Below, piece by piece: positions 1 through 64,000 of a stretch of DNA of 64,000 bases. The stretch is taken from NCBI RefSeq assembly GCF_025869515.1, contig NZ_JAOZVR010000010.1:1-64000 (forward strand). The letters are read 5' to 3'. The notes beneath the pieces were generated by a model. It worked only from the letters and a program-made list of their open reading frames with translations, searched no databases and was not told the origin of the DNA. Position 1 is the first letter of the stretch. The number at the start of each line of letters is the position of its first letter. The translations under genes and the position numbers were made by a program. The stretch is from Ferrovibrio sp. Lineage in GTDB: Bacteria; Pseudomonadota; Alphaproteobacteria; Ferrovibrionales; Ferrovibrionaceae.

Positions 1-665
1 ACCACGCGACCGTCGAACCGCCGCACCGGCACGGCCAGCGAACGGAAACCCAGTTCGGCTTCCTGATCCGACAGCGCGTAGCCGTCTTTCGCCACCCGGG
101 CGAGGATGGCTTTCAGTTCGACCGGATCGGTCACGGTTTTCGGTGTCAGGGCCTGGACGCCGGCGGGCTCCGCGCCGGCAGCGGCCAGCAGCACGCGGCC
201 GAGCGCCGAGCAGAAGGCCGGCACGCGGAAGCCGATGCCCGGCGCGGAAGACTGGAAACGCGGCGGCGAGGCATGTGCCACCATCACGGCATGTTCGCCA
301 GCCAGTACGGCGGCCGAGCAGGCCTCGTCGAGTTCGTGGCACAGTGCATCGCAGGCAGTCTGCAATGCGGCAGCGTTACCCGCAGAACCAAGATAGGCGC
401 CGGCCAGCCCCATCACCTGCGGGGTGAGACGGAACAGGCGGTCATCGCTCTCCAGATAGCCGAGCTGCTCCAGTGTATACAGCGCGCGGCGCACGGTGGC
501 GCGCGGCAGATCCACGTTGCGCGCCACATCGCTCAGCGTCATTTGCGGCCGGCTGCCGTCGAAGGCGGTCAGCACGCTCAGGCCCCGCGCCAGCGCCTCG
601 AGGAAATCCGGGCTGCGGCCGCTCTGCTGGCGCTTTTCGGCATCGGAATCGCGCAGGCGGGTCAT
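1..665 (-). CDS. IclR-family transcriptional regulator (3' end cut by window edge)
   Basis: Translated from the ATG at 665 leftward, the protein has an N-terminal winged helix (about residues 25-85, with LSDVARN and LPRATVRRAL), followed by the IclR effector-binding domain, which runs off the window after about 221 residues. The layout (short N-terminal tail, then FLEALARGLSVL) is that of the PcaR/PobR/PcaU branch, which activates aromatic catabolism genes. It is divergent from the Rieske oxygenase gene, and a PcaR-like box lies between them, so it probably controls the adjacent oxygenase cluster and itself. The family call is firm; the effector is unknown. A few dozen C-terminal residues are missing. 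Confidence 0.9.
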   Translation of the reverse strand, partial: MTRLRDSDAEKRQQSGRSPDFLEALARGLSVLTAFDGSRPQMTLSDVARNVDLPRATVRRALYTLEQLGYLESDDRLFRLTPQVMGLAGAYLGSAGNAAALQTACDALCHELDEACSAAVLAGEHAVMVAHASPPRFQSSAPGIGFRVPAFCSALGRVLLAAAGAEPAGVQALTPKTVTDPVELKAILARVAKDGYALSDQEAELGFRSLAVPVRRFDGRV

Positions 666-721
666 GTCGAGGCCTCACTATGGTCTTGCTGTTAGCAACC
701 GACAGCAGTAAAATCGCACAT

Positions 722-740
722 ATGTTCGCTAGTCGGACAT
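722..740. promoter_or_regulatory. Candidate IclR/PcaR-type operator
   Basis: The intergenic region between the IclR gene and the Rieske gene holds GTTCGCTAGTCGGAC (724-738) inside an imperfect palindrome with arms ATGTTCG and CGGACAT. It matches the form of the PcaR box known from Pseudomonas (GTTCGATAATCGCAC) at 11 or 12 of 15 positions. A further half-site, TCGCAC, lies just upstream at about 712-717. The position in the divergent promoter region fits joint control of both genes. Confidence 0.5.
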
Positions 741-790
741 TCTCGGGCCTGTGGGAGGGCCCGTCAAGACGGAATGACGAGGGACCAGCC

Positions 791-2122
791 ATGACCACGC
801 ACGATCAGAATATGCGCATGACCCGGGTCGGCCCGGGCCAGCCGGCCGGCAAGCTGCTGCGCCGCTACTGGCAGCCGGTTGCGCTGATCGAGGAACTGGA
901 CGATCTGCGTCCGGTCCGTCCGGTCAAGCTGATGGGCCAGGATTTCGTGCTGTTCCGCGACGAGCAGGGCCGCTACGGCATGCTGGATCGTGACTGCCCG
1001 CATCGGGGCGCCGATCTTGCCTTCGGCCGGCCCGAAGATGGTGGCCTGCGCTGTCCTTTCCATGGCTGGCTGTTCGATGTGAAGGGCAACTGCCTGCAGA
1101 TGCCAGCCGAGCCTGAAGGCAGCAAGCTGTGTCAGCGCATCAAGCAGAAGAGCTATCCGGTGCAGCTGCGCAGCGGCATCCTGTTTGCCTACTTGGGCGA
1201 AGGCGAGCCGCCGGCGTTTCCCGATCTCGACTGTTTCGTTGCGCCCGACAGTCATGTCTTTGCCTTCAAGGGCCATATGGCCTGCAACTGGCTGCAGGCA
1301 CTCGAAGTCGGCATCGATCCGGCGCATGCCTCTTTCCTGCACCGCTTCTTCGAGGACGAAGACCCTAATGCCAATTACGGCCGGCAATTCCGCGCCAATT
1401 CGGCCGATTCAGACATGCCGATGACCCGCGTGCTGCGCGAATTCGAGCGGCCCAGCATCGAGGTCGAGCGCACCGATTACGGCATGCGGCTGATCGCGCT
1501 ACGCGAGATCAATGACAAGAACACGCATGTGCGCGTGACGAATCTTCTCTTCCCGCAGGCCTTTAATATTCCCTTGTCTGCCGAGATGACCATCACCCAG
1601 TGGCATATGCCGGTGGATGACGTGAACTGCTACTGGTTTGCCATTTTCACCAGCTTTTCCGGGCCGGTGAACAAGCAGCAGATGCGCGAGCAGCGGCTGC
1701 AGCTCTATACGCTGCCCGACTACATCCCGCGCCTGAACAAGTCGAACGACTACGGCTTCAACGCGATGGAACAGAAAACCCAGACCTATACCGGCATGGG
1801 CAACGACATCAACGTGCATGACCAGTGGGCGGTGGAAAGCCAGGGGCCGATCCAGGATCGTACCCGTGAGCATCTCGGCAGCACCGATAAGGCGATCATC
1901 AACTACCGCTCCATGCTGATGAAGGCGATCGACCAGGCGGAAAGCGGCAACGAACCGCCGCTGATGGTGCTGGATGAAACCGCCGCTCGCGCCATTCGCG
2001 GCCCGGTCACCATCGACGGCATTGCCCCGACGGCTACGTGGCGGGCATACTGGCGCGAGGCCGATGCGCGCAAACGCCAGGCCGCTCCGTGGCAGGCCCC
2101 TGCGCCTCTCGCGGCTGAATAA
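791..2122 (+). CDS. Rieske non-heme iron aromatic ring-hydroxylating oxygenase, alpha subunit
   Basis: A 443-residue oxygenase component. The Rieske cluster ligands are visible as C69-P-H71 and C88-P-F-H91, in the usual CxH...CxxH order. The mononuclear iron site follows as N166-W...D176...H179...H184, matching the NWLQALE...D..H....H pattern of the phthalate dioxygenase/vanillate demethylase group. These enzymes hydroxylate or O-demethylate aromatic substrates with electrons from a separate reductase, and none lies in this window. I chose the ATG at 791; the frame is open far upstream, but that part runs antisense into the IclR gene. It is followed after 27 bp by the GS-like gene, probably in one operon. 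The substrate cannot be read from sequence. Confidence 0.9.
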   Translation: MTTHDQNMRMTRVGPGQPAGKLLRRYWQPVALIEELDDLRPVRPVKLMGQDFVLFRDEQGRYGMLDRDCPHRGADLAFGRPEDGGLRCPFHGWLFDVKGNCLQMPAEPEGSKLCQRIKQKSYPVQLRSGILFAYLGEGEPPAFPDLDCFVAPDSHVFAFKGHMACNWLQALEVGIDPAHASFLHRFFEDEDPNANYGRQFRANSADSDMPMTRVLREFERPSIEVERTDYGMRLIALREINDKNTHVRVTNLLFPQAFNIPLSAEMTITQWHMPVDDVNCYWFAIFTSFSGPVNKQQMREQRLQLYTLPDYIPRLNKSNDYGFNAMEQKTQTYTGMGNDINVHDQWAVESQGPIQDRTREHLGSTDKAIINYRSMLMKAIDQAESGNEPPLMVLDETAARAIRGPVTIDGIAPTATWRAYWREADARKRQAAPWQAPAPLAAE

Positions 2123-2149
2123 GACGCCAGCTTTCTTCGGGGGATTTTC

Positions 2150-3589
2150 GTGGAGCGTTTCGTCGACCAGCACGGCCTGTGGACGCCGGAGCAGCACAAG
2201 GCTGCCAAAGCCGTGGAGAAGGAGGTCGCCGAGCGTGGCCTCGGTGTGATCCGCTTCTCGTTTGCCGACCAGCACGGCATCCTGCGCGGCAAGACGGTGG
2301 TGGCCGAGGAACTCGGCAGCGCCATGCACAGCGGCGTCGGCTTCACGACGACGCTGCTGGCGAAAGACACCTCGCATCGCACGGTCTTCCCGGTCTTCAC
2401 CAAGGGCGGCGGTTTCGGCCTGCCTGAGATGCAGGGCGCCGCCGATGTGCTGATGGTGGCCGATCCGACAACCTTCAAAGTATTGCCCTGGGCGCCGCAT
2501 ACCGGCTGGCTGCTCTGCGACCTCTATTTCGCCGATGGCCGTCCGGTGCCCTTCTCGACGCGCCAGCTCTATCGCGATGCGCTGAAGCGCGTGAATGACG
2601 CCGGCTACGACTATGTCGCCGGCCTGGAGGTCGAATTCCACGTTTTCAAGGTGGAAGACGCGAAGATGCGGCCCGAGGATGCCGGCCAGCCCGGCAATCC
2701 GCCGGAGGTCAGCCTGCTGACGCAGGGCTACAACTATCTCACCGAGCTGCGTTACGATCAGTATGACGAGATCTATGAAATCCTGCGCAAGGATATCCAG
2801 GCACTCGGCCTGCCGCTGCGCTCGATGGAAGTGGAATTCGGTCCGAGCCAGGCGGAATTCACCTTCCGCCCCGGCACCAATATGGAGTCCGCCGACACCA
2901 TGGTGCTGTTCCGCTCGGCCGCCAAGCAGATCGCGCGCCGCCATGGCCACCATGTCACCTTCATGTGCCGGCCCAAGCTGCCGAACATCTTCTCGTCCGG
3001 CTGGCACCTGCATCAGTCGTTGGTCGATCGCAAGACGCAGAAGAACGCCTTCATCCCCACCGAGGACGGCCAGCCGCTGTCACAGCTCGGCCGGTACTTC
3101 CTCGCCGGCCTGCTCGAACATGCGCCGGCCTCGGCGGCTTTCGCGGCACCCACCATCAATGCCTATCGGCGTTACCGCCCCTATTCGCTGGCGCCCGACC
3201 GTGCCATCTGGGGCAAGGATAATCGCGGCGTGATGTGTCGCGTTCTGGGCGCCAAGGGCGATCCGGCCAGCCGCATCGAAAACCGGCTGGGCGAGCCCGC
3301 CGCCAATCCCTATCTCTACATGGCGTCGCAGCTGCTCGCCGGCATGGACGGCATGGCGAAGCAGGCCGAGCCGCCGCCATCAGCCGATACGCCTTACGAG
3401 ACACCGGCACCGGCTTTGCCGCGTTCGCTGGAGGCGGCACTGGCAGCGCTGAAAGACAGCGCCTGCTATCGCGCCGGCTTCGGCGACACCTTTGTCGATT
3501 ACTTCCTGCATATCAAGCAGGCCGAGATCGCGCGTTTCCTGCTGGACGTCAGCGACTGGGAACATCGCGAGTATTTCGAGCTGTTCTGA
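2150..3589 (+). CDS. Glutamine synthetase-like amidoligase (GlnA paralogue)
   Basis: A 479-residue protein with the glutamine synthetase fold. The N-terminal beta-grasp part ends in QHGILRGKTV; the ATP/glutamate-binding signature appears as SSGWHLHQSL around residue 283; and the C-terminal part carries RIENRLGEPAANPYLY. It lacks the tyrosine adenylylation loop of housekeeping GlnA, and its context is catabolic, so it more likely joins glutamate (or another acid) to an amine, as gamma-glutamylanilide or gamma-glutamylpolyamine synthetases do. It uses a GTG start behind GGGGG and overlaps the next gene by one base (TGATG). Substrate amine unknown; the pairing with a Rieske oxygenase recalls aniline-type pathways. 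Confidence 0.85.
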   Translation: MERFVDQHGLWTPEQHKAAKAVEKEVAERGLGVIRFSFADQHGILRGKTVVAEELGSAMHSGVGFTTTLLAKDTSHRTVFPVFTKGGGFGLPEMQGAADVLMVADPTTFKVLPWAPHTGWLLCDLYFADGRPVPFSTRQLYRDALKRVNDAGYDYVAGLEVEFHVFKVEDAKMRPEDAGQPGNPPEVSLLTQGYNYLTELRYDQYDEIYEILRKDIQALGLPLRSMEVEFGPSQAEFTFRPGTNMESADTMVLFRSAAKQIARRHGHHVTFMCRPKLPNIFSSGWHLHQSLVDRKTQKNAFIPTEDGQPLSQLGRYFLAGLLEHAPASAAFAAPTINAYRRYRPYSLAPDRAIWGKDNRGVMCRVLGAKGDPASRIENRLGEPAANPYLYMASQLLAGMDGMAKQAEPPPSADTPYETPAPALPRSLEAALAALKDSACYRAGFGDTFVDYFLHIKQAEIARFLLDVSDWEHREYFELF

Positions 3590-4218
3590 TGCCGATGCTC
3601 AGTCTGTTTCCCACCCGCATCGAAGTCGCCCTGCTGAAAAAGCGTGGCCTGGACAGCTTCAACCGCGATCTCATCGATGTTTGCGAGTCGCTCCGTCTGG
3701 CCGATACCACCGGCCAGCGCTGGAGCGCCAGGAATTATCCCGGCGGCTATACGTCTTATGGCAGCCATGACCAGATGCATCGCATCTCAACAACATTTGC
3801 AGTGTTGGAAAAGGCGCTCGATCCGCAAGTGAAGGCTTATGCGCTGGCGCTGGGCTACGACCTGCGCGGCCGCAAGCTTTCGATGACCGACTGCTGGGTC
3901 AACATGATGGCCGGCGCGGTGACGCACAGCCTGCATCTGCATCCGCTCAGTTTCATCAGCGGGACTTACTATGTGCAGGTGCCGCGCGGCGCGGCGGCGA
4001 TCAAGTTCGAGGACCCGCGGCTTGACCGCCTGATGGCGGCGCCGCCCCGGCGCGACGACCTGCCGCCGCGCGAGCGCCTGCATTTCAGCGTGAAGCCGAA
4101 GGCCGGGCAGGTCGTGTTGTTCGAAAGCTGGCTGCGCCACGAGGTGCCGCCGAGTTTCACGCTGCGGGAGCGCATTTCGATCAGCTTCAATTACGGCTGG
4201 AGCCAGACCAAGAAATAA
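3589..4218 (+). CDS. Putative 2-oxoglutarate/Fe(II) oxygenase (2OG-FeII_Oxy_5 type)
   Basis: A 209-residue protein resembling the TIGR02466/PF13759 family. The double-stranded beta-helix motifs are visible: SLHLHPLSFISGTYYV in the first iron-ligand strand, WLRHEVPPS for the distal histidine, and RERISISFN for the 2-oxoglutarate-binding arginine. Members are predicted iron-dependent dioxygenases, mostly uncharacterised. The start codon overlaps the stop of the GS-like gene, so the two are translationally coupled and presumably act in the same pathway. An alternative start two codons on (3595) is possible. Confidence 0.75.
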   Translation: MPMLSLFPTRIEVALLKKRGLDSFNRDLIDVCESLRLADTTGQRWSARNYPGGYTSYGSHDQMHRISTTFAVLEKALDPQVKAYALALGYDLRGRKLSMTDCWVNMMAGAVTHSLHLHPLSFISGTYYVQVPRGAAAIKFEDPRLDRLMAAPPRRDDLPPRERLHFSVKPKAGQVVLFESWLRHEVPPSFTLRERISISFNYGWSQTKK

Positions 4219-4343
4219 CGAACCGCTGGCGAGTGGACCAATGGGAACCAATTCAGACCCAATCAGGGGCGGGGCCTTGACCTTGGCCATGACTGCGCCA
4301 TCCTGACCCGGCATCCGCAACCCAGCCCGAAGATATCCCGCCC

Positions 4344-5456
4344 ATGTCCGCTTTGTTCGAACCGCTGCAGCTCCGCTCGGTGACGCTGCCCAATCGCATC
4401 GTGCTGTCGCCGATGTGCCAGTACAGCGCCATCGACGGCGTGCCGAATAACTGGCACCGCATCCATCTCGGTCGCTACGCCACGGCCGGACTTGGTCTCA
4501 TCATTGCAGAAGCAACCCATGTGAATGCCCGCGCCCGCATCACGCCGGGCTGCCTCGGCCTGTATAATGCCGTGCAGGAAGCCGCTTTCGGCGAGATCGC
4601 TGCCGATGTGAAGCAGTTTGGCCCCACGCCCTTCGGCATCCAGCTGGCGCATGCCGGCCGCAAGGCCTCGGCCGACCTGCCTTGGCGCGGCGGTCTGGCC
4701 CTGCAGGGTCCGCTGGCCTGGCCCACCGTGGCGCCGAGTGCCATCCCGCATGATGCCGGCTGGCATATTCCGGCCGAACTGGATGACGAGGGCCTGGCCG
4801 AGGTGAAGCGCGACTTCGTCGTAGCGGCTCAGCGCGCCGACCGTGCCGGGGTCGATCTGATCGAGTTGCACGGCGCGCATGGCTACCTGTTTCACCAGTT
4901 CGTGTCGCCGATCTCTAACAGGCGCACGGACGGTTATGGCGGCAACCTGGAAAACCGCATGCGCTTCCCGCTCGAGGTGTTCGAGGCGTTGCGCGCGGTC
5001 TGGCCGAAGCACAAGCCGCTCGGCATGCGCATCACTGGCAGCGACTGGATGCCGAATGAAGGCCTGGAAATCGCCGATGCGATCCGGTTTGCCGCGCGGC
5101 TGAAGGAGCTCGGCGCCGATTTCGTCGATGTCAGCTCAGGCGGCGTCTCGGCCAGGCAGAAGATCACCACCGGGCCAGGCTATCAGGTGCATTTCGCCGA
5201 AGCCGTGAAAAAAGCCACTGGCATCGTCACCATGGCGGTCGGCATGATCACCGAATCCCAGCAGGCCGAAGCCATCGTCAAGGAAGGCAGGGCCGATCTG
5301 GTGGCAATGGCGCGTGGCCTGCTCAACGATCCCTACTGGGCCTGGCGGGCGGCCGATGCGCTGCAGGGCGAGGTGCATGTCGCGCCACAGTATCTGCGTG
5401 GGCGGGCACGGGGCGTCGATACGCCGCGCGAGTTGGTGCTCAAGGCTGTCCGGTGA
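4344..5456 (+). CDS. NADH:flavin oxidoreductase, Old Yellow Enzyme family (YqjM/NamA type)
   Basis: A 370-residue FMN-dependent ene-reductase. The YqjM-class features are present: the redox-tuning cysteine in SPMCQYS near residue 25, the substrate-binding HGAHGYL pair of histidines, RRTDGYGG, and the C-terminal FMN phosphate region GRADLVAMARGLLNDP. Such enzymes reduce activated C=C bonds with NADPH, or act on xenobiotics. It lies 125 bp after the 2OG oxygenase on the same strand and could be the last gene of the oxygenase operon or have its own promoter. It is followed by an FMN riboswitch that belongs to the next gene. Confidence 0.92.
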   Translation: MSALFEPLQLRSVTLPNRIVLSPMCQYSAIDGVPNNWHRIHLGRYATAGLGLIIAEATHVNARARITPGCLGLYNAVQEAAFGEIAADVKQFGPTPFGIQLAHAGRKASADLPWRGGLALQGPLAWPTVAPSAIPHDAGWHIPAELDDEGLAEVKRDFVVAAQRADRAGVDLIELHGAHGYLFHQFVSPISNRRTDGYGGNLENRMRFPLEVFEALRAVWPKHKPLGMRITGSDWMPNEGLEIADAIRFAARLKELGADFVDVSSGGVSARQKITTGPGYQVHFAEAVKKATGIVTMAVGMITESQQAEAIVKEGRADLVAMARGLLNDPYWAWRAADALQGEVHVAPQYLRGRARGVDTPRELVLKAVR

Positions 5457-5503
5457 CGCCCCGGCTGACGTAACGGCAATCTTGTATCGCAGCAATCGCC
5501 TGC

Positions 5504-5532
5504 TTGCCGGACGGGCGCTCCCGTCCTATGCA
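5504..5532 (+). promoter_or_regulatory. Possible promoter for the riboswitch-ribH transcript
   Basis: TTGCCG (5504-5509) and TATGCA (5527-5532) are separated by 17 bases, in the right place for a transcript beginning shortly before the riboswitch. The spacer holds a perfect 7-bp inverted repeat (GGACGGG/CCCGTCC, 5509-5526). The matches to the sigma-70 consensus are modest, so this is tentative; the inverted repeat could instead be a transcription end for the gene before it. Confidence 0.3.
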
Positions 5533-5568
5533 TGGTGTCAGGTCGCCGGATGGTCCGGCGGTCACGTT

Positions 5569-5726
5569 CTCAGGGCGGGGTGAAAGTCCCCACCGGCGGT
5601 ATGCATGCGGGATGATCTCCCCATGCGAGCCCGCGAGCGCCTCCCGGCTTTCATGCGGTCGGCAGGGTCCAGCAGATTCGGTGCAAGGCCGAAGCCGACG
5701 GTTACAGTCCGGATGGAAGAGAGCGG
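5569..5726 (+). ncRNA. FMN riboswitch (RFN element)
   Basis: The conserved RFN blocks occur in order: AGGGCGGGGTGAAAGTCCCC followed by ACCGGCGGTA (5572-5601), AGCCCGCGAGCG (about 5629-5640), CAGCAGATTCGGTG (about 5670-5683), then CCGAAGCCGACGGTTACAGTCCGGATGGAAGAGAG up to about 5725. This element binds flavin mononucleotide and represses riboflavin genes when FMN is ample. It lies about 100 bases before the ribH start, so it very likely regulates that gene. The rest of the 5457-5824 gap shows no gene. Confidence 0.96.
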
Positions 5727-5824
5727 TGAAGGACCATGCTGCTGGCATGCGACGCCTGTCGTGTGCCTGTCGCGTGTCGCCGGTACCGTGCGCCCTGATT
5801 CTGATGGCAGGAAAGGACGCCACC

Positions 5825-6355
5825 ATGAATCAGCGCCTAGAACCTACTTTCTCCCCCGATTTCCGTGCTGCCGATATCAGTCTCGATGCGACTGGTAAGG
5901 ATGCCAGGCGCGTCGCCTTCATCCAGGCCTGCTGGCATCGCGACATCGTTGATGAAGCCTGGGAGGCGTTTCTCCCCGAAATGGCCAGGGCCGGGCTGCG
6001 GCAGGGCAGCATCGAGCGTTTCGAGCTGCCCGGCGTATTCGAAATTCCGCTGCAGGCCAAGCTGCTGGCGAAAACCGGCCGCTATCATGCCATCGTCGCC
6101 GCCGGCTTCGTGGTCAATGGCGGCATCTATCGCCATGACTTCGTGTCGGCGGCGGTGATCGACGGCCTGATGCAGGTGCAGCTGGACACCGAAGTGCCGG
6201 TGCTCAGTTGCGTGCTGACACCGCATCATTTCCATGAGCATGACGAGCATCGCGCTTTCTTCCGCGACCATTTCAAGGTCAAGGGCCGCGAGGTGGCGGT
6301 GGCCTGTGCGGCGACGCTGCGCAATATCGGTGCGCTGCAGAAGGCGGCGGCTTAA
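5825..6355 (+). CDS. ribH: 6,7-dimethyl-8-ribityllumazine synthase, type II (RibH2-like)
   Basis: A 176-residue lumazine synthase, which condenses 3,4-dihydroxy-2-butanone 4-phosphate with 5-amino-6-ribitylaminouracil in riboflavin synthesis. The family motifs are RVAFIQACWHRDIVD at the N-terminus, PGVFEIPLQAK, and the active-site region TPHHFHEHDEHRAFF. The EHDEH sequence and the unusual FVVNGGIYRHDFVSAAVIDG resemble the Brucella/Mesorhizobium RibH2 proteins, which form decamers rather than icosahedra. It stands alone behind an FMN riboswitch, as described for RibH2 genes of the Rhizobiales. A second, constitutive RibH is expected elsewhere in the genome. Confidence 0.93.
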   Translation: MNQRLEPTFSPDFRAADISLDATGKDARRVAFIQACWHRDIVDEAWEAFLPEMARAGLRQGSIERFELPGVFEIPLQAKLLAKTGRYHAIVAAGFVVNGGIYRHDFVSAAVIDGLMQVQLDTEVPVLSCVLTPHHFHEHDEHRAFFRDHFKVKGREVAVACAATLRNIGALQKAAA

Positions 6356-6375
6356 GCGGTTATTACAGAACCGTC

Positions 6376-6450
6376 ATGCCACGGCTTGGCCGTGGCATCC
6401 ACGTTTTGCTTTTAAAAGAACTCGTGGATGCTCGGGCTAAGCCCGAGCAT
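6376..6450. terminator. Triple-hairpin element between convergent genes (bidirectional terminator or intergenic repeat)
   Basis: Two perfect 10-bp hairpins (6376-6398, loop TTG; 6428-6450, loop TAA) flank a central 7-bp stem (ATCCACG at 6397-6403 with CGTGGAT at 6423-6429) whose loop is the T/A-rich TTTTGCTTTTAAAAGAA. The three stems can fold as a cloverleaf on either strand. It lies between convergent ribH and the aminotransferase gene, where a bidirectional terminator would be expected. The form also resembles dispersed intergenic palindromes of alphaproteobacteria. Confidence 0.65.
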
Positions 6451-6465
6451 GGCGGATTCGAGCAA

Positions 6466-7620
6466 TCAGCCCCGCTTCACGAACTTCGCGATACGCTCCA
6501 CCGCGCCATCCAGCTTGTCGGTGGTCTTGGCGAAGCAGAAGCGCACCACGCTGCGCACCTGGTCCTCGCTGTAAAACGCGCTGACCGGAATCGCCGCCAC
6601 TTTCGCCTGTTCCACCATGCGCAGGCAGAAGGCGGCATCGTCGATGTCGTTCGCAATCGTCGACAGATCGACATTGAGGAAATAGGTCGCCCGGCTCGGC
6701 AGCACGGTCAGGCCGGCCTCGGTCAGACCCTTGGCGAAACGGTCGCGCGCGGTCTGCAGATCCTGGCGCATGCCGAGGAAATAGTCGTCGCTCTTTTCCA
6801 GGCCATAGGCCACCGCGGCCTGCAGGTTCGGCGGCGTGGTGAAGGTGACATACTGATGCGCCTTGGCCAGCACCTTCATGATCGCCGGCGCGGCGCAGAC
6901 GAAGCCGACCTTCCAACCGGTCAGCGAGAAAATCTTGCCGGCCGAGCCGATCTTGATGCAGCGCTCGCGCAAACCGGGCAGCGCAATCAGCGGCTGGTGC
7001 TGCAGGCCGTCGAACAGCACATGCTCCCAGACCTCGTCGCAGATCGCGATGGCATTGTGCTTCACCAGATAGCGGCCGAGCAGGTCGAGGTCTTCGCGTG
7101 GGAACACGCTGGCCGTCGGATTCAGCGGGTTGTTGAAGATCACCGCGCGGGTCTTCGGCGAGAAGGCGGCCTGCAACGCGGCCTCGTCGATACGCCAGTG
7201 CGGCGGGCGCAGGGTGACGAATTTCGGCACGCCGCCGGCGCGCTTCACCAGCGGCAGATAGGCGTCATACATCGGCTGGAACAGCACGACCTCGTCGCCC
7301 GGCTCGATCAGCGCCAGCAGGCTGTCGGCCAGCGCCTCGGTGGCGCCCGAGGTGATCATCACCTCGCTCTGCCAGTCGAGGTCGAGCCGGTGGAACCGCC
7401 TGTAATGCTCGGCCACCGCCTGGCGCAGTTCGGGCAGGCCCATCATCGGCGGATACTGGTTCCAGCCCGAAAGCACGGCCTGCGCCGCCTTGGCGCGCAC
7501 GTCTTCCGGCCCCGGATCGTCGGGAAAGCCCTGGCCGAGATTGATCGCATCATGCTGGCCGGCAAGCCGCGACATGGTCTCGAAGATGGTGGTGGGCGCG
7601 TCGGCGAAAATCGGGTTCAT
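6466..7620 (-). CDS. PLP-dependent aminotransferase, class I/II fold type I
   Basis: A 384-residue aminotransferase. It has the N-terminal INLGQGFPD substrate loop typical of the kynurenine aminotransferase/YbdL group, NNPLNPTASV, the CDEVWEHVLF segment with the cofactor aspartate, and SAGKIFSLTGWKVGF, which contains the PLP lysine. Likely substrates are methionine, aromatic amino acids or kynurenine with a 2-oxo acid acceptor; sequence alone does not decide. The gene is a single unit, convergent with ribH across the hairpin cluster, with a short (104 bp) unremarkable region before the LysR gene upstream. Confidence 0.9.
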   Translation of the reverse strand: MNPIFADAPTTIFETMSRLAGQHDAINLGQGFPDDPGPEDVRAKAAQAVLSGWNQYPPMMGLPELRQAVAEHYRRFHRLDLDWQSEVMITSGATEALADSLLALIEPGDEVVLFQPMYDAYLPLVKRAGGVPKFVTLRPPHWRIDEAALQAAFSPKTRAVIFNNPLNPTASVFPREDLDLLGRYLVKHNAIAICDEVWEHVLFDGLQHQPLIALPGLRERCIKIGSAGKIFSLTGWKVGFVCAAPAIMKVLAKAHQYVTFTTPPNLQAAVAYGLEKSDDYFLGMRQDLQTARDRFAKGLTEAGLTVLPSRATYFLNVDLSTIANDIDDAAFCLRMVEQAKVAAIPVSAFYSEDQVRSVVRFCFAKTTDKLDGAVERIAKFVKRG

Positions 7621-7724
7621 GCCAGATAGTCCGGTAAAGTCGCGTGGAATGGGGGGGTGTTGCGGGCCGCTGGATTAGCATGGCGGTCGCGGGGACGCCA
7701 TTCCCGCCGGGTTAACACGAAGGG

Positions 7725-8654
7725 TTAAAGGCGCCCGTCCGCTTCGGCCCTGCGGAAGGTTTCGGCCAGGAATTCGACGAAGACGCGCACCCGGGCCGAG
7801 AGCTGGCGGTGCGCCGGATAGACGGCGGAAACCGGCATCGGTGCCGGCCGCCAGGGCTGCAGGATTTCGCGCAGGCGACCGCTCTGCAGATGCTCCATGA
7901 CATGGTACCGCGGCAACTGGATGATGCCGAGGCCGGCCAGGCAGGCGGCGGCATAGGCATCGGCGTCGTTCACCGCCACCAGGTTCGGCAGCATAACGAC
8001 GCGGTTCTCGCCATCGATGGTGAAATCCAGCGATTCATGCCGCCCGGTCGCCATCGACATGTAGCTGACCGCCCAGTGGGGAGTCTTGTGGTTGCCGCGA
8101 TGCAGTTCGTCGGGATGTCGGGGTTCGCCATGGCGGGCCAGGTAATCGGCACTGGCCACGGTCACCTGCTGCATCTGAGTGATGCGCCGCGCCACCAGGC
8201 TGGAATCCGGCAATGGCCCGCTGCGGAGCGCGCAGTCGACGCCCTCGCGGATCAGGTCGACCGGCCGGTCGCCGAAACCGAGTTCGAGCCGCAGCTCCGG
8301 ATGGCGGGCGAAAAAATCCGGCAGGGCCGGGATGATGAAGCGGCGCGCCACGGTGCCCTGCAGGGCGACACGCAGGGTGCCGCGCGGGCTGCCGCCGGCC
8401 TGCTGGAACACGGATTCGGTTTCGTCCAGGTCGGCCAGCAGCCTGGTGCAGCGCTGGTAATAGGCCTCGCCGTCCAGCGTGGTGCGCACGCTGCGGGTGG
8501 TGCGCTCCAGCAGCCGGGCCTGCAGCCTGGCCTCCAGCTGCTTGATCGCATGGGTGACGGTGGCGCGCGGCAACTGCAGGTCGTCGGCGGCAGCCGTAAA
8601 GCTGCCCAGCTCGACGATGCGGGTGAACAGCCGCATGGCGTGAAAGCGGTCCAT
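7725..8654 (-). CDS. LysR-family transcriptional regulator
   Basis: A 309-residue LysR protein. The N-terminal winged helix (residues 1-60: FTRIVELGSFTAAADDLQLPRATVTHAIKQLEARL) and the periplasmic-binding-like effector domain (from about residue 90) are both complete. The replacement of the usual QPAVS by PRATVTHAIKQLE places it in the large DsdC/AaeR-like group that often regulates a neighbouring dehydrogenase. It is divergent from an SDR gene across 109 bp of AT-rich DNA, so it most likely controls that gene. Confidence 0.93.
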   Translation of the reverse strand: MDRFHAMRLFTRIVELGSFTAAADDLQLPRATVTHAIKQLEARLQARLLERTTRSVRTTLDGEAYYQRCTRLLADLDETESVFQQAGGSPRGTLRVALQGTVARRFIIPALPDFFARHPELRLELGFGDRPVDLIREGVDCALRSGPLPDSSLVARRITQMQQVTVASADYLARHGEPRHPDELHRGNHKTPHWAVSYMSMATGRHESLDFTIDGENRVVMLPNLVAVNDADAYAAACLAGLGIIQLPRYHVMEHLQSGRLREILQPWRPAPMPVSAVYPAHRQLSARVRVFVEFLAETFRRAEADGRL

Positions 8655-8763
8655 ATCTATTGTTTATAATAATTGAATAATAATGGCAATAATTGGTTAT
8701 TTATTCCATTTACTCTAAGGCGCATATCGAAGGTGTCCGACCCACTGATTCAGGAGCCTTCCC
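8655..8763. promoter_or_regulatory. AT-rich divergent promoter region of the LysR/SDR pair
   Basis: The 109-bp spacer is strikingly AT-rich over 8655-8715 compared with its GC-rich neighbours, with runs such as TTTATAATAATTG and TTATTTATTCC. This suits the bent promoter/operator DNA bound by LysR proteins, but I cannot single out one operator. A Shine-Dalgarno-like AGGAG precedes the SDR start. Confidence 0.45.
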
Positions 8764-9507
8764 ATGACTACGTCTCATCGTGTTGCGATCGTCACCGGCG
8801 GGTCGCGCGGCATTGGCGCTGCGATCTCAGAAAAGCTCGCCGCCAGCGGCCATGCCGTGGTGATCAACTATGCCAGCCGCGCCGACGAAGCCGAGAAGCT
8901 GGCGCTGAAGATTGCCGAAGCCGGCGGCCGCGCCATCGCCGTGAAAGGCGATGTGGCCGATTCCGCCGCTATGACCGCGCTGTTCGATGCCGCCGAGAAA
9001 ACCTTCGGCGCGGTCGATGTGCTGGTCGCCAATGCCGGCGTGCTGGATGCCCGTTTGCCGAAAATCGGTGAGACGGCAGAGGCCGATTTCGACCGAACAT
9101 TTGCCGTCAACGTGAAGGGCGTGTTCAACCTGATGCAGCTGGCTGCGAAACGCCTGCGCGATGGCGGCCGCATCGTCACGCTGTCGTCCAGCGTGCTGGC
9201 GATGAACCTGCCGGGCTACGGCGTTTATGCCGCCAGCAAGGCCGCCGTCGAAACGCTGTCGCGCTTTCTGGCGCATGAACTGCGCGGACGGCAGATCACG
9301 GTGAACACGGTGGCGCCAGGCCCGGTGGCGACCGAGCTGTTCTTCGCCGGCAAGAGCGAGGAGCGCGTCGCGCAGCTGGCGAAAATCCCGCCGCTGGAGC
9401 GGCTCGGCCAGCCGGATGATATCGCCAGTGTGGTCGACTTCCTGGTCAGCCAAGCGGGCGGCTGGATCAACGGCCAGCTGCTGCGTGCCAATGGTGGTGC
9501 GATTTAA
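8764..9507 (+). CDS. SDR-family NAD(P)-dependent oxidoreductase
   Basis: A 247-residue classical short-chain dehydrogenase. It has the cofactor loop TGGSRGIG near residue 12, the NAG motif (VANAGV), the catalytic serine in LSSS, and the YAASK motif carrying the Tyr-Lys pair around residue 160. The C-terminal GGWINGQLLRANGG is typical of FabG-like members. It probably reduces or oxidises a keto/hydroxy compound under control of the divergent LysR protein. The stop overlaps that of the convergent membrane protein gene by a few bases. Confidence 0.93.
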   Translation: MTTSHRVAIVTGGSRGIGAAISEKLAASGHAVVINYASRADEAEKLALKIAEAGGRAIAVKGDVADSAAMTALFDAAEKTFGAVDVLVANAGVLDARLPKIGETAEADFDRTFAVNVKGVFNLMQLAAKRLRDGGRIVTLSSSVLAMNLPGYGVYAASKAAVETLSRFLAHELRGRQITVNTVAPGPVATELFFAGKSEERVAQLAKIPPLERLGQPDDIASVVDFLVSQAGGWINGQLLRANGGAI

Positions 9508-10307
9508 ACTGTCTTTCGCAGGTGGCGCCGGCGCAGCAGCGCCAGCGTCACCGCGATGCCGAGTGATCCCGTGATGCCAAGTGTGAAGGCCAACAGCGCG
9601 CCGATCTCGGTGCCCAGCAGCGCGAGGCTGAGGAAAAACGGCATATGGCTGACTAGGCCGATCTCGGTGGCGCGCAATGCAGCGCGGATGCCGGCGTCTT
9701 CCAGCCGGCGCGGGATAAACCAGCAGACAGTGAGCAGGGCCACCGGGAAGGAGGCGAAGATGCCAGCCACAGTCGGTCCGAGCAGATGCGCCAGCCCGCT
9801 TACCGCCGCCACCAGCAGTCCGGCAGTGGCGCCGCGCAGCACGATCTCACTCCAGGGCGAGCGGCCGCGTGCCGCCGGCGCCGTCATCGGCACGCGGCGC
9901 GCGGCCAGCCAGGCAATAAGGCCGGTCGCGGCCAGGATGCCGAGCGAGATCCACAGCGCCGCGGGGAGGCTGCGGATCAGCAGTCCGGTGGCGAACCAGG
10001 CCGTGAGGCCGCCCAGCAGCGCCAGTGGCATCGGCGCGCGGCCGACCAGGGCGATCACGCAGACGAGAAACAGCAGCACGGCGCCGAGGGTGGCCAGGCT
10101 GCCGAGGGCAGCCTGTGCCACGAAGACGGGCTCGTGATGCAGGATGATAAACAGATAGGCCGGCGCGGTGACGATCGGCAGCGCCAGCACGATGCCACCG
10201 ATGAAGGGCGAGCTGCGCTCCATCAGCGCCACCACACCGCCGACGAAGCCGGCGGTGGCCAGGCCGCGCGCGGCCATGGCAAGAAGGGTGAAATCGATCC
10301 CGGACAT
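9504..10307 (-). CDS. Integral membrane protein of unknown function with two similar halves
   Basis: A 267-residue very hydrophobic protein with about eight membrane segments. I do not recognise the family. Residues about 15-50 (AGFVGGVVALMERSSPFIGGI, then ALPIVTAPAYLF) resemble residues about 158-200 (AGLLVAAVSGLAHLLGPTVAG, then FASFPVALLT), suggesting an internal duplication. It follows the MFS gene after 2 bp on the same strand, so the two are probably co-transcribed, and it may assist export or be an independent small transporter. Confidence 0.7.
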   Translation of the reverse strand: MSGIDFTLLAMAARGLATAGFVGGVVALMERSSPFIGGIVLALPIVTAPAYLFIILHHEPVFVAQAALGSLATLGAVLLFLVCVIALVGRAPMPLALLGGLTAWFATGLLIRSLPAALWISLGILAATGLIAWLAARRVPMTAPAARGRSPWSEIVLRGATAGLLVAAVSGLAHLLGPTVAGIFASFPVALLTVCWFIPRRLEDAGIRAALRATEIGLVSHMPFFLSLALLGTEIGALLAFTLGITGSLGIAVTLALLRRRHLRKTV

Positions 10308-10309
10308 GG

Positions 10310-11761
10310 CTAGCGCCTGGAATCATCCCGCCCAAGATCGTCGGGCTGGGGCGGCGTGCCCTGACTGAGTCGCTGGGTCGGCGCCACCAGATGATGACCG
10401 CTGACCTCGGCGCCGGCATCGGCCGGCAGGCGCCAGAAGATGATGGTCGACAGCATGGCCGTGATGCCGACGGTGAAGAAGGCCGGCATGAAACTGTCGG
10501 CCCTGATCTGCTCGACACCGCCGCTGAAGCTGACCGTGGCATGCAGCACCATGGCGCCAACCGCCACGCCGACTGACAATGACAGCTGCTGCATCATCGA
10601 GGTGAAGCTGGTAGCGCGGCTCATGCGCTCGTTAGGGATATCGGCGATCGTCAGCGTGTTGGTGCTGGTGAATTGCAGCGAACGGAAAAAACCGCCGAAC
10701 AGCAGCAGGCCAAGCATCACGGCATGCGGTGTGTCAGGGCGGAACAGGCCGCAGACGGCGATGAAAAGCCCACACAGAACTGCATTGCCGATCAGCACGC
10801 GGCGAAAGCCGAAGCGGCGCAGGATCGGCCCCGCCGCCATCTTCATGGTCAGCGCACCGGCCGCCGAAACGAAGGTGATCATGCCGGATTCGAAAGCCGA
10901 CAGGCCGAAGCCGAGCTGCAGCATCAGTGGCAGCAGGAAAGGCAGGGCGCCAACGCCGATACGGAACAGGAAGGCACCGCTCATGCCGGCACGGAAAGTC
11001 GGCACCTTCAGCAGCGACAGATCGATCAGCGGATGTGGATGCCGCCGGGCATGGCGCAGGTAAAGTCCGATGCCAATAGCGCCGATAATGAGCAGGCCGG
11101 CCACGGCGGCATCAGGCAGCAGGCCGCGGCCGATGGTCTCGAAGCCGAAGACCAGGCCGCACAGGCCGAAGGCCGACATCAGGAAACCGCGCCAGTCGAG
11201 CGGCGGCACCTGCTGCTCGCGGATATTGGGGATGTAAAGCGTCACCAGGATGACACCGAGCACGCCGATCGGCAGGTTGATCCAGAAGATCCAGCGCCAG
11301 GACAGATAGGTGGTGAGGAAACCGCCCACCGGCGGCCCGATCACCGGACCGATCAGTGCCGGCACGGTGAGCCAGGCCATCGCGCGCACCAGATCCGATT
11401 TCGCGGTCGAGCGCAGAATCACCATGCGGCCGACCGGCACCATCATGGCGCCGCCCAGACCCTGCAGCACGCGGGCGCCGACCAGGGTCCAGAAGGAATC
11501 GGCCAGGCCGCAGAGCAGGGAACCAATGGTGAAGACGATGATGGCGGCGCGGAAGACAGTGCGGGCGCCGAAGCGGTCGGCCACCCAGCCGCTGACCGGG
11601 ATGAACACCGCAAGGCTGAACAGATAAGAGGTGATCGCCAGGTTGAGCTTGAGCGGGCTTTCGCCCAGCGAGGCGGCAATGCTGGGCAGGGCCGTGGCCA
11701 GCACACTGGAATCGAGGTTCTCCATGAACAGCGCGCAGGCAACAATCAGGGGAATCAGCAT
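10310..11761 (-). CDS. MFS transporter, DHA2 (EmrB/QacA) drug:H+ antiporter type
   Basis: A 483-residue transporter with some 13-14 membrane segments. It has the DHA2 marker in the first helix (MENLDSSVLATALPSIA), motif A (GWVADRFGARTVFRAA), and motif C in helix 5 (VIGPPVGG). Substrates are usually lipophilic drugs or dyes; no partner membrane-fusion protein is nearby. I chose the ATG at 11761, where the first helix begins. The frame stays open for another 203 codons upstream, but that extension is low-complexity and runs antisense into cydA. Confidence 0.9.
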   Translation of the reverse strand: MLIPLIVACALFMENLDSSVLATALPSIAASLGESPLKLNLAITSYLFSLAVFIPVSGWVADRFGARTVFRAAIIVFTIGSLLCGLADSFWTLVGARVLQGLGGAMMVPVGRMVILRSTAKSDLVRAMAWLTVPALIGPVIGPPVGGFLTTYLSWRWIFWINLPIGVLGVILVTLYIPNIREQQVPPLDWRGFLMSAFGLCGLVFGFETIGRGLLPDAAVAGLLIIGAIGIGLYLRHARRHPHPLIDLSLLKVPTFRAGMSGAFLFRIGVGALPFLLPLMLQLGFGLSAFESGMITFVSAAGALTMKMAAGPILRRFGFRRVLIGNAVLCGLFIAVCGLFRPDTPHAVMLGLLLFGGFFRSLQFTSTNTLTIADIPNERMSRATSFTSMMQQLSLSVGVAVGAMVLHATVSFSGGVEQIRADSFMPAFFTVGITAMLSTIIFWRLPADAGAEVSGHHLVAPTQRLSQGTPPQPDDLGRDDSRR

Positions 11762-11983
11762 GACAACCGGCTGGCGCGAAGCGGAGAACGAGAGACGGGA
11801 GCGAAAGTTATAGCAGACTGCCAGTATCGCCAGTCCTGCGAAGCCTGCAAGGCTCGCATGATTGGAGGGCAGAGCGGCTGCGGCAATTCGCGCCTGCAGC
11901 ATCGCATTGACCGCAGCAAGGCTGCACGGTTTTCTTTGGTAGCCGTCCGAAACGGCCTTAGCATGTCCGCGGAGGATCTGCCG

Positions 11984-13390
11984 ATGCAAGCCCTGCTCGA
12001 TCCCGTCTTTCTGGCCCGGTTGCAGTTCGCCTTCACAGTCTCGTTCCATATTATCTTTCCGGCCTTCACCATCGGACTGGCCAGCTATCTGGCCGTGCTC
12101 GAGGTGCTGTGGCTCGCCACTGGCCGCGATGTCTACATGCAGGTCTTCAAATTCTGGGTGAAGATTTTCGCCGTCACCTTCGGTATGGGCGTCGTGTCGG
12201 GCATCGTGATGAGCTACCAGTTCGGCACCAACTGGGCGGTGTTTTCCGACAAGGCCGGACCGGTGATCGGCCCGCTGATGGGTTACGAGGTGATGTCGGC
12301 CTTTTTCCTTGAGGCCGGCTTCCTCGGCGTGATGCTGTTCGGCATGAAGCGCGTCGGCAGGGGGCTGCATTTCTTCGCCACCGCCATGGTCGCCTTCGGC
12401 ACCTTCATCTCAGCCTTCTGGATTCTTGCCGTGAACAGCTGGATGCAGACGCCGGCCGGCTATGCGATCGCGCCGAATGGCCAGTTCGTGCCGGAAGACT
12501 GGTGGACGGTGATCTTCAATCCGTCCTTCCCCTACCGGCTGGTGCATATGGTACTGGCAGCCTATCTCACCACCGCCTTCGTGGTCGGCGCCGTCGGTGC
12601 CTGGCACCTGTTGAAAGACAAAACCAACACACCGGCCCGGGTGATGTTCTCGATGGCGATGTGGATGGCCGCCATCGTGGCGCCGATCCAGATCGTCGCC
12701 GGTGACTTCCACGGGCTGAACACGCTGCAGCATCAGCCGGCCAAGATCGCCGCGATGGAAGGCCATTACGAAGAAAGTATCCGCGGCGCACCGCTCTATC
12801 TGTTCGGCCTGCCCGACAACGAGGCGGGCGAAACCAAATACGCCATCGGCATCCCGAAACTCGGTAGCCTGATCCTGACTCATGACTGGGAGGGCGAACT
12901 GAAGGGCCTGAAGGCCTTTCCGCGCGAGGACTGGCCACCCACGCCGGTGGTGTTCTGGAGCTTTCGCATCATGGTCGGCCTGGGCGTGCTGATGGCGGCG
13001 CTGGGCCTGATCAGCCTGGTGATGCGCTTCGGCGGACATATTTACAGAAACGCCTGGCTGCATCGCGCGGCATTGCTGATGGGGCCGAGCGGCTTCGTTG
13101 CCGTGCTGGCCGGCTGGGTCACCACCGAGGTCGGTCGTCAGCCCTATACGATCTATGGCCTGCTGCGTACGGTCGATTCCGTGTCCCCGATCGGTCTGCC
13201 CGGGGTCTCGGCGTCGCTGATCGCCTTCATCATCGTCTATTTCATCGTCTTCGGCGCCGGGGTGTTCTACCTGCTGCGCCTGATGGGCAAGGTGCCGGGT
13301 GCGGCACCGGATGAACCCATCGCCAATGCCCCCCTGCGCAGTGCCGGCATCGTGCCAGGACCCGCCATGCAGCACGGAGACAGGCCATGA
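11984..13390 (+). CDS. cydA: Cytochrome bd-type (CIO) quinol oxidase subunit I
   Basis: A 468-residue subunit I that oxidises quinol and holds the haems. H22 in SFHIIFP is the haem b595 ligand, and GWVTTEVGRQPY is the conserved quinol-oxidase signature. The short Q-loop is that of the cyanide-insensitive oxidase (CIO/AppC-like) group rather than the long-loop E. coli CydA. The ATG at 11984 is chosen because GGAGG lies 8 bases before it; an ATG at 11963 is in frame but less well placed. It overlaps cydB by 4 bases. The upstream 220 bp is shared with the divergent MFS gene; I see no clear FNR box. Confidence 0.96.
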   Translation: MQALLDPVFLARLQFAFTVSFHIIFPAFTIGLASYLAVLEVLWLATGRDVYMQVFKFWVKIFAVTFGMGVVSGIVMSYQFGTNWAVFSDKAGPVIGPLMGYEVMSAFFLEAGFLGVMLFGMKRVGRGLHFFATAMVAFGTFISAFWILAVNSWMQTPAGYAIAPNGQFVPEDWWTVIFNPSFPYRLVHMVLAAYLTTAFVVGAVGAWHLLKDKTNTPARVMFSMAMWMAAIVAPIQIVAGDFHGLNTLQHQPAKIAAMEGHYEESIRGAPLYLFGLPDNEAGETKYAIGIPKLGSLILTHDWEGELKGLKAFPREDWPPTPVVFWSFRIMVGLGVLMAALGLISLVMRFGGHIYRNAWLHRAALLMGPSGFVAVLAGWVTTEVGRQPYTIYGLLRTVDSVSPIGLPGVSASLIAFIIVYFIVFGAGVFYLLRLMGKVPGAAPDEPIANAPLRSAGIVPGPAMQHGDRP

Positions 13391-14394
13391 CACTCGATCT
13401 TCCGCTGATCTGGGCCGGGCTGATTGCGTTTGCCGTACTCGCCTATGTGGTATTGGATGGTTTCGATCTCGGCATCGGCATGCTGTTCCCGCTGTTTAAA
13501 AAAGAACGCGAGCGCGACGTGCTGATGAATTCGGTGGCGCCCGTGTGGGACGGCAACGAAACCTGGCTGGTGCTCGGCGGCGGCGGCCTGCTGGCGGCAT
13601 TTCCGCTGGCCTACGCCATCATCCTGCCCGCGCTCTACATGCCGATCACGATCATGCTGCTCGGTCTGATCTTCCGTGGCGTCGCCTTCGAATTCCGCTG
13701 GCGCACGGTGCGCTGGAAGCCGGTCTGGGACTGGAGCTTCACACTCGGCTCGCTGGCGGCCAGCTTCATGCAGGGCATTGCGCTCGGCGGCCTGATCCAG
13801 GGCATCAGGGTGGCCGATCGCGCCTATGCCGGCGGCTGGTGGGACTGGCTCACGCCCTTCAGTATCCTCACCGGCATTGCCGTGGTGGTCGGCTACTGCC
13901 TGCTTGGCGCCTGCTGGCTGGTGATCAAGACCGAGGGGGACATCCAGAACCGCTGCTACGATCTCGGGCGCAAGCTCAGCATCGCGCTGGTGGTGCTGAT
14001 CGGCCTGGTCAGCCTGTGGACGCCATTCCTCGGCGAGCAGTTCCTCAGCAGGTGGTTCACCTGGCCGAATATCGCGCTCACTGCACCGATGCCGATCCTG
14101 GTGCTGGTCGCGGCCGGCGCGCTGTGGCGTGGCCTGCATGATTACAGCCGGCCGATGCAGCCGTTTCTTTCGGCACTGGCGCTGTTCGTGCTGTCTTACA
14201 TCGGGCTCGGCATCAGTTTCTGGCCACTGATGGTGCCGCCCTCGATCACCTTCTACGACGCGGCGGCACCCGATGTTTCGCTCGGCTTCTTGCTGGTCGG
14301 CGCAGTGATCCTGCTGCCGATTATCCTGGCCTATACCGCCTATGCCTATTACGTGTTCCGCGGCAAGGTCGATCCCCATGCCCACTACCACTGA
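13387..14394 (+). CDS. cydB: Cytochrome bd-type quinol oxidase subunit II
   Basis: A 335-residue membrane subunit partner of CydA, with eight to nine helices. Its N-terminus has the family pattern YVVLDGFDLGIGMLFP, followed by NSVAPVWDGNETWLVLGGGG, which is the most conserved stretch of CydB. It does not bind haem but stabilises the oxidase. ATGA overlap with cydA indicates translational coupling, and the 3' end overlaps the next small gene by 17 bases. Confidence 0.96.
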   Translation: MTLDLPLIWAGLIAFAVLAYVVLDGFDLGIGMLFPLFKKERERDVLMNSVAPVWDGNETWLVLGGGGLLAAFPLAYAIILPALYMPITIMLLGLIFRGVAFEFRWRTVRWKPVWDWSFTLGSLAASFMQGIALGGLIQGIRVADRAYAGGWWDWLTPFSILTGIAVVVGYCLLGACWLVIKTEGDIQNRCYDLGRKLSIALVVLIGLVSLWTPFLGEQFLSRWFTWPNIALTAPMPILVLVAAGALWRGLHDYSRPMQPFLSALALFVLSYIGLGISFWPLMVPPSITFYDAAAPDVSLGFLLVGAVILLPIILAYTAYAYYVFRGKVDPHAHYH

Positions 14395-14503
14395 ACACAA
14401 GCCCGTCTGGCAGAGAGTGCTGTGGTTCGTCGCCCTATGGGCGGGCGGCGTGCTGACCGTTGCCGCCATCGGCTACGGCATCAAGCTGGCGCTCAGGGTT
14501 TGA
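14378..14503 (+). CDS. 41-residue DUF2474-type membrane peptide of the bd oxidase
   Basis: An ORF of 41 codons beginning MPTTTEHKPVWQRVLWFVAL, with one membrane segment (about residues 16-38). A tryptophan-rich start, one helix and a position just after cydB are the hallmarks of DUF2474 proteins, which accompany CIO-type bd oxidases and are thought to play the small-subunit role of CydX/CydS. The start lies inside the end of cydB in another frame, so it is translationally coupled. Its last 69 bases overlap the 3' end of the convergent pseudouridine synthase gene. Confidence 0.8.
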   Translation: MPTTTEHKPVWQRVLWFVALWAGGVLTVAAIGYGIKLALRV

Positions 14504-15190
14504 CGCCGGCACCCAGCCGCAGGCCTGCAGGACCGCCTGCATATGTGCCGGCGGTTCGGCCGTCACGCTGACGGCGGCGCGCGACGGATACAGCGGCAGC
14601 ACAATCGCACGGCTGTGCAGATGCAGGGTCAGCGGCTTTTCCAGCGCCGCATCGCCATATTGCGCATCACCCAGCAGAGGCGCGCCGAGCGAGGCGAGGT
14701 GCACGCGGATCTGGTGCGTGCGGCCGGTGCGCGGATGGCATTCGATCCAGCAGCTGCCGTCAGCCGCCTTGCCCAGCACGCGATAATCGGTCACGGCATG
14801 CTGGCCGTCTTCGGCAATCGCCATATGCCAGCCGCCGGTTTTGGTGCTGAGCTTCTTCAGGGGCGCGTCGACGCGGCCCTCGCTCTGTGCCGGCGCATGG
14901 CGTGTCACCGCCCAGTAGGTCTTGTCCACCTTGCCGTCCTGGAACAGCTTGCCCAGCTTGCGCAACGCCTTCGGGTGCCGGCCGAGTACCAGGCAGCCCG
15001 AGGTGTCGCGGTCGAGCCGGTGCGCCAGCGACGGCGCCTTGGGCAGGCCGAAGCGCAGCCAGTTCAGATGCCGTTCCAGGTTGTCGCCGCCGCCGGGCCC
15101 GGCATGCACCGGCAACCCGGCCGGTTTGTCGATCACCAGCATCAGGCCGTCGCGATAGAGCAGGCGCTTTTCCAGTTCGGCGGCGTTCAT
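14435..15190 (-). CDS. RluA-family pseudouridine synthase
   Basis: A 251-residue pseudouridine synthase. The catalytic aspartate is in SLAHRLDRDTSGCLVLG near residue 60; IECHPRTGRTHQIRVHLASLG and PLLGDAQYG complete the family motifs. It has no N-terminal S4 domain, which resembles the RluA/TruC/RsuA-like short proteins modifying tRNA or rRNA uridines. The target base cannot be named. I chose the ATG at 15190. The gene ends inside the convergent DUF2474 gene, so the last 23 codons share DNA with it. Confidence 0.92.
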   Translation of the reverse strand: MNAAELEKRLLYRDGLMLVIDKPAGLPVHAGPGGGDNLERHLNWLRFGLPKAPSLAHRLDRDTSGCLVLGRHPKALRKLGKLFQDGKVDKTYWAVTRHAPAQSEGRVDAPLKKLSTKTGGWHMAIAEDGQHAVTDYRVLGKAADGSCWIECHPRTGRTHQIRVHLASLGAPLLGDAQYGDAALEKPLTLHLHSRAIVLPLYPSRAAVSVTAEPPAHMQAVLQACGWVPASNPERQLDAVADGGNGQHAARP

Positions 15191-15242
15191 GCCGCAGGGG
15201 TGCCGCAGATGTGCCGGGAGGTCAAGGGGATATGGGCATTCC

Positions 15243-16010
15243 TTATGGAATAGCGATGGTCTTCTCGGCGCAGCCGCGATAAAGACGGTCCTGCAACCGC
15301 ACTTCCGCAGTATAGGGATAATTCCGGCTCGCCATGGTGTCGCCGCAGTCCTGCGTGCTGATCGTGACGTCCAGCTGGCCGTTTTCGCCATCCAGCACCC
15401 AGGTTTGACGGTTGCTTGCGATGCTCGGCTGCTGCAGGCGATAGCTCTGCGGCAGCTCGCCGAGCCGATCGAAGATCACATTGTCGCCGCTGATGCGCAG
15501 GCTCCAGAACGGCTCGTTGCCGAAGGCTCGCCAGCCGGTCTCCGCCGCCGCATTCGGCGGCGGGCAGTCTGGCGTGAAATAGGTCAGCCAGCCGAGCAGT
15601 CGGCCGGTGCCGCTCAGTACCGGCTGCGGCGTGCCGCACCGCATGTAGGGTTCGGGCATGCTGGCCGGCGTGAAAGCCGGGCCGCGCACGCGCTGTGGCG
15701 TGGCCGCCGTCAGTGTCGGCGCCGGATGGCCGGTCGTGCCGGTGCTGCATTCATACAGGCTGTGATCGGCGCCGCGCAGCCGCACCAGAATCATGCCGTG
15801 ATTCTGCGGTACCGCATCGGTGGCATAGGCCGGCTGCACCGGATGGGCCGCCAGGCAGGCGGTGAGGCCGCTGTATATATCGGGCAGGAAGCGGCCCCAA
15901 TCCTGCGATTCCCGGCTCTGTCGGGTCAGCACGATGCGGTCGGGCGTGTTTTGCCCGGCACAGCCGGCAAGCAGTGCGAGGGCGGTAAAGGCGAGGATTG
16001 CACGTTTCAT
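15243..16010 (-). CDS. Lipoprotein of the COG3650 type (GNEPFW domain)
   Basis: A 255-residue protein. A lipoprotein signal peptide is evident (MKRAILAFTALALLAGC, cleavage before C17). The C-terminal third has WRAFGNEPFWSLRI, the hallmark of COG3650 proteins, which bind an unknown ligand in the cell envelope. The middle region is poorly conserved. I start at 16010 because the lipobox sits there; a longer frame reaches 16142 but would bury the signal. It is divergent from the GNAT gene. Confidence 0.8.
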   Translation of the reverse strand: MKRAILAFTALALLAGCAGQNTPDRIVLTRQSRESQDWGRFLPDIYSGLTACLAAHPVQPAYATDAVPQNHGMILVRLRGADHSLYECSTGTTGHPAPTLTAATPQRVRGPAFTPASMPEPYMRCGTPQPVLSGTGRLLGWLTYFTPDCPPPNAAAETGWRAFGNEPFWSLRISGDNVIFDRLGELPQSYRLQQPSIASNRQTWVLDGENGQLDVTISTQDCGDTMASRNYPYTAEVRLQDRLYRGCAEKTIAIP

Positions 16011-16110
16011 ACAGGCATCCAGACAAACCATTGCGGCGCCAATGCGGCGCGCCGGCAATGGTTGCCTGTGAAAACGCGGCTTTCTAGGCTCTGGTTCCGG
16101 AGGGTGTTTC

Positions 16111-16611
16111 ATGTCCTTGCCTGCTTCCGTCACATTGCACACCTATAGCCCCGATACCCTGGCGGCGGTGCGGGCGCTGCATGCGCTGGCTTTCCGACAG
16201 TTGGCCGCCGGCCATCACGATGAAAGCCAGATCGCCGCCCATGAAGCCCTGATCGCGGCACCGGATTACGCCGCCGATCTCGCCCGCTCCCACCTGATCC
16301 TGGCCCGCCATGGCGAGGACGGCCTGATCGCCACCGCCGGCTGGCTGGCCCTGGAGGATCGTCCGCACACGGCCCGCATCCGCAAGGTGTTCGTGCATCC
16401 CGGCTGGGCCCGGCGCGGCCTCGCCACCGCCCTGGTGCGCGCGGCCGAGCAGGCCGCTGCGACTGCCGGTTATCCGAATCTGTATGTGCGTGCCAATATC
16501 AACGCCGTGCCGCTGTATGCCGCGCTGGGCTACCGCGCCGAGGCACAGGGCCTGATGCCGGCCGGCAAGGCCGAACTGCCGGTGGTCTATATGTCCAGGC
16601 CAGCCGGCTGA
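16111..16611 (+). CDS. GNAT-family N-acetyltransferase
   Basis: A 166-residue acetyltransferase with acetyl-CoA motif A visible as KVFVHPGWARRGLATALVRAAE around residues 92-113, and the C-terminal beta-alpha unit NAVPLYAALGYRAEAQG. A good ribosome site (GGAGGG) precedes the ATG. The substrate is unknown; family members act on amino groups of small molecules or proteins. It stands between a divergent lipoprotein gene and a GntR gene on the same strand with no evident link. Confidence 0.88.
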   Translation: MSLPASVTLHTYSPDTLAAVRALHALAFRQLAAGHHDESQIAAHEALIAAPDYAADLARSHLILARHGEDGLIATAGWLALEDRPHTARIRKVFVHPGWARRGLATALVRAAEQAAATAGYPNLYVRANINAVPLYAALGYRAEAQGLMPAGKAELPVVYMSRPAG

Positions 16612-16741
16612 GGCAGCAGCAATATTACGCAGATTTTGCGCCCCGCCGCGGCGGGCTTCCGCTATCCTGCCCGCAATGCGGCGACCGCACGGATAAGGGC
16701 GGCGGCGCAGATCGGGGGAAACAGTCACGGATTGCAGGGTC

Positions 16742-17443
16742 ATGAATACGGCTGCCATCACAGCAGATGCCATGAACGGCGGCGTGCGCCGCTCGCAGAC
16801 ACGCCGCGCCTATGACGAGCTCAAGCGTCGCATTCTCGACAACGAACTACCGCCCGGCACCCAGGCGCTGGAGCAGCAGGCCGCCGAATGGCTCGGCATG
16901 AGCCGCACACCGGTGCGCGAGGCGCTGATCCGGCTGGCGCAGGAAGGCATGGTCGAGGTGCGGCCGCGCCATGGCATGCGTGTCCTGCCGATCGCCATTG
17001 CCGATCTTCGTGATATCTACGACCTGCTCGCCGGCCTGGAAGCCACGGCTGCCGATATCATCGCACGGCGCGGCCTGCAGCCGGCCGAGACGGCCGAACT
17101 GGACGGCCTGCTGGCCGAGACGACGGCGGCGCTGGCGCGCGACGACCTGGCGCTGTGGGCCGAAGGCGATGCGCGGTTTCATCGCCGGTTGGTCGAGATG
17201 TCGTGCAATCAGCGCCTGATCCTGATGGTGGAAACCATCCGCGAGCAGTCGCACCGTGCACGCATGGCGACCTTGCGGCTGCGGCCCAAGCCGGTGGCCT
17301 CGAATGAAGAGCATGCCGCGCTGGTTGCCGCCCTGCGCCGGCGCGATGCCGAGGCGGCGGTGAAACTGATTCGCGCCCATCGGCTGCGTTCGGCCCGGCT
17401 GCTGATCGATCTGCTGGAGCACCACGGCCTCGATCAGCTCTGA
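16742..17443 (+). CDS. GntR-family transcriptional regulator, FCD subfamily
   Basis: A 233-residue regulator. Residues about 18-80 form the GntR winged helix (YDELKRRILDNELPPGTQALEQQAAEWLGMSRTPVREAL), and the remainder is the all-helical FCD ligand domain with a probable metal site. The FCD group senses carboxylic acids. The gene is followed by a TRAP transporter operon and a gamma-glutamyltransferase homologue, so control of these genes, with the transported acid as effector, is the natural reading. Motifs of the TGCATAC kind between it and the TRAP genes may be its operators. Confidence 0.93.
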   Translation: MNTAAITADAMNGGVRRSQTRRAYDELKRRILDNELPPGTQALEQQAAEWLGMSRTPVREALIRLAQEGMVEVRPRHGMRVLPIAIADLRDIYDLLAGLEATAADIIARRGLQPAETAELDGLLAETTAALARDDLALWAEGDARFHRRLVEMSCNQRLILMVETIREQSHRARMATLRLRPKPVASNEEHAALVAALRRRDAEAAVKLIRAHRLRSARLLIDLLEHHGLDQL

Positions 17444-17587
17444 CGGGCGGCGTTGCCGCGCGGCATTCTGTGCATCTGCCGAGATAAGCGGCAAGCCGAT
17501 GCCGGAACCTATTGCGGCCCTGCCGGATTGGTTCACTTTGCATGGGTAACGCGGCACAAAAACAACGGCGTACCAATTTCGAGGCAA

Positions 17588-17617
17588 CGTATACGCAGTG
17601 GCATATCGATTGCATAC
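17588..17617. promoter_or_regulatory. Possible GntR-type operators before the TRAP operon
   Basis: In the 239-bp gap before the TRAP genes lie the 8-base palindrome CGTATACG (17588-17595) and GATTGCATAC (17608-17617). Palindromes centred on GTATAC or GCATAC-like cores are common targets of FCD-type GntR proteins. The same ten bases GATTGCATAC recur upstream of the allophanate hydrolase gene at 37624-37633. No binding evidence. Confidence 0.35.
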
Positions 17618-17682
17618 CTGAGCAGGTCTTTCGCCGAAGCGCAGCAGTCGCTTCGGCACCACTCGGACCCATGAGGTATGCC

Positions 17683-18789
17683 ATGAAACGTCGTTCCTTC
17701 GTCAAGGCCGGTCTGATCGGCGGTGCCGCCGCCGCCACCTTCGCCAGGCCGAATATCGCCACGGCGCAGGGCAAGACCTTCCAGTGGAAGATGACCAACG
17801 CCTATGGCCCCGGCTCGCCTTTCTATGTCGCCGGTCCGGGCAGTCCGACCGATTTCTGCGAGATGGTGAAGAAGATGTCGGGCGGTCGCCTGACCATCCA
17901 GCATTTCGCCGCCGGCGAACTGATTCCCGCACTGGAAGGCTTCGATGCGGTGTCCAAGGGCATCGTCGAGATGAATGCGGCCAACAGCTATTTCTGGGCC
18001 GGCAAGATTCCCGCCGCGCAGTATTTCACCACCGTGCCGTTCGGCCTGAATTTCCAGGGCATGACCGCCTGGCTGTATCACGGCGGCGGCCAGAAGCTGT
18101 GGGAAGAGCTGTATGCGCCCTTCGATCTAGTGCCGATGGCGATGGGCAATACCGGCGTGCAGATGACCGGCTGGTATCGCAAGCCGATCACCGGCATCGA
18201 GGATTACAAGGGCCTGAAGATGCGCATCCCGGGTCTGGCGGGCAAGGTCTATGCTGCGCTCGGCGTCGATGTGAAGCTGCTGCCGGGTGGCGAAATCTTC
18301 CCAGCCCTGGAGCGCGGCGTGATCGATGCGGCCGAATTCGTCGGCCCGTATCAAGACCGTCGCCTCGGTCTGCACAAGGCGGCGAAGTTCTATTACACCA
18401 CCGGCTGGCATGAGCCCTCCAACGTCACTGAGCTGATCGTCAACAAGAAGGCCTGGGATTCGCTGCCGCCCGACCTGCAGGAAATCGTGCGCGCCGCCGC
18501 CGCCGCCTGCAACACCATCAGTCATACCTGGTGCGAAGCGACCAATGCCGAGGCGCTGGACGATCTGGTGAAGAACCAGGGTGTCACGGCGCAGCCGCTG
18601 CCGCCGCAGATCGTCGCCAGGCTGAAGGAAGTCACCGAGACCGTGCTGAACGAAGGTGCGGCCAAGGATGCCTCGATCAAGAAGGTGCATGATGCTTTCA
18701 TGGCCTTCAAGGCCAACCACGACAAATGGGCCGGTATCTCTGAGTCGGTCTATCAGACGCAGATTCGCGGCCAGCTCACCAAGGCATAA
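17683..18789 (+). CDS. TRAP transporter solute-binding protein, TakP-like (DctP family)
   Basis: A 368-residue periplasmic binding protein. The twin-arginine signal (MKRRSFVKAGLIGGAAAATF) suggests Tat export of the folded protein. The C-terminal region PGGEIFPALERGVIDAAEFVG and a following HEPSN resemble TakP, which binds 2-oxo acids such as pyruvate. The start at 17683 has GAGG six bases upstream; an in-frame ATG at 17671 would spoil the signal peptide. It is the first gene of a binding protein-DctQ-DctM set typical of TRAP operons. The ligand is inferred to be a carboxylate, exact identity unknown. Confidence 0.92.
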   Translation: MKRRSFVKAGLIGGAAAATFARPNIATAQGKTFQWKMTNAYGPGSPFYVAGPGSPTDFCEMVKKMSGGRLTIQHFAAGELIPALEGFDAVSKGIVEMNAANSYFWAGKIPAAQYFTTVPFGLNFQGMTAWLYHGGGQKLWEELYAPFDLVPMAMGNTGVQMTGWYRKPITGIEDYKGLKMRIPGLAGKVYAALGVDVKLLPGGEIFPALERGVIDAAEFVGPYQDRRLGLHKAAKFYYTTGWHEPSNVTELIVNKKAWDSLPPDLQEIVRAAAAACNTISHTWCEATNAEALDDLVKNQGVTAQPLPPQIVARLKEVTETVLNEGAAKDASIKKVHDAFMAFKANHDKWAGISESVYQTQIRGQLTKA

Positions 18790-18797
18790 TATTTTCC

Positions 18798-19358
18798 ATG
18801 CTGGCTTTGCGTCTGGAGTCCGCCGCCCGCATGCTCGATCTGGTGGTCGAGCATAGCGGGCGGTTCGCATCCTGGGCCGGCTTTGCGCTGGTTCTGGTGA
18901 TGGCCTTCAATGTCCTGCTGCGCTACCTGTTCCACACCGGCTCGGTGGCGATGCAGGAACTCGAATGGCATCTGATGGCGCCGGTCTCGCTACTCTGCAT
19001 CGCCTATGCGATCAAGCATGAAGGCCATGTGCGGGTCGATATCCTCTACGGCCGCTTTTCACCGCGCACCAAGCAGGCGCTGGAAGTGGTGTCCTGCCTG
19101 GTCGCGGTTGCTTTCTCCGTCATCATCATCAAGCTCAGCATAGGCTATGTGATGCAGTCCTACCTGATCGGCGAGACATCGCCCGATCCCGGCGGGTTGC
19201 CCTATCGCTTCCTGCTCAAGGCGATGATTCCAGCGGGCTTCCTCCTGCTGCTGGTGCAGAGTCTTGCCGCGACCCTGCGCGCCCTGATTCCTTTCTGCGG
19301 CGGCAGCATTCCGCCCGAAGCGCAACCCGACAAGCCGTTTGAACATGCCGCTGAATGA
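18798..19358 (+). CDS. dctQ: TRAP transporter small permease (DctQ)
   Basis: A 186-residue protein with four membrane segments. It has the DctQ features of an N-terminal helix after LVVEHSGRFASWAGFALVLV, the conserved LRYLFHTGSVAMQELEWHL, and a closing basic/acidic tail. It starts 8 bp after the binding-protein gene and overlaps DctM by 14 bp, which indicates one operon. The small subunit supports the large permease in sodium-driven uptake. It has no enzymatic motif. Confidence 0.92.
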   Translation: MLALRLESAARMLDLVVEHSGRFASWAGFALVLVMAFNVLLRYLFHTGSVAMQELEWHLMAPVSLLCIAYAIKHEGHVRVDILYGRFSPRTKQALEVVSCLVAVAFSVIIIKLSIGYVMQSYLIGETSPDPGGLPYRFLLKAMIPAGFLLLLVQSLAATLRALIPFCGGSIPPEAQPDKPFEHAAE

Positions 19359-20670
19359 AATCCTGGCGCTGTCCTGTATCGCGTCCTTCTTTGTCCTGCT
19401 CGCGCTTGGCATTCCGGTCGCCCTGACCCTGGCGATCAGCGGCTTTTTCTTCGGCTGGCTCGGCTTCGGATCGCTGCTGTTCAACCTGCTGCCGGCGCGC
19501 ATCTACGGCGTGACAGCGAATTACACGCTGATCGCCATTCCGCTGTTCGTCTTCATGGGCATGATGCTGGAAAAATCCCGCATCGCCGATGAACTGATGG
19601 AGGTGATCGGCCATCTTGCCGGCGGTCTGCGCGGCGGCATGGGCATCGGCATCGTGCTGGTCGGTGTACTGATGGGCGCCACCACCGGCATCGTCGGCGC
19701 CACCATCGTGACTTTGGGCCTGCTCACGCTGCCCACCCTGCTGCGGCGCGGCTATAACAAAAGCATCGCCTGCGGCACCATCTGCGCCTCCGGCACGCTG
19801 GGTCAGATCATCCCGCCCAGCACCCTGATCATCCTGCTGGCCGATATCCTCGGCCAGTCGGTCGGCACGCTGTTCGCCGCCGCCGTGCTGCCCGGCTTGT
19901 TGCTGGCCGGTATCTTCTGCATCTTCATGATCGTGCTCGGCATGGTGCGGCCCGATATGGTGCCGCCGATCCCCGCCGAAGAACGCTTTGCCATGACGCG
20001 GCAGGAGCTGCTGCGCAAGACCTTCAAGGTCGGCCTGCCGCCGATTGCGCTCGTTCTGGCAGTGCTCGGTTCGATCATCGGCGGCATTGCCGCACCCACC
20101 GAAGCCGCCTCAATGGGCGCGCTCGGCAGCATCCTGGTGGCGGCCATCGCCGGCCGCTTCAACTGGGCCATGCTGAAGGAAACCGTCTACGCCACCGGGC
20201 GGATCACGGCGTCGATGATGTTCATCCTGATCTGCGCGCAGGTGTTTGCACTCGCCTTCCGTGGTCTGCAGGGCGAACAGCTGGTGCATGACTTCTTCAA
20301 ACTGGTTCCCGGCGGCATCGAGGGCGTGCTGTGGTTCATGATGATCCTGATCTTCATCCTCGGTTTCTTCATCGAATGGATCGAGATCAGCTACATCGTC
20401 GTGCCGCTGTTCCTGCCGGTACTGCAGGCGGCGAATGTCGACCTTGTCTGGGTCGCCACCCTGATTGCCATGAACATGCAGACGTCATTCCTCACGCCGC
20501 CGTTCGGCTGGGCGCTGTTCTACCTGCGCGGCGTGGCGCCGCCGCAGGTGACGACCATGGATATTTACAAAGGCGTGGTGCCGTTCATCGGCCTGCAGGT
20601 CGCTGCCGTCGTGATCCTGTTTTACATGCCCGGCATCGCCACCTGGCTGCCACGCGCCATTGGCTGGTGA
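19345..20670 (+). CDS. dctM: TRAP transporter large permease (DctM)
   Basis: A 441-residue permease with about 12 helices. Family signatures include GIPVALTLAISGFFFG, AGGLRGGMGIGIVLVGVLMGATTG, and CASGTLGQIIPPSTLIILLAD, the conserved PPS-containing re-entrant loop. It moves the substrate across the inner membrane, probably with sodium. The ATG at 19345 is preferred; a TTG two codons upstream is possible. It overlaps dctQ, and a gamma-glutamyltransferase homologue follows 56 bp later. Confidence 0.93.
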   Translation: MPLNEILALSCIASFFVLLALGIPVALTLAISGFFFGWLGFGSLLFNLLPARIYGVTANYTLIAIPLFVFMGMMLEKSRIADELMEVIGHLAGGLRGGMGIGIVLVGVLMGATTGIVGATIVTLGLLTLPTLLRRGYNKSIACGTICASGTLGQIIPPSTLIILLADILGQSVGTLFAAAVLPGLLLAGIFCIFMIVLGMVRPDMVPPIPAEERFAMTRQELLRKTFKVGLPPIALVLAVLGSIIGGIAAPTEAASMGALGSILVAAIAGRFNWAMLKETVYATGRITASMMFILICAQVFALAFRGLQGEQLVHDFFKLVPGGIEGVLWFMMILIFILGFFIEWIEISYIVVPLFLPVLQAANVDLVWVATLIAMNMQTSFLTPPFGWALFYLRGVAPPQVTTMDIYKGVVPFIGLQVAAVVILFYMPGIATWLPRAIGW

Positions 20671-20726
20671 ATGGGGCTGATGAGCCGGGGCTGGCATCCG
20701 TTTCGGCCTTGTCGTAAAGACGAGCC

Positions 20727-22331
20727 ATGCTGAATACACCGCGCGCCCGTCGGGGCATGGTCACCGCCCCGCATCATCTGGCTGCCGAAGCCGGCCTCGC
20801 CGTGCTGCGCGAGGGCGGCAATGCCATCGAGGCGACGGTGGCGATGGCCGCATGCCTCACGGTGGTCTATCCGCATATGACCGGCATCGGCGGCGACGGC
20901 TTCTGGCTGATCGCGGCGCCCGGGCAGGAGCCTGTCGCGGTCGAGGCCTGCGGTCGCGCTGCGATGGCGGCCACGCCGGAGCTGTATAAATCGAAAGGCC
21001 TCGGCAGCATTCCCTGGCGCGGGCCGTTAGCGGCCAATACCGTGGCCGCCACGGTGAGCGGCTGGGGCGAGGCCATGAAGCTGAGCGCGGAACTCGGCGG
21101 CCGGCTGCCGCTGTCGCGTCTGGTGTCCGAGGCGGTCTGGCATGCCGAACACGGCTTTGCCGTCACCCAGAGCCAGCATGACCTGACCACCGAGAAGATG
21201 CCCGAGCTGAAGGATGCGCCGGGCTTTGCCGCGCGTTTTCTGCCCAATGGTGCGCCGCCGGCCGAGCGCAGCGTCATGACGCTGCCTGCGCTCGGCGCGA
21301 CGCTGAAGGCCATTGGCGCGGCCGGCACCGAGGATTTCTATCGCGGCGCTCTGGCCAAGAAGATTGCGGCCGATCTGGCCAGGGCCGGCAGCCCGGTGAC
21401 GGCCGACGATCTCGCGCGCCACCAGGCCCGCCGTGTCGCCCCGCTCAGCGTCGCGCTCAAGGCGGCAAGGCTGTTCAATTTCCCGCCGCCGACGCAGGGC
21501 CTGTCCTCGCTGATGATCCTGGCACTGTTTGAGCGACTGGGCGTGACCGAGGCCGAAGACTTTGCCCATATCCATGGTCTGGTCGAGGCCACCAAGCAGG
21601 CCTTTCTGGTACGCGACCGCATCATCGGCGATCCCGAGGCGATGCCGGAGCCGCCGCAGAAATATCTCGAACCTGCCATGCTCGATGCGCTCGCGGCCAG
21701 GATCGACCGCCGCAAGGCGCTGCCCTGGCCGCAGCCGGCTTCGGGCGGCGACACCACCTGGATGGGCGCGATTGACGGCAATGGCGTCGCGGTCAGCTTC
21801 ATCCAGTCGATCTATTTCGAATTCGGTTCGGGCTGCGTGCTGGATGAAACCGGCATCAACTGGCAGAACCGCGGCTCCAGCTTCCTGCTCGAAGGCCCAG
21901 AAAAGCAGAATGGGGGCCCGCGTTTGCTGGCCCCCGGCCGCATGCCCTTCCACACCCTCAACCCGGCCATGGCGCGCTTCGATGACGGCCGCATGATGGT
22001 CTACGGCACCATGGGCGGCGAGGGCCAGCCGCAGACCCAGTCGGCGCTGTTCAGTCGCTATGCCATGTTCGGCCAGGGCCTGCAGGCCGCAGTTACTGCA
22101 CCGCGCTGGCTGCTCGGCAAGACCTGGGGCGAGAACAGCGTGACGCTCAAGCTGGAAAGCCGCTTCGATCCGGCCCTGGTCGCCGAACTGAAGGCCGCCG
22201 GTCACGATGTGGAAATGCTCGGCGCCTATACCGGCACCATGGGTCATGCCGGCGCCATTGTTCGGCATGCGGATGGCGTGCTGGAAGGTGCCACGGATCC
22301 GCGCAGCGACGGCGCCGCGGCCGGATTCTGA
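20727..22331 (+). CDS. Gamma-glutamyltransferase-family N-terminal nucleophile hydrolase
   Basis: A 534-residue Ntn hydrolase of the gamma-glutamyltranspeptidase family. The N-terminal AEAGLAVLREGGNAIEATVAMAACLTVVYPHMTGIGGDGF is the family signature. Autocatalytic cleavage would occur before the nucleophile T343 in GGDTTWMGAID, where the usual TTH appears as TTW. No signal peptide is present, so it should be cytoplasmic, as in the YwrD-like branch. It may hydrolyse gamma-glutamyl or related amides. It follows the TRAP operon by 56 bp, so the imported substrate and this enzyme may be linked. Confidence 0.88.
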   Translation: MLNTPRARRGMVTAPHHLAAEAGLAVLREGGNAIEATVAMAACLTVVYPHMTGIGGDGFWLIAAPGQEPVAVEACGRAAMAATPELYKSKGLGSIPWRGPLAANTVAATVSGWGEAMKLSAELGGRLPLSRLVSEAVWHAEHGFAVTQSQHDLTTEKMPELKDAPGFAARFLPNGAPPAERSVMTLPALGATLKAIGAAGTEDFYRGALAKKIAADLARAGSPVTADDLARHQARRVAPLSVALKAARLFNFPPPTQGLSSLMILALFERLGVTEAEDFAHIHGLVEATKQAFLVRDRIIGDPEAMPEPPQKYLEPAMLDALAARIDRRKALPWPQPASGGDTTWMGAIDGNGVAVSFIQSIYFEFGSGCVLDETGINWQNRGSSFLLEGPEKQNGGPRLLAPGRMPFHTLNPAMARFDDGRMMVYGTMGGEGQPQTQSALFSRYAMFGQGLQAAVTAPRWLLGKTWGENSVTLKLESRFDPALVAELKAAGHDVEMLGAYTGTMGHAGAIVRHADGVLEGATDPRSDGAAAGF

Positions 22332-22470
22332 CCGGGTTTCCGGCGTCTGCCTAAAATTCAGACCGGCCGGTCGGGACGGAGGCAACTCCGGGCTGCTTCA
22401 GACGTTTTCACTGGACAGCGGCGCGGCATACCGATTGCATCGTCTGGCATAAGTCCCGCCGAGAGAGCGC

Positions 22471-25400
22471 ATGAGCATCCAGGTCGCCCTGCATCACCGC
22501 ACAACCTATCGCTACGACAAGCTGATCAGCCTGGGTCCGCAGGTGGTCCGGCTGCGGCCGGCGCCGCATTGCCGTACGCCGATCATCAGCTATTCGCTGA
22601 AAATCTCGCCCAAGGACCATTTCATCAACTGGCAACAGGACCCGCAAGGTAACTACCTCGCTCGCCTGGTCTTCCCTGAACGTACCGATCATTTCGAGGT
22701 GGCGGTCGATCTGGTTGCCGACATGGCGGTGATCAACCCTTTCGATTTCTTCCTTGAGCCGGCGGCCGAGAAATACCCCTTCGACTACGATCCCGACCTG
22801 AAGGAAGACCTGGCGCCGTTCCAGCGCGCCGATCCGCCCGGCAAGCTGCTCAGCGCCTGGCTCGCCACGGTGCCGCGCAAGGCCGAGCGCACGGTGGATT
22901 TTCTTGTCGGTCTCAACCAGCGGCTTTCCAGCGAGATCAAATATCTGATCCGGCTCGAACCCGGCGTGCAGACCGCCGAGCAGACGCTGCAGCTCAAGAG
23001 CGGTTCCTGCCGCGACACCTCCTGGCTGCTGGTGCAGGCGCTGCGCCATCTCGGCTTCGCCACGCGCTTCGTCTCCGGCTACCTGATCCAGCTCGTCGCC
23101 GATGTGAAGGCGCTGGACGGCCCGTCGGGGCCGACGGCGGATTTCACCGATCTGCATGCCTGGGTCGAGGTCTATCTGCCCGGTGCCGGCTGGATCGGTC
23201 TCGATCCGACATCGGGCCTGATGGCGGGCGAGGGGCATATCCCGCTCGCCGCCACGCCCGAGCCGCAATCGGCCGCCGCCATCAGCGGCGCGATCGAGAA
23301 GGCCGAGGTCGATTTCTCCTACGACATGAAGGTGACGCGGTTCCATGAAACGCCGCGCGTCACCAAACCGATTTCCGATGCTGACTGGGACAAGATGCTC
23401 AGGCTCGGCGATGTCGTCGATGCGCGACTGAGCAGAGGCGATATGCGCCTCACCATGGGCGGCGAGCCGACCTTCGTCTCCATCGACGACATGGAAGGCG
23501 CCGAATGGAATACCGCGGCGCTCGGGCCGAACAAGCGCACGCTGGCCGGCAAGCTGATCCGCCGCCTGGCCGACCGCTTCGCGCCGGGCCATCTGCTGCA
23601 TTACGGCCAGGGCAAATGGTATCCGGGCGAACAGCTGCCGCGCTGGGCACTCAGCTGCCACTGGCGCAAGGATGGCGAGCCGGTCTGGCGCGAACGCGCG
23701 CTGCTGGCGGCCGATGAAGATGCCGGCGACGGTGCCAATGTGTCGGATGCCGATATCTTCACGGCGGCCCTGGCCGAACGGCTGCAGCTCGATCCGGGTT
23801 ATCGCATCCCCGGCTTCGAGGATCTCTGGTATTACATGTGGCGCGAACGCCGCCTGCCGGTGAATGTCGATCCCTTCCAGTCGCATCTCAAGGAACCGGA
23901 AGAACGCGCGCGGCTCGCCCGCATCTTCGAACAGGGCCTCGACAAGGTGGTGGGCTATGCCCTGCCGCTGACCCGCGAGCCCACAACAGATGGCGCCAAG
24001 CGCTGGCGCTCGGGGGCCTGGTTCTTCCGGCCGCAGACCATGTATCTGCTGCCCGGCGATTCACCGATGGGGCTGCGCCTGCCGCTCGATTCCCTGCCCT
24101 GGGTGACGGCGAAGGAGTATCCCTACCAGCATGCGCCGGACACCATGATGGAGCAGCCGCCGCTGCCGCCGCATGAAGTGTTCCGCCAGGCCAACCGCAT
24201 CGTTGCCGACCGCATGCAGGCCTGGGCCCAGGCGCGCAACTATGCCGCCGCATCGGCACCGCGTGATCAGGCGGCGCTGCCGAAGAACCAGCAGTCCGAT
24301 CCCTCCGTGGTGCGTACCGCCATGTGCATCGAGCCGCGCGGCGGGCTGCTGCATGTCTTCATGCCGCCGCTGGAACAGGCGGAAGACTATCTCGATCTGG
24401 TCACCGCGATTGAAGACACCGCGGTGGTGCTGGGCCGGAAGGTGGTGATCGAGGGCTATCTGCCGCCGCGCGATTCCCGCCTGCTGCATTTCAGCGTCAC
24501 GCCAGATCCCGGTGTGATCGAGGTGAATATCCACCCCTCGTCGACCTGGCGCGAACTGGCCGAGAAGACCACGATCCTGTATGAGGAAGCGCGCCAGACC
24601 CGGCTCGGCACCGAGAAATTCATGCTCGATGGCCGCCATGTCGGCACCGGCGGCGGCAATCATGTGGTGATGGGTGCGGCGACGCCGCCTGACAGCCCAT
24701 TCCTGCGCCGGCCGGACCTGCTGAAGAGCCTGGTCGGCTACTGGCAGAACCATCCGTCGCTCTCCTATCTGTTTTCCGGCCTCTTTATCGGCCCGACCTC
24801 GCAGCATCCGCGTATCGATGAGGGGCGCGACGATGCGCTGGTCAACCTGCAGATCGCCTTCGATCAGGTCGAGCAGAATCCCAATCCGGCACTCTGGCTG
24901 GTGGATCGCATCTTCCGCAACGTGCTGGTCGATATCACCGGCAACACGCACCGCACCGAATTCTGCATCGACAAGCTCTATTCGCCCGATGGCCCGACCG
25001 GTCGCCTTGGTCTGGTCGAACTGCGCGCCTTCGAAATGCCACCCGATGTGCGCATGAGCCTCGCACAGCAGCTGTTGCTGCGCGGGCTGCTCGCCACCTT
25101 CTGGGACAAGCCCTATACCCGCAAGCCGGTGCGCTGGGGCACCCGCCTGCATGACGAATTCCTGTTGCCGCATTTCTGCCTGCAGGATTTCAACGACGTG
25201 CTGGATGATCTCAGCCAGCAGGGCCTGGGCTTCGATCCGAACTGGTTCGCCGCCCATGCAGAATTCCGCTTCCCCAAGATCGGCGAACTGGCGGCGCGCG
25301 GCATCGAGCTGGAACTGCGCCATGCGCTCGAACCCTGGCATGTGCTGGGTGAGGAGGCGACCGCCGGCGGCACCGTGCGCTATGTCGACAGTTCGGTGGA

Positions 25401-25809
25401 GCGCCTGCAGGTGAAAGTGAAGGGTCTGGTCGATGGCCGCCATCTGGTGGCCTGCAACGGCCGCGCCGTGCCGATGCGTGCCACCGGCGTGCCCGGCGAA
25501 TATGTTGCCGGCCTGCGCTACAAGGCCTGGGGGCCGCCCAGCGCCATGCATCCGAGCATCGATGTGCATACTCCGCTGGTCTTCGATCTGTTTGACACCT
25601 GGACCGGCCGCTCGCTCAGCGGGTGCACCTACCATGTCGCGCATCCCGGCGGGCGCAACTACGACACCTTCCCGGTTAACGCCAACGAGGCCGAGGCGCG
25701 CCGCCGTGCCCGCTTTTTCGCCATGGGCCATACACCGGGCAGCATGCCTGTCCCGGCGGCACAGCCGCCGGGTGAACAGCCGCTTACCCTCGACCTGCGA
25801 ACCGGTTAA
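22471..25809 (+). CDS. Transglutaminase-like protein fused to DUF2126
   Basis: An 1112-residue cytoplasmic protein. Residues about 5-100 are the transglutaminase N-terminal beta domain (LHHRTTYRYDKLISLGPQVVRLRP). The papain-like core follows, with catalytic C180 (SGSCRDTSWL), H229 (TDLHAWVEV) and D245 (IGLDPTSGL). From about residue 300 the chain matches DUF2126/COG4196 (TMGGEPTFVSIDD, GNHVVMGAATPPDSPFLRRPDLLKSL), whose role is unknown. It opens an operon with the ATP-grasp/alpha-E and second transglutaminase genes. Comparative-genomics work places this set in a predicted peptide-synthesis or peptide-modification system. In this family the core may act as a peptidase rather than a cross-linker. 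Confidence 0.92.
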   Translation: MSIQVALHHRTTYRYDKLISLGPQVVRLRPAPHCRTPIISYSLKISPKDHFINWQQDPQGNYLARLVFPERTDHFEVAVDLVADMAVINPFDFFLEPAAEKYPFDYDPDLKEDLAPFQRADPPGKLLSAWLATVPRKAERTVDFLVGLNQRLSSEIKYLIRLEPGVQTAEQTLQLKSGSCRDTSWLLVQALRHLGFATRFVSGYLIQLVADVKALDGPSGPTADFTDLHAWVEVYLPGAGWIGLDPTSGLMAGEGHIPLAATPEPQSAAAISGAIEKAEVDFSYDMKVTRFHETPRVTKPISDADWDKMLRLGDVVDARLSRGDMRLTMGGEPTFVSIDDMEGAEWNTAALGPNKRTLAGKLIRRLADRFAPGHLLHYGQGKWYPGEQLPRWALSCHWRKDGEPVWRERALLAADEDAGDGANVSDADIFTAALAERLQLDPGYRIPGFEDLWYYMWRERRLPVNVDPFQSHLKEPEERARLARIFEQGLDKVVGYALPLTREPTTDGAKRWRSGAWFFRPQTMYLLPGDSPMGLRLPLDSLPWVTAKEYPYQHAPDTMMEQPPLPPHEVFRQANRIVADRMQAWAQARNYAAASAPRDQAALPKNQQSDPSVVRTAMCIEPRGGLLHVFMPPLEQAEDYLDLVTAIEDTAVVLGRKVVIEGYLPPRDSRLLHFSVTPDPGVIEVNIHPSSTWRELAEKTTILYEEARQTRLGTEKFMLDGRHVGTGGGNHVVMGAATPPDSPFLRRPDLLKSLVGYWQNHPSLSYLFSGLFIGPTSQHPRIDEGRDDALVNLQIAFDQVEQNPNPALWLVDRIFRNVLVDITGNTHRTEFCIDKLYSPDGPTGRLGLVELRAFEMPPDVRMSLAQQLLLRGLLATFWDKPYTRKPVRWGTRLHDEFLLPHFCLQDFNDVLDDLSQQGLGFDPNWFAAHAEFRFPKIGELAARGIELELRHALEPWHVLGEEATAGGTVRYVDSSVERLQVKVKGLVDGRHLVACNGRAVPMRATGVPGEYVAGLRYKAWGPPSAMHPSIDVHTPLVFDLFDTWTGRSLSGCTYHVAHPGGRNYDTFPVNANEAEARRRARFFAMGHTPGSMPVPAAQPPGEQPLTLDLRTG

Positions 25810-25845
25810 ACTTCCCGTCCGATTCGGACGCGAAGGGCCAGCCCT

Positions 25846-28464
25846 GTGAATTCGCCCCTGCAGGTCCCGGTTTCACCGGCTCCAACCACGGCTTCCGGCG
25901 CGGCGGCCGCACGGACTGCCGCGCCTGCCGCCGTGTCCGGGAGTCTGGCCGACGCCTATGACGAGATGGTCACCGGCCAGGGACTGATCCGTGGCCATTG
26001 GCAGCCGCTGCTCGCCACCCTGAGCGAACTGGGGCCGTCCGGCCTGGCCGAACGTGCCGAGCGCGGTCGCCAGTATCTGGAAGACGAGGGCGTCACCTAT
26101 AATCTCTACGAACTGCCTGACGGCACCGGCGGCGCCATTGCGCCGCCTTTGCCCGAGCAGCGGCCCTGGCGGCTGGATCCGGTGCCGGTGCTGCTGTCGG
26201 CCGAGGAATGGGCCGGTATCGAGGCTGGCCTGATCCAGCGTGCGCGCCTGCTCGATGCCGTGCTGCGCGATCTCTACGGACCGATGTCCCTGCTGCACGA
26301 GAGGCGCATCCCGCCGGCGCTGGTCTATGGCCACCGCGATTTCCTGCGCGCCGCGCGCCGCACCGACGGAAAACCCCAGGGCCGCATGCTGCAGCATTAT
26401 GCCGCCGAGCTGGTGCGCGGCCCGGATGGCATCTGGCGCGTGATTGCCGACCGCAGCCAGGCTCCGGCCGGTGCGGGCTACGCCCTGCAGAATCGCCGCG
26501 TGATGTCGCGCCTGCTGGGCCAGGCATTGCGGCAATGCCGCGTGCGGCCGCTGAATGCCTATTTCGAATACTGGCAGGCCGATCTGTCCAACCGCGCGCC
26601 GCGGCTGCAGAGCGGCGCGCAGTCGGACAATCCGCGTGTCGTGCTGCTGACGCCGGGCCCCTATAACGAGGCCTATTTCGAGCATATCTATCTGGCGCGC
26701 GAACTGGGTGCCACGCTGGTGGAAGGCGCCGATCTCACCATGCGCGAGGGCCGCGTCTTCCTGAAGACATTGGCGGGTCTCGAGCCGGTCGATGTCATCA
26801 TGCGGCGTCTGGATGGCGAATGGTGCGATCCGCTGGAACTGCGTGCCGATTCCACGCTCGGTGTCGTCGGCCTGATGCAGGCGGCACGCGATGGCCAGGT
26901 GGTGGTGTGCAATGCCGTTGGCAGCGGCCTGGCCGGTGCGCCGGCGCTGCATGCTTTCCTGCCGAAACTGGCGCAGCAGCTGATCGGCGAAGACCTCGCC
27001 ATGCCCTCCATCGCCACCTGGTGGTGCGGACAGTCCTACGCGCTGAAGGAAGTGGAACAGAATTTCGACAAGATGGTGATTCGCGGTGCCTATGGCCTGA
27101 ACGACCAGCCGGTTGTCGTCGCCGCCCTGCCTGATGCTGAAAAGGTCAGCCTGCTGGCGCAGATCAAGGCGCATCCTGGCGATTACGTGGCACAGGAGCG
27201 TATCGTTCCGTCGGTTTCGCCCGGCCTCGGCGCCAATGGACTTGAGCCGCAGCCGATCCTGCTGCGTGTGCAGGTGGTGGCCGATGGCGACGATTATGTG
27301 GTGATGCCGGGCGGTCTGGCCCGCGTGCCGGCACAGAATGATCCCTTCGGCGCCACGCTGCAGCGCGGCGGCGTCAACAAGGATGTCTGGGTCGTCGCCA
27401 AGGATCAGTCGCCCACCATCATCCGTGGCAGCAGCACGCGCCAGCGCCTGGCACTGCGGCGTTCGTCGGGGACCCTGCAGAGCCGCGTGGCCGACGACCT
27501 GTTCTGGCTCGGCCGCTCGGTTGAACGGCTCGATGACGGCGCCCGCCTGCTGCGCGCCGTGCTCACGCGTCTGGTCGGCGAATTCGCCTCCGCGCGCGAC
27601 ATGGTCGAGATGGCGGTGCTGGCCCGTGCGCTGGCGCGCTGCGGCATCCTCGATCAGCGCGCCGCTGCGGCGCCGCCCGATTCCGCCCTGTTCGCCGGCG
27701 CGATTACGCGCGCCTGCACCTCCGGCCAGCTGCTGGGCCAGACGCTGGATGGCATTGAACGGCTGGCCGCCGTCTCCCGCCACCGCTTCTCGGCCGATAT
27801 GTGGCGCATGTTCAACCATCTGCTCGGCGAGCTGCGCCAGAGCCGGCCGTCTGCCACCGGCGATGCCGATGCCATGCTGGAATTCTGCGACCAGATGATC
27901 CGCGCCACCGCGGCCATCGCCGGCATGCTGTCGGAACACATGACGCGCGGCTCGGGCTGGCGCTTCATCGATTTCGGCCGCCGGCTGGAGCGCGCGATTT
28001 TCATCACCCGCAGTGTTTCGGCCGCCACCACGGTGCTCGGTGCCAGCAGCGACTCGGCCTTCCGTATCGCCCTGGAAGTCAGCGATTCCACGCTCACCTA
28101 CCGGCGCCGCTACCGCGCCTCGCTGCAGGCCGCCGCCGTCTTCGATCTGCTGCTGCTCGATGCCAGCAATCCGCACGCCCTGGCTTTCCAGCTGCATGCC
28201 ATGGCCCAGCATCTCGACGCGATGCCCAATTCCGAAGCGCCGCCGCGCGGTGCCGATTGCATGGCTCTGGCGCGGCCGTTTGCTGATCTGGTGGTGCTGT
28301 TCGACCGCGACGAGATCGGCCGCGAGGAGATGGTGCAGCTCGCCGCCCGCCTGCGCGGCAGCCTGGATGCCGCCGGTGATGCGCTGATGGATGTCTCCGA
28401 TCAGCTGTCACGCACCTATTTCAGTCACGTGCAGGTCGCGCGTTCTTTCGGCTTCGGGTCGTAA
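25846..28464 (+). CDS. Circularly permuted ATP-grasp protein fused to alpha-E domain (DUF404/DUF407-DUF403)
   Basis: An 872-residue fusion starting with GTG. Residues about 45-540 are the circularly permuted ATP-grasp ligase (YDEMVTGQGLIRGHWQPLL at the start, then VTYNLYELPDG, YGHRDFLRAARR, LLTPGPYNEAYFEHIYLARELG, and MPGGLARV). The segment from about 560 (LQSRVADDLFWLGRSVERLDDGARLLRAVL) is the all-helical alpha-E domain. Usually these are two separate genes; here they are one. The ATP-grasp part is predicted to join amino acids or peptides through ATP-driven amide bonds. It lies between the two transglutaminase genes in one operon, 36 bp after the first and with a one-base gap to the second. 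Confidence 0.92.
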   Translation: MNSPLQVPVSPAPTTASGAAAARTAAPAAVSGSLADAYDEMVTGQGLIRGHWQPLLATLSELGPSGLAERAERGRQYLEDEGVTYNLYELPDGTGGAIAPPLPEQRPWRLDPVPVLLSAEEWAGIEAGLIQRARLLDAVLRDLYGPMSLLHERRIPPALVYGHRDFLRAARRTDGKPQGRMLQHYAAELVRGPDGIWRVIADRSQAPAGAGYALQNRRVMSRLLGQALRQCRVRPLNAYFEYWQADLSNRAPRLQSGAQSDNPRVVLLTPGPYNEAYFEHIYLARELGATLVEGADLTMREGRVFLKTLAGLEPVDVIMRRLDGEWCDPLELRADSTLGVVGLMQAARDGQVVVCNAVGSGLAGAPALHAFLPKLAQQLIGEDLAMPSIATWWCGQSYALKEVEQNFDKMVIRGAYGLNDQPVVVAALPDAEKVSLLAQIKAHPGDYVAQERIVPSVSPGLGANGLEPQPILLRVQVVADGDDYVVMPGGLARVPAQNDPFGATLQRGGVNKDVWVVAKDQSPTIIRGSSTRQRLALRRSSGTLQSRVADDLFWLGRSVERLDDGARLLRAVLTRLVGEFASARDMVEMAVLARALARCGILDQRAAAAPPDSALFAGAITRACTSGQLLGQTLDGIERLAAVSRHRFSADMWRMFNHLLGELRQSRPSATGDADAMLEFCDQMIRATAAIAGMLSEHMTRGSGWRFIDFGRRLERAIFITRSVSAATTVLGASSDSAFRIALEVSDSTLTYRRRYRASLQAAAVFDLLLLDASNPHALAFQLHAMAQHLDAMPNSEAPPRGADCMALARPFADLVVLFDRDEIGREEMVQLAARLRGSLDAAGDALMDVSDQLSRTYFSHVQVARSFGFGS

Positions 28465-28465
28465 C

Positions 28466-29365
28466 ATGCGCTACCGCCTGCGCCATACCACCTCCTACAC
28501 CTATTCCTGGGCAGTCGATATCTCGCACCACATGCTGCATCTGGCGCTGCCGGACCTGCCGCGCCAGCGCGTCAAGTCCTGCACGGTCAGCACCAGCCCG
28601 TCGGCCGGTCGCATGTCGGAGCAGCAGGATCATTTCGGCAATCGTGTCGCCTGGCTGACGCTGGGTGAATCGCATACTCGCTTCAATGTCGAGCTGCGCG
28701 CCGAAGTCGAGGTCGATCCGGTGCAGGCGCCCGATCCCGAGGCGACGCCCGGCTGGGAAAGCCTGCGCGATGCCCTGGCCGGCGATGGCTTCCCCGTGCC
28801 GGTGGCGGAAAGCGAATTCATCCATGACTCGCCGCTGGCGCTGCCGAGCGACGAGGCGATCCGCTATGCGCTCGCCAGTTTCACGCCAGGCCGGCCGGTG
28901 CTGGCGGCGGCGCGCGACCTGACCGGGCGAATCTATAAGGATTTCCGCTACGATCCCATGGCGACGGAAATCTTCACCCCGGTCGCTGCCGTGATGCAGA
29001 AACGCGCCGGCGTCTGCCAGGATTTCGCCCATCTGGAAATCGCCATGCTGCGCGGCCTGGGGCTCGCCGCGCGTTATGTCTCGGGCTATATCCGCACGCT
29101 GCGCGCCGGCGATGCGCCGGTCAGCGGCCTGCCCAACACGGCTCTGCGGGGCGCCGATGCCAGCCATGCCTGGATCAGCCTGTGGTGCGGGCCGGATCAC
29201 GGCTGGATCGATCTCGATCCCACCAACAACCTGATCTGCTCGGACGAGCATGTCACCGCCGCTTTCGGCCGCGATTACGGCGATATCAGTCCGGTGCGCG
29301 GCGTGGTGCTGGGCGGCGGGCCGCATCGCATCGGCGTCGCTGTCGAACTGGTGCCGCTCGCCTGA
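28466..29365 (+). CDS. Transglutaminase-like cysteine protease-fold protein
   Basis: A 299-residue protein with the transglutaminase N-terminal beta domain (YRLRHTTSYTYSWAVDISHH) and papain-like core. The catalytic triad is C184 (AGVCQDFAHL), H234 (DASHAWISL) and D251 (IDLDPTNN). No signal peptide is seen, so it should be cytoplasmic. It is the third gene of the amidoligase operon, starting one base after the ATP-grasp/alpha-E gene. In many relatives a proteasome-like Anbu peptidase follows here; in this window a small unknown gene follows instead. Confidence 0.92.
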   Translation: MRYRLRHTTSYTYSWAVDISHHMLHLALPDLPRQRVKSCTVSTSPSAGRMSEQQDHFGNRVAWLTLGESHTRFNVELRAEVEVDPVQAPDPEATPGWESLRDALAGDGFPVPVAESEFIHDSPLALPSDEAIRYALASFTPGRPVLAAARDLTGRIYKDFRYDPMATEIFTPVAAVMQKRAGVCQDFAHLEIAMLRGLGLAARYVSGYIRTLRAGDAPVSGLPNTALRGADASHAWISLWCGPDHGWIDLDPTNNLICSDEHVTAAFGRDYGDISPVRGVVLGGGPHRIGVAVELVPLA

Positions 29366-29404
29366 GGCGTCCCGCTGCATCGCAGCCCATCCCCGGAGAA
29401 GCGC

Positions 29405-29734
29405 ATGCCCAACCATCTGCCCTATACCGCACGCACAAAAACCGGCGATGTTTTCGAGATCAGCTTTCCGCTGCATCGAGAGACGGGTTCGCCGATGCGG
29501 GTGTCGCAGCTGCTGACCGCCGTGCTCGATACGCTCGACCGCGAGATCGGCCTGCTCGGCGACACCAGCAACGGCGATGTGCTGCAGGCGCTGACCATGG
29601 CGACCGCGATCCGCGCGGCCATGATCCATGCGCCGCTGCCGGTCAGCGAACGGCTGGCTGCCGAGTTACTGGCCTCTGCGTTATCCGGCATGGGGCAGGC
29701 CGAGCGCCGCAGCCCCACCGCCGGTCATGCATGA
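29405..29734 (+). CDS. Small protein of unknown function at the end of the transglutaminase operon
   Basis: A 109-residue protein I do not recognise. It has a ribosome site (GGAG) about seven bases before its ATG. The middle (SQLLTAVLDTLDREIGLLGDTSNGDVLQALTMATAIRAAM) is predicted to be mostly helical, and no signal peptide or membrane segment is seen. It starts 39 bp after the second transglutaminase gene on the same strand and ends 3 bp from the convergent AtzH-like gene. Position suggests it works with the amidoligase operon. Confidence 0.7.
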   Translation: MPNHLPYTARTKTGDVFEISFPLHRETGSPMRVSQLLTAVLDTLDREIGLLGDTSNGDVLQALTMATAIRAAMIHAPLPVSERLAAELLASALSGMGQAERRSPTAGHA

Positions 29735-29737
29735 GTT

Positions 29738-30121
29738 TTAAGCCGGGTCCTGCAGCAGGCTGACATGCGCGCTGACCACGCGCCAGCCTTCGGGCGTGCG
29801 GATCCAGGTCTGGCTCTGCCGTCCGGTCCTGGTGGAATTGGCGCGCTTGAATTCGGTATTCGCCGTGGCGAAGTCGCGGCCGTAGGTGGTGATGCGCGTA
29901 TTGTAAATCTCGCGCTCCAGCCCCGCCGAGGGCCGTCCGGCACGAAACGCCATGATCTCGTCGTAGGAATGCAGATTCTCGGTCACGCCGTAGCGCATGG
30001 TCAGCGGGCTGTTGTGGAACAGCTCGTCCAGCACGGCGACATCGTTGCTGGTCAGCGCCTTTTCGTAACGCATGAAGGCGGTGGTCATCTCGGCCACGAC
30101 CTCGGGAATGTTGATATCCAT
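29738..30121 (-). CDS. AtzH/HpxZ-like protein (DUF3225, NTF2-like fold)
   Basis: A 127-residue NTF2-like protein of the DUF3225 family. The N-terminal [20 protein letters not shown] and the C-terminal [19 protein letters not shown] are typical of HpxZ, found with oxalurate catabolism, and of AtzH, found with 1-carboxybiuret hydrolase genes and reported to act on dicarboxyurea. It starts 8 bp after the AtzE amidase gene and is the last gene of the operon. The exact activity is inferred from the AtzG-AtzE company. Confidence 0.8.
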
Positions 30122-30129
30122 GCAATCCT

Positions 30130-31518
30130 CTAGACAGCTTTCGATGCGGCAATGCCGATGGATTCCAGTCGCCGCGCCACCCGCAGGGCCAGCTCTTCCT
30201 TCCACGGCGCGGCGATGATCTGCACACCGATGGGCAGCTTGCCGGCCCGCTCGGCATAAGGTGCCGCGACCACCGGCAGGCCGATAGCCGAGATCGGCTG
30301 CGTGAACAGACCAAGATTGGCGCGCACCGGCATCTCCACGCCGTTCAGTGTCATCATCGCCTGGCCGAGTTTCGGCGCCACGCGCGGCGTCGCCGGCGCC
30401 AGGATGATATCGACCTCTTTGAACAGTTCGGCGGCGCGCGCCTGGTACCAGCGGCGGAAACGATGCGCCTGCACCAGCCAGTCAGCGGGAAGCATCAGGC
30501 CGGCGAGGAAGCGGTCGCGCACGGCGGGATCGAAATCCATGGCCCGCGTCTTCAGGCGTTCGCGATGGAGATTCGCCCCTTCGACTGTCGTGATCACATA
30601 GGCGGCCGCACGGCCGCGTCCGGCTTCGGGGACGGTGACGCGACGTTCGGTCTTCAGCGCTTTGGCAAAGGCAGCGACGGCTTCATGCACTTCCGGATCG
30701 CCCTGATCGGCGAAATAGCCGTCGGCGACGGCGATGCGCAGGCCGTCGATGCCGGCATCAAGTTTGGCCGTCACCGGCTCGGCCGGCTTCTGCGCGCACC
30801 AGGTATCCATGTCGTCCGGTCCCTGCATGGCGTCGTAGCTGAGCGCCAGGTCGGTCACCGAACGCGTCATCGGTCCGAGATGGTCGAGGTCGGCCACGAA
30901 GGGGAAGCTGCCGTGGCGGCTGAGCCGGCCGAAGGTCGGTTTCAGGCCGAACAACCCGCAGAGCGAGGACGGCACGCGAATCGAGCCGTTGGTATCCGAT
31001 CCCAGCGCCAGCGGCACCATGCCCGATGCCACCGCAGTGCCCGAGCCGCCCGAGGACCCGCCCGACATGCAGGTCGGGTCATGCGGATTGCGCGACGGGC
31101 CGTAATGGATGTTCTCACCGGTGAAGTCATAGGCGTATTCGCCCATGTTCAGCGCGCCGACCAGGATGGCACCGGCGGCTTCCAGCCGCTGCACCAGCGC
31201 CGCATCGGCTCCGGCCGGCGGGCTGTCGCGATTGATCTTCGATCCGGCCAGGGTCGCGAGGCCTGCGACATCGAACAGGTTTTTCACCGCGAATGGAACA
31301 CCTGCGAGCGGGCCTAACATCTTGCCCTCGTCGCGCGCCTGGTCGATGGCGGCGGCGCGCGCGCGGGCGCGTTCGGAGGTGACGGCGGTGAAGGCATTCA
31401 GCGCCGGATTGCTGCTCTCAATGCGCGCCAGGGAGACCCGTAGCGCCTCGGTGGCGGACAACTTGCCGTCGCGCACGGCGGCGGCAATCTCGAAAGCCTT
31501 GCTCTGGACATCGATCAT
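30130..31518 (-). CDS. AtzE-family amidase (1-carboxybiuret hydrolase catalytic subunit type)
   Basis: A 462-residue amidase-signature enzyme. The Ser-cisSer-Lys triad is visible as K79 (PFAVKNLFD), S155 (SGGSSGGSG) and S179 ([11 protein letters not shown]), with the expected 24-residue spacing between the serines. Sequence and neighbours point to AtzE, which forms a complex with AtzG and removes an amide nitrogen from 1-carboxybiuret or a similar compound. It is preceded by the 62-residue AtzG-like gene (10 bp gap) and followed by the AtzH-like gene. Related amidases act on oxalurate or other ureides, so the natural substrate is open. Confidence 0.88.
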
Positions 31519-31528
31519 GGTGTTGGGC

Positions 31529-31717
31529 TTACGGCTTGAATACCGAGGCGGGCTCGATCGTGTCGGGCAGCGGGAAGCTCAGCACGGCCTGCGCGATCTG
31601 GCGCGAGCGCACCAGGTTGTCGAGTACGGCGGGTTTCCACTCCGGGGCAATGTCCAGCCCCATCGCGGCGGCGGCCGCCTCCAGATAGGCTTCGGCGTCG
31701 AACGCATCCTGGCTCAT
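31529..31717 (-). CDS. AtzG-like small subunit (DUF4089)
   Basis: A 62-residue protein of the DUF4089 type, with the typical AMGLDIAPEWKPAVLDNLVR and a closing PDTIEPASVF. In the cyanuric acid pathway AtzG is needed for stability of the AtzE amidase, analogous to GatC with GatA. Its start overlaps the stop of the upstream ABC ATPase by 4 bp, and AtzE follows 10 bp later. The length is normal for the family. Confidence 0.85.
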   Translation of the reverse strand: MSQDAFDAEAYLEAAAAAMGLDIAPEWKPAVLDNLVRSRQIAQAVLSFPLPDTIEPASVFKP

Positions 31718-32814
31718 GCAACATCCTCGATCAGCGAATCCGGTTCATCGGTGTCCGCGCGTACAGTATCGATCCCAGTATCGATGATTGGGAAGTGGCA
31801 GGCAACGGAATGGCCGGGCCCGACACCCTGCAGCAGCGGCATGGCCTGTGTGCAGGCCTCAGTCCCCTGCGGACACCTGCCGTGGAAGCGGCAGACTTTC
31901 GGATCCGGGTCGATCGGGCTGCGCGGCTCGCCGCTGATGCGCAGGCGCGGCACAGAAGCCGCGCCGTCGCTCCCCTTGATCTGGTCGAAATGCGGAATCG
32001 CCGACAGCAGCGCCCTGGTATAGGGATGCGCCGGATGGCGGAACACCCGCTCGGCCGGGCCGGTCTCGACGATGCGACCGAGATACATCACCATCACGCG
32101 GTCGCAGAGCAGCCGTACCACGTTGAGGTCGTGGCTGACGAACAGGTAGCTCATGCCAAGCCGCTGTTTCAGGTCGTCGAGCAGCTGCAGGATCACCACC
32201 TGCACCGAGACGTCCAGCGCCGCCGTCGGTTCGTCCAGGATCAGCAGATCGGGTTCCACCGCGATGGCGCGCGCGATGCCGACGCGCGCCTTCTGGCCGC
32301 CCGACAGCTGGTGCGGAAAGCGCCCGAGCAGTTCCAGCGGCAGACCGCACATGGCGGCCAACTCTTCCACGCGGGCCTTCAGCGCCTCGCGCGGCAGCGG
32401 CTTCAGCCGGCGGAGCGGATCGGCGATGGCGGCAAAGGCCGTGAAGCGCGGATTGAGGCTGTCGCCGGCATCCTGAAACACCATCTGGATGCGCGGGCGA
32501 TAGAGACTCTTGCCGAAGCCTTTCGCCGGCAGATGACCGATCTCCTCGCCATCCAACTGGATGCTGCCGTCGGTGAGATCGAGCAGGCGGGTCAGCAGGC
32601 GCACCAGGGTCGACTTGCCGCAGCCGCTTTCGCCGACCAGGCCGAGCGTCTCGCCCCTGGCGATGGTGAAGGTGACGTCGTCCACGGCGTGCAGTCTGGG
32701 GACCGGCCCTGCAGAACCGCGTGCTCTGGCGAACAGGCCGGGCGTCTTGCCGATCGGGAAATGCTTGTGCAGCGACTGGGCATCCAGCAGCGGCGTGTTG
32801 AAAATATCCTTCAT
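31714..32814 (-). CDS. Peptide/nickel-type ABC transporter ATP-binding protein (OppF/DppF-like)
   Basis: A 366-residue ATPase. Walker A is GESGCGKST, the signature is [15 protein letters not shown], and Walker B is [13 protein letters not shown]. The C-terminal oligopeptide-type extension holds the cysteine cluster region ([19 protein letters not shown]). It pairs with the neighbouring OppD-like gene (4 bp overlap) to power the two permeases. The next gene is AtzG, so the substrate is probably a ureide or biuret-type compound rather than a peptide. I chose the ATG at 32814; an extended frame upstream overlaps OppD. Confidence 0.92.
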
Positions 32815-33782
32815 AGCGGATTCCAGCAGGCGACCATGCTGTTCCTCTGTTCGCCCAGCACATGCGGCAGGGCCTGGTCGCAGCGCGGCTGGCGCCGCTC
32901 GCAGCGCGCGCTGTAGCGGCATGAGGCGATTTCGGCGGCGCGCAGGTCGGGCAGGTTGCCGGGAATGGCGACCAGATCGCGCAGGCGCACGCTCGGCTTC
33001 GGCGTCGCCGCGATCAGCTTGGCGGTATAGGGGTGGCGGGGATGCGCAAACAGGTCCGCCGTCGGCGCCGCCTCGACGATATGGCCGGCATGCATCACCA
33101 CGATCTGGTCGCAGTATTCCGCCGCCATGCCGAGATCGTGGGTGATCAGCAGCGTCGCCATGCCCTGTTCGGCGCCCAGCTCGGCGATCAGGTCCATGAT
33201 TGCCGCCTGCGTGGTGACGTCAAGGCCCGTCGTGGGTTCGTCGGCGATCAGCATCTTGGGCGCGCAGCTCAGTGCGATGGCGATCATGATGCGCTGGCAC
33301 ATGCCGCCCGACAGTTCGAAGGGATAGGCCCTGGCGCGCCGTTCCGGATCGGGAATGCGCACGCGGGCCAGCATCTCGATGGCGCGTTGCGGCGCTTCGC
33401 GGCGGGTGACGTTGCCATGCTGCAGCAGCACATCGGCGATCTGGTCGCCGACGCGGCGGATCGGATTCAATGCGACGCGCGGATTCTGGAAGATCATCGA
33501 CATTTCGCGGCCGCGGATGTCGCGCATCACCGCTTCCGGCGCCTGCAGCACGTCCAGGCCGCCGAAGGTGGCGGTGCCATGACTGACGCGGCCGGCGGCA
33601 TCGAGAATGCCCATCACGGTAAAGGCCGTCACCGACTTGCCTGAACCGGACTCGCCGACGATGGCGACCATCTCGCCCTTGTTGACGGTGAAGCTGACCC
33701 GCTCCAGCGCCTTGACGATGCCGCCGCGGGTGCGGAATTCGACGCTGAGATTGTCGACGCTGAGGACGGGGACGGCACTCAT
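32811..33782 (-). CDS. Peptide/nickel-type ABC transporter ATP-binding protein (OppD/DppD-like)
   Basis: A 323-residue ATPase with Walker A (GESGSGKS), a slightly altered signature (LSGGMCQR), Walker B ([12 protein letters not shown]), and the OppD-type tail with the cysteine-containing [14 protein letters not shown]. It works with the OppF-like ATPase and the two permeases encoded upstream. Start at 33782; the preceding permease gene ends 31 bp away. Confidence 0.92.
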
Positions 33783-33813
33783 GTGCGCCTCGCCGTATAT
33801 CTGGTCGGCGCAC

Positions 33814-34665
33814 TCATGTGCGCCTCCTGGGGTCCACGATATCGCGCAACCCGTCGCCCAGCAGGTTGAAGCAGAACACCGCCGTCATCAGGGCGAGGCC
33901 GGGAAACAGCGCCACCCACCATTCGCCGGAAATCATCAGCGCGGCGCCCTCGGCCACCAGGATGCCCCATTCCGGTGTCGGCGGCGCGATCCCCAGGCCG
34001 ATGAACGACAGGCCGGCGGCATTGAGGATGGCATAGCCCATGGTGAGCGAGCACTGCACCATCAGGATCGGCAGGATATTGGGCAGGATCTGCAAGAGAA
34101 GAATCCGCCCCTCGCCGTTGCCTGACAGTCGCGCGGCTTCCACGAAACCGGCGTTGCGCCGGATATTGGCCTCGGCGCGGGCGACGCGCGCGTAAAGCGG
34201 CGTGTTGATGATGGCGGTGGCCAGCACGATATTGCCCACCGTGTTGCCCAGGGCCGCGACGATGCCCATGGCCAGCACGAACAGCGGAAAGGCCATGATC
34301 GTGTCGGCGAGCCGGCCCACGGCGCGGTCGACCCAGCCACCGAAAAAGCCGGCGGCGATGCCGGCCAGCGCGCCGATGGCGAAGGTCAGGATCACCGAGG
34401 CAAAAGCGATGCCGAGATCGAGCCGGGTCGCCACCAGCACGCGGCTGAAAATATCGCGGCCGAGCGCATCGGTGCCGAACCAGTGCGCGGCAGATGGCGG
34501 CCTGAGCGTTGCCGCGCCATCGGTGGCGAGCGGATCGTACGGCGCCAGCCAGGGCCCGAAGATGGCGCAGAACAGGATGAAACCGAACAGGCCGAAGGCA
34601 AACAGCGTGACCGGATTCTCGGTCAGCACATAGCGCACATGCTTCAGCGTCGCGGTCGTCGTCAT
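33814..34665 (-). CDS. Peptide/nickel-type ABC transporter permease (OppC/DppC-like)
   Basis: A 283-residue permease. The N-terminal extracytoplasmic part ends in WFGTDALGRDIFSRV, the usual GTD.LGRD motif of DppC proteins. The EAA coupling loop is present as ARVARAEANIRRNAGFVEAAR near residue 160. It has about six helices and forms the channel with the OppB-like subunit, whose gene it overlaps by 4 bp. Confidence 0.93.
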   Translation of the reverse strand: MTTTATLKHVRYVLTENPVTLFAFGLFGFILFCAIFGPWLAPYDPLATDGAATLRPPSAAHWFGTDALGRDIFSRVLVATRLDLGIAFASVILTFAIGALAGIAAGFFGGWVDRAVGRLADTIMAFPLFVLAMGIVAALGNTVGNIVLATAIINTPLYARVARAEANIRRNAGFVEAARLSGNGEGRILLLQILPNILPILMVQCSLTMGYAILNAAGLSFIGLGIAPPTPEWGILVAEGAALMISGEWWVALFPGLALMTAVFCFNLLGDGLRDIVDPRRRT

Positions 34666-35675
34666 GACTCGAACCCCACGCGCGGATCGATCACGATGTA
34701 AAGCACGTCGATGGCCAGGTTGAGCATCACGTAAAGCAGCGCCATGGTCAGCACGAAGCCCTGGATCGGTGCATAGTCGGATGCCACCAGCGCCTCAATG
34801 GCGAAAGTGCCGATGCCGGGCCAGGAGAAGACTTTCTCGACCAGCACATTGGCGCCGAGCAGGAAGGAGAACACCATGCCCAGCGTGGTCACCACCGGCA
34901 GCATGGCGTTGCGGAAGGCATAGCCGTAGACGATCTTGCCCTTGGGCAGGCCCGACGCGCGCGCGGTGCGGATGAAGTCGCTGCCCAGCACCTCCAGCAT
35001 GGCGGCGCGGGTCATGCGCGCCAGCGGCGCCAGCGTGAAGACGGCAAGCGCGGTCACCGGCAGCAGCAGCTGCGCCAGCGCGGCGCGGAAGATTTCGAGA
35101 TTGCCTTCGATCAGCGCATCGATGGTATAGAAGCCGGTCACGGTCGTCGGCGCCGAATAGAAGATGTCGAGCCGCCCCAGTGGTGCCGGCGCCCAGCCGA
35201 GCCGGTAATACAGCACATAGACCAGCAGCAGTCCGGTGAAGAAGGCCGGCAGCGATACGCCCGCCGTGGTGACGACGCGGCACAGATGATCGATCCACGA
35301 CCCCGGCCGCGTGGCCGCCAGCACGCCGAGTGGCACGGCGATCAGCACCGAGACCAGCAGACCGTAGAGCGTGAGTTCCAGCGAGGCCGGCAGCCGGGTG
35401 CGGATTTCGGTCAGCACCGGCTGGCCGGTGGCGATCGAATTGCCCAGGTTGCCGGTGGCGAGATCCTTGATGTAGACGACGAACTGTTCCGGCAGGGTCT
35501 TGTCGAGGCCGAGGCTGCGGCGCACTTCCTCGATGGCCTGCGGTGTTGCCGCGGGCCCGGCGAAATAGGCGGCCGGGTCGCCGGGCAGGGCACGGGTGAG
35601 GACGAAGGTGACCACCAGCACGCCGATCACGCTGGGAATCGCGCTGACGATCCGCTTGCCGATCAGGGACAGCAT
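34662..35675 (-). CDS. Peptide/nickel-type ABC transporter permease (OppB/DppB-like)
   Basis: A 337-residue permease with the N-terminal RIVSAIPSVIGVLVVTFVLTRALPGDPAAYFAG pattern of DppB, six helices and the coupling loop TRAAMLEVLGSDFIRTARASGLPK. It is the second gene of the operon, 29 bp after the binding-protein gene, and overlaps the OppC-like gene. Confidence 0.93.
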   Translation of the reverse strand: MLSLIGKRIVSAIPSVIGVLVVTFVLTRALPGDPAAYFAGPAATPQAIEEVRRSLGLDKTLPEQFVVYIKDLATGNLGNSIATGQPVLTEIRTRLPASLELTLYGLLVSVLIAVPLGVLAATRPGSWIDHLCRVVTTAGVSLPAFFTGLLLVYVLYYRLGWAPAPLGRLDIFYSAPTTVTGFYTIDALIEGNLEIFRAALAQLLLPVTALAVFTLAPLARMTRAAMLEVLGSDFIRTARASGLPKGKIVYGYAFRNAMLPVVTTLGMVFSFLLGANVLVEKVFSWPGIGTFAIEALVASDYAPIQGFVLTMALLYVMLNLAIDVLYIVIDPRVGFES

Positions 35676-35704
35676 GGCCGGCCTTCGTCCGTTCCCGCTT
35701 ACGC

Positions 35705-37348
35705 TTACTTCTTCTCGATCTGGCGGAAATCGAGCTGGCGGTGGAACCAGTAGGTATAGCCCTTGATGTTCTTCTGCATGCCGACATCGAGAATCTGCTG
35801 ATACAGCGGGATGCGCGGCGCCTCGTCCATCGCCAGCTTGATGAAGCCCATCACCTCGTTCTTGTACTTGGCCGGATCGGCCTCGTAGCGCGCGGCGTCG
35901 ATCAGCGCGTCCATCTTCGGATTCTGGTAGGCCATGGTGTTGAACACCGCATTCTGGCCGTGATAGCCCCAGAAGAAGAAATAATCCGGGAAGTTCAGCC
36001 AGCCGCCGAAGCTGGCGATATGGATCGGGCGGTTTTTCTGCAGCATGGCGTTGCGGAAATTGGCGCCCGGAATCTTCTCGATGGTGGCCTTGATGCCGAT
36101 CTTGCCGAGCGCCTCCTGCAGCAGCACGGCTTCCGGCTCCGACGCGGTGGCATCGCCCAGGTCGATCGAGATGGTGGTCTCGAAGCCGTCCGGATAGCCG
36201 GCCTCGGTCAGCAGCTGCTTGGCCTTGGCCAGATCGGTCTTGTAGGGGAAGGGCTGCGGCCAGCTGGCATCCTTGGGCGCATCGCCCGGTCCCATCGCCA
36301 TCGGAATGCCGCGGCCGTAGACCGCCGACTTGTAGATCTGCTCATAGGGCACGGCATGGGCCACCGCCTGACGCACCTTGGCATTGTCGAAGGGCTTCTG
36401 GGTGGTGACCAGGCCGATGTATTTCAGCGAATTCTCGATCGGCACGCCGACCACGATGTATTTGCCGGTGCCTTTCTCGGCGACGATCTCGGCCGAATCC
36501 TTCTGCGGCATGTCGACCGAGATATCGGCATCGCCACGTTCCATCAGGGCGCGGCGGTTGCCCGGCGAAGGCACCTCGCGGATGATCACGCGCTTGATCT
36601 TGGGCAGCGGACCGCTCTTCCAGTCGTCGTTGCGGTTGAAGGTGATTTCCTGGCCCGGCGACCATTTGTCCAGCTTGAAGGCACCGCCGGCGGCGGAGTT
36701 GGTCTTCATCCACTCCATCGCCCAGGGGTCCTTGTCGGTGGCATGCTGCCTGGCCAGCTTGGAATTGAAGATCGCCGGCACCACCACCGCCATATCGGGC
36801 AGCGACAGCTTGTCCTGCTTGGGCAGGTCGACGCGGAAGGTGTAATCGTCCACCACCACGAACTGTTCGGGTTTCTCCAGGCTGCCGGCCTTCATCTGGA
36901 AGGTCGGGAAGCCGCCGACGCTGACGGCGCGGTCATACGACCATTTCACATCGGCCGCGGTGACCGGCGCGCCATCGTGGAATTTGGCATCCTTGCGCAG
37001 TTTGAAGGTGACCGACTTGCCGTCCGGCGCCATCGCGTAGCTCTCGGCCAGTTCCGGCACGATCTTGCTGTAGTCGTAAGACTGCGTGCCGTCGGGCAGC
37101 GTCTTGATGCCGAAAGTCACCAGGCGGTCGTACATGTTCCAGGCCGCCACATAAGAGCGGAAGCTGGTGCCGACGCCATGGATATCCATGCTGTTGGGGC
37201 CGTTCTCCACCAGCACCACCAGGGTTTCCTGGCGCGACTGTGCGAAGGCCGGAGTGCCGGCGAGTGCGACTGCCGCAAGAATGGCCGACGACGCGAACAG
37301 GAAGACACGCCGATGGATGGGCAGGCGGTACATGGACAATAGCGACAT
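35705..37348 (-). CDS. ABC transporter substrate-binding protein, SBP_bac_5 (DppA/OppA-like)
   Basis: A 547-residue periplasmic binding protein. The N-terminal signal peptide (RRVFLFASSAILAAVALAGTPAFAQ) ends about residue 36. The family core is visible from ETLVVLVENGPNSMD and SFAVALP-like regions to LVTFGIK and ELAESYAM, and the C-terminus is normal. It opens the eight-gene leftward operon that continues with the permeases, ATPases and AtzG-E-H. The start at 37348 is chosen over an ATG at 37333, since only the former has a purine-rich stretch upstream. The ligand is unknown; context favours a nitrogen-rich ureide. Confidence 0.92.
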   Translation of the reverse strand: MSLLSMYRLPIHRRVFLFASSAILAAVALAGTPAFAQSRQETLVVLVENGPNSMDIHGVGTSFRSYVAAWNMYDRLVTFGIKTLPDGTQSYDYSKIVPELAESYAMAPDGKSVTFKLRKDAKFHDGAPVTAADVKWSYDRAVSVGGFPTFQMKAGSLEKPEQFVVVDDYTFRVDLPKQDKLSLPDMAVVVPAIFNSKLARQHATDKDPWAMEWMKTNSAAGGAFKLDKWSPGQEITFNRNDDWKSGPLPKIKRVIIREVPSPGNRRALMERGDADISVDMPQKDSAEIVAEKGTGKYIVVGVPIENSLKYIGLVTTQKPFDNAKVRQAVAHAVPYEQIYKSAVYGRGIPMAMGPGDAPKDASWPQPFPYKTDLAKAKQLLTEAGYPDGFETTISIDLGDATASEPEAVLLQEALGKIGIKATIEKIPGANFRNAMLQKNRPIHIASFGGWLNFPDYFFFWGYHGQNAVFNTMAYQNPKMDALIDAARYEADPAKYKNEVMGFIKLAMDEAPRIPLYQQILDVGMQKNIKGYTYWFHRQLDFRQIEKK

Positions 37349-37683
37349 GGTTGGAGCCCCCGGGCTGCGTTGTGCTTTGCATACACGGTGCAACGCGCGT
37401 GCCATGCCTCTGCGGCGGGCCGGCCGCTTCGGGTAATCGTCTGATCGGGCTGCGGGAATCCTCCGTTTGAGGAATTTTCGCCGGCCGGGTGCTTGATTGG
37501 CGTCGCCCGAAATATGACTAAATTATATGCAATTGCATTCGGGCGCGATTAAATTTACGACACGGATATTCTGTAATAAGTGATATTTTCTAGTATCTTA
37601 GTCGAATAATCCGGCGGTATGGTGATTGCATACACGTTAGAGAAGGCCCGCCCAAAACGGCTGCGGGCACAAGGATATGACGC
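37349..37683. promoter_or_regulatory. Divergent control region of the ABC-atzGEH operon and atzF
   Basis: The 335-bp gap between the two divergent operons carries no gene. Its right half (37500-37635) is AT-rich against a GC-rich background. It holds the perfect 12-base palindrome ATGCAATTGCAT (37527-37538) and two same-strand copies of TTGCATACACG (37377-37387 and 37626-37636), one near each start. The second copy extends to GATTGCATAC, shared with the TRAP operon region. These look like regulator sites; which protein binds is not shown. Confidence 0.5.
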
Positions 37684-39531
37684 ATGACTGTTGCCTCCGT
37701 TGCCGTCCAGGCTGCCGCCATTGGCCCGCTCGATCTGACCACGCTGGGCGAGGCCTATCGCCACGGCCGGCGCAAACCCTCCGCCGTGATCGCCGCGATC
37801 TACGATGCCATCGCCGCCAGTGGCGAGGACGGCGTGTGGATCGTGCTCAACCCGCGCGACGCGGCCTTGCAGCGTGCCGCCGAGCTGGAGCGCGATGGCG
37901 TCAGCGATGCGCTGCCGCTGTGGGGCGTGCCCTTTGCGGTGAAGGACAATATCGATGTCGCCGGTTTGCCGACGACGGCGGCCTGCCCGGCTTTCTCTTA
38001 TCTGCCGACGCAGACGGCCTTTGCCGTGCAGAAGCTGCTGGCGGCTGGCGCCATCCTGATCGGCAAGACCAATCTGGATCAGTTCGCCACCGGCCTGGTC
38101 GGCGTGCGCTCGCCCTATGGCGTGGCGCGCAATCCCTTCGATGCCGCCTATATCCCGGGCGGCTCCAGCTCCGGCTCGGCCGTGGCGGTCTCCAGTGGCC
38201 TGGTCAGCTTTGCGCTCGGCACCGATACCGCCGGCTCGGGTCGCGTGCCGGCCGGCTTCAACAATATCGTGGGCCTGAAGCCCAGCGTCGGCCTGCTCAG
38301 CGGCAGCGGCATGGTGCCGGCCTGCCGCAGCATCGACTGCATTTCGGTCTTCGCGCTCACCGTGCCCGACAGCATGGCGGTGCTGGAGGCCGCCGCCGGG
38401 CTCGACACCGGCGATGGCTACAGCCGCGCCGCGCCCGCCGGCTGGCGCAGCGTGGTGCCGGCAAAACCGTCGGCCTTCCGCTTCGGCCTGCCGCAAAAAG
38501 CGCAGCGCAAGTTCTTCGGCAATGCGGAAGCCGAGAAGCTGTTCGATGCCGCCATTGCAAAGCTGCAGGCCATGGGCGGCACGTCGGTCGAGATCGATTA
38601 CGCGCCCTTTGCCGAGGCCGCCGGTTTCCTCTACCAGCCGGCCGGCACGGCGGAACGCACGGCGGCCACGGCCGACTTCATGGCCGGCCATGCCGGAGCC
38701 ATGCATCCGGTGACGCGCGCCATCGTGGAGAAGGGACTGGGGGCCAGCGGCGCCGATGTGTATCGCATGCAGTATCGCCTGCAGGCCCTGCGCCAGCAGA
38801 CCGCCAAAGTCTGGGATGATCTCGACTGCATGGTGGTGCCGACCAGCGGCACGATCTACCGCATCGACGAGGTTGCGGCCGATCCGATTGCGCTCAACAG
38901 CAATCTCGGCACCTACACCAATTTCGTGAACTACTTCGATCTCGCAGCATTGGCGGTGCCGAACGGTTTCCAGCCCAACGGGCTGCCGGCCGGTATCACC
39001 CTGATCGCGCCGCGTTTTCATGAAAGTGTTCTTGCTGCCATCGGACATGCCTTCCACCAGCAGAGCGGGCTGACGCTCGGCGCCACCGGTTTTGCGCAGC
39101 CGGCGGCGAAACCGGCCGCGGCGGCGCCGTCCTGGCCCTGGATCACGGTTGCGGTCTTCGGTGCGCATATGTCGGGCGAGCCGCTCAATCCGCAGCTGCT
39201 GGCGCTCGGCGGGCGACTGATCGGGCCCTGCCGCACCGCGCCGGATTACCGGCTCTATCGCCTGCGCGAGAAAAACATGCTGCGCCCCGGCCTGGTGCGG
39301 ATCGGCGCCGGCGCCGGCGTTGCCATCGGCTGCGAGCTCTGGTCCCTGCCGCCGGCCGGTTTCGGCGTGATGACGGCGGCGATCCCGGGCCCGCTCGGCA
39401 TCGGCAGCGTCACCCTGGAGGATGGCAGCAGCGTGAAGGGATTCCTCTGCGAGGCCATCGCCGTCGGCGATGCCGAAGATATTTCGGCCTATGGCGACTG
39501 GCGCGCCTATCGCCGCGCCGTTGCAGCCTAG
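37684..39531 (+). CDS. atzF: Allophanate hydrolase (AtzF type)
   Basis: A 615-residue amidase-signature enzyme that splits allophanate into ammonia and carbon dioxide. The triad residues are K87 (PFAVKDNIDV), S161 (PGGSSSGS) and S185 (GTDTAGSGRVP). The C-terminal domain (from about residue 450, WPWITVAVFGAHMSGEPLN) is the small domain typical of AtzF, which turns the hydrolysed N-carboxycarbamate into final products. An AAGGAT ribosome site precedes the ATG at 37684. It is divergent from the ABC-AtzGEH operon, so together they probably form one pathway. No urea carboxylase is nearby, which points to the biuret-like rather than urea route. Confidence 0.92.
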   Translation: MTVASVAVQAAAIGPLDLTTLGEAYRHGRRKPSAVIAAIYDAIAASGEDGVWIVLNPRDAALQRAAELERDGVSDALPLWGVPFAVKDNIDVAGLPTTAACPAFSYLPTQTAFAVQKLLAAGAILIGKTNLDQFATGLVGVRSPYGVARNPFDAAYIPGGSSSGSAVAVSSGLVSFALGTDTAGSGRVPAGFNNIVGLKPSVGLLSGSGMVPACRSIDCISVFALTVPDSMAVLEAAAGLDTGDGYSRAAPAGWRSVVPAKPSAFRFGLPQKAQRKFFGNAEAEKLFDAAIAKLQAMGGTSVEIDYAPFAEAAGFLYQPAGTAERTAATADFMAGHAGAMHPVTRAIVEKGLGASGADVYRMQYRLQALRQQTAKVWDDLDCMVVPTSGTIYRIDEVAADPIALNSNLGTYTNFVNYFDLAALAVPNGFQPNGLPAGITLIAPRFHESVLAAIGHAFHQQSGLTLGATGFAQPAAKPAAAAPSWPWITVAVFGAHMSGEPLNPQLLALGGRLIGPCRTAPDYRLYRLREKNMLRPGLVRIGAGAGVAIGCELWSLPPAGFGVMTAAIPGPLGIGSVTLEDGSSVKGFLCEAIAVGDAEDISAYGDWRAYRRAVAA

Positions 39532-39561
39532 CTTGGGCAGCCTAGCTTGGGCAGCCTAGGC
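39524..39561. repeat. 14-bp tandem repeat over the atzF stop
   Basis: The unit GCAGCCTAGCTTGG is repeated exactly at 39524-39537 and 39538-39551, followed by a partial copy (GCAGCCTAGG). The first copy contains the last two codons and the stop of atzF. It probably arose by slippage; a role in transcription ending is possible but not shown. Confidence 0.8.
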
Positions 39562-39982
39562 CGGGCGGCCTGCGGCGCCGCTGATCCGGCCACGGCCCAG
39601 TTTATGCCTGCCTCGCTGCTGGGCAGCGGCCGGTGCCGTCGCCCGCCTCTTGGGCAGAGAGGCGGATTTTCCCGTCCAAACCGCCCGGAATCCCCCTGAA
39701 ACGGCTGGCATGAAATCTGCTTCGTAAGGACAAGCATCCGGTGCCGAGGCGCATCGGGCTGCGAGTACCCCGGCTGCTGGACTCAGGTTCGGCCCCGGGT
39801 GGCGAGACGGACACTTCACGCCGGCTGCGGGCACTTCCCGCTAGCCGGCGTTTTTTTTGCACCCGGCCCGGACCGGCGCCCGCTTCACGGGATTGTCGTG
39901 ATTGTCCGCATGGCGCGCCCGCCGCACCACGGCTAGGCTGTATGCGAATCAACAAGCAACACCGTCTGGGGAAGACCGTCCG
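39532..39982. other. Gap of 451 bp without a supported gene
   Basis: Besides the tandem repeat and the strong terminator-like hairpin near its right end, I find no coding region. Open frames on both strands lack a ribosome site and a recognisable family. A short transcript ending at the terminator is possible. Confidence 0.6.
39819..39858 (+). terminator. Strong rho-independent terminator before the GST gene
   Basis: A hairpin with an 8-bp stem (CGCCGGCT/AGCCGGCG) continuing, across one bulged T, into a 5-bp stem (GCGGG/CCCGC) and a 5-base loop, directly followed by eight T residues (39851-39858). It is one of the clearest intrinsic terminators in the window, yet it lies 288 bp after atzF and 125 bp before the GST start, so it may end a long atzF 3' tail, a small RNA, or act as an attenuator. 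Confidence 0.85.
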
Positions 39983-40591
39983 ATGAAACTCTATTTCTCG
40001 CCGACCTCGCCGTATGTCCGCAAGGTCACCGTCCTCGCATTGGAAACCGGCCTCGATGCTCGGATCGAGCGGCTGCCGAGCCCGACCACGCCGATCGACC
40101 AGAATGCCGAGGTCGCCAGGGCCAATCCGGTCGCCAAGGTGCCGACGCTGGTCACCGATGACGGCCTGCATCTCTTCGACAGCCGGGTGATCTGCGAATA
40201 TCTCGACACCCTGCATGACAGGGCGAAATTCTTTCCCGCCGCCGGCGCGGCGCGCTGGACCGCCCTGCGCCAGCAGGCGCTCGGCGACGGTCTGCTCGAT
40301 GCCGCCCTGCTGGCACGTTACGAAGGTTTCCTGCGTCCGGAAGACAAGCGCTGGCCGGCCTGGGCCGAGGGTCAGATGAAAAAGGTGCATGGCGCGCTGG
40401 CCGACATCGAGACGCTGGCCGACAGCCTGGGCGAGCGTGTCGATATCGGCACCGTCACGCTGGCCTGCGCGCTCGGCTATATGGATTTCCGCTATGCCGG
40501 CATCGAATGGCGCAAGCAGTATCCGAAGGCGGCCGCCTTCGCCGACCGCATGTTCGCGCGGCCGTCCTTCAAGGCCACGGTGCCGGCCTGA
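39983..40591 (+). CDS. Glutathione S-transferase-family protein
   Basis: A 202-residue protein with the N-terminal thioredoxin-like GST domain (MKLYFSPTSPYVRKVTVLAL and VPTLVTDDG, then DSRVICEYLD) and an all-helical C-terminal domain. The S-P-Y-V-R-K motif, where serine would activate glutathione, resembles the YibF-type group. Likely roles are conjugation or reduction of electrophiles. The gene sits behind a strong terminator, so it should have its own promoter, and a PAS protein gene follows 36 bp later. Confidence 0.9.
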   Translation: MKLYFSPTSPYVRKVTVLALETGLDARIERLPSPTTPIDQNAEVARANPVAKVPTLVTDDGLHLFDSRVICEYLDTLHDRAKFFPAAGAARWTALRQQALGDGLLDAALLARYEGFLRPEDKRWPAWAEGQMKKVHGALADIETLADSLGERVDIGTVTLACALGYMDFRYAGIEWRKQYPKAAAFADRMFARPSFKATVPA

Positions 40592-40627
40592 TGCCGGCAG
40601 CCGCCGCAATCGTGCCGGCCTGATGCC

Positions 40628-41176
40628 ATGAACGATGCGGCGCTCTCCCGGCCATGGCTGCAGGACCGCCGCATCGTGCATCTGCTCGAAGTCTGGCGCT
40701 CGGCCCGGCTGGCGCCGGGTCTGCTGCCGCCGCGCACTGCCATCGATCCGGTCGCGCTCGGCGCCGATCTGCTGCCCTATGTGGCGCTGGTGGACGCCAC
40801 CCATGGCGGCACGCGGTTCCGCTTCCGCCTGGTCGGCACCGGGCTGGTTGAGCATGCCGGGCTTGATCTCAGCGGCCACTATATCGAAGAGCTCAATAAC
40901 AACCGCGACTATGTCGACTACATCAACGGCCTGTACCGCCAGACGGTGGCGGCGCGCCTGCCGGTCTATTCCGAGACACGCTATCGCGCGCCCAGCGGCC
41001 GCGTCGGGCTGACGCGCCGGCTGACCTGCCCGCTCACCACCGACGGCAGCACGGTGAACATGTTCGTCGCCACGCAGGTCTTCGAAACCGGTGACGGCGA
41101 CGGCGACGCACCGACCTACACCTATGCCGCCAGCTTCGTGCCAGGCATCACCAAAGTGCTGGCGGATTCGGACTAG
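40628..41176 (+). CDS. PAS-domain protein (PAS_5 type)
   Basis: A 182-residue protein that looks like a PAS_5 (PF07310) sensor: LLPYVALVDATHGGTRFRFRLVGTGLVEHAGLDLSGHYIEELNN is the family signature, followed by a strand-rich core. No output domain is attached, and no signal or membrane segment is seen. Such single-domain proteins are common in Rhodospirillales and Rhizobiales; their partners are unknown. It is on the same strand as the GST gene and convergent with the tautomerase gene (13 bp). Confidence 0.82.
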   Translation: MNDAALSRPWLQDRRIVHLLEVWRSARLAPGLLPPRTAIDPVALGADLLPYVALVDATHGGTRFRFRLVGTGLVEHAGLDLSGHYIEELNNNRDYVDYINGLYRQTVAARLPVYSETRYRAPSGRVGLTRRLTCPLTTDGSTVNMFVATQVFETGDGDGDAPTYTYAASFVPGITKVLADSD

Positions 41177-41189
41177 GCGGCCCGCGCGC

Positions 41190-41585
41190 TTATGCCGCCG
41201 CGTCGGTGGCGTACTGCGCGAGGCCGTGACCCATCGACCAGTTCTCGGGCAGCGTCTCGACCAGGTTGATGAAGACGTCCTCCGGGCGCAGGCCGGGATT
41301 GACGGTGAGCTTTTCGGTGATGCGGCGATACAGCGCCTTTTTCTGCGCGCTGCTGCGCGTGTTGCTGACGGTCAGCTGGATGACGACGAGATCGTCGCTG
41401 CGCGCGACGCCGAGATAGGTGGGACTGCACCAGAAATCGGCCGCGTCATGCTCGGTCACCAGCATGAAGTAATCGTCGTCCGGCACAGTGAAGGTCTCGC
41501 GCATCGCGGCGTAGAGGCCGTCGAGAATGGCCTGGCGGTAGGCGGCGGGCTTGCCCCGGCGCAGCGAGACACGGGTGAGTGGCAT
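41190..41585 (-). CDS. Tautomerase-family protein (Tautomerase_2 type)
   Basis: A 131-residue member of the 4-oxalocrotonate tautomerase superfamily. The catalytic proline follows the initiator Met (MPLTRVSLRRGK), and the longer single-chain form with two beta-alpha-beta units fits PF14552. Substrates are enol/keto compounds. I chose the ATG at 41585, which places Pro at position 1 after Met removal; a longer frame would abolish it. It is divergent from the LysR gene. Confidence 0.85.
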   Translation of the reverse strand: MPLTRVSLRRGKPAAYRQAILDGLYAAMRETFTVPDDDYFMLVTEHDAADFWCSPTYLGVARSDDLVVIQLTVSNTRSSAQKKALYRRITEKLTVNPGLRPEDVFINLVETLPENWSMGHGLAQYATDAAA

Positions 41586-41652
41586 GAGGTGATCCTCCTG
41601 ATTGAACCAATGACCGGGAGGGTAGCGCGGCATTGACCATTAAAAAATCATA

Positions 41653-41677
41653 TGGAATCATATTTCAATGATTTCCA
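41653..41677. promoter_or_regulatory. Candidate LysR operator between tautomerase and LysR genes
   Basis: An imperfect inverted repeat (TGGAATCAT and ATGATTTCCA, 41653-41661 and 41668-41677) lies in AT-rich DNA in the middle of the 111-bp divergent spacer. The position is typical of LysR self-regulating sites. Confidence 0.45.
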
Positions 41678-41696
41678 TTTACAATGATTGGCCAGC

Positions 41697-42548
41697 ATGA
41701 AGGCGCTCGATATCGAAACTGTCCAGGCCTTCGTCCTGGTCGCCGATCTGGCCAGCTTCACCCGCGCGGCCGAGGCGATGGACGCGACGCAGTCTGCCGT
41801 GAGTCTCAGGATCAAGCGCCTCGAGGACGAGCTCGGCCGGCGCCTGTTTGAGCGGACGCCCCGGCGGGTCCGCCTGACCGCCGCCGGCCAGCTCTTCCTC
41901 GACCGGGCGCGCCTGCTGATCGCCGCCCATGGCAACGCGCTGGATGCGTTTGCGATCGAGCGGCGGCGGCTCGTCGTCGGCATCAGCGACCACGCGGTCG
42001 GCGCCGAACTGCCGCTGCTGCTGCAGCGCGTGAAGCGCGCCGAACCCGGCCTCGTGCTGGAGATGCATGTCGGCAGCTCGCGCGACTTGCTCGCCGCCTT
42101 CGACGATGGCGCGTTCGATGCCGTGATCGTGCAGGGGCATGACGCGGGGCGACGCGGCGGCGAGGTGCTGCTCGCCGAGTCCTTCGGCTGGATGGCCGGG
42201 CGCGATTTCGCGCATCGCCCAGGCGATCCGCTGCCGCTCGCCGCGCAATCGGCGACTTGCGGCATGCGCAGCATGGGCGTGACGGCGCTTGATGCTGCCG
42301 GGATTCCCTGGACCGAGGTCTTCGTCGGCGGCGGGGTCGGTACCATCGCGGCCGCAGTCTCGGCCGGGCTCGCCGTCGCCGTGCTGGGCCGGCGCGTCGC
42401 TCCGCCGGGCGCGATCGATATCGGGCCTGCTCTGGGCCTGCCGGCACTGCCGCCGCGCGATCTTGTGCTCTATGCGAGCCTCTCGGACCCCGCGGCCCGG
42501 CAGTCGCTCAAGACACTTGCCGCGGCCATTCGTTCGACGGCGGCCTAG
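41697..42548 (+). CDS. LysR-family transcriptional regulator
   Basis: A 283-residue LysR protein with an N-terminal winged helix (IETVQAFVLVADLASFTRAAEAMDATQSAVSLRIKRLEDEL) and effector domain starting near residue 90. I chose the ATG at 41697. It probably regulates the divergent tautomerase gene. Its stop overlaps the stop of the convergent EF-G-like gene. Confidence 0.93.
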   Translation: MKALDIETVQAFVLVADLASFTRAAEAMDATQSAVSLRIKRLEDELGRRLFERTPRRVRLTAAGQLFLDRARLLIAAHGNALDAFAIERRRLVVGISDHAVGAELPLLLQRVKRAEPGLVLEMHVGSSRDLLAAFDDGAFDAVIVQGHDAGRRGGEVLLAESFGWMAGRDFAHRPGDPLPLAAQSATCGMRSMGVTALDAAGIPWTEVFVGGGVGTIAAAVSAGLAVAVLGRRVAPPGAIDIGPALGLPALPPRDLVLYASLSDPAARQSLKTLAAAIRSTAA

Positions 42549-44596
42549 GCTGCCTGCGCGGCGCGCCGGCGATCCTCCACCACGCGGTCGGCCAGCTTGC
42601 CGGCCAGTTCCTGCAGATGGTCGAATTTCGCGCTGAAACCGCCGACCCCCAGCGTCATCGACCGCAGCTCGACGGCCAGGTCGTGCATTTCGGCCTCGGG
42701 CAGGTAGCAGTCGATCTCGTCCCAGCCCGGCCAGTCGGCGCGCGCGCTGATGCCGAGGATCTGGCCCCGCCGCGACGACACGATGGCATGCACCTTCGCG
42801 GTATATTCGGTCGGCACCGTGAAGGTGACGGCCTGGATCGGTTCCAGCAGCACCGGCGCGCATTTGCTCAGCCCCTCGCTCATCGCCAGTCCGCCGCAGG
42901 TGCGGAAGGCCTGGTCGGAGGAATCGACCGAGTGATACTGCCCGTCGGTCAGCGTCACGCTGACATCCACCACCGGGAAGCCGAGCGGGCCACGGACAAG
43001 CGATTCCTGAATCCCTTCATCCACCGCCGGAATGAAGTTTTTCGGAATCGCGCCGCCGACCACGCGGTTGACGAAGTGGTAACCGGCGCCGCGCGGCTGC
43101 GGCGCGATCTCCACCTTGATATCGGCGAACTGGCCATGACCGCCGGACTGCCGTTTGAAACGGGCATGCTGGTAGGCGCCGTGGCGGATGGTCTCCTTAT
43201 AGGCCGTCATCGGTGCGCTGCTGTGCACGCCGACATTGAAGCGGTTCTGCAGCTTGTCGATGCTGAGCTTGAGGTGGATCTCGCCCTGGCCCTTCAGCCG
43301 CAGTTCGCCGCCGCCCTGCTCGACGACCAGGCTGGGATCTTCCTCCTGCAGCTTGTGCAGGGCGGTGGTCAGCTTCACTTCGTCCTTGCGGTCGGCCGGA
43401 TGCAGCGACACGGCATGCACCGGCGGCGCCGGCACCGGCCAGTCGGCAATCGGCCGGCCGGCACCATCGCCATTCAGCTGCTGGCCGGTGGCGATCTCGT
43501 CCAGGCGGCTCAGGCCGACGATCTCGCCCGGCCCGGCCAGCGCCGCCTTTTCGGCATGCCCGCCCATGAGGCGATACAGCCCGCCGAGCCGTTTGCCGCC
43601 GAGCTGCGCATTCTCGGCAATGCTGCCGCGCCACAGCCGCGCCAGGCTCAGTTTGCCGGTATGCGCCTGGTACAGCGTCTTGAACACGGTGGCGCCGAGC
43701 GCTTCGCTGTCGGCATCGACATCCAGCCGCGTCATCGTCTCGTCGTGATGCGGCGCCTCGTGGCGCAGCGCCTTCCACAGCCGCAGCACGCCGTTGCCAT
43801 GCTCGGCCGAACCGAAAAAGACCGGCACGATCAGGTCCTCGGCCAGGTCCTTGCTCAGCCGGCTGTAGATATCCTGCGGCGCCGGAACGCGGTCTTCCAG
43901 CAATTGTTCCAGCAGCGCGTCGTCGAAATCAGCGATGGTTTCAAGCAACTGTTGCCGTGCCTCGCTCTCGCGCGGCCGCACGCTGTCGGGCATCTCGATC
44001 AGGTCGGATGTGGTGTTGTCGCGCCAGCGGTAGGCGCGTTCGGAAACCAGGTCGACATAGCCGGTGATCGCCGCATCGCCGTCGCGGATCGGCACCTCAC
44101 GCAGCACCAGCGGCTTGGATGACACCTGCTGCAGGGCGGCCAGCAGGTCGCGCATGCGGATGCTGGTCTTGTCCAGCTTGTTGACGAACAGCACATGCGG
44201 GATGCGGCGTTCGTCCAGGAAGCGCAGCAGCGGCGCCAGCGTGACGGCGCGCGCCGGATCGGGCTCGGCCACCACGACGGCGATATCGGCCACCATCAGC
44301 GCGTTCAGACTCTCCTGCGCCAGCTCCACCGAACCGGGGCAATCGAGAAAAATCCAGGGTTCATCGAGAAAGCGGCAATGCGCCAGATTGGGCTCGATGG
44401 TCATCTGCCGGCTGCGCGCCTCGGGCGCCGCATCGCCGACCGATGTGCCGGCGGCAACCGAGCCCTTGCGCGGGATGGCGCCGGCCACGAACAGCAGGGA
44501 TTCCAGCAGGGTGGTCTTGCCGGCCGTGTAGGGACCGACGATGGCAGCGACCCGCGGTCCGGAAACCCTGGGCGAGGTTTTAGAGGTGTTGGGCAT
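42545..44596 (-). CDS. EF-G-like translational GTPase paralogue with altered G3 motif
   Basis: A 683-residue protein with the EF-G domain order. The GTPase motifs are GPYTAGKT (residues 21-28), DCPGS (85-89) and NKLD (139-142), followed by domain II and the EF-G domain IV region (about residues 440-600: KETIRHGAYQHARFKRQSGGHGQFADIKVE). The G3 motif, normally DTPGH, has serine in place of the histidine needed for GTP hydrolysis on the ribosome. It is not the housekeeping fusA by context. Start at 44596 has GAGGAG 8 bases upstream. Related proteins are annotated as EF-G in alphaproteobacteria, role unknown. Confidence 0.88.
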   Translation of the reverse strand: MPNTSKTSPRVSGPRVAAIVGPYTAGKTTLLESLLFVAGAIPRKGSVAAGTSVGDAAPEARSRQMTIEPNLAHCRFLDEPWIFLDCPGSVELAQESLNALMVADIAVVVAEPDPARAVTLAPLLRFLDERRIPHVLFVNKLDKTSIRMRDLLAALQQVSSKPLVLREVPIRDGDAAITGYVDLVSERAYRWRDNTTSDLIEMPDSVRPRESEARQQLLETIADFDDALLEQLLEDRVPAPQDIYSRLSKDLAEDLIVPVFFGSAEHGNGVLRLWKALRHEAPHHDETMTRLDVDADSEALGATVFKTLYQAHTGKLSLARLWRGSIAENAQLGGKRLGGLYRLMGGHAEKAALAGPGEIVGLSRLDEIATGQQLNGDGAGRPIADWPVPAPPVHAVSLHPADRKDEVKLTTALHKLQEEDPSLVVEQGGGELRLKGQGEIHLKLSIDKLQNRFNVGVHSSAPMTAYKETIRHGAYQHARFKRQSGGHGQFADIKVEIAPQPRGAGYHFVNRVVGGAIPKNFIPAVDEGIQESLVRGPLGFPVVDVSVTLTDGQYHSVDSSDQAFRTCGGLAMSEGLSKCAPVLLEPIQAVTFTVPTEYTAKVHAIVSSRRGQILGISARADWPGWDEIDCYLPEAEMHDLAVELRSMTLGVGGFSAKFDHLQELAGKLADRVVEDRRRAAQAA

Positions 44597-44839
44597 GGTC
44601 GGTCTCCTCTGTTGCGGCACGGGAATGCAGCAAGCCTGGCGGCGGATGGGACCGGTTCTGCTGCCGGTCTCAGACGGACGGAACAGCGTTTAACCCTGCC
44701 GGTAAGATTCCACAGAACCCGGCCCGGCGATAGCGGATTCGCGGCGGGCTGTGCCGGTGGTCTTGTTATTTTAGGAATCGCTAATACATGTGTGGAAACG
44801 GCGAGCGGCTGGCCCATGGCCCGCAGCGAAGGAGTTATC

Positions 44840-45286
44840 ATGACCGATCAGGTTCTTATCCCCTGCCCGCACTGCGCCACGGTGAACCGGCTGGTGCCGG
44901 AACGGCGCGCCGACGGCGGCAAATGCGGCAAATGCGGCCAGCCGCTGTTCAGCGGCCGGCCGGTGACGCTCACGGCGGCGAATTTCGAGCGCCATGCCGG
45001 GGCGGCCGATCTGCCGCTGCTGGTGGATTTCTGGGCCGCCTGGTGTGGTCCCTGCCGCATGATGGCGCCGGTGATCGACCAGGCCGCGGCGGCTTTCGAA
45101 CCGCATGTCAGGGTCGGCAAGCTCGACACCGAAGCGGAGCAGGGGCTGGCGGCGCGCTTCCAGATCCGCTCGATCCCGACGCTGGCGCTGTTCCGCGGCG
45201 GACGGGAAATCGCCCGCATCGCCGGGGCCATGCCGCTGCCGCAGCTGCAGCGCTGGGTCGAACAGAGTCTGGCACCGCGCCCGTAA
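44840..45286 (+). CDS. trxC: Thioredoxin 2 (TrxC) with N-terminal zinc-binding domain
   Basis: A 148-residue thioredoxin. An N-terminal zinc ribbon (C9, C12, C29, C32) precedes the thioredoxin domain with active site WCGPC at C69/C72 and cis-proline in RSIPTLALF. TrxC reduces disulfides in cytoplasmic proteins, often under oxidative stress. A good ribosome site (GGAG) precedes the ATG at 44840. It is divergent from the EF-G-like gene over a 243-bp gap, and no OxyR site is obvious. Confidence 0.95.
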   Translation: MTDQVLIPCPHCATVNRLVPERRADGGKCGKCGQPLFSGRPVTLTAANFERHAGAADLPLLVDFWAAWCGPCRMMAPVIDQAAAAFEPHVRVGKLDTEAEQGLAARFQIRSIPTLALFRGGREIARIAGAMPLPQLQRWVEQSLAPRP

Positions 45287-45412
45287 GGCGCTGTCGAGTC
45301 GCAAGGAATCTGTGTTTCGCGCCCCGGTTTCATACTAAAGTCGAAACCATGATTCGGTGGTGAGGTCGTGCCGGGGGGCACGCACTGCCGTGCATTGCGG
45401 GGAGCAACATCC

Positions 45413-46702
45413 ATGCTTGAGCGCTATTTCAAACTGTCCGAACACGGCACCACCGTGAAGGTCGAGCTGCTTGCCGGCCTCACCACCTTCCTCACCATGG
45501 CCTACATCATCTTCGTCAACCCGATGATCATGTCCAAGGCCGGGGTGGACCAGGGCGCGGCCTTCGTCGCCACCTGCGTGGGCGCCGCCTTCGCCAGCGC
45601 CCTGATGGGCCTGTGGGCCAAGTATCCGGTCGCGCTCGCGCCGGGCATGGGCCTCAATGCCTATTTCTCCTATGGCGTGGTGCTCGGCATGGGCCACACC
45701 TGGCAGGTGGCGCTCGGCGCCGTCTTCCTGTCCGGCGTGCTGTTCCTGATCATCAGCGTGCTGCCGATCCGGGAAAAGATCGTCAACGCCATTCCGATGT
45801 CGCAGAAGATGGCGATCGGTGCCGGCATCGGCCTGTTCCTCGCCATCATCGCGCTGGAAAATGCCGGCATCGTGGTGGCGCATCCGGCCACCATCGTCAC
45901 GCTCGGCAAGATCGGCGCGCCCACCGCGCTGCTGGCCTGCCTCGGCTTCGTGCTGATCATCGCGCTGGACTACCGCAAGATTCCGGGCGCCATCATGATC
46001 GCCATTCTGGCGATCACCGTGGTCGGCATCGGCATGGGCCTGTCGAAGTTCAACGGCATCGTCTCGGCACCGCCGAGTCTGGCGCCCACCTTCCTGCAGA
46101 TGGATATCATGGGCGCGCTGTCGGTCGGCCTGGTCTCCATCGTCTTCGCCTTCTTCATGGTCGATCTGTTCGACAATACCGGCACGCTGATCTCGATTGC
46201 GCCGCGTGCCGGCATGATGGACAGCCACGGCCGGCTCAAGCGCATCGGCCCGGCCTTCATCTCGGATTCGATCGCCTGCATGGTCGGCGCCGCGCTCGGC
46301 ACCTCCACCGTCACCAGCTACATCGAATCCGCCGCCGGCATCCGCGCCGGCGGCCGCACCGGCCTGACCGCCGTGGTGGTGGCCGTGCTGTTCCTGGTCT
46401 CGGTCTTCCTGGCGCCGCTGGCCACCAGCATCCCGGGCTTCGCCACCGCGCCGGCGCTGTTCTTCGTCGCCTGCGTGATGGCCGGCAGCATCGTGAAGAT
46501 CGACTGGGAAGACGTCACCGAATATGCCCCGGCCGTCGTCACCATGATCGCCATGCCGCTGACCTTCTCGATCGCCACCGGCATCGCGCTCGGCTTCATC
46601 GCCTATGTGGTGGCCAAGCTGCTGTCGGGCCGCGTCAAGGACGTGCATCCGATCATGGGTGTGCTGGCGATCCTGTTCGTGATCAAGCTGGCGGTCACGT
46701 AA
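45413..46702 (+). CDS. NCS2-family purine permease (AzgA/GhxP-like)
   Basis: A 429-residue permease with about 13-14 helices. The AzgA-like pattern is ELLAGLTTFLTMAYIIFVNP at the start, then LAPGMGLNAYFSY and the signature GTSTVTSYIESAAGIRAGGRTGLTA. It likely takes up guanine, hypoxanthine or adenine with protons. The ATG at 45413 has GGAG 8 bases before it. It is convergent with the GNAT gene. Confidence 0.92.
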   Translation: MLERYFKLSEHGTTVKVELLAGLTTFLTMAYIIFVNPMIMSKAGVDQGAAFVATCVGAAFASALMGLWAKYPVALAPGMGLNAYFSYGVVLGMGHTWQVALGAVFLSGVLFLIISVLPIREKIVNAIPMSQKMAIGAGIGLFLAIIALENAGIVVAHPATIVTLGKIGAPTALLACLGFVLIIALDYRKIPGAIMIAILAITVVGIGMGLSKFNGIVSAPPSLAPTFLQMDIMGALSVGLVSIVFAFFMVDLFDNTGTLISIAPRAGMMDSHGRLKRIGPAFISDSIACMVGAALGTSTVTSYIESAAGIRAGGRTGLTAVVVAVLFLVSVFLAPLATSIPGFATAPALFFVACVMAGSIVKIDWEDVTEYAPAVVTMIAMPLTFSIATGIALGFIAYVVAKLLSGRVKDVHPIMGVLAILFVIKLAVT

Positions 46703-46726
46703 TCCGGCAGCCAGCCGGCAACCGGC

Positions 46727-46750
46727 GGGCGGCGGGGCAACCTGCCGCCC
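46727..46750 (+). terminator. Weak terminator-like hairpin after the purine permease
   Basis: GGGCGGCGGG and CCTGCCGCCC form a ten-base stem with one mismatch around a GCAA loop, followed by GTTTGCATTT. The T-run is poor, so the call is tentative. Confidence 0.4.
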
Positions 46751-46758
46751 GTTTGCAT

Positions 46759-47034
46759 TTATGCCAGCAGGTCGGCGCTTTCCGGATGGCGCCGCAGCCA
46801 GGCGGCAGCATAGCTGCACAGCGGCACCAGCTTTTCATTCTGCGTGCGCGCCAGTTCGACGATGCCCTGCATCAGCCGCCCGGCGGCGCCGCTGCCGCGC
46901 AAGGCAACCGGCGCCTCGACATGCAGGATGGACACGATGCCATCTTTACGGCGGTAGCGCGCGAACACGGTCTGGCCTGCGACGGGCAGTTCATACTGGC
47001 TGCGTTCGATATTGTCAGTGACGATCTCGCTCAT
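46759..47034 (-). CDS. Short GNAT-type acetyltransferase (Gcn5-related, CG type)
   Basis: A 91-residue protein of the small acetyltransferase group PF14542. It has the acetyl-CoA-binding VEAPVALRGSGAAGRLMQGIV loop and the closing LVPLCSYAAAWLRRHPE, which is highly typical of this family. The substrate is unknown. It lies 55 bp after the EamA gene on the same strand. Confidence 0.85.
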   Translation of the reverse strand: MSEIVTDNIERSQYELPVAGQTVFARYRRKDGIVSILHVEAPVALRGSGAAGRLMQGIVELARTQNEKLVPLCSYAAAWLRRHPESADLLA

Positions 47035-47089
47035 GCCCCTAATCTGGGAAAGACGGGCGCGCCGGGCAAGCCCTTATTTTCGCTCACGC

Positions 47090-48001
47090 TTACTTGCGCA
47101 CGGCCAGGCCGAGCAGGATGCCGCCGACCAGCACGATCACGCCGATGATTTCGCTGCGCGACGGCTTTTCGCGGAACACCAGATAGGACATCAGGAAAGT
47201 GAAGACCATTTCGGTCATGCCCAGCATGCGCACATAGGCCGCCACCTGCAGCGCCATGGCGGTGAACCAGCCGGCCGAACCCGCTGCCGAAGCCATGCCC
47301 ACCACCAGGCCGGGTCGCCAGGCCTGCACCACGCGCTTCAGCTCGCCCGGCTCGCGCCAGAGCAGATAGGCCAGCATGAGCCCGATCTGAAGCACGATGG
47401 CATGCACAAGGGTCGTCGCTGCGGCCAGCGGCAGGAACGCTTCGTTGAGCGACAGCGAGGCGGCGCGGAAGCCGATGGCCGAGACGGCGAACAGCGCGCC
47501 CGAGCCGATGCCGATCAGCGCCGACTTTTCCATCCAGCCGAACAGGAAGGCGCGGATGGCGTTGTCGCTGCCCTTCAGCGAGATCAGCAGCACGCCGATG
47601 GTGCCGATCACGATGGCGGCGACGCCATAGAGACTCACCGGCTCGGCCAGGATCAGCATGCCGAAGGCGGCGGCCTGCAGCGCCTCGGTCTTGGAATAGG
47701 CGGTCGCCACGACGAAATTGCGCATCGACAGCGCGAGAATCAGCAGATTGGTGGCGAGGATCTGCGCCACGCCGCCCAGCGCGGTCCAGGCGTAAAACTC
47801 CAGATGTGTGCCGGGCAGTGGTTTGCCGGTGAAATACAGGCAGGCGGCGAGATAGACGATGGCGAGCGGCAGGCCATAGGCAAAGCGCACGAAGCTGGCG
47901 CCGTTGGTGCTGAGCCGGCCCTTCAGCTGTTTCTGCAGGCCGGTGCGCACGGTCTGGCAGGCGGCAGCCCAGATGGTGATCGGTATCCATGCCCATTCCA
48001 T
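47090..48001 (-). CDS. EamA/DMT-family transporter
   Basis: A 303-residue membrane protein with ten helices in two EamA repeats. The first repeat ends near residue 140; the second includes VHAIVLQIGLMLAYLLWREPGEL. Members export amino acids or other metabolites. The GNAT gene follows on the same strand and may be co-transcribed. A terminator-like hairpin for the upstream SRPBCC transcript lies at 48041-48081. Confidence 0.85.
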   Translation of the reverse strand: MEWAWIPITIWAAACQTVRTGLQKQLKGRLSTNGASFVRFAYGLPLAIVYLAACLYFTGKPLPGTHLEFYAWTALGGVAQILATNLLILALSMRNFVVATAYSKTEALQAAAFGMLILAEPVSLYGVAAIVIGTIGVLLISLKGSDNAIRAFLFGWMEKSALIGIGSGALFAVSAIGFRAASLSLNEAFLPLAAATTLVHAIVLQIGLMLAYLLWREPGELKRVVQAWRPGLVVGMASAAGSAGWFTAMALQVAAYVRMLGMTEMVFTFLMSYLVFREKPSRSEIIGVIVLVGGILLGLAVRK

Positions 48002-48040
48002 GCAGCATGGCCTAACCGGTCATCGCCAGGCGGGCAAATG

Positions 48041-48081
48041 AAAAGCGCTCCGGCGCCCCTTGAGGGGAATTCGCCGAAGCG
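48041..48081 (-). terminator. Terminator of the SRPBCC transcript
   Basis: On the minus strand, CGCTTCGGCG and CGCCGGAGCG pair with one mismatch, with an inner CCCC/GGGG stem and a TCAA loop. The downstream CTTTTC completes an intrinsic terminator about 31 bases after the SRPBCC stop codon. Confidence 0.65.
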
Positions 48082-48111
48082 TCTCTGCGTAGCCCGAGTC
48101 CGGGTCTTCGT

Positions 48112-48621
48112 TTACCTGCCGCCGGCCTTCAGCCGCGCGACCACCTCGATCAGCTGGTCGGCGACCTGGCCCCAGCCTTCGTGGAAGCCCATCTGTTCAT
48201 GGGCCTGCATGTCCTCGTCCGACCAGTGCAGTGCCCGGGCGGTGTAGCGCGTCCTGCCGTTGCCCAAGTCATCGAAGGTGGTGATCGCCACCATGAAGGC
48301 CTTTTCGCTCGGCTGCCAGCCCGGCCGGAAGGCATCGGTCGAGACGATGCGCTGGTTCGGCACCACTTCGAGGAAGACGCCGTCGAGCGGATATTCCGGG
48401 CTGCCCCCCTCTGCTGTGGCGGGGTCTTTCATCACAGCCTGGAAACGGCCGCCGGCGCGGAAGTCGATCTCGATGGCGGTGGTGGTCAGCGGCCTGGGCG
48501 CGAACCATTCGGTCAGATGCTCGGTCCAGGCCCGGTAGACCAGGGCGGGCGGCGCATCGATGTCGCGGGTCAGCGACAGTTCGCGGGACGGCGTCTGGGT
48601 TTTGTTGCTCATGGCGTTCAT
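48112..48621 (-). CDS. SRPBCC-family protein (AHSA1 type)
   Basis: A 169-residue START-like protein of the AHSA1 (Aha1 N-like) group, with the opening SLTRDIDAPPALVYRAWTE and closing MGFHEGWGQVADQLIEVV of this family. Members bind small hydrophobic ligands; the role is usually unknown. It is preceded by a TGTCGG-N17-CGTC promoter of the same form as that before the YCII/sigma operon, so it is probably a target of the sigma factor encoded next to it. The start at 48621 is chosen; 48612 is possible. Confidence 0.85.
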   Translation of the reverse strand: MNAMSNKTQTPSRELSLTRDIDAPPALVYRAWTEHLTEWFAPRPLTTTAIEIDFRAGGRFQAVMKDPATAEGGSPEYPLDGVFLEVVPNQRIVSTDAFRPGWQPSEKAFMVAITTFDDLGNGRTRYTARALHWSDEDMQAHEQMGFHEGWGQVADQLIEVVARLKAGGR

Positions 48622-48650
48622 CCTGTTGGTCCTTTCGGGGGTTGATACCG

Positions 48651-48681
48651 CAAGGACGGTGACGGGACGGGCGATCCGACA
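48651..48681 (-). promoter_or_regulatory. ECF42-type promoter of the SRPBCC gene
   Basis: Read on the minus strand: TGTCGG (48681-48676), 17 bases, CGTCCTTG (48658-48651). The ATG at 48621 is 33 bases beyond the CGTC. The same elements with the same 17-base spacing precede the YCII/sigma operon. TGTCGA-like -35 and CGTC-like -10 elements are reported for ECF42 sigma factors. Confidence 0.65.
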
Positions 48682-48710
48682 GCGCGCCGGAAATTTTTCC
48701 GGACATTCTT

Positions 48711-49961
48711 TCAGGCGATTTTCTGGCCCAGGCGATCCAGATGCTGGCGGATATGGGCGGCCTCGGCCGGGGTGCGTGCCAGGGCAATCGCCCGGTCGAA
48801 GGCGATGCGGGCTTCCTCGTCGCGGCCGAGTTCCTGCAGCAGGGCGCCCTGCACGCCGTAGAAATAGAAGTAGTTGGCGAGCGCCGGGGCCAGCGGCGCG
48901 ATCATCTCCAGGGCCGCCTCGGGCCCGGAGGCTTTCAGCACCGCCACCGCGCGGTTCAGCGTGATCACGGGCGAAGGCTGTATCTTCTCCAGCGTCGCAT
49001 ACAGCCGCTCGATCTGTACCCAGTCGGTGTCTGCCGCCTTGGCTGCCTGCGCATGCAAGGCCGCGATGGCAGCCTGCACCAGCATCGGCCCCGGCTTCGC
49101 GTGACGCATTGCCTTGTCGAGCAGGGCAAGGCCTTCGGTGATCATGCCGATATCCCAGCGGCCGCGGTCCTGGTCTTCCAGCAGTACGATCTGGCCCTCG
49201 CCATCCAGCCGCGTGTCGGCGCGGGCATGCTGCAGCAGCATCAGGGCCGTCAGTCCCATGATCTCGGTTTCGGAGGGGAACAGCCGCAGCAGCAGGCGGG
49301 AAAGCCGGATGGCTTCGTCGCAGAGCGGCTTGCGGATATGCGCCTCGCCGCCGCTGGCCGAATACCCCTCATTGAACAGCAGGTAGAGCATGGCGGCCAC
49401 CACACCCAGCCGCCCGGCGCGTTCCACCGCACCCGGCGTGGCGAATTCCGTGCCGGCCTCGGCAATGCGCCGCTTGGCGCGGGTGATGCGCTGTTCCATG
49501 GCGCTCTCGCTGACCAGGAAGGCGCTGGCGATCTCTGCCACGGTCAGTCCCGATACGATGCGCAAGGCCAGCGCGATCTGCTGTGTATTCGGCAAATCCG
49601 GATGGCAGCAGATGAACAGGAGGCGCAGGATATCGTCGCGATACTGCGCGCCATCCAGCCGTTCGGCCATGTCGTCCTGCACATCCTCGCCGTCGGTGAG
49701 GATGTCTTCCTCGGGCAGCGCCACATGCTTCCGGCTGCGCCGCCCCTCATCGACGCCGGAATTGCGCCCGACGAAAATCAGCCAGGCGGCCGCATCGCGC
49801 GGCGGGCCTTTTTCCGGCCAGCTCTGCAGGGCGCGCAGGCAGGCTTCCTGGAAAGCTTCCTCGGCGCGGTCGAGATCGCCGCGGAAAAAGCGCAGCAAGG
49901 CCGCCACCGCCTGCGGGCGGGCGGATTTGAGCGCCGTATCGATCCAGGTCAGGTCGGTCAC
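48711..49961 (-). CDS. ECF sigma factor of the ECF42 type with C-terminal TPR-like extension
   Basis: A 416-residue sigma-70-family protein. Sigma-2 lies in the first 90 residues (FRGDLDRAEEAFQEACLRALQSWPEKG and DAAAWLIFVGRNSGVDEGRR) and sigma-4 near residues 120-180 (ALALRIVSGLTVAEIASAFLVSESAMEQRITRAKRRI). The remaining 230 residues are a helical TPR-like extension (DUF6596) characteristic of the ECF42/COG4941 group. It uses a GTG start overlapping the stop of the YCII gene by 4 bp (GTGA). ECF42 factors have no anti-sigma factor and are known to work with DGPF (YCII-like) proteins; the pair here is typical. Confidence 0.93.
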   Translation of the reverse strand: MTDLTWIDTALKSARPQAVAALLRFFRGDLDRAEEAFQEACLRALQSWPEKGPPRDAAAWLIFVGRNSGVDEGRRSRKHVALPEEDILTDGEDVQDDMAERLDGAQYRDDILRLLFICCHPDLPNTQQIALALRIVSGLTVAEIASAFLVSESAMEQRITRAKRRIAEAGTEFATPGAVERAGRLGVVAAMLYLLFNEGYSASGGEAHIRKPLCDEAIRLSRLLLRLFPSETEIMGLTALMLLQHARADTRLDGEGQIVLLEDQDRGRWDIGMITEGLALLDKAMRHAKPGPMLVQAAIAALHAQAAKAADTDWVQIERLYATLEKIQPSPVITLNRAVAVLKASGPEAALEMIAPLAPALANYFYFYGVQGALLQELGRDEEARIAFDRAIALARTPAEAAHIRQHLDRLGQKIA

Positions 49962-50350
49962 GAAATCATGGTCTCCCGTTGCACGGTATCGGGGATGAAG
50001 GCACGCAGCGGCCGGATTTCAAAAGCACCGCTGCCGCCATCGCCGTCGCGGCCAGCCATGCCGCGCGCAACCTCGATGGCGTCCTCCAGCGAGGCGACGT
50101 CGATCACATACAAACCGAGCAGCTGTTCCTTGGTTTCGGCGAACGGCCCGTCCATCACCACGGGTTCGGCGCCATAGCGCACAGTGGTGGCGGCTGTGGT
50201 GTTCATCAGTCGCAGCACCGGGCCGAGCCGGCCCTGTTCGGCCAGCTTGTCGGTGACGACGCGGCGCCTGGCGATCACGGCGTCGTCCTTGGCTTTGGGC
50301 CAGGCTTCGACGGCGGCTTCGTCGTTGTAGCAGAGAATGGCATACAGCAT
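49958..50350 (-). CDS. YCII/DGPF-domain protein, partner of the ECF42 sigma factor
   Basis: A 130-residue YCII-related protein (COG3795). It begins MLYAILCYNDE and includes DGPFAETKEQLLGLYVIDV, the DGPF motif for which the group is named. It is encoded directly before the sigma factor, with an ATGA-type overlap, in one operon. The promoter TGTCGG-N17-CGTC lies 27-53 bases upstream of the start. The biochemical role of DGPF proteins is unknown; they are usual targets and neighbours of ECF42. Confidence 0.92.
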   Translation of the reverse strand: MLYAILCYNDEAAVEAWPKAKDDAVIARRRVVTDKLAEQGRLGPVLRLMNTTAATTVRYGAEPVVMDGPFAETKEQLLGLYVIDVASLEDAIEVARGMAGRDGDGGSGAFEIRPLRAFIPDTVQRETMIS

Positions 50351-50372
50351 CGGTTCGGTTCCTGAATCGGTA

Positions 50373-50403
50373 CAAGGACGCCGAACTATGGCCCAGGCCG
50401 ACA
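50373..50403 (-). promoter_or_regulatory. ECF42-type promoter of the YCII-sigma operon
   Basis: Read on the minus strand: TGTCGG (50403-50398), 17 bases, CGTCCTTG (50380-50373). The first base of the transcript would fall about 20 bases before the ATG at 50350. The match with the site before the SRPBCC gene covers 14 bases at identical spacing, suggesting autoregulation by the ECF42 protein. Confidence 0.65.
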
Positions 50404-50482
50404 CAGCGGGCGAAAAATAAATTGCCCCATGACAATGCGGGATGACATCGAGGGGCGTTTTTTGCGAGGCCGGATCGCAGAA

Positions 50483-50501
50483 ATCCCGGGATAAATCCCG
50501 A
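50483..50501. promoter_or_regulatory. Nested palindrome upstream of the alternative oxidase gene
   Basis: ATCCCGGGAT (50483-50492) is a perfect palindrome, and GGGATAAATCCC (50488-50499) is another sharing its right half, giving three spaced copies of the half-site. It lies 44 bases before the oxidase start. This is a plausible operator; the regulator is unknown. Confidence 0.35.
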
Positions 50502-50544
50502 TACGGAACGTTGATGTCACAACGCCCGAGCAACAGGAGCCGCC

Positions 50545-51192
50545 ATGCCCGACCGCAGCCAAGCCCAGCCGCATCATGTCCCGCAGAATCCGTCCGACCG
50601 TATCGCGCTGATCGTGGTGAAGACGCTGCGCTTTTTCGCCGACACATTCTTCGCCAGACGCTACGGCCACCGCGCCGTGGTGCTTGAAACCGTCGCCGCG
50701 GTGCCCGGCATGGTCGGCGGCATGCTGGTGCACCTGAAAAGCCTGCGCCGCATGAGCGACGACCGCGGCTGGATTCATACCCTGCTGGAAGAGGCCGAGA
50801 ACGAGCGCATGCATCTGATGGTCTTCGCCACCATCGCCAAGCCCAATGCGCTGGAACGCCTGCTGGTGCTGCTGGTGCAGGGCGCGTTTTTCAACAGCTT
50901 CTTCGTGCTGTATCTGCTGGCGCCGAAAACCGCACATCGCGTGGTCGGCTATCTGGAAGAGGAAGCCGTGGTCAGCTACACGCATTATCTGGAGGAGATC
51001 GACGCCGGCCGGCATCCCAATATCCCGGCGCCGCAGATCGCCATCGACTACTGGAAACTGCCGGCCGAAGCCACGTTGCGCGACGTCGTGCTGGTCACCC
51101 GTGCCGACGAGGCCAAGCACCGCGACGTCAATCACCGCTTCGCCGATATCCTGGCCGGCGATCGCCCCGGCGCGAAACCGGCGGAGGCCTGA
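50545..51192 (+). CDS. Alternative oxidase (AOX) diiron quinol oxidase
   Basis: A 215-residue membrane-bound diiron oxidase. The iron ligands are in E48 ([12 protein letters not shown]), E87 and H90 ([10 protein letters not shown]), E139 ([10 protein letters not shown]), and E189 and H192 ([12 protein letters not shown]), exactly the AOX four-Glu/two-His pattern. It reduces oxygen to water with quinol, bypassing complexes III and IV, and is cyanide- and NO-resistant. Only a minority of bacteria carry it. A ribosome site (AGGAG) precedes the ATG. It is divergent from the YCII-sigma operon and convergent with the Bug protein gene (6 bp). Confidence 0.93.
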
Positions 51193-51198
51193 CCGTCG

Positions 51199-52185
51199 TT
51201 ATTCGATCGAGGCGCCGGTTTCCTTCACCACCCTGGCCCATTTGTCGATCTCGGCCGCGATGAAGCCGGCATAGGCATCCGGTGTGCCGCCGCCCGGGAT
51301 ATAGCCGCCGGCGGCATAGCGTTCCCGGATCGGCGCTTCGCCAAGCGTCGCGTTCATCGCCTTGTTGATCTGCATGACGATTTCGGCCGGCGTCCTGGCC
51401 GGCGCCGACAGGCCCATCCAGCCGATCGCGGAGAAACCGGGAAAACCGGATTCCGCCACGGTCGGCGCATCGGGATACAGCGGATTGCGCGCCGGGCTGG
51501 TCACCGCCAGCACCTTCAGCTTGCCGCTGCGCACATGCGGCAGGGCGATATCGACATTGATCATCACCGCATTGACCTGTCCGCCGATCACATCGGTGAT
51601 CGCCGGTGCGGCGCCGCGATAGGGCACATGCTGCAGCTTGATGCCGGCCGTGTGCTGCAGCATCGCCATCGCCAGATGGCCCGACGAGCCGCTGCCGGGG
51701 CTGGCGCAGGCGATCTGGTCGGGCTTGGACTTCACCAGCGCGATGAAGTCCTTGAAAGTCTGGGCCGGGAAATCGGCCGAGACCAGCAGGGCATTGGGCA
51801 CCGAGCCCATCTGGCCGATATGCACGAAGTCCTTGCGCGAATCGTAGGTCATCTGGCTGTACAGCGCGTGGTTCATCGCATTCTGCCCGTTGCCTGACAG
51901 CAGCAGCGTGTAGCCATCCGGCGCGGCGCGTGCCACCGCATTGGCGCCGATATTGCCATTGGCGCCGGCGCGGTTCTCCACCACGAAGGGCTTGCCGAAA
52001 CTCTGGCTGAAGCTCTGCGCGAACAGTCGCGCCAGCACATCGTTGCTGCCGCCGGCGGGGAAGGGCACCACGATGGTCACCGGCCGCTCCGGCCAGGTTG
52101 CGGCAAAGGCCAGACGCGGCGCCAGTGCGGCGCCGCCGAGCGCGGCCAACGCGGTAACGACGGTGCGGCGGGTTATCTTGGTCAT
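51199..52185 (-). CDS. Bug-family tripartite tricarboxylate transporter substrate-binding protein
   Basis: A 328-residue periplasmic binding protein of the Bug/TctC family. A Tat-like signal (MTKITRRTVVTALAALGGAAL) ends near residue 28. The family signatures WPERPVTIVVPFPAGGSNDVLAR and VENRAGANGNIGANAVARAAPDGYTLL are complete. The TctA and TctB membrane subunits are not in the window. It sits 32 bp after the enolase-superfamily gene in one operon, so it may supply that enzyme's acid substrate. Confidence 0.93.
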   Translation of the reverse strand: MTKITRRTVVTALAALGGAALAPRLAFAATWPERPVTIVVPFPAGGSNDVLARLFAQSFSQSFGKPFVVENRAGANGNIGANAVARAAPDGYTLLLSGNGQNAMNHALYSQMTYDSRKDFVHIGQMGSVPNALLVSADFPAQTFKDFIALVKSKPDQIACASPGSGSSGHLAMAMLQHTAGIKLQHVPYRGAAPAITDVIGGQVNAVMINVDIALPHVRSGKLKVLAVTSPARNPLYPDAPTVAESGFPGFSAIGWMGLSAPARTPAEIVMQINKAMNATLGEAPIRERYAAGGYIPGGGTPDAYAGFIAAEIDKWARVVKETGASIE

Positions 52186-52217
52186 AGCGGGTTCCTCCGG
52201 TTTTTATGGGTATGCGG

Positions 52218-53363
52218 TTACGGCGCGCAGCGCCATGTCGCCGTCAGCCAGGGCGCCAGGCGTTCGGGGTCGAGATCCAGCCCGGTGCCCGGTGCCTCCG
52301 GCACGGCCATCATGCCGTCGCTGTCTAAGGTCATTTCGCCGGCCACGGTCAGCAGCGGATTGGGCGTGGCATCGATTTCCATATAGGGATAGGGCGCCGG
52401 CCCGCCGCCGCGCCGCGCCGGCAGCAGGGCCGCCATCTGCAGGGCCGCGCGCTGGTTGACGATGGTGCCGAACACATGCGGCATCACCGGCAGGTCCCAG
52501 GCCGCCGCCAGCGCCGCGACGCGCTGGAAACCGCTATAGCCGCCACAAACGGTCAGGTCGGGCTGCAGAATCGAGAAAGTGCCGGCGACCAGGAAATCGC
52601 GGAAGGCGGCCAGGCTGCCCAGCGCCTCGCCGCCGGAAATCGCGGTGGGCACGGCGGCGGCCACCGCCGCAGTGCCGGCGATATCCTCGGGCAGCACCGG
52701 TTCCTCGATCCACAGCAGCTCGGCATCCTGCATGCGGCGCGCAGACTCGATGGCGGCGCGCGCCGTGTAACCCTGGTTGATATCGACCATCAGGCCGATA
52801 TCGGGGCCGACATGCCGGCGCAGGCTGCTGGCCATCACGCCATCGGCGCGCGGATCGAAACCGGCGCGCGGTTTGATGGCGCGGAAGCCGCGTTTCAGAT
52901 AGGCGTCGGTCTCCTTCAGATACTGCCCGTAGGGATCGCTGCCCTCGGCAATGAACGGCCCGCTGGCATAGGCAAAGACCTGATCGCGCAACCGCCCGCC
53001 CAGCATGGCGGCCACGCTGGTCTGCTGCGCTTTGGCGGCGATATCGTGCAGGGCCATGTCGAGCGCCGAGATTGCCATCATGGCGACGCCGCGCCGGTCA
53101 TAGCCGATGCCGGCCATCATGCGGTCCCACAGCCGGCCGTAGTGCAGCGGCGATTCCCCCAGCACCATGCCGGCCAGTCGCGCCTGGACCAGCGCGCCGG
53201 CCGCATGCGGCGATGCGAATACCTCGCCCCAGCCGCTGAGGCCGGAATCGGTGATCACCTGCAGCAGCAGGAAATCGCGGCGGCGGATGAAGGTGCGGGC
53301 ATTGCCGATCGGCGGCGTGGGCGAAAAGCCGAGCTGATAGCCGCGAATCTCGACAACCTTCAC
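52218..53363 (-). CDS. Enolase-superfamily enzyme, mandelate racemase/muconate lactonizing type
   Basis: A 381-residue enolase-superfamily protein. The acid/base residue lies in AIKPRAG, where the usual KxK appears as K-P-R. Metal ligands are D in LMVDINQG, E in WIEEPV and E in ISGGEAL, and a His in MPHVFGT fits the mandelate racemase branch. It probably dehydrates or racemises a sugar or hydroxy acid. It uses a GTG start at 53363, shares an operon with the Bug protein gene, and is divergent from a LysR gene. Confidence 0.88.
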   Translation of the reverse strand: MKVVEIRGYQLGFSPTPPIGNARTFIRRRDFLLLQVITDSGLSGWGEVFASPHAAGALVQARLAGMVLGESPLHYGRLWDRMMAGIGYDRRGVAMMAISALDMALHDIAAKAQQTSVAAMLGGRLRDQVFAYASGPFIAEGSDPYGQYLKETDAYLKRGFRAIKPRAGFDPRADGVMASSLRRHVGPDIGLMVDINQGYTARAAIESARRMQDAELLWIEEPVLPEDIAGTAAVAAAVPTAISGGEALGSLAAFRDFLVAGTFSILQPDLTVCGGYSGFQRVAALAAAWDLPVMPHVFGTIVNQRAALQMAALLPARRGGGPAPYPYMEIDATPNPLLTVAGEMTLDSDGMMAVPEAPGTGLDLDPERLAPWLTATWRCAP

Positions 53364-53421
53364 TGCGTCCTCCCGGACCTGCTTTTATCTGGCTCGTATT
53401 GTCGTGGCCGGGGTCATATAT

Positions 53422-53437
53422 TCAAATGCCGATTTGA
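53422..53437. promoter_or_regulatory. Candidate LysR operator between enolase-superfamily and LysR genes
   Basis: The perfect inverted repeat TCAAAT-GCCG-ATTTGA lies in the 103-bp divergent spacer, 30 bases before the LysR start. It has the position and symmetry of a LysR binding site. Confidence 0.45.
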
Positions 53438-53466
53438 CCTGAGATCATGTTCTGGACTTATGAATC

Positions 53467-54447
53467 ATGCTGCTGAGCCTGCGCGAGATGGATGTGTTTC
53501 GCCGTGTCATGGAACTGGGCAGCGTCACCGCCGCCGCCGCGGCGCTGAACATCTCGCAGCCGGCGGTCAGCCGCCTGCTGCAGCATGCCGAACAGCGGCT
53601 CGGCTTCGCGCTGTTCGTGCGGCAGAAGAAACGCCTGGTGCCGACGGCGGAGGCGCATGCGCTGTTCCCCGAAACCATTGCGGCCTTTGCCGCCATCGAC
53701 GCGGCGCAGCGGCTCGCCGGCGGGTTGCGCACCGGGCAGTCCGGCACGCTGACGCTGGCGGTGATTCCGGCGCTGGCCAATGCCCTGCTGCCCAGGGCCG
53801 TGCAGCGGTTTCGCGCGGCGCGGCCCGATGTCTCCGTGGTGATCCAGGCGCTGACCGCGCATGAGATCGCCAACCGCGTGGCCGATTATCGCGCCGATCT
53901 CGGCGTCATCATCGGGCCGATTGCGAGTGCCGGCGTGAGCGTCAGCGATCTCTGCGCCACCAGGCTCGGTTGCGTGCTGCCGCGCCGGCATGCGCTGGCG
54001 AAAAAGTCCTCGCTGCATCCGGCCGATCTCGCCGATACGCCGCTGATCTGCCTGAGCCGTCATCTGCCGCTCGGCAACCAGACCAGCCGGCTGTTCGCCG
54101 ATGCCAATGTGCCGCTGCGCATCGCCGTCGAGGTGTCGCAATCGGCCACCGCGCTGGCGCTGGTGCGCGCCGGCGCCGGCATCGCCCTGCTGGATGGCTT
54201 CGCCTTCGGCGGTGTGCAGGGCCAGGATCTGGTGATCCGCCCCTTGCGGCCCGATGTCGAAAGCGTGGCGCGTGTCCTGCAGGCCCGCGACCGGCCGCTG
54301 TCGCGCCTGGCCCAGGAATTCCTCAAGACCCTGCAGCAGGTGGCGTCGGAGATGAATTTCACCGTGCCGGCGGCCGGGGCGGGGGGGCCGACGGCGCCAG
54401 GAGACGCAAAAGCGGTGGCTGGCCGGGGGAAGCGGCACCGGGCTTGA
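53467..54447 (+). CDS. LysR-family transcriptional regulator
   Basis: A 326-residue LysR protein. The winged helix (residues about 1-60: FRRVMELGSVTAAAAALNISQPAVSRLLQHAEQRL) is followed by an effector domain with the AmpR/OccR-like pattern. The last 35 residues are low-complexity (Gly, Ala, Pro rich). It is divergent from the enolase-superfamily/Bug operon, so it most likely regulates that operon. Start at 53467 is chosen; a nearby ATG at 53460 is out of frame. Confidence 0.93.
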   Translation: MLLSLREMDVFRRVMELGSVTAAAAALNISQPAVSRLLQHAEQRLGFALFVRQKKRLVPTAEAHALFPETIAAFAAIDAAQRLAGGLRTGQSGTLTLAVIPALANALLPRAVQRFRAARPDVSVVIQALTAHEIANRVADYRADLGVIIGPIASAGVSVSDLCATRLGCVLPRRHALAKKSSLHPADLADTPLICLSRHLPLGNQTSRLFADANVPLRIAVEVSQSATALALVRAGAGIALLDGFAFGGVQGQDLVIRPLRPDVESVARVLQARDRPLSRLAQEFLKTLQQVASEMNFTVPAAGAGGPTAPGDAKAVAGRGKRHRA

Positions 54448-54527
54448 AACCGGGTGCATTGTTCCCATATTGTTCCGTTTGATCCATAAAACTCCGGCCA
54501 GTCGGTTAAACCGGCTTGTCGCCGGCG

Positions 54528-54551
54528 ACCCGGTGCTGGACCCGGTGCTGG
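54528..54551. repeat. 12-bp tandem repeat
   Basis: ACCCGGTGCTGG occurs twice in direct succession (54528-54539 and 54540-54551), just before the phased array that follows. Confidence 0.75.
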
Positions 54552-54572
54552 ACATCGTGCAGATCGGTTCGG

Positions 54573-54632
54573 ACTGGCCGAAATTGGCCCGGATTGGCTC
54601 GCGTTGGCCCGGATTGGCTCCCGTTGGCCTCC
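54573..54632. repeat. 10-bp-phased TGGC array upstream of cmk
   Basis: TGGC begins at 54575, 54585, 54595, 54605, 54615 and 54625, so it recurs six times at exactly ten-base intervals. Within it two 20-bp units (TTGGCCCGGATTGGCTCGCG, 54584-54603, and its near copy 54604-54623) differ by one base. The array lies in a 261-bp gap before cmk that holds no other gene. The spacing of one helical turn places every TGGC on one face of the DNA. Confidence 0.85.
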
Positions 54633-54708
54633 TTCCGGCCCTGACTGGCGGTGCCGGGCCCGGTTCTGGCCCTTGTTTCCGGCGGTTCGGGCGGTTTACC
54701 AAGGCCCC

Positions 54709-55368
54709 ATGACATTTCCTTCCTCTTCTGTCGTGATCGCCGTCGACGGCCCGGTGGCCGCCGGCAAGGGCACCCTGGCCCGCCGGCTGGCCGACAAATA
54801 CGGCTATGCCTATCTCGATACCGGTTCGCTCTATCGCGCCGTGGGGGCCAAGGTGCTGCGCGCCGGCGGTGATCCGGCCGATCCGGATTTTGCCGCCAAG
54901 ATGGCGGAATCGCTGGAAGAATCCGATCTGGCCGCGAAAGACCTGCGCAGCGAGGCGGTCGGGCTGGCGGCTTCGAAGGTCGCCGCCATTCCCGGTGTGC
55001 GGGCCGCCCTGCTGGACTACCAGCGCCGGTTTGCCGCCCTGCCCCCGGGAGGTAAGCCCGGCGCGGTGCTGGACGGCCGCGATATCGGCACGGTGGTCTG
55101 CCCCGATGCGGCGGTGAAGCTGTTCGTTACCGCGCGCGACGAGGTGCGGGCCGAGCGGCGGTATAAGGAACTGATCGACAAGGGCGAAACCGTAACCTTC
55201 GAGCGCGTGCTGGCCGATCTGCGCCGGCGCGACGAGCAGGACAGGGCGCGCAGCGCCGCCCCGCTCAGGGCCGCCGACGATGCCCACTTGCTGGATACCT
55301 CGGATTTGGCTATAGAAGCCGCCGTTGCTGCGGCTGTGGAAATCGTCGCCAACACCCTGAAACCCTGA
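54709..55368 (+). CDS. cmk: (d)CMP kinase
   Basis: A 219-residue cytidylate kinase that phosphorylates CMP and dCMP with ATP. It has the P-loop GPVAAGKGT near residue 14, the NMP-binding DTGSLYRAV, and DGRDIGTVVCPDA followed by RRYKEL in the lid region. The ATG at 54709 is chosen; an upstream open frame runs through the repeat array and is rejected. The rpsA gene follows, an order widespread in proteobacteria. Confidence 0.96.
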   Translation: MTFPSSSVVIAVDGPVAAGKGTLARRLADKYGYAYLDTGSLYRAVGAKVLRAGGDPADPDFAAKMAESLEESDLAAKDLRSEAVGLAASKVAAIPGVRAALLDYQRRFAALPPGGKPGAVLDGRDIGTVVCPDAAVKLFVTARDEVRAERRYKELIDKGETVTFERVLADLRRRDEQDRARSAAPLRAADDAHLLDTSDLAIEAAVAAAVEIVANTLKP

Positions 55369-55492
55369 CGCCGGTTTCAGGCTTTTCAACCCACCCTCCG
55401 GTCGTTTGCGTCGCGCCGGATGCCTGCATACCCCTCGGCCGCTTCTGAAGCGCGCCGGCAGGCCACCAACCCCGGGGTTTCTAGGAGACTAT

Positions 55493-57220
55493 ATGGCCAA
55501 GCGCCCTGCCGTTAAGGCTGCGGAAGAGTATTCCGCGGACAACGAGAATTTTGCCGCCCTGCTCGAAGAGTCCTTCACCTCGTCTTCCGCCATGGAAGGC
55601 TCGGTCGTCAAGGGCATCGTCGTGGCGATCGAGAATGACTTCGCCCTCATCGATGTGGGCCTGAAGTGCGAAGGCCGCGTGCCGGTCAAGGAATTCGCTG
55701 GTCCCGGCCGTGCGGCCGAGATCAAGGTCGGTGACGTTGTCGAGGTCTTCCTCGACCGCATCGAAAACGCGATGGGCGAAGCGGTCATCAGCCGCGACAA
55801 GGCCCGCCGCGAAGAGGCCTGGGAAAAGCTGGAGCAGAGCTTCAACGCCAACCAGCGCGTCGAAGGCGTGATCTTCGGCAAGGTCAAGGGCGGTTTCACC
55901 GTCGACCTGTCGGGTGCCGTTGCCTTCCTGCCGGGCAGCCAGGTCGATGTGCGTCCGGTGCGCGACATCGGTCCCCTCATGGGCCAGCCGACCGCCTTCC
56001 AGATCCTGAAGATGGACCGTCGCCGCGGCAACATCGTTGTCTCGCGTCGCGCCGTGCTCGAAGAGAGCCGCGCCGAAGCCCGCAGCGAACTGGTGTCCAA
56101 CCTCAAGGAAGGCCAGATCCTCGACGGCGTGGTCAAGAACATCACCGATTACGGTGCGTTCGTTGATCTCGGCGGCGTCGACGGCCTGCTGCATGTCACC
56201 GACATCGCCTGGCGTCGCGTGAACCATCCGTCGGAAGTGCTCTCGATCGGCCAGACCGTCAAGGTGCAGGTCATCCGCGTGAACCCGGAAACCCAGCGCA
56301 TCAGCCTCGGCATGAAGCAGCTGGAAGCCGATCCGTGGGAGGGCGTGAAGTCCAAGTATCCGGTCACCGCCCGCTTCATGGGTCGCGTCACCAACATCAC
56401 CGACTACGGCGCCTTCGTGGAGCTGGAGCCGGGTGTGGAAGGCCTCGTCCACGTCTCCGAAATGAGCTGGACCAAGAAGAACGTCCATCCGGGCAAGATC
56501 GTTTCGACCTCGCAGGAAGTCGAAGTGATGGTGCTGGAAGTCGATCCGGCCAAGCGCCGCATCAGCCTCGGCCTGAAGCAGTGCATGTCGAATCCGTGGG
56601 ATGCCTTCGCCGAGAAGCATCCGGTCGGTTCGAACATCGAAGGCGAGATCAAGAACATCACCGAATTCGGTCTGTTCATCGGTCTCGATGGCGGCGTCGA
56701 CGGCATGGTCCATCTGTCGGATCTCGACTGGAACAAGCCGGGCGAGCAGGCCATCACCGAATACACCAAGGGCCAGGTGGTGCAGGCGCAGGTTCTCGAC
56801 ATCGACGTCGAGAAGGAGCGTATCAGCCTCGGCATCAAGCAGCTGGCGAACGATCCGTTCCAGTCGCTCGGTGACCTGAAGAAGGGCAGCGTCGTCACCT
56901 GCACGGTGACCGCGGTCGATCCGAAGGGCATCACCATCGCCGTCGGCGACGGTGTGCAGGGCTATATCCGCCGCACCGAGCTGAGCCGCGATCGCGACGA
57001 ACAGCGCCCCGACCGCTTCTCGGTCGGCGACAAGCTGGACGCCAAGATCGTTACCATCGACGGCAAGGCGCGCAAGCTGACCCTGTCGGTCAAGGCGCTG
57101 GAAATGGAAGAGGACCGCAAGGCGATGGAACAGTTCGGTTCCACCGACAGTGGCGCGTCGCTCGGCGACATTCTCGGTGCCGCCATGCGCAAGAAGAAGG
57201 ACGACGAGGCCGGCGAGTAA
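55493..57220 (+). CDS. rpsA: 30S ribosomal protein S1
   Basis: A 575-residue protein with six S1 RNA-binding domains, for example GSVVKGIVVAIENDFALIDVG, GQILDGVVKNITDYGAFVDLGG and IEGEIKNITEFGLFIGLDGG. It binds mRNA upstream of the start codon during translation initiation. The ATG at 55493 follows TAGGAG at a normal distance. It comes 124 bp after cmk and is closed by a strong terminator. The ihfB gene that often follows in alphaproteobacteria is absent here. Confidence 0.97.
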   Translation: MAKRPAVKAAEEYSADNENFAALLEESFTSSSAMEGSVVKGIVVAIENDFALIDVGLKCEGRVPVKEFAGPGRAAEIKVGDVVEVFLDRIENAMGEAVISRDKARREEAWEKLEQSFNANQRVEGVIFGKVKGGFTVDLSGAVAFLPGSQVDVRPVRDIGPLMGQPTAFQILKMDRRRGNIVVSRRAVLEESRAEARSELVSNLKEGQILDGVVKNITDYGAFVDLGGVDGLLHVTDIAWRRVNHPSEVLSIGQTVKVQVIRVNPETQRISLGMKQLEADPWEGVKSKYPVTARFMGRVTNITDYGAFVELEPGVEGLVHVSEMSWTKKNVHPGKIVSTSQEVEVMVLEVDPAKRRISLGLKQCMSNPWDAFAEKHPVGSNIEGEIKNITEFGLFIGLDGGVDGMVHLSDLDWNKPGEQAITEYTKGQVVQAQVLDIDVEKERISLGIKQLANDPFQSLGDLKKGSVVTCTVTAVDPKGITIAVGDGVQGYIRRTELSRDRDEQRPDRFSVGDKLDAKIVTIDGKARKLTLSVKALEMEEDRKAMEQFGSTDSGASLGDILGAAMRKKKDDEAGE

Positions 57221-57247
57221 GCCGCCCCTCGTTTTCGGGACGACACG

Positions 57248-57280
57248 AACCCCGGCGGAGCGATCCGCCGGGGTTTTTCT
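57248..57280 (+). terminator. rho-independent terminator after rpsA
   Basis: A perfect 12-bp stem (AACCCCGGCGGA/TCCGCCGGGGTT) with a GCGA loop is followed by TTTTTCTTT. The rpsA stop lies 27 bases upstream. Confidence 0.93.
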
Positions 57281-57471
57281 TTGGGGACTGCCCCTGCAAC
57301 CCGCACCGGATTGCGGCGGCCGTCACACCGGGGTTGCAGCCACCGTCACAGCCGGCACCCTGCGGCCGGGCCAGAATCGCTTGCGTCCGGCAAGGCGGCA
57401 GGGTCCGTGACGGGCCCTGTTGCCGACGCCGCGCCATGCTAGACTGCCGCGGGGGCGGCAAGGGGGGTATT

Positions 57472-58143
57472 ATGAATCACGCGTTGAGAGTCATGCTGCT
57501 GGTCGCGGTCACGGTGCTGGCCGCCGGGGCCGTACAGGCGCAGGGCAGCAGGCAGGCCGCCGTGGTCGAGGATCTGGCCGGCAAGGTTGCCGGCGTCGAG
57601 GTCTTCGATTTCCTTGAACCGGGCAAAACCATCGCCCTGCCGGCCGGCGCCAGGCTGGTGCTCGGCTATATGCAATCCTGCATGCGCGAAACCATCACCG
57701 GAGCCGGCAGCGTCACCATCGGCGAAAGCGGCTCCAGGGTGACTGGCGCCAGGCTGCAGCAGGAACAGCTCAAATGCGCCGCCGCCAACCAGCTGGCGCA
57801 GGGCCAGGCCGGCAAGAGCGCCGCCATGGTGTTTCGCGGCCAGCCGGGCAGCGGCCGCAAAAAGGCGGAGATTCCGCAGCCCAGCGCCGTGCTGATGTAT
57901 ACCGCGCCGGTCTTCGCCGTGGCGCAGCCGGGCCAGCTCACCATCGAGCGGCTTGATGTCGCCGAGACCGTGCAGGTCTTCCAGGTCAGCGGCAAGTTGT
58001 TCGATTACGGCAAGACCGGCAAGAAACTGGATGCCGGCGGCTATTACCGCGTCGAGCTGAACGGCAGAACCGCCGTCTTCCACATTTCGCTGGATGCCGG
58101 CGAAGGCTCCGGCCCGCTGCTGCTGCGTCTGGTGCGTTTCTAG
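57472..58143 (+). CDS. Secreted protein of unknown function, possibly FecR-like
   Basis: A 223-residue protein with a clear signal peptide (MNHALRVMLLVAVTVLAAGAVQAQ, cleavage about residue 24), so it is exported to the periplasm. The next 60 residues (a KVAGVEVFDFLEPGKTIALPAG segment, then ETITGAGSVTIGESG) recall the FecR-like domain, but I do not claim the family. It lies 6 bp before the CHASE2 cyclase gene and likely works with it, perhaps as a periplasmic partner of the sensor domain. Confidence 0.65.
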   Translation: MNHALRVMLLVAVTVLAAGAVQAQGSRQAAVVEDLAGKVAGVEVFDFLEPGKTIALPAGARLVLGYMQSCMRETITGAGSVTIGESGSRVTGARLQQEQLKCAAANQLAQGQAGKSAAMVFRGQPGSGRKKAEIPQPSAVLMYTAPVFAVAQPGQLTIERLDVAETVQVFQVSGKLFDYGKTGKKLDAGGYYRVELNGRTAVFHISLDAGEGSGPLLLRLVRF

Positions 58144-58149
58144 GCGGCA

Positions 58150-60102
58150 ATGACCCAGGCAATGACCCCGGCGAAACTCCGCGATCTCGCGGTTGTCGCT
58201 GCGATCGCCCTGGCTGCCGCCGCCGGTTTCGCCAGCGGTCCGGCGGCGGCATGGCTGCGCGGTCCCTCGCTCGATCTGCTGATGCCGCTGCGCCATCTGC
58301 TGTTCGCCGCGCCGGCACCGTCCAGTCATGTCGCGGTGGTGGCGATCGATGAGGAAACCTATCGTCGCCCGCCCTTCAACCAGGCGCCGCAGGCGGCCTG
58401 GCCGCCGCTGCTGGCTCCGGTGCTGGCCGCGGTCGCCGGCGAGGCGCGGGTGATCGGCTTCGACGTCGTCTATTCCACCTCGCTGGACAGTATCCAGCGC
58501 GGCTTCGAGCGCGACTTCCTGATCGCCCTGCGCAATGCCGCCCGCGCCGACAAACTGGTGCTCGGCAAGGTGCAGCATTCGGCCTATCCGATCCTGCCGC
58601 ATGCGGCGCAGCAGATTGCCGTCGGCGGCGCGGCCAATATCCGCCCGCTCAATGTTTTTGAGGATATCGATGGCGTGATCCGCCGTGTGCCGCTGTCGTT
58701 TGCCGCGGCAGACGACAGCCGCGAGGCAGGTTTCGCCGCCGAACTGGCGCAGCGGGCCGGCGCCAGGGCAGCACCGCCGCTCGATGCGGCGGGTAATCTG
58801 CAGCTCAATTTCAATACTGCGCCGGGCGCGATCCCGACCTATTCGCTGGCCGACCTTCATGCCTGTGCCCAGGCCGGCAATACCGACTATTTCCGTACAC
58901 ATTTCGCCGGCCGCACGGTGATCTTCGCCACGGTGCTGGATGTCGAGGACCGTCGCCTGACCAGCCGCCGGCTGGTTCCTGCCGTCGACGGCGCCAGGGC
59001 GCCGCCGCGCTGCGTGCATCCGGTGATGGAACTGGCCAGCGCCGCGCGCGACAGCATTGCCGGCGTCTATATCCACGCCGCCGCGATCGACAATCTCCTG
59101 GACGGCACGGCGCTGCGCGACTGGCCGCCGCCGGCCAATATTGCGGCGGCCATTGTGCTGGCGCTGCTGAGCGCGCTGGCCGCTTTCCATCTGCCGCTGG
59201 CTTTCGGTCTGGCCGGCATCGTCGCCGGCCTGCTGCTGCTGCCGCCTGTTGCCGCAGCGCTGCTGCAGGGCGGCAGCGTGGCACCCTGGCTCAGTTTCGT
59301 GGCGGCGATGGTGGCGACGGCGGCGGCCACGGTCGCTTATCGCTTTGCCGTGGCCGATCGCGACCGGCGCCTGATCGCCCGGCTGTTCTCGCTCTATCTG
59401 CCGCCCGTGGTGGTCGAGCGTATGGTGGCGGGCGGCCGCATGCCGGAACTGGGCGGCGAGGAACGCGATGTCACGGTGCTGTTCAGCGACATCGCCGGTT
59501 TCACCGCGATTTCGGAAGCCTGCGCTCCCGCCACGCTGGTGCAGGGACTGAACACCTATTTCAGTACCATGACCGGAATCATCGAGGATCATGGCGGCTT
59601 CGTCGACAAATACATCGGCGATGCCATCGTCGCCGTCTTCGGCGCCCCGGTGGAGGACAGCCGGCATGCCGAGCGGGCCATGCGCGCTGCCCTGAAAATG
59701 CAGGCCGCCCTGCGCGGCGATCCGCAGCGCTTCTCCGTTGCCGGCCATGCCATGAAAACCCGAATCGGGCTGAATACCGGCCGTGTCCTGATCGGCAATA
59801 TCGGCTCGCCGCGCCGCTTCAACTACACGGCGATGGGCGATGCGGTGAATCTGGCCTCGCGGCTGGAAGGCGCCAACAAGGCTTATGGCACCTCGATCCT
59901 GGTGAGCGAGGACACGATGGCGGCGGCAGGCGATGCCATCGTCGCGCGACGGGTCGATGTCGTGCGCGTTGTCGGTCGTGCCCAGCCGGTGCGGCTGTAC
60001 GAACCGCTGGCGCCGCGCGAGACGGCGGATGCGGAACAGCTGCGCCTTGCCGCCCAGCCGGACGATCCGGCGCAGGCCGTACGGAACCTGACCGAGAAGT
60101 GA
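58150..60102 (+). CDS. CHASE2-domain adenylate/guanylate cyclase
   Basis: A 650-residue membrane cyclase. A periplasmic CHASE2 sensor lies between an N-terminal helix and about residue 315 (VAVVAIDEETYRRPPF, ARVIGFDVVYSTS). Two or three helices follow (about 320-410), then the class III catalytic domain from about residue 435. Metal-binding D447 (LFSDIAGF) and D491 (DKYIGDAIV) are present, as is K487, typical of adenylate cyclases. GNIGSPRRFNYTAMGDAVNLASRLE completes the active site. Start at 58150; ATG 58162 is possible. It is co-directional with the secreted protein gene and convergent with the TPR-CHAT gene. Confidence 0.93.
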   Translation: MTQAMTPAKLRDLAVVAAIALAAAAGFASGPAAAWLRGPSLDLLMPLRHLLFAAPAPSSHVAVVAIDEETYRRPPFNQAPQAAWPPLLAPVLAAVAGEARVIGFDVVYSTSLDSIQRGFERDFLIALRNAARADKLVLGKVQHSAYPILPHAAQQIAVGGAANIRPLNVFEDIDGVIRRVPLSFAAADDSREAGFAAELAQRAGARAAPPLDAAGNLQLNFNTAPGAIPTYSLADLHACAQAGNTDYFRTHFAGRTVIFATVLDVEDRRLTSRRLVPAVDGARAPPRCVHPVMELASAARDSIAGVYIHAAAIDNLLDGTALRDWPPPANIAAAIVLALLSALAAFHLPLAFGLAGIVAGLLLLPPVAAALLQGGSVAPWLSFVAAMVATAAATVAYRFAVADRDRRLIARLFSLYLPPVVVERMVAGGRMPELGGEERDVTVLFSDIAGFTAISEACAPATLVQGLNTYFSTMTGIIEDHGGFVDKYIGDAIVAVFGAPVEDSRHAERAMRAALKMQAALRGDPQRFSVAGHAMKTRIGLNTGRVLIGNIGSPRRFNYTAMGDAVNLASRLEGANKAYGTSILVSEDTMAAAGDAIVARRVDVVRVVGRAQPVRLYEPLAPRETADAEQLRLAAQPDDPAQAVRNLTEK

Positions 60103-60126
60103 GTCGGCGCCTGCTCAGGCCCGACC

Positions 60127-63100
60127 TTAGCCGCCGTCGCCCATCAGCGTGTAGGGCGCCCAGAAGATCGGGTGGCTGTAGCTGAACAGCGATTTGCCGT
60201 CCTCCTGGTAGCCGGGCCCGTCGAGCAGGGCGATCATCGCCTGGCGCAGGGCTTCGGCGCGGCCGAGCTTTGCATCGGTGGCCTGGCGGCGGAACAGATC
60301 GGTGACCAGGTCGCGGGCCGAGGCCGAATGCACCGACCAGTTGGTCAGCAGCAGGGCGCGTGTGCCGGCATAGAAGAAAGCGCGACCGAGGCCGGAGGCC
60401 GCTTCGGCACCCGCCCCGGCCCCGGTGCCGGTATTGCAGGCCGAGAGCACCACCCAGTCGGCATCCAGCTTGAGGCCGAGAATCTCGTCCATGGTCAGCA
60501 GTCCGTCACCATCGACATCGGCCACCAGCGGTGCGCTGAGCGCCAGTGCCGGCTGGGTCAGGCCGTTCAGCTCGCCCGGCACCAGGCCGTGGGTGGCAAA
60601 GGCAACAACCCTGTAGCCGTCGAGCTTTGCCTGCTTGACGACCGTCTCGTTGGCATTTTTGCCGAGGTAAAGCGATTTGCCGGCATCCGCCTGCATGGCG
60701 GCGGCAACCGAGCGCAGTTCGTCGGCGGTATCGGGCAGGCGCGGCAACTGGCCCAGCTCGGCGCTGTCGGCACCGTCGATCTGCGGCGCGTTGCGGCGTT
60801 TCAGCCTGGCGCCGCGCACCGCCACCGGATCGGCGGACGCAATGCGCAGCGGCGCCTCGCTGGCCGCTTCGGCGGCCTGTTCGGCATTGAAGAAGGGATC
60901 GCCGAAACCGATCAGCGGTGCGCGTTTGGCGCTGCCGGCCGGCAGGCTGCGCAACGTCTTCAGTGCGGCGGTGGATGGCAACTGGGTCACAGCATGGCTG
61001 CGCGCCAGCCAGGGCACGGATTTGTACCCCTCGAACAACGGCGCGGCCTTCAGGTCCACGGTCGCCGGCGCGGTGGGCAGCAGGGCGAGCGGCAGCAGGC
61101 CGAGCGCGCCGTTGCTCACCACGAACAGGTTCCTGGCCGGTTTCCAGCCGGCTTCCACCGGCTGCAGCAGCGTCTGGTACAGCTCATGCGCCAGCGCCAG
61201 GTCGAAGGCGGGAATATCGCCCAGTGTCTCCGCCTGCGGCTCCAGTGCGCGCCGCAAACTGTTGACCTTCTGCTCGATGGCGGCAGCACCGACCGGGCTG
61301 GCGGCAAAGGCCACCGGCCCGTCCTTCGGCACGACCCAGACGAAGCTGTTGTCCTGCGCCAGATAGAAGGAGACCAGAGCCTCGCCCGGGCGCAGCGCGC
61401 CGCGCACGTCGTCGGGCGTCGGCGGACGCGGATCGATCAGGCTGGCATATTCGGGGAACTGCTTTTCGATCTGCTGGCGCGTCCTGGCGCGGGCATCGCG
61501 CAGCTTGTCGACCTGGGTGCGTAGGCTGAGGATCGCCTTGTCATCGCGCTGTTCGGGCGGCAGCGTCAGCAGATTGCTCAGCAGGCCGAACTGGGCGGCG
61601 ATCTGCTTGAGCACATCCTGCTCGTCGCGGATCAGGGTCGCCAGGGCCGGATCGCGCACGGCAGCGCGGGCAGCCGAGGCGGAGAGGGCGCGCTGCACGC
61701 TGCGGCCGCGGGCGACATCGGCCAGCCGGAAGCTCTCGATGCCGGCATCCAGTCCGCCTGCGGCCGGCGTACCCTGCACCTTGGCCAGCAGCACGATGTA
61801 GCTCTCGACGATGGTCTGGATATAGAAATCGCGCGAGGCCGAGGTGGATTCCTCGGTATCGGCCTGGCGCGAACTGCTGAGAATGACCGGCAGCGCGGCG
61901 CGGAAGGCGGCGACCGCCTCGGCATCATGGCCGGCGGCCGCCAGCGCGACGCCGGCGACGCCACGGGCCATCGCCGTGTCGAAATGGCGCTCGCCCAGTC
62001 GCGCCGTCGTTGCCGTCAGAACGGCATTGGCCACGTCCACGCTGCGGGCACCCTGGCCGGTACGGGCGAGGGCGAGAATGCGCCCGTTGGAAATGCGGCT
62101 TCCGGCGCGGGCGGGATCGCGATTGTTCTGCAGGCCGGCGAAGACTTCATCGTAAAGCGCGGCAGCTTCCTGCCAGCGCCGCTGCAGGATCAGAATACCG
62201 GCGAGCGCCCGCTTGGTGTTGATGATCTGCGCAGCGGTGTCATCGACGCCGATCTGGTGATGGATTTCCAGCACCGTGCGCGACAGCTTCTCGGCCTCGG
62301 CATAGCGGCCCTGCTCGACCAGAACGGTGGACAGGCTGGAGACAGCCTGGGCGGTCGGGCCGAAATACTTGCCGCCGCGGCGCAGGATGTTGAGCAGGGC
62401 CTGGCGGATATCGACCTCGGCCTCGACGATGCGGCCCTGCGCCAGCTTGGTTTCGCCGAGCTTGATCAGGGTCGCATCGTTACCGGTTTCCATGCCGCCG
62501 GCCGGCGGCGGATCCTGCCAATGCTTTGCCTTCTCGATCGCATCGCGGCCATTTACCAGGCTGCTGGCAAAATGCTGCTCGGCCTCGGCGTAACGTCCGC
62601 GCGTCAGTGCCACCTGCGCCTTGCCGAGATCGATATCGGCCTGCCAGCTGGTCAGGAACATGAAGACGTTGGCGTTGCGGGTATTGGTGGCGAGGTCGGT
62701 ATAGGCCGACTGCGCATAGCCGACATATTTCTCGGCTACTTCCACCCTGCCCAGTTCCATCGCGACCATTGCGGCCGAGCGATAGGCGTTGATGGCGCGG
62801 CCGCGCAGGCGCGACTTGTCCATCCGTTCGGCATATCCGGCATAAATATCGAAGGCTCCCTGCAACTGGCCGGTGTTGCGGGTCATGCTGGCCTGCAGCT
62901 GAGCTATGCGATAGCTGTCGGCGCCGACCTGTTCCGCGAGGCGCACCGCCTCGGTGGCATCCTTCAGCGCCGCCTCGAGACGGCCGATCTGGGCCGCGGC
63001 CTGGGCGCGGTCGAACAGGAAGCGGCTGCGCTGGCGCGGGTCGAGTCCCGGCGGCTCGGCGATCTCGGCCTGGGCGATCAGCTGGGCGCGTTTCGCCGGA

Positions 63101-63267
63101 TCGGGTTTTTCCTGGTCGAGGATGGCGACGATATCGGCGATGCTGCGCGGCGGCGCGGCGAGGGCAGGCGCAGCCGGGGCAGGTGCTGCTGTCTGCGCCA
63201 CGGCGGACGAAACCGCGGCAACGGCACAAACCAGTCCGACAATGAATCCCGTAACGGCGCCGCGCAT
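60127..63267 (-). CDS. TPR-repeat protein with C-terminal CHAT (caspase-like) domain
   Basis: A 1046-residue exported or membrane-anchored protein. A signal peptide (MRGAVTGFIVGLVCAVAAVSSA) ends about residue 25. Residues 60-590 form TPR-like helical repeats, for example EAALKDATEAVRLAEQVG and RYAEAEKLSRTVLEIHHQIG. The last 350 residues form a CHAT domain with the catalytic dyad H893 (FATHG) and C944 (LSACNTG). CHAT domains are caspase-related proteases, some of them cleaving target proteins after a trigger. I start at 63267; an in-frame ATG further upstream would add a tail before the signal. It is convergent with the cyclase gene. Confidence 0.93.
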   Translation of the reverse strand: MRGAVTGFIVGLVCAVAAVSSAVAQTAAPAPAAPALAAPPRSIADIVAILDQEKPDPAKRAQLIAQAEIAEPPGLDPRQRSRFLFDRAQAAAQIGRLEAALKDATEAVRLAEQVGADSYRIAQLQASMTRNTGQLQGAFDIYAGYAERMDKSRLRGRAINAYRSAAMVAMELGRVEVAEKYVGYAQSAYTDLATNTRNANVFMFLTSWQADIDLGKAQVALTRGRYAEAEQHFASSLVNGRDAIEKAKHWQDPPPAGGMETGNDATLIKLGETKLAQGRIVEAEVDIRQALLNILRRGGKYFGPTAQAVSSLSTVLVEQGRYAEAEKLSRTVLEIHHQIGVDDTAAQIINTKRALAGILILQRRWQEAAALYDEVFAGLQNNRDPARAGSRISNGRILALARTGQGARSVDVANAVLTATTARLGERHFDTAMARGVAGVALAAAGHDAEAVAAFRAALPVILSSSRQADTEESTSASRDFYIQTIVESYIVLLAKVQGTPAAGGLDAGIESFRLADVARGRSVQRALSASAARAAVRDPALATLIRDEQDVLKQIAAQFGLLSNLLTLPPEQRDDKAILSLRTQVDKLRDARARTRQQIEKQFPEYASLIDPRPPTPDDVRGALRPGEALVSFYLAQDNSFVWVVPKDGPVAFAASPVGAAAIEQKVNSLRRALEPQAETLGDIPAFDLALAHELYQTLLQPVEAGWKPARNLFVVSNGALGLLPLALLPTAPATVDLKAAPLFEGYKSVPWLARSHAVTQLPSTAALKTLRSLPAGSAKRAPLIGFGDPFFNAEQAAEAASEAPLRIASADPVAVRGARLKRRNAPQIDGADSAELGQLPRLPDTADELRSVAAAMQADAGKSLYLGKNANETVVKQAKLDGYRVVAFATHGLVPGELNGLTQPALALSAPLVADVDGDGLLTMDEILGLKLDADWVVLSACNTGTGAGAGAEAASGLGRAFFYAGTRALLLTNWSVHSASARDLVTDLFRRQATDAKLGRAEALRQAMIALLDGPGYQEDGKSLFSYSHPIFWAPYTLMGDGG

Positions 63268-63364
63268 GACTTTCCCCCCACCCATTCTTGGTGGACAGCA
63301 TAGTCCTGTATCCGGACCCGTCAAAGCAGCTTATGCGTGTGGAGCCGGTCGCGAAGGATTGGCG

Positions 63365-64000
63365 TCAGACCCGCGCGCCGGCCAGCGGATCGAAATACAG
63401 CGCCACCTTCTTGGCCATCTGGGCATCGAGGCAACGGTATTTCATCGCCACGAAACCGTCTTCGGTGTAGCGCACCACATCGCCCTCGGCATCGAAGGTG
63501 ATCTGCAGCTTGGGATTCTTGATTTTCACTGTCAGTTTCAGCAACTCGCCTTCCAGGAAGGTCCCGGTGATCGGGCCGAACAGCAGGCCGATCGAGCTCC
63601 AGTTCTTCAACGGAATGCGGTTGCCTTCCAGCACGACATGGTCTTCCGGACCGCATTGCGTGCGGGTGGATTTGCGCTGGTCCTGACCGATGCGCTGGAT
63701 CAGCGGATCGAGAATGCCGAGAAACTGCTCGCGGCGATGATCCGACAGGCCGGCGCTGATCAGCTTCTTGCGCAGCTCCTGGGCGATCTCGGTCTTTTCC
63801 TCGGTGGAATAGGCCGGATCGACGAATTCCTTTTCCAGGTCGCGATGCTCGAACAGGTAGGCGATGTATTTGAGCAGGATGTCCTTGGGGCCCTCGCCGA
63901 TGCTTTCCTCAAACAGCTTGAGGCCCTGCATCAGTTTCGGCGCCGAGAAATGTCCGGGGATCAGGCGGTTCAGCTTTTCCGCCGTCACCAGCCGCACCAT
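63365..64000 (-). CDS. PilZ-like C-terminal domain protein of unknown function (window edge)
   Basis: Two hundred and eleven residues are seen, from a Met whose codon is exactly the last three bases of the window, so the true start could lie beyond. The N-terminal half is helical (LIPGHFSAPKLMQGLKLFEESI). The C-terminal hundred residues (NRIPLKNWSSIGLLFGPITGTF) look like a PilZ fold without the RxxxR c-di-GMP arginines. It is on the same strand as the TPR-CHAT gene and lies 98 bp upstream of it, so they may share an operon. Confidence 0.6.
   Translation of the reverse strand: MVRLVTAEKLNRLIPGHFSAPKLMQGLKLFEESIGEGPKDILLKYIAYLFEHRDLEKEFVDPAYSTEEKTEIAQELRKKLISAGLSDHRREQFLGILDPLIQRIGQDQRKSTRTQCGPEDHVVLEGNRIPLKNWSSIGLLFGPITGTFLEGELLKLTVKIKNPKLQITFDAEGDVVRYTEDGFVAMKYRCLDAQMAKKVALYFDPLAGARV

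Follow-up and report, generated by a model that had tools for sequence, protein, structure and literature searches.

ECF42 sigma factors are widespread, yet the signal to which they respond and the roles of their partner proteins are still unexplained. In Streptomyces venezuelae, where they were the subject of work by Liu (2018) and Wu (2019), these factors reportedly use a promoter of the TGTCGA/CGTC form. Another member comes from Pseudomonas putida, which belongs to the Gammaproteobacteria. In the accessible part of a review (PMC8999054), the TPR extension of the S. venezuelae factors is reported as essential for activity, and P. putida ECF-10 is connected with stress from antibiotics and oxidants, as a factor that confers sensitivity. 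The genomic context of P. putida ecf-10 has been called similar to that of RpoE10 by Lang et al. (2018), who studied Sinorhizobium meliloti (PMC6180224; statements on S. meliloti here and below come from the accessible part of that paper). Over-expression of RpoE10 in S. meliloti induces SMc01149, whose transcription start was mapped behind TGTCGG-N17-CGTCCTTG, at the ninth base after CGTC. SMb20475-SMb20474 is likewise raised by RpoE10. The operon SMc01151-rpoE10, which begins with a YCII gene, was unresponsive to RpoE10, and the motif found there overlaps the mapped start. TGTCGG is the -35 form of three promoters of the RpoE10 group printed in the same paper, and the deletion of its ECF factors had no major effect on the growth of S. 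meliloti (PMC6180224).

The window (the whole 64 kb stretch of DNA analysed here) carries a locus that resembles these systems in its gene content. The first gene of the operon encodes a YCII (DGPF) protein of 130 residues (49958-50350, minus strand; PF03795, E 1.4e-16, 61 bits). It lies directly upstream of a sigma factor gene of 416 codons (48711-49961, minus strand; PF04542, PF08281 and PF20239), the start of which overlaps the YCII stop. Both sigma2 and sigma4 domains are present in the product, with PF04542, PF08281 and TIGR02937 all above cut-offs. Its C-terminal extension holds a DUF6596 domain at residues 184-285 (118 bits), the only DUF6596 match in the genome (an assembly 95% complete), and TPR matches near residues 368-396 that fall below the Pfam cut-offs. 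The marks of the ECF42 group are thus found together: a TPR-containing C-terminal extension some 200 residues long, an adjoining YCII (DGPF) gene, and a target promoter of the TGTCG[AG]...CGTC type. The assignment of the sigma factor to the ECF42 type, as in the earlier note, is borne out by its sigma2/sigma4 and DUF6596 domains, the weak TPR and the overlapping upstream YCII gene. Downstream on the same strand, after a gap of 89 bp from the sigma stop to the next start, comes a gene for an AHSA1-type SRPBCC protein of 169 residues (48112-48621; PF08327, E 6.4e-25). Seven other genes were scanned around the sigma gene (YCII, AHSA1, EamA, acetyltransferase, AOX, TctC and permease) and no anti-sigma gene was found among them. 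One of these neighbours is an alternative oxidase gene (50545-51192, plus strand; PF01786, E 1.9e-87), divergent from the YCII-sigma operon. Of the four other genus genomes with ECF42, two (L076 and L078) have a close homologue (84-85%) at this locus.

Two copies of TGTCGG-N17-CGTCCTTG lie on the minus strand at 50403-50373 and 48681-48651, exactly where the earlier note had placed them, and they do share 14 identical bases and the same 17-base spacer length. This form has two exact matches in the 64 kb window and none in 100 dinucleotide shuffles. The first copy, the ECF42-type promoter of the YCII-sigma operon, consists of a -35 element TGTCGG (50403-50398), the 17-base spacer and a -10 region CGTCCTTG (50380-50373), 22 nt before the YCII ATG. 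The second, the AHSA1 promoter, lies in the gap that separates the sigma stop codon from AHSA1, 29 nt before the AHSA1 ATG, and its 14 bases are identical to those of the mapped SMc01149 promoter. When modelled on SMc01149, transcription is predicted to start near 50368 for the operon; for AHSA1 the predicted start is near 48646. The distance of five to eight bases after CGTC that had been set as a test appears too tight, since the S. meliloti start is the ninth base. As to the proposed likeness to a TGTCGA/CGTC promoter, it holds for the CGTC part and fails for the TGTCGA part, the -35 element being TGTCGG in the window. An A/T tract, AATTTATTTTT, is located upstream of the -35 element of the operon promoter (50413-50423, minus strand) and looks like an UP element; the AHSA1 promoter is preceded by a tract of its own, AAAAATTT (48691-48698, minus strand). 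The latter lies inside a small inverted repeat, CCGGAAATTTTTCCGG (48687-48702, plus-strand reading). No sigma-70 type promoter was found in 48550-50600, and no RNA family in an Rfam search of 46000-52500.

The link with S. meliloti could be drawn through a related genome. A search with part of the SMc01149 promoter returned a single record, that of Ensifer sp. USDA 6670 (L119), where the 39 printed promoter bases recur letter for letter. The gene behind them encodes an AHSA1 protein 59% identical (98/166) to that of the window, and genes for YCII and for a sigma factor 67% identical (274/412) to that of the window lie upstream of it. From this promoter and gene order in Ensifer, SMc01149 is probably the counterpart of the window AHSA1 gene. 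The Ensifer AHSA1 gene is followed by a SnoaL_3-Glyoxalase fusion gene (1534-2400, minus strand). The feature that would mark an RpoE10-type locus, an SRPBCC gene after the sigma gene with a TGTCGG-N17-CGTCCTTG promoter of its own, is present in the window. Each of the five ECF42-bearing genomes among the ten genus members searched (that of the window included) has the exact AHSA1 promoter, and the S. meliloti counterpart is induced, with a mapped start; AHSA1 thus very likely belongs to the ECF42 regulon, as had been proposed. This main claim of the earlier note was anticipated, since SMc01149 is induced by RpoE10 from a promoter with the same 14 bases: control of an SRPBCC gene by an ECF42 factor is already backed by experiment and largely in print, although not so named in the accessible part of that paper (PMC6180224). 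Searches of the accessible literature returned nothing that joins YCII, a sigma factor and SRPBCC, or AHSA1 and an ECF sigma factor. Autoregulation, which had also been read from the twin sites, can only be called possible: RpoE10 had no effect on the YCII gene of S. meliloti. The -10 region of the YCII-sigma promoter is the full CGTCCTTG in the window and CGTCTTCA in Ensifer.

AHSA1 might instead be the third gene of a single YCII-sigma-AHSA1 transcript, in which case only the upstream promoter would matter and the second site would be a functionless leftover. The common strand and the 89 bp gap would allow such a transcript, and a search of the minus strand between sigma and AHSA1 gave no terminator-like site followed by a run of T. 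This arrangement is nevertheless very unlikely, because the second site is kept in half of the loci compared while the gene behind it changes. Among 18 ECF42 loci searched with the loose form TGTCG[AG]-N17-CGTC (no shuffled control), a site precedes YCII in 14, a second one is found 399-438 bases past DUF6596 in nine, and eight have both. Behind the second site come AHSA1 in four loci of the genus, VOC in three and SnoaL in one (L090), the gene at the ninth locus (L073) being without a family label. In addition, a separate start was mapped for the S. meliloti counterpart, and RpoE10 induces this gene while leaving the YCII-sigma promoter unaffected (PMC6180224).

The two sites were described earlier as a local regulon, which is too narrow. 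The assembly of this genome (4.89 Mb, 126 contigs, 95% complete) holds four sites with the exact 14-base pattern and 17-base spacer, two of them on other contigs, and each of the four is followed at 22-41 nt by a gene for YCII, AHSA1 or VOC. On contig C85, the third site (14463-14433) precedes a second YCII gene by 41 nt, and this gene comes after a row of ArsR, SRPBCC and AHSA1 genes. On contig C88, the fourth site (39161-39131) precedes a PhnB-like VOC gene (PF06983) by 33 nt, with ArsR-AHSA1-GFA running in the divergent direction. Both distal sites (L071, 3970-5985; L072, 3625-5572) adjoin ArsR-type regulators with AHSA1/SRPBCC genes, which suggests two control layers on the same gene families. 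The genome scan with TGTCGG-N16-18-CGTC that had been proposed as a check does not separate such sites from background (101 matches in the whole genome vs 92 for the reversed control); in the window this looser pattern gives five matches vs 0.8 expected, which is too weak alone. Two relaxed forms were tried and rejected. The 14-base pattern with up to two mismatches has 50 matches genome-wide, below the 74 of the reversed control, and the variant TGTCGR...CGTCYNNG adds four sites in this genome, three of which have a testable reading frame and none of these three a regulon family.

The exact form was then followed across genomes, where it tracks the sigma gene. Among ten members of the genus, sites number three to five in each of the five ECF42-bearing genomes and are absent from the five that lack the gene, of which three are 72-87% complete. 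In 96 relatives, 22 carry a DUF6596 sigma factor and 16 a TGTCGG-N17-CGTCCTNG site, 13 of these 16 being among the 22. The class of the window is taken to be the Alphaproteobacteria, in view of Ensifer, the record in which this operon was found, and of a Caulobacter control genome. A set of 387 genomes of the class, which takes in some of the 96 relatives, has the site in 34 of 72 genomes with the sigma factor vs 14 of 315 without (p 5e-18; such p-values overstate independence, the genomes being related), and in 25/49 vs 12/214 once collapsed to genera. The site totals in this set are 93 vs 14, and two or more sites occur in 28 ECF42-bearing genomes vs none of the others; the reversed-pattern control gives 21 vs 52 sites. 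The association was found again in 114 held-out genomes of the class, with a site in 37 of 53 ECF42-bearing genomes vs 9 of 61 without the gene, 179 vs 10 sites in total, and at least two sites in 34 genomes vs one, which holds two. In a sample of 397 genomes of the phylum, 107 have the DUF6596 domain itself. Beyond the class, 236 genomes of the phylum showed no association (5/45 vs 12/191, p 0.33), and 38 of the 72 ECF42-bearing genomes of the class have no site of the exact form; together, these two results indicate that the exact form is lineage-specific. The largest count per genome is 13, in a genome of family f167. Four genomes (G609, G519, G561 and G599) hold 9-13 exact sites each, with DUF899, DoxX, RibD_C, GFA and SMP-30 genes behind them.

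This co-occurrence also bears on the idea that the sites serve another sigma factor, such as one of the ECF41 type, or both factors. The S. meliloti ECF41 promoter (SMb20029, TGTCAC...CGTC) does share TGTC and CGTC with them (PMC6180224), but the sites follow the DUF6596 sigma gene in the 387 genomes, then in the 114, and within the genus, which makes a different reader most improbable.

The genes behind the sites are of few kinds. In ECF42-bearing genomes of the class (Ensifer being counted with them), 90 of 105 unique sites precede regulon families, as defined after seeing this first set, and 15 precede none. The families are YCII (31), VOC (27), AHSA1 (16), SnoaL (3), TfoX_N (3), another SRPBCC family (2), DoxX (2) and DUF1428 (2), with one site each for RibD_C, DUF899, YceI and an alpha/beta hydrolase. 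For genomes without the sigma gene, the figure is one site of 15, which precedes AHSA1 where a contig of G138 ends. In the held-out genomes, 46 of 64 unique sites (three of them from genomes without the sigma gene) were assigned by BLAST to family labels of the first set; the GST and BNR labels are not counted, which leaves 44 of 64, and 20 sites precede no regulon family, 18 of them unassigned. AHSA1 (11), DoxX (8), DUF899 (6), VOC (6), RibD_C (5) and YCII (4) lead there, and MFS transporters are among the genes behind held-out sites outside the labelled families. One locus (L239; G491:C11:94450-94537) has two exact sites back to back, which face AHSA1-like and PhnB-like VOC genes in opposite directions. 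A chance resemblance in GC-rich DNA might be argued from the background-level counts of TGTCGG-N16-18-CGTC and from the single site held by each of 14 among the 315 genomes without the sigma gene. It is refuted for practical purposes by the absence of the 14-base form from the shuffles, by the four of four genome sites that precede the same families, and by the reversed-pattern control, in which none of 30 loci matched a labelled family (21 of the 30 had a reading frame to test).

A common anatomy could be recognized in the 90 regulon-family sites. An A/T tract, A-rich then T-rich, occupies the 18 to 10 bases upstream of TGTCGG, located where an UP element would be. A/T runs of at least five are found at 75 of the 90 sites vs 7 of 29 other sites, and the contrast is weaker for held-out sites (30/46 vs 7/18, p 0.09). 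A G directly follows CGTCCTNG in 81% of the 90 sites, and the median distance from site to start codon is 28 nt.

Taken together, it is highly probable that the window sites are promoters read by RNA polymerase with the ECF42-type sigma factor encoded between them, as part of a regulon scattered over the genome. The holoenzyme would read TGTCGG as -35 element, a fixed 17-base spacer and CGTCCTTG as -10 element, probably helped by the A/T tract directly upstream. Four or more units would be transcribed: YCII-sigma, AHSA1, the second YCII gene on C85 and the PhnB-like VOC gene on C88. The products are small proteins whose folds (YCII, SRPBCC and VOC) are those of ligand binders or enzymes. The activity of the sigma factor is probably set by its C-terminal TPR-like extension, a property recorded for the group in the accessible part of the review (PMC8999054). 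Feedback of the factor on its own operon, its signal and the chemistry of its products are what we infer on top of this. The original observation is true and was read correctly in outline, and it is wider than the earlier note held.

What the YCII protein does was approached through its conserved residues. In 31 motif-linked YCII proteins, the D-G-P-F, E, G, E and R positions are nearly or fully invariant (the DGPF Asp in 30 of 31), and no column has His in 30% or more. The TftG-type dehydrochlorinase uses a catalytic His-Asp dyad, according to the accessible part of its description (PMC7641849). A YciI/TftG-type His-Asp enzyme was thus rejected as a candidate, no conserved His being found for the dyad as given in this description. 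The only solved relative found for YCII is PA1349 (1s7i), and a search with DGPF as a literature term gave, among the matches listed, no title on a DGPF protein. Alternatively, YCII could sense a ligand and, as partner of the TPR extension, gate the sigma factor, so that only the distal genes would be effectors. The overlap of its gene with the sigma gene, the near-invariant D, E, G and R positions and a lack of conserved His that leaves no TftG-like dyad would suit such a partner. A role of YCII in regulation has indeed been proposed from conserved neighbourhood and a fused protein, in the accessible part of the review (PMC8999054). An effector fits better with the extra YCII gene behind the same promoter on C85. 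It also fits better with the presence of YCII genes behind 31 of the 105 sites, some of these genes being more like the C85 one than the sigma-linked one; the sensing role is thus possible but rather doubtful. In the window AHSA1, three His are shared by 12-13 of 17 relatives and aligned with His of the solved homologue 1xfs, and they read as a subfamily mark. The mean pLDDT of the AHSA1 structure prediction (two-row alignment) is 58, too low to place these conserved His or to search folds.

The likeliest role for the regulon that we would infer is a cytosolic response to small molecules that are toxic or reactive, by which they are bound, converted or sequestered. The sensitivity recorded for P. 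putida ECF-10 and the lack of a major growth effect in S. meliloti without its ECF factors, both from the accessible parts of the sources, weaken a simple protective role. On a broader scale, alphaproteobacterial ECF42 may serve one guild of small proteins, encoded at scattered places, as its dedicated sigma factor, and the guild would form a single coordinated cytosolic response to toxic small molecules; this is a tentative proposal, to which we give somewhat less than even chances. The guild would comprise YCII, AHSA1/SRPBCC, VOC/PhnB, SnoaL, DoxX, DUF899, RibD_C, DUF1428 and TfoX_N, each unit behind an A/T tract and TGTCGG-N17-CGTCCTNG, with one to thirteen sites per genome carrying the form. 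Its likelihood was lowered by the 'sensitivity' of the review and the weak held-out A/T contrast. If true, it gives families without known function a shared trigger. No account of a strict regulon that extends over the class and includes an A/T element was found in the accessible literature, and one may be in print in the subscription papers on ECF42 and ECF reclassification. With the strict pattern, a regulon list becomes readable from genomes, and YCII/DGPF, DUF899, DUF1428, RibD_C-like and DoxX proteins are tied to one switch. The compact promoters are usable as reporters in chemical screens for the inducing signal, so that a vague 'stress' factor becomes testable.

Among the described systems, S. 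venezuelae ECF42 shares with the window the C-terminal TPR extension and YCII (DGPF) partner genes, in the accessible part of the review (PMC8999054); the window differs by its TGTCGG -35 and CGTCCTTG -10 elements and by targets beyond YCII. P. putida ecf-10 (Tettmann 2014) is likewise an ECF42 factor in the same source (PMC8999054), but its host lies outside the class of the window, where the exact motif form has no ECF42 association. As far as the accessible part of Lang et al. goes, S. meliloti RpoE10 shares the YCII-sigma pair and, behind it, a gene whose product is predicted to bind hydrophobic ligands (AHSA1 in Ensifer), with TGTCGG-N17-CGTCCTTG in front of this post-sigma gene. Also shared are TGTCGG...CGTC at a distal target operon, targets of the glyoxalase type, and a neighbourhood in which no anti-sigma gene was identified. 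The differences are that AHSA1 is followed in Ensifer by a glyoxalase-like gene, which the window lacks, and that, unlike those of S. meliloti, the distal targets in the window genome are a YCII and a PhnB-like gene.
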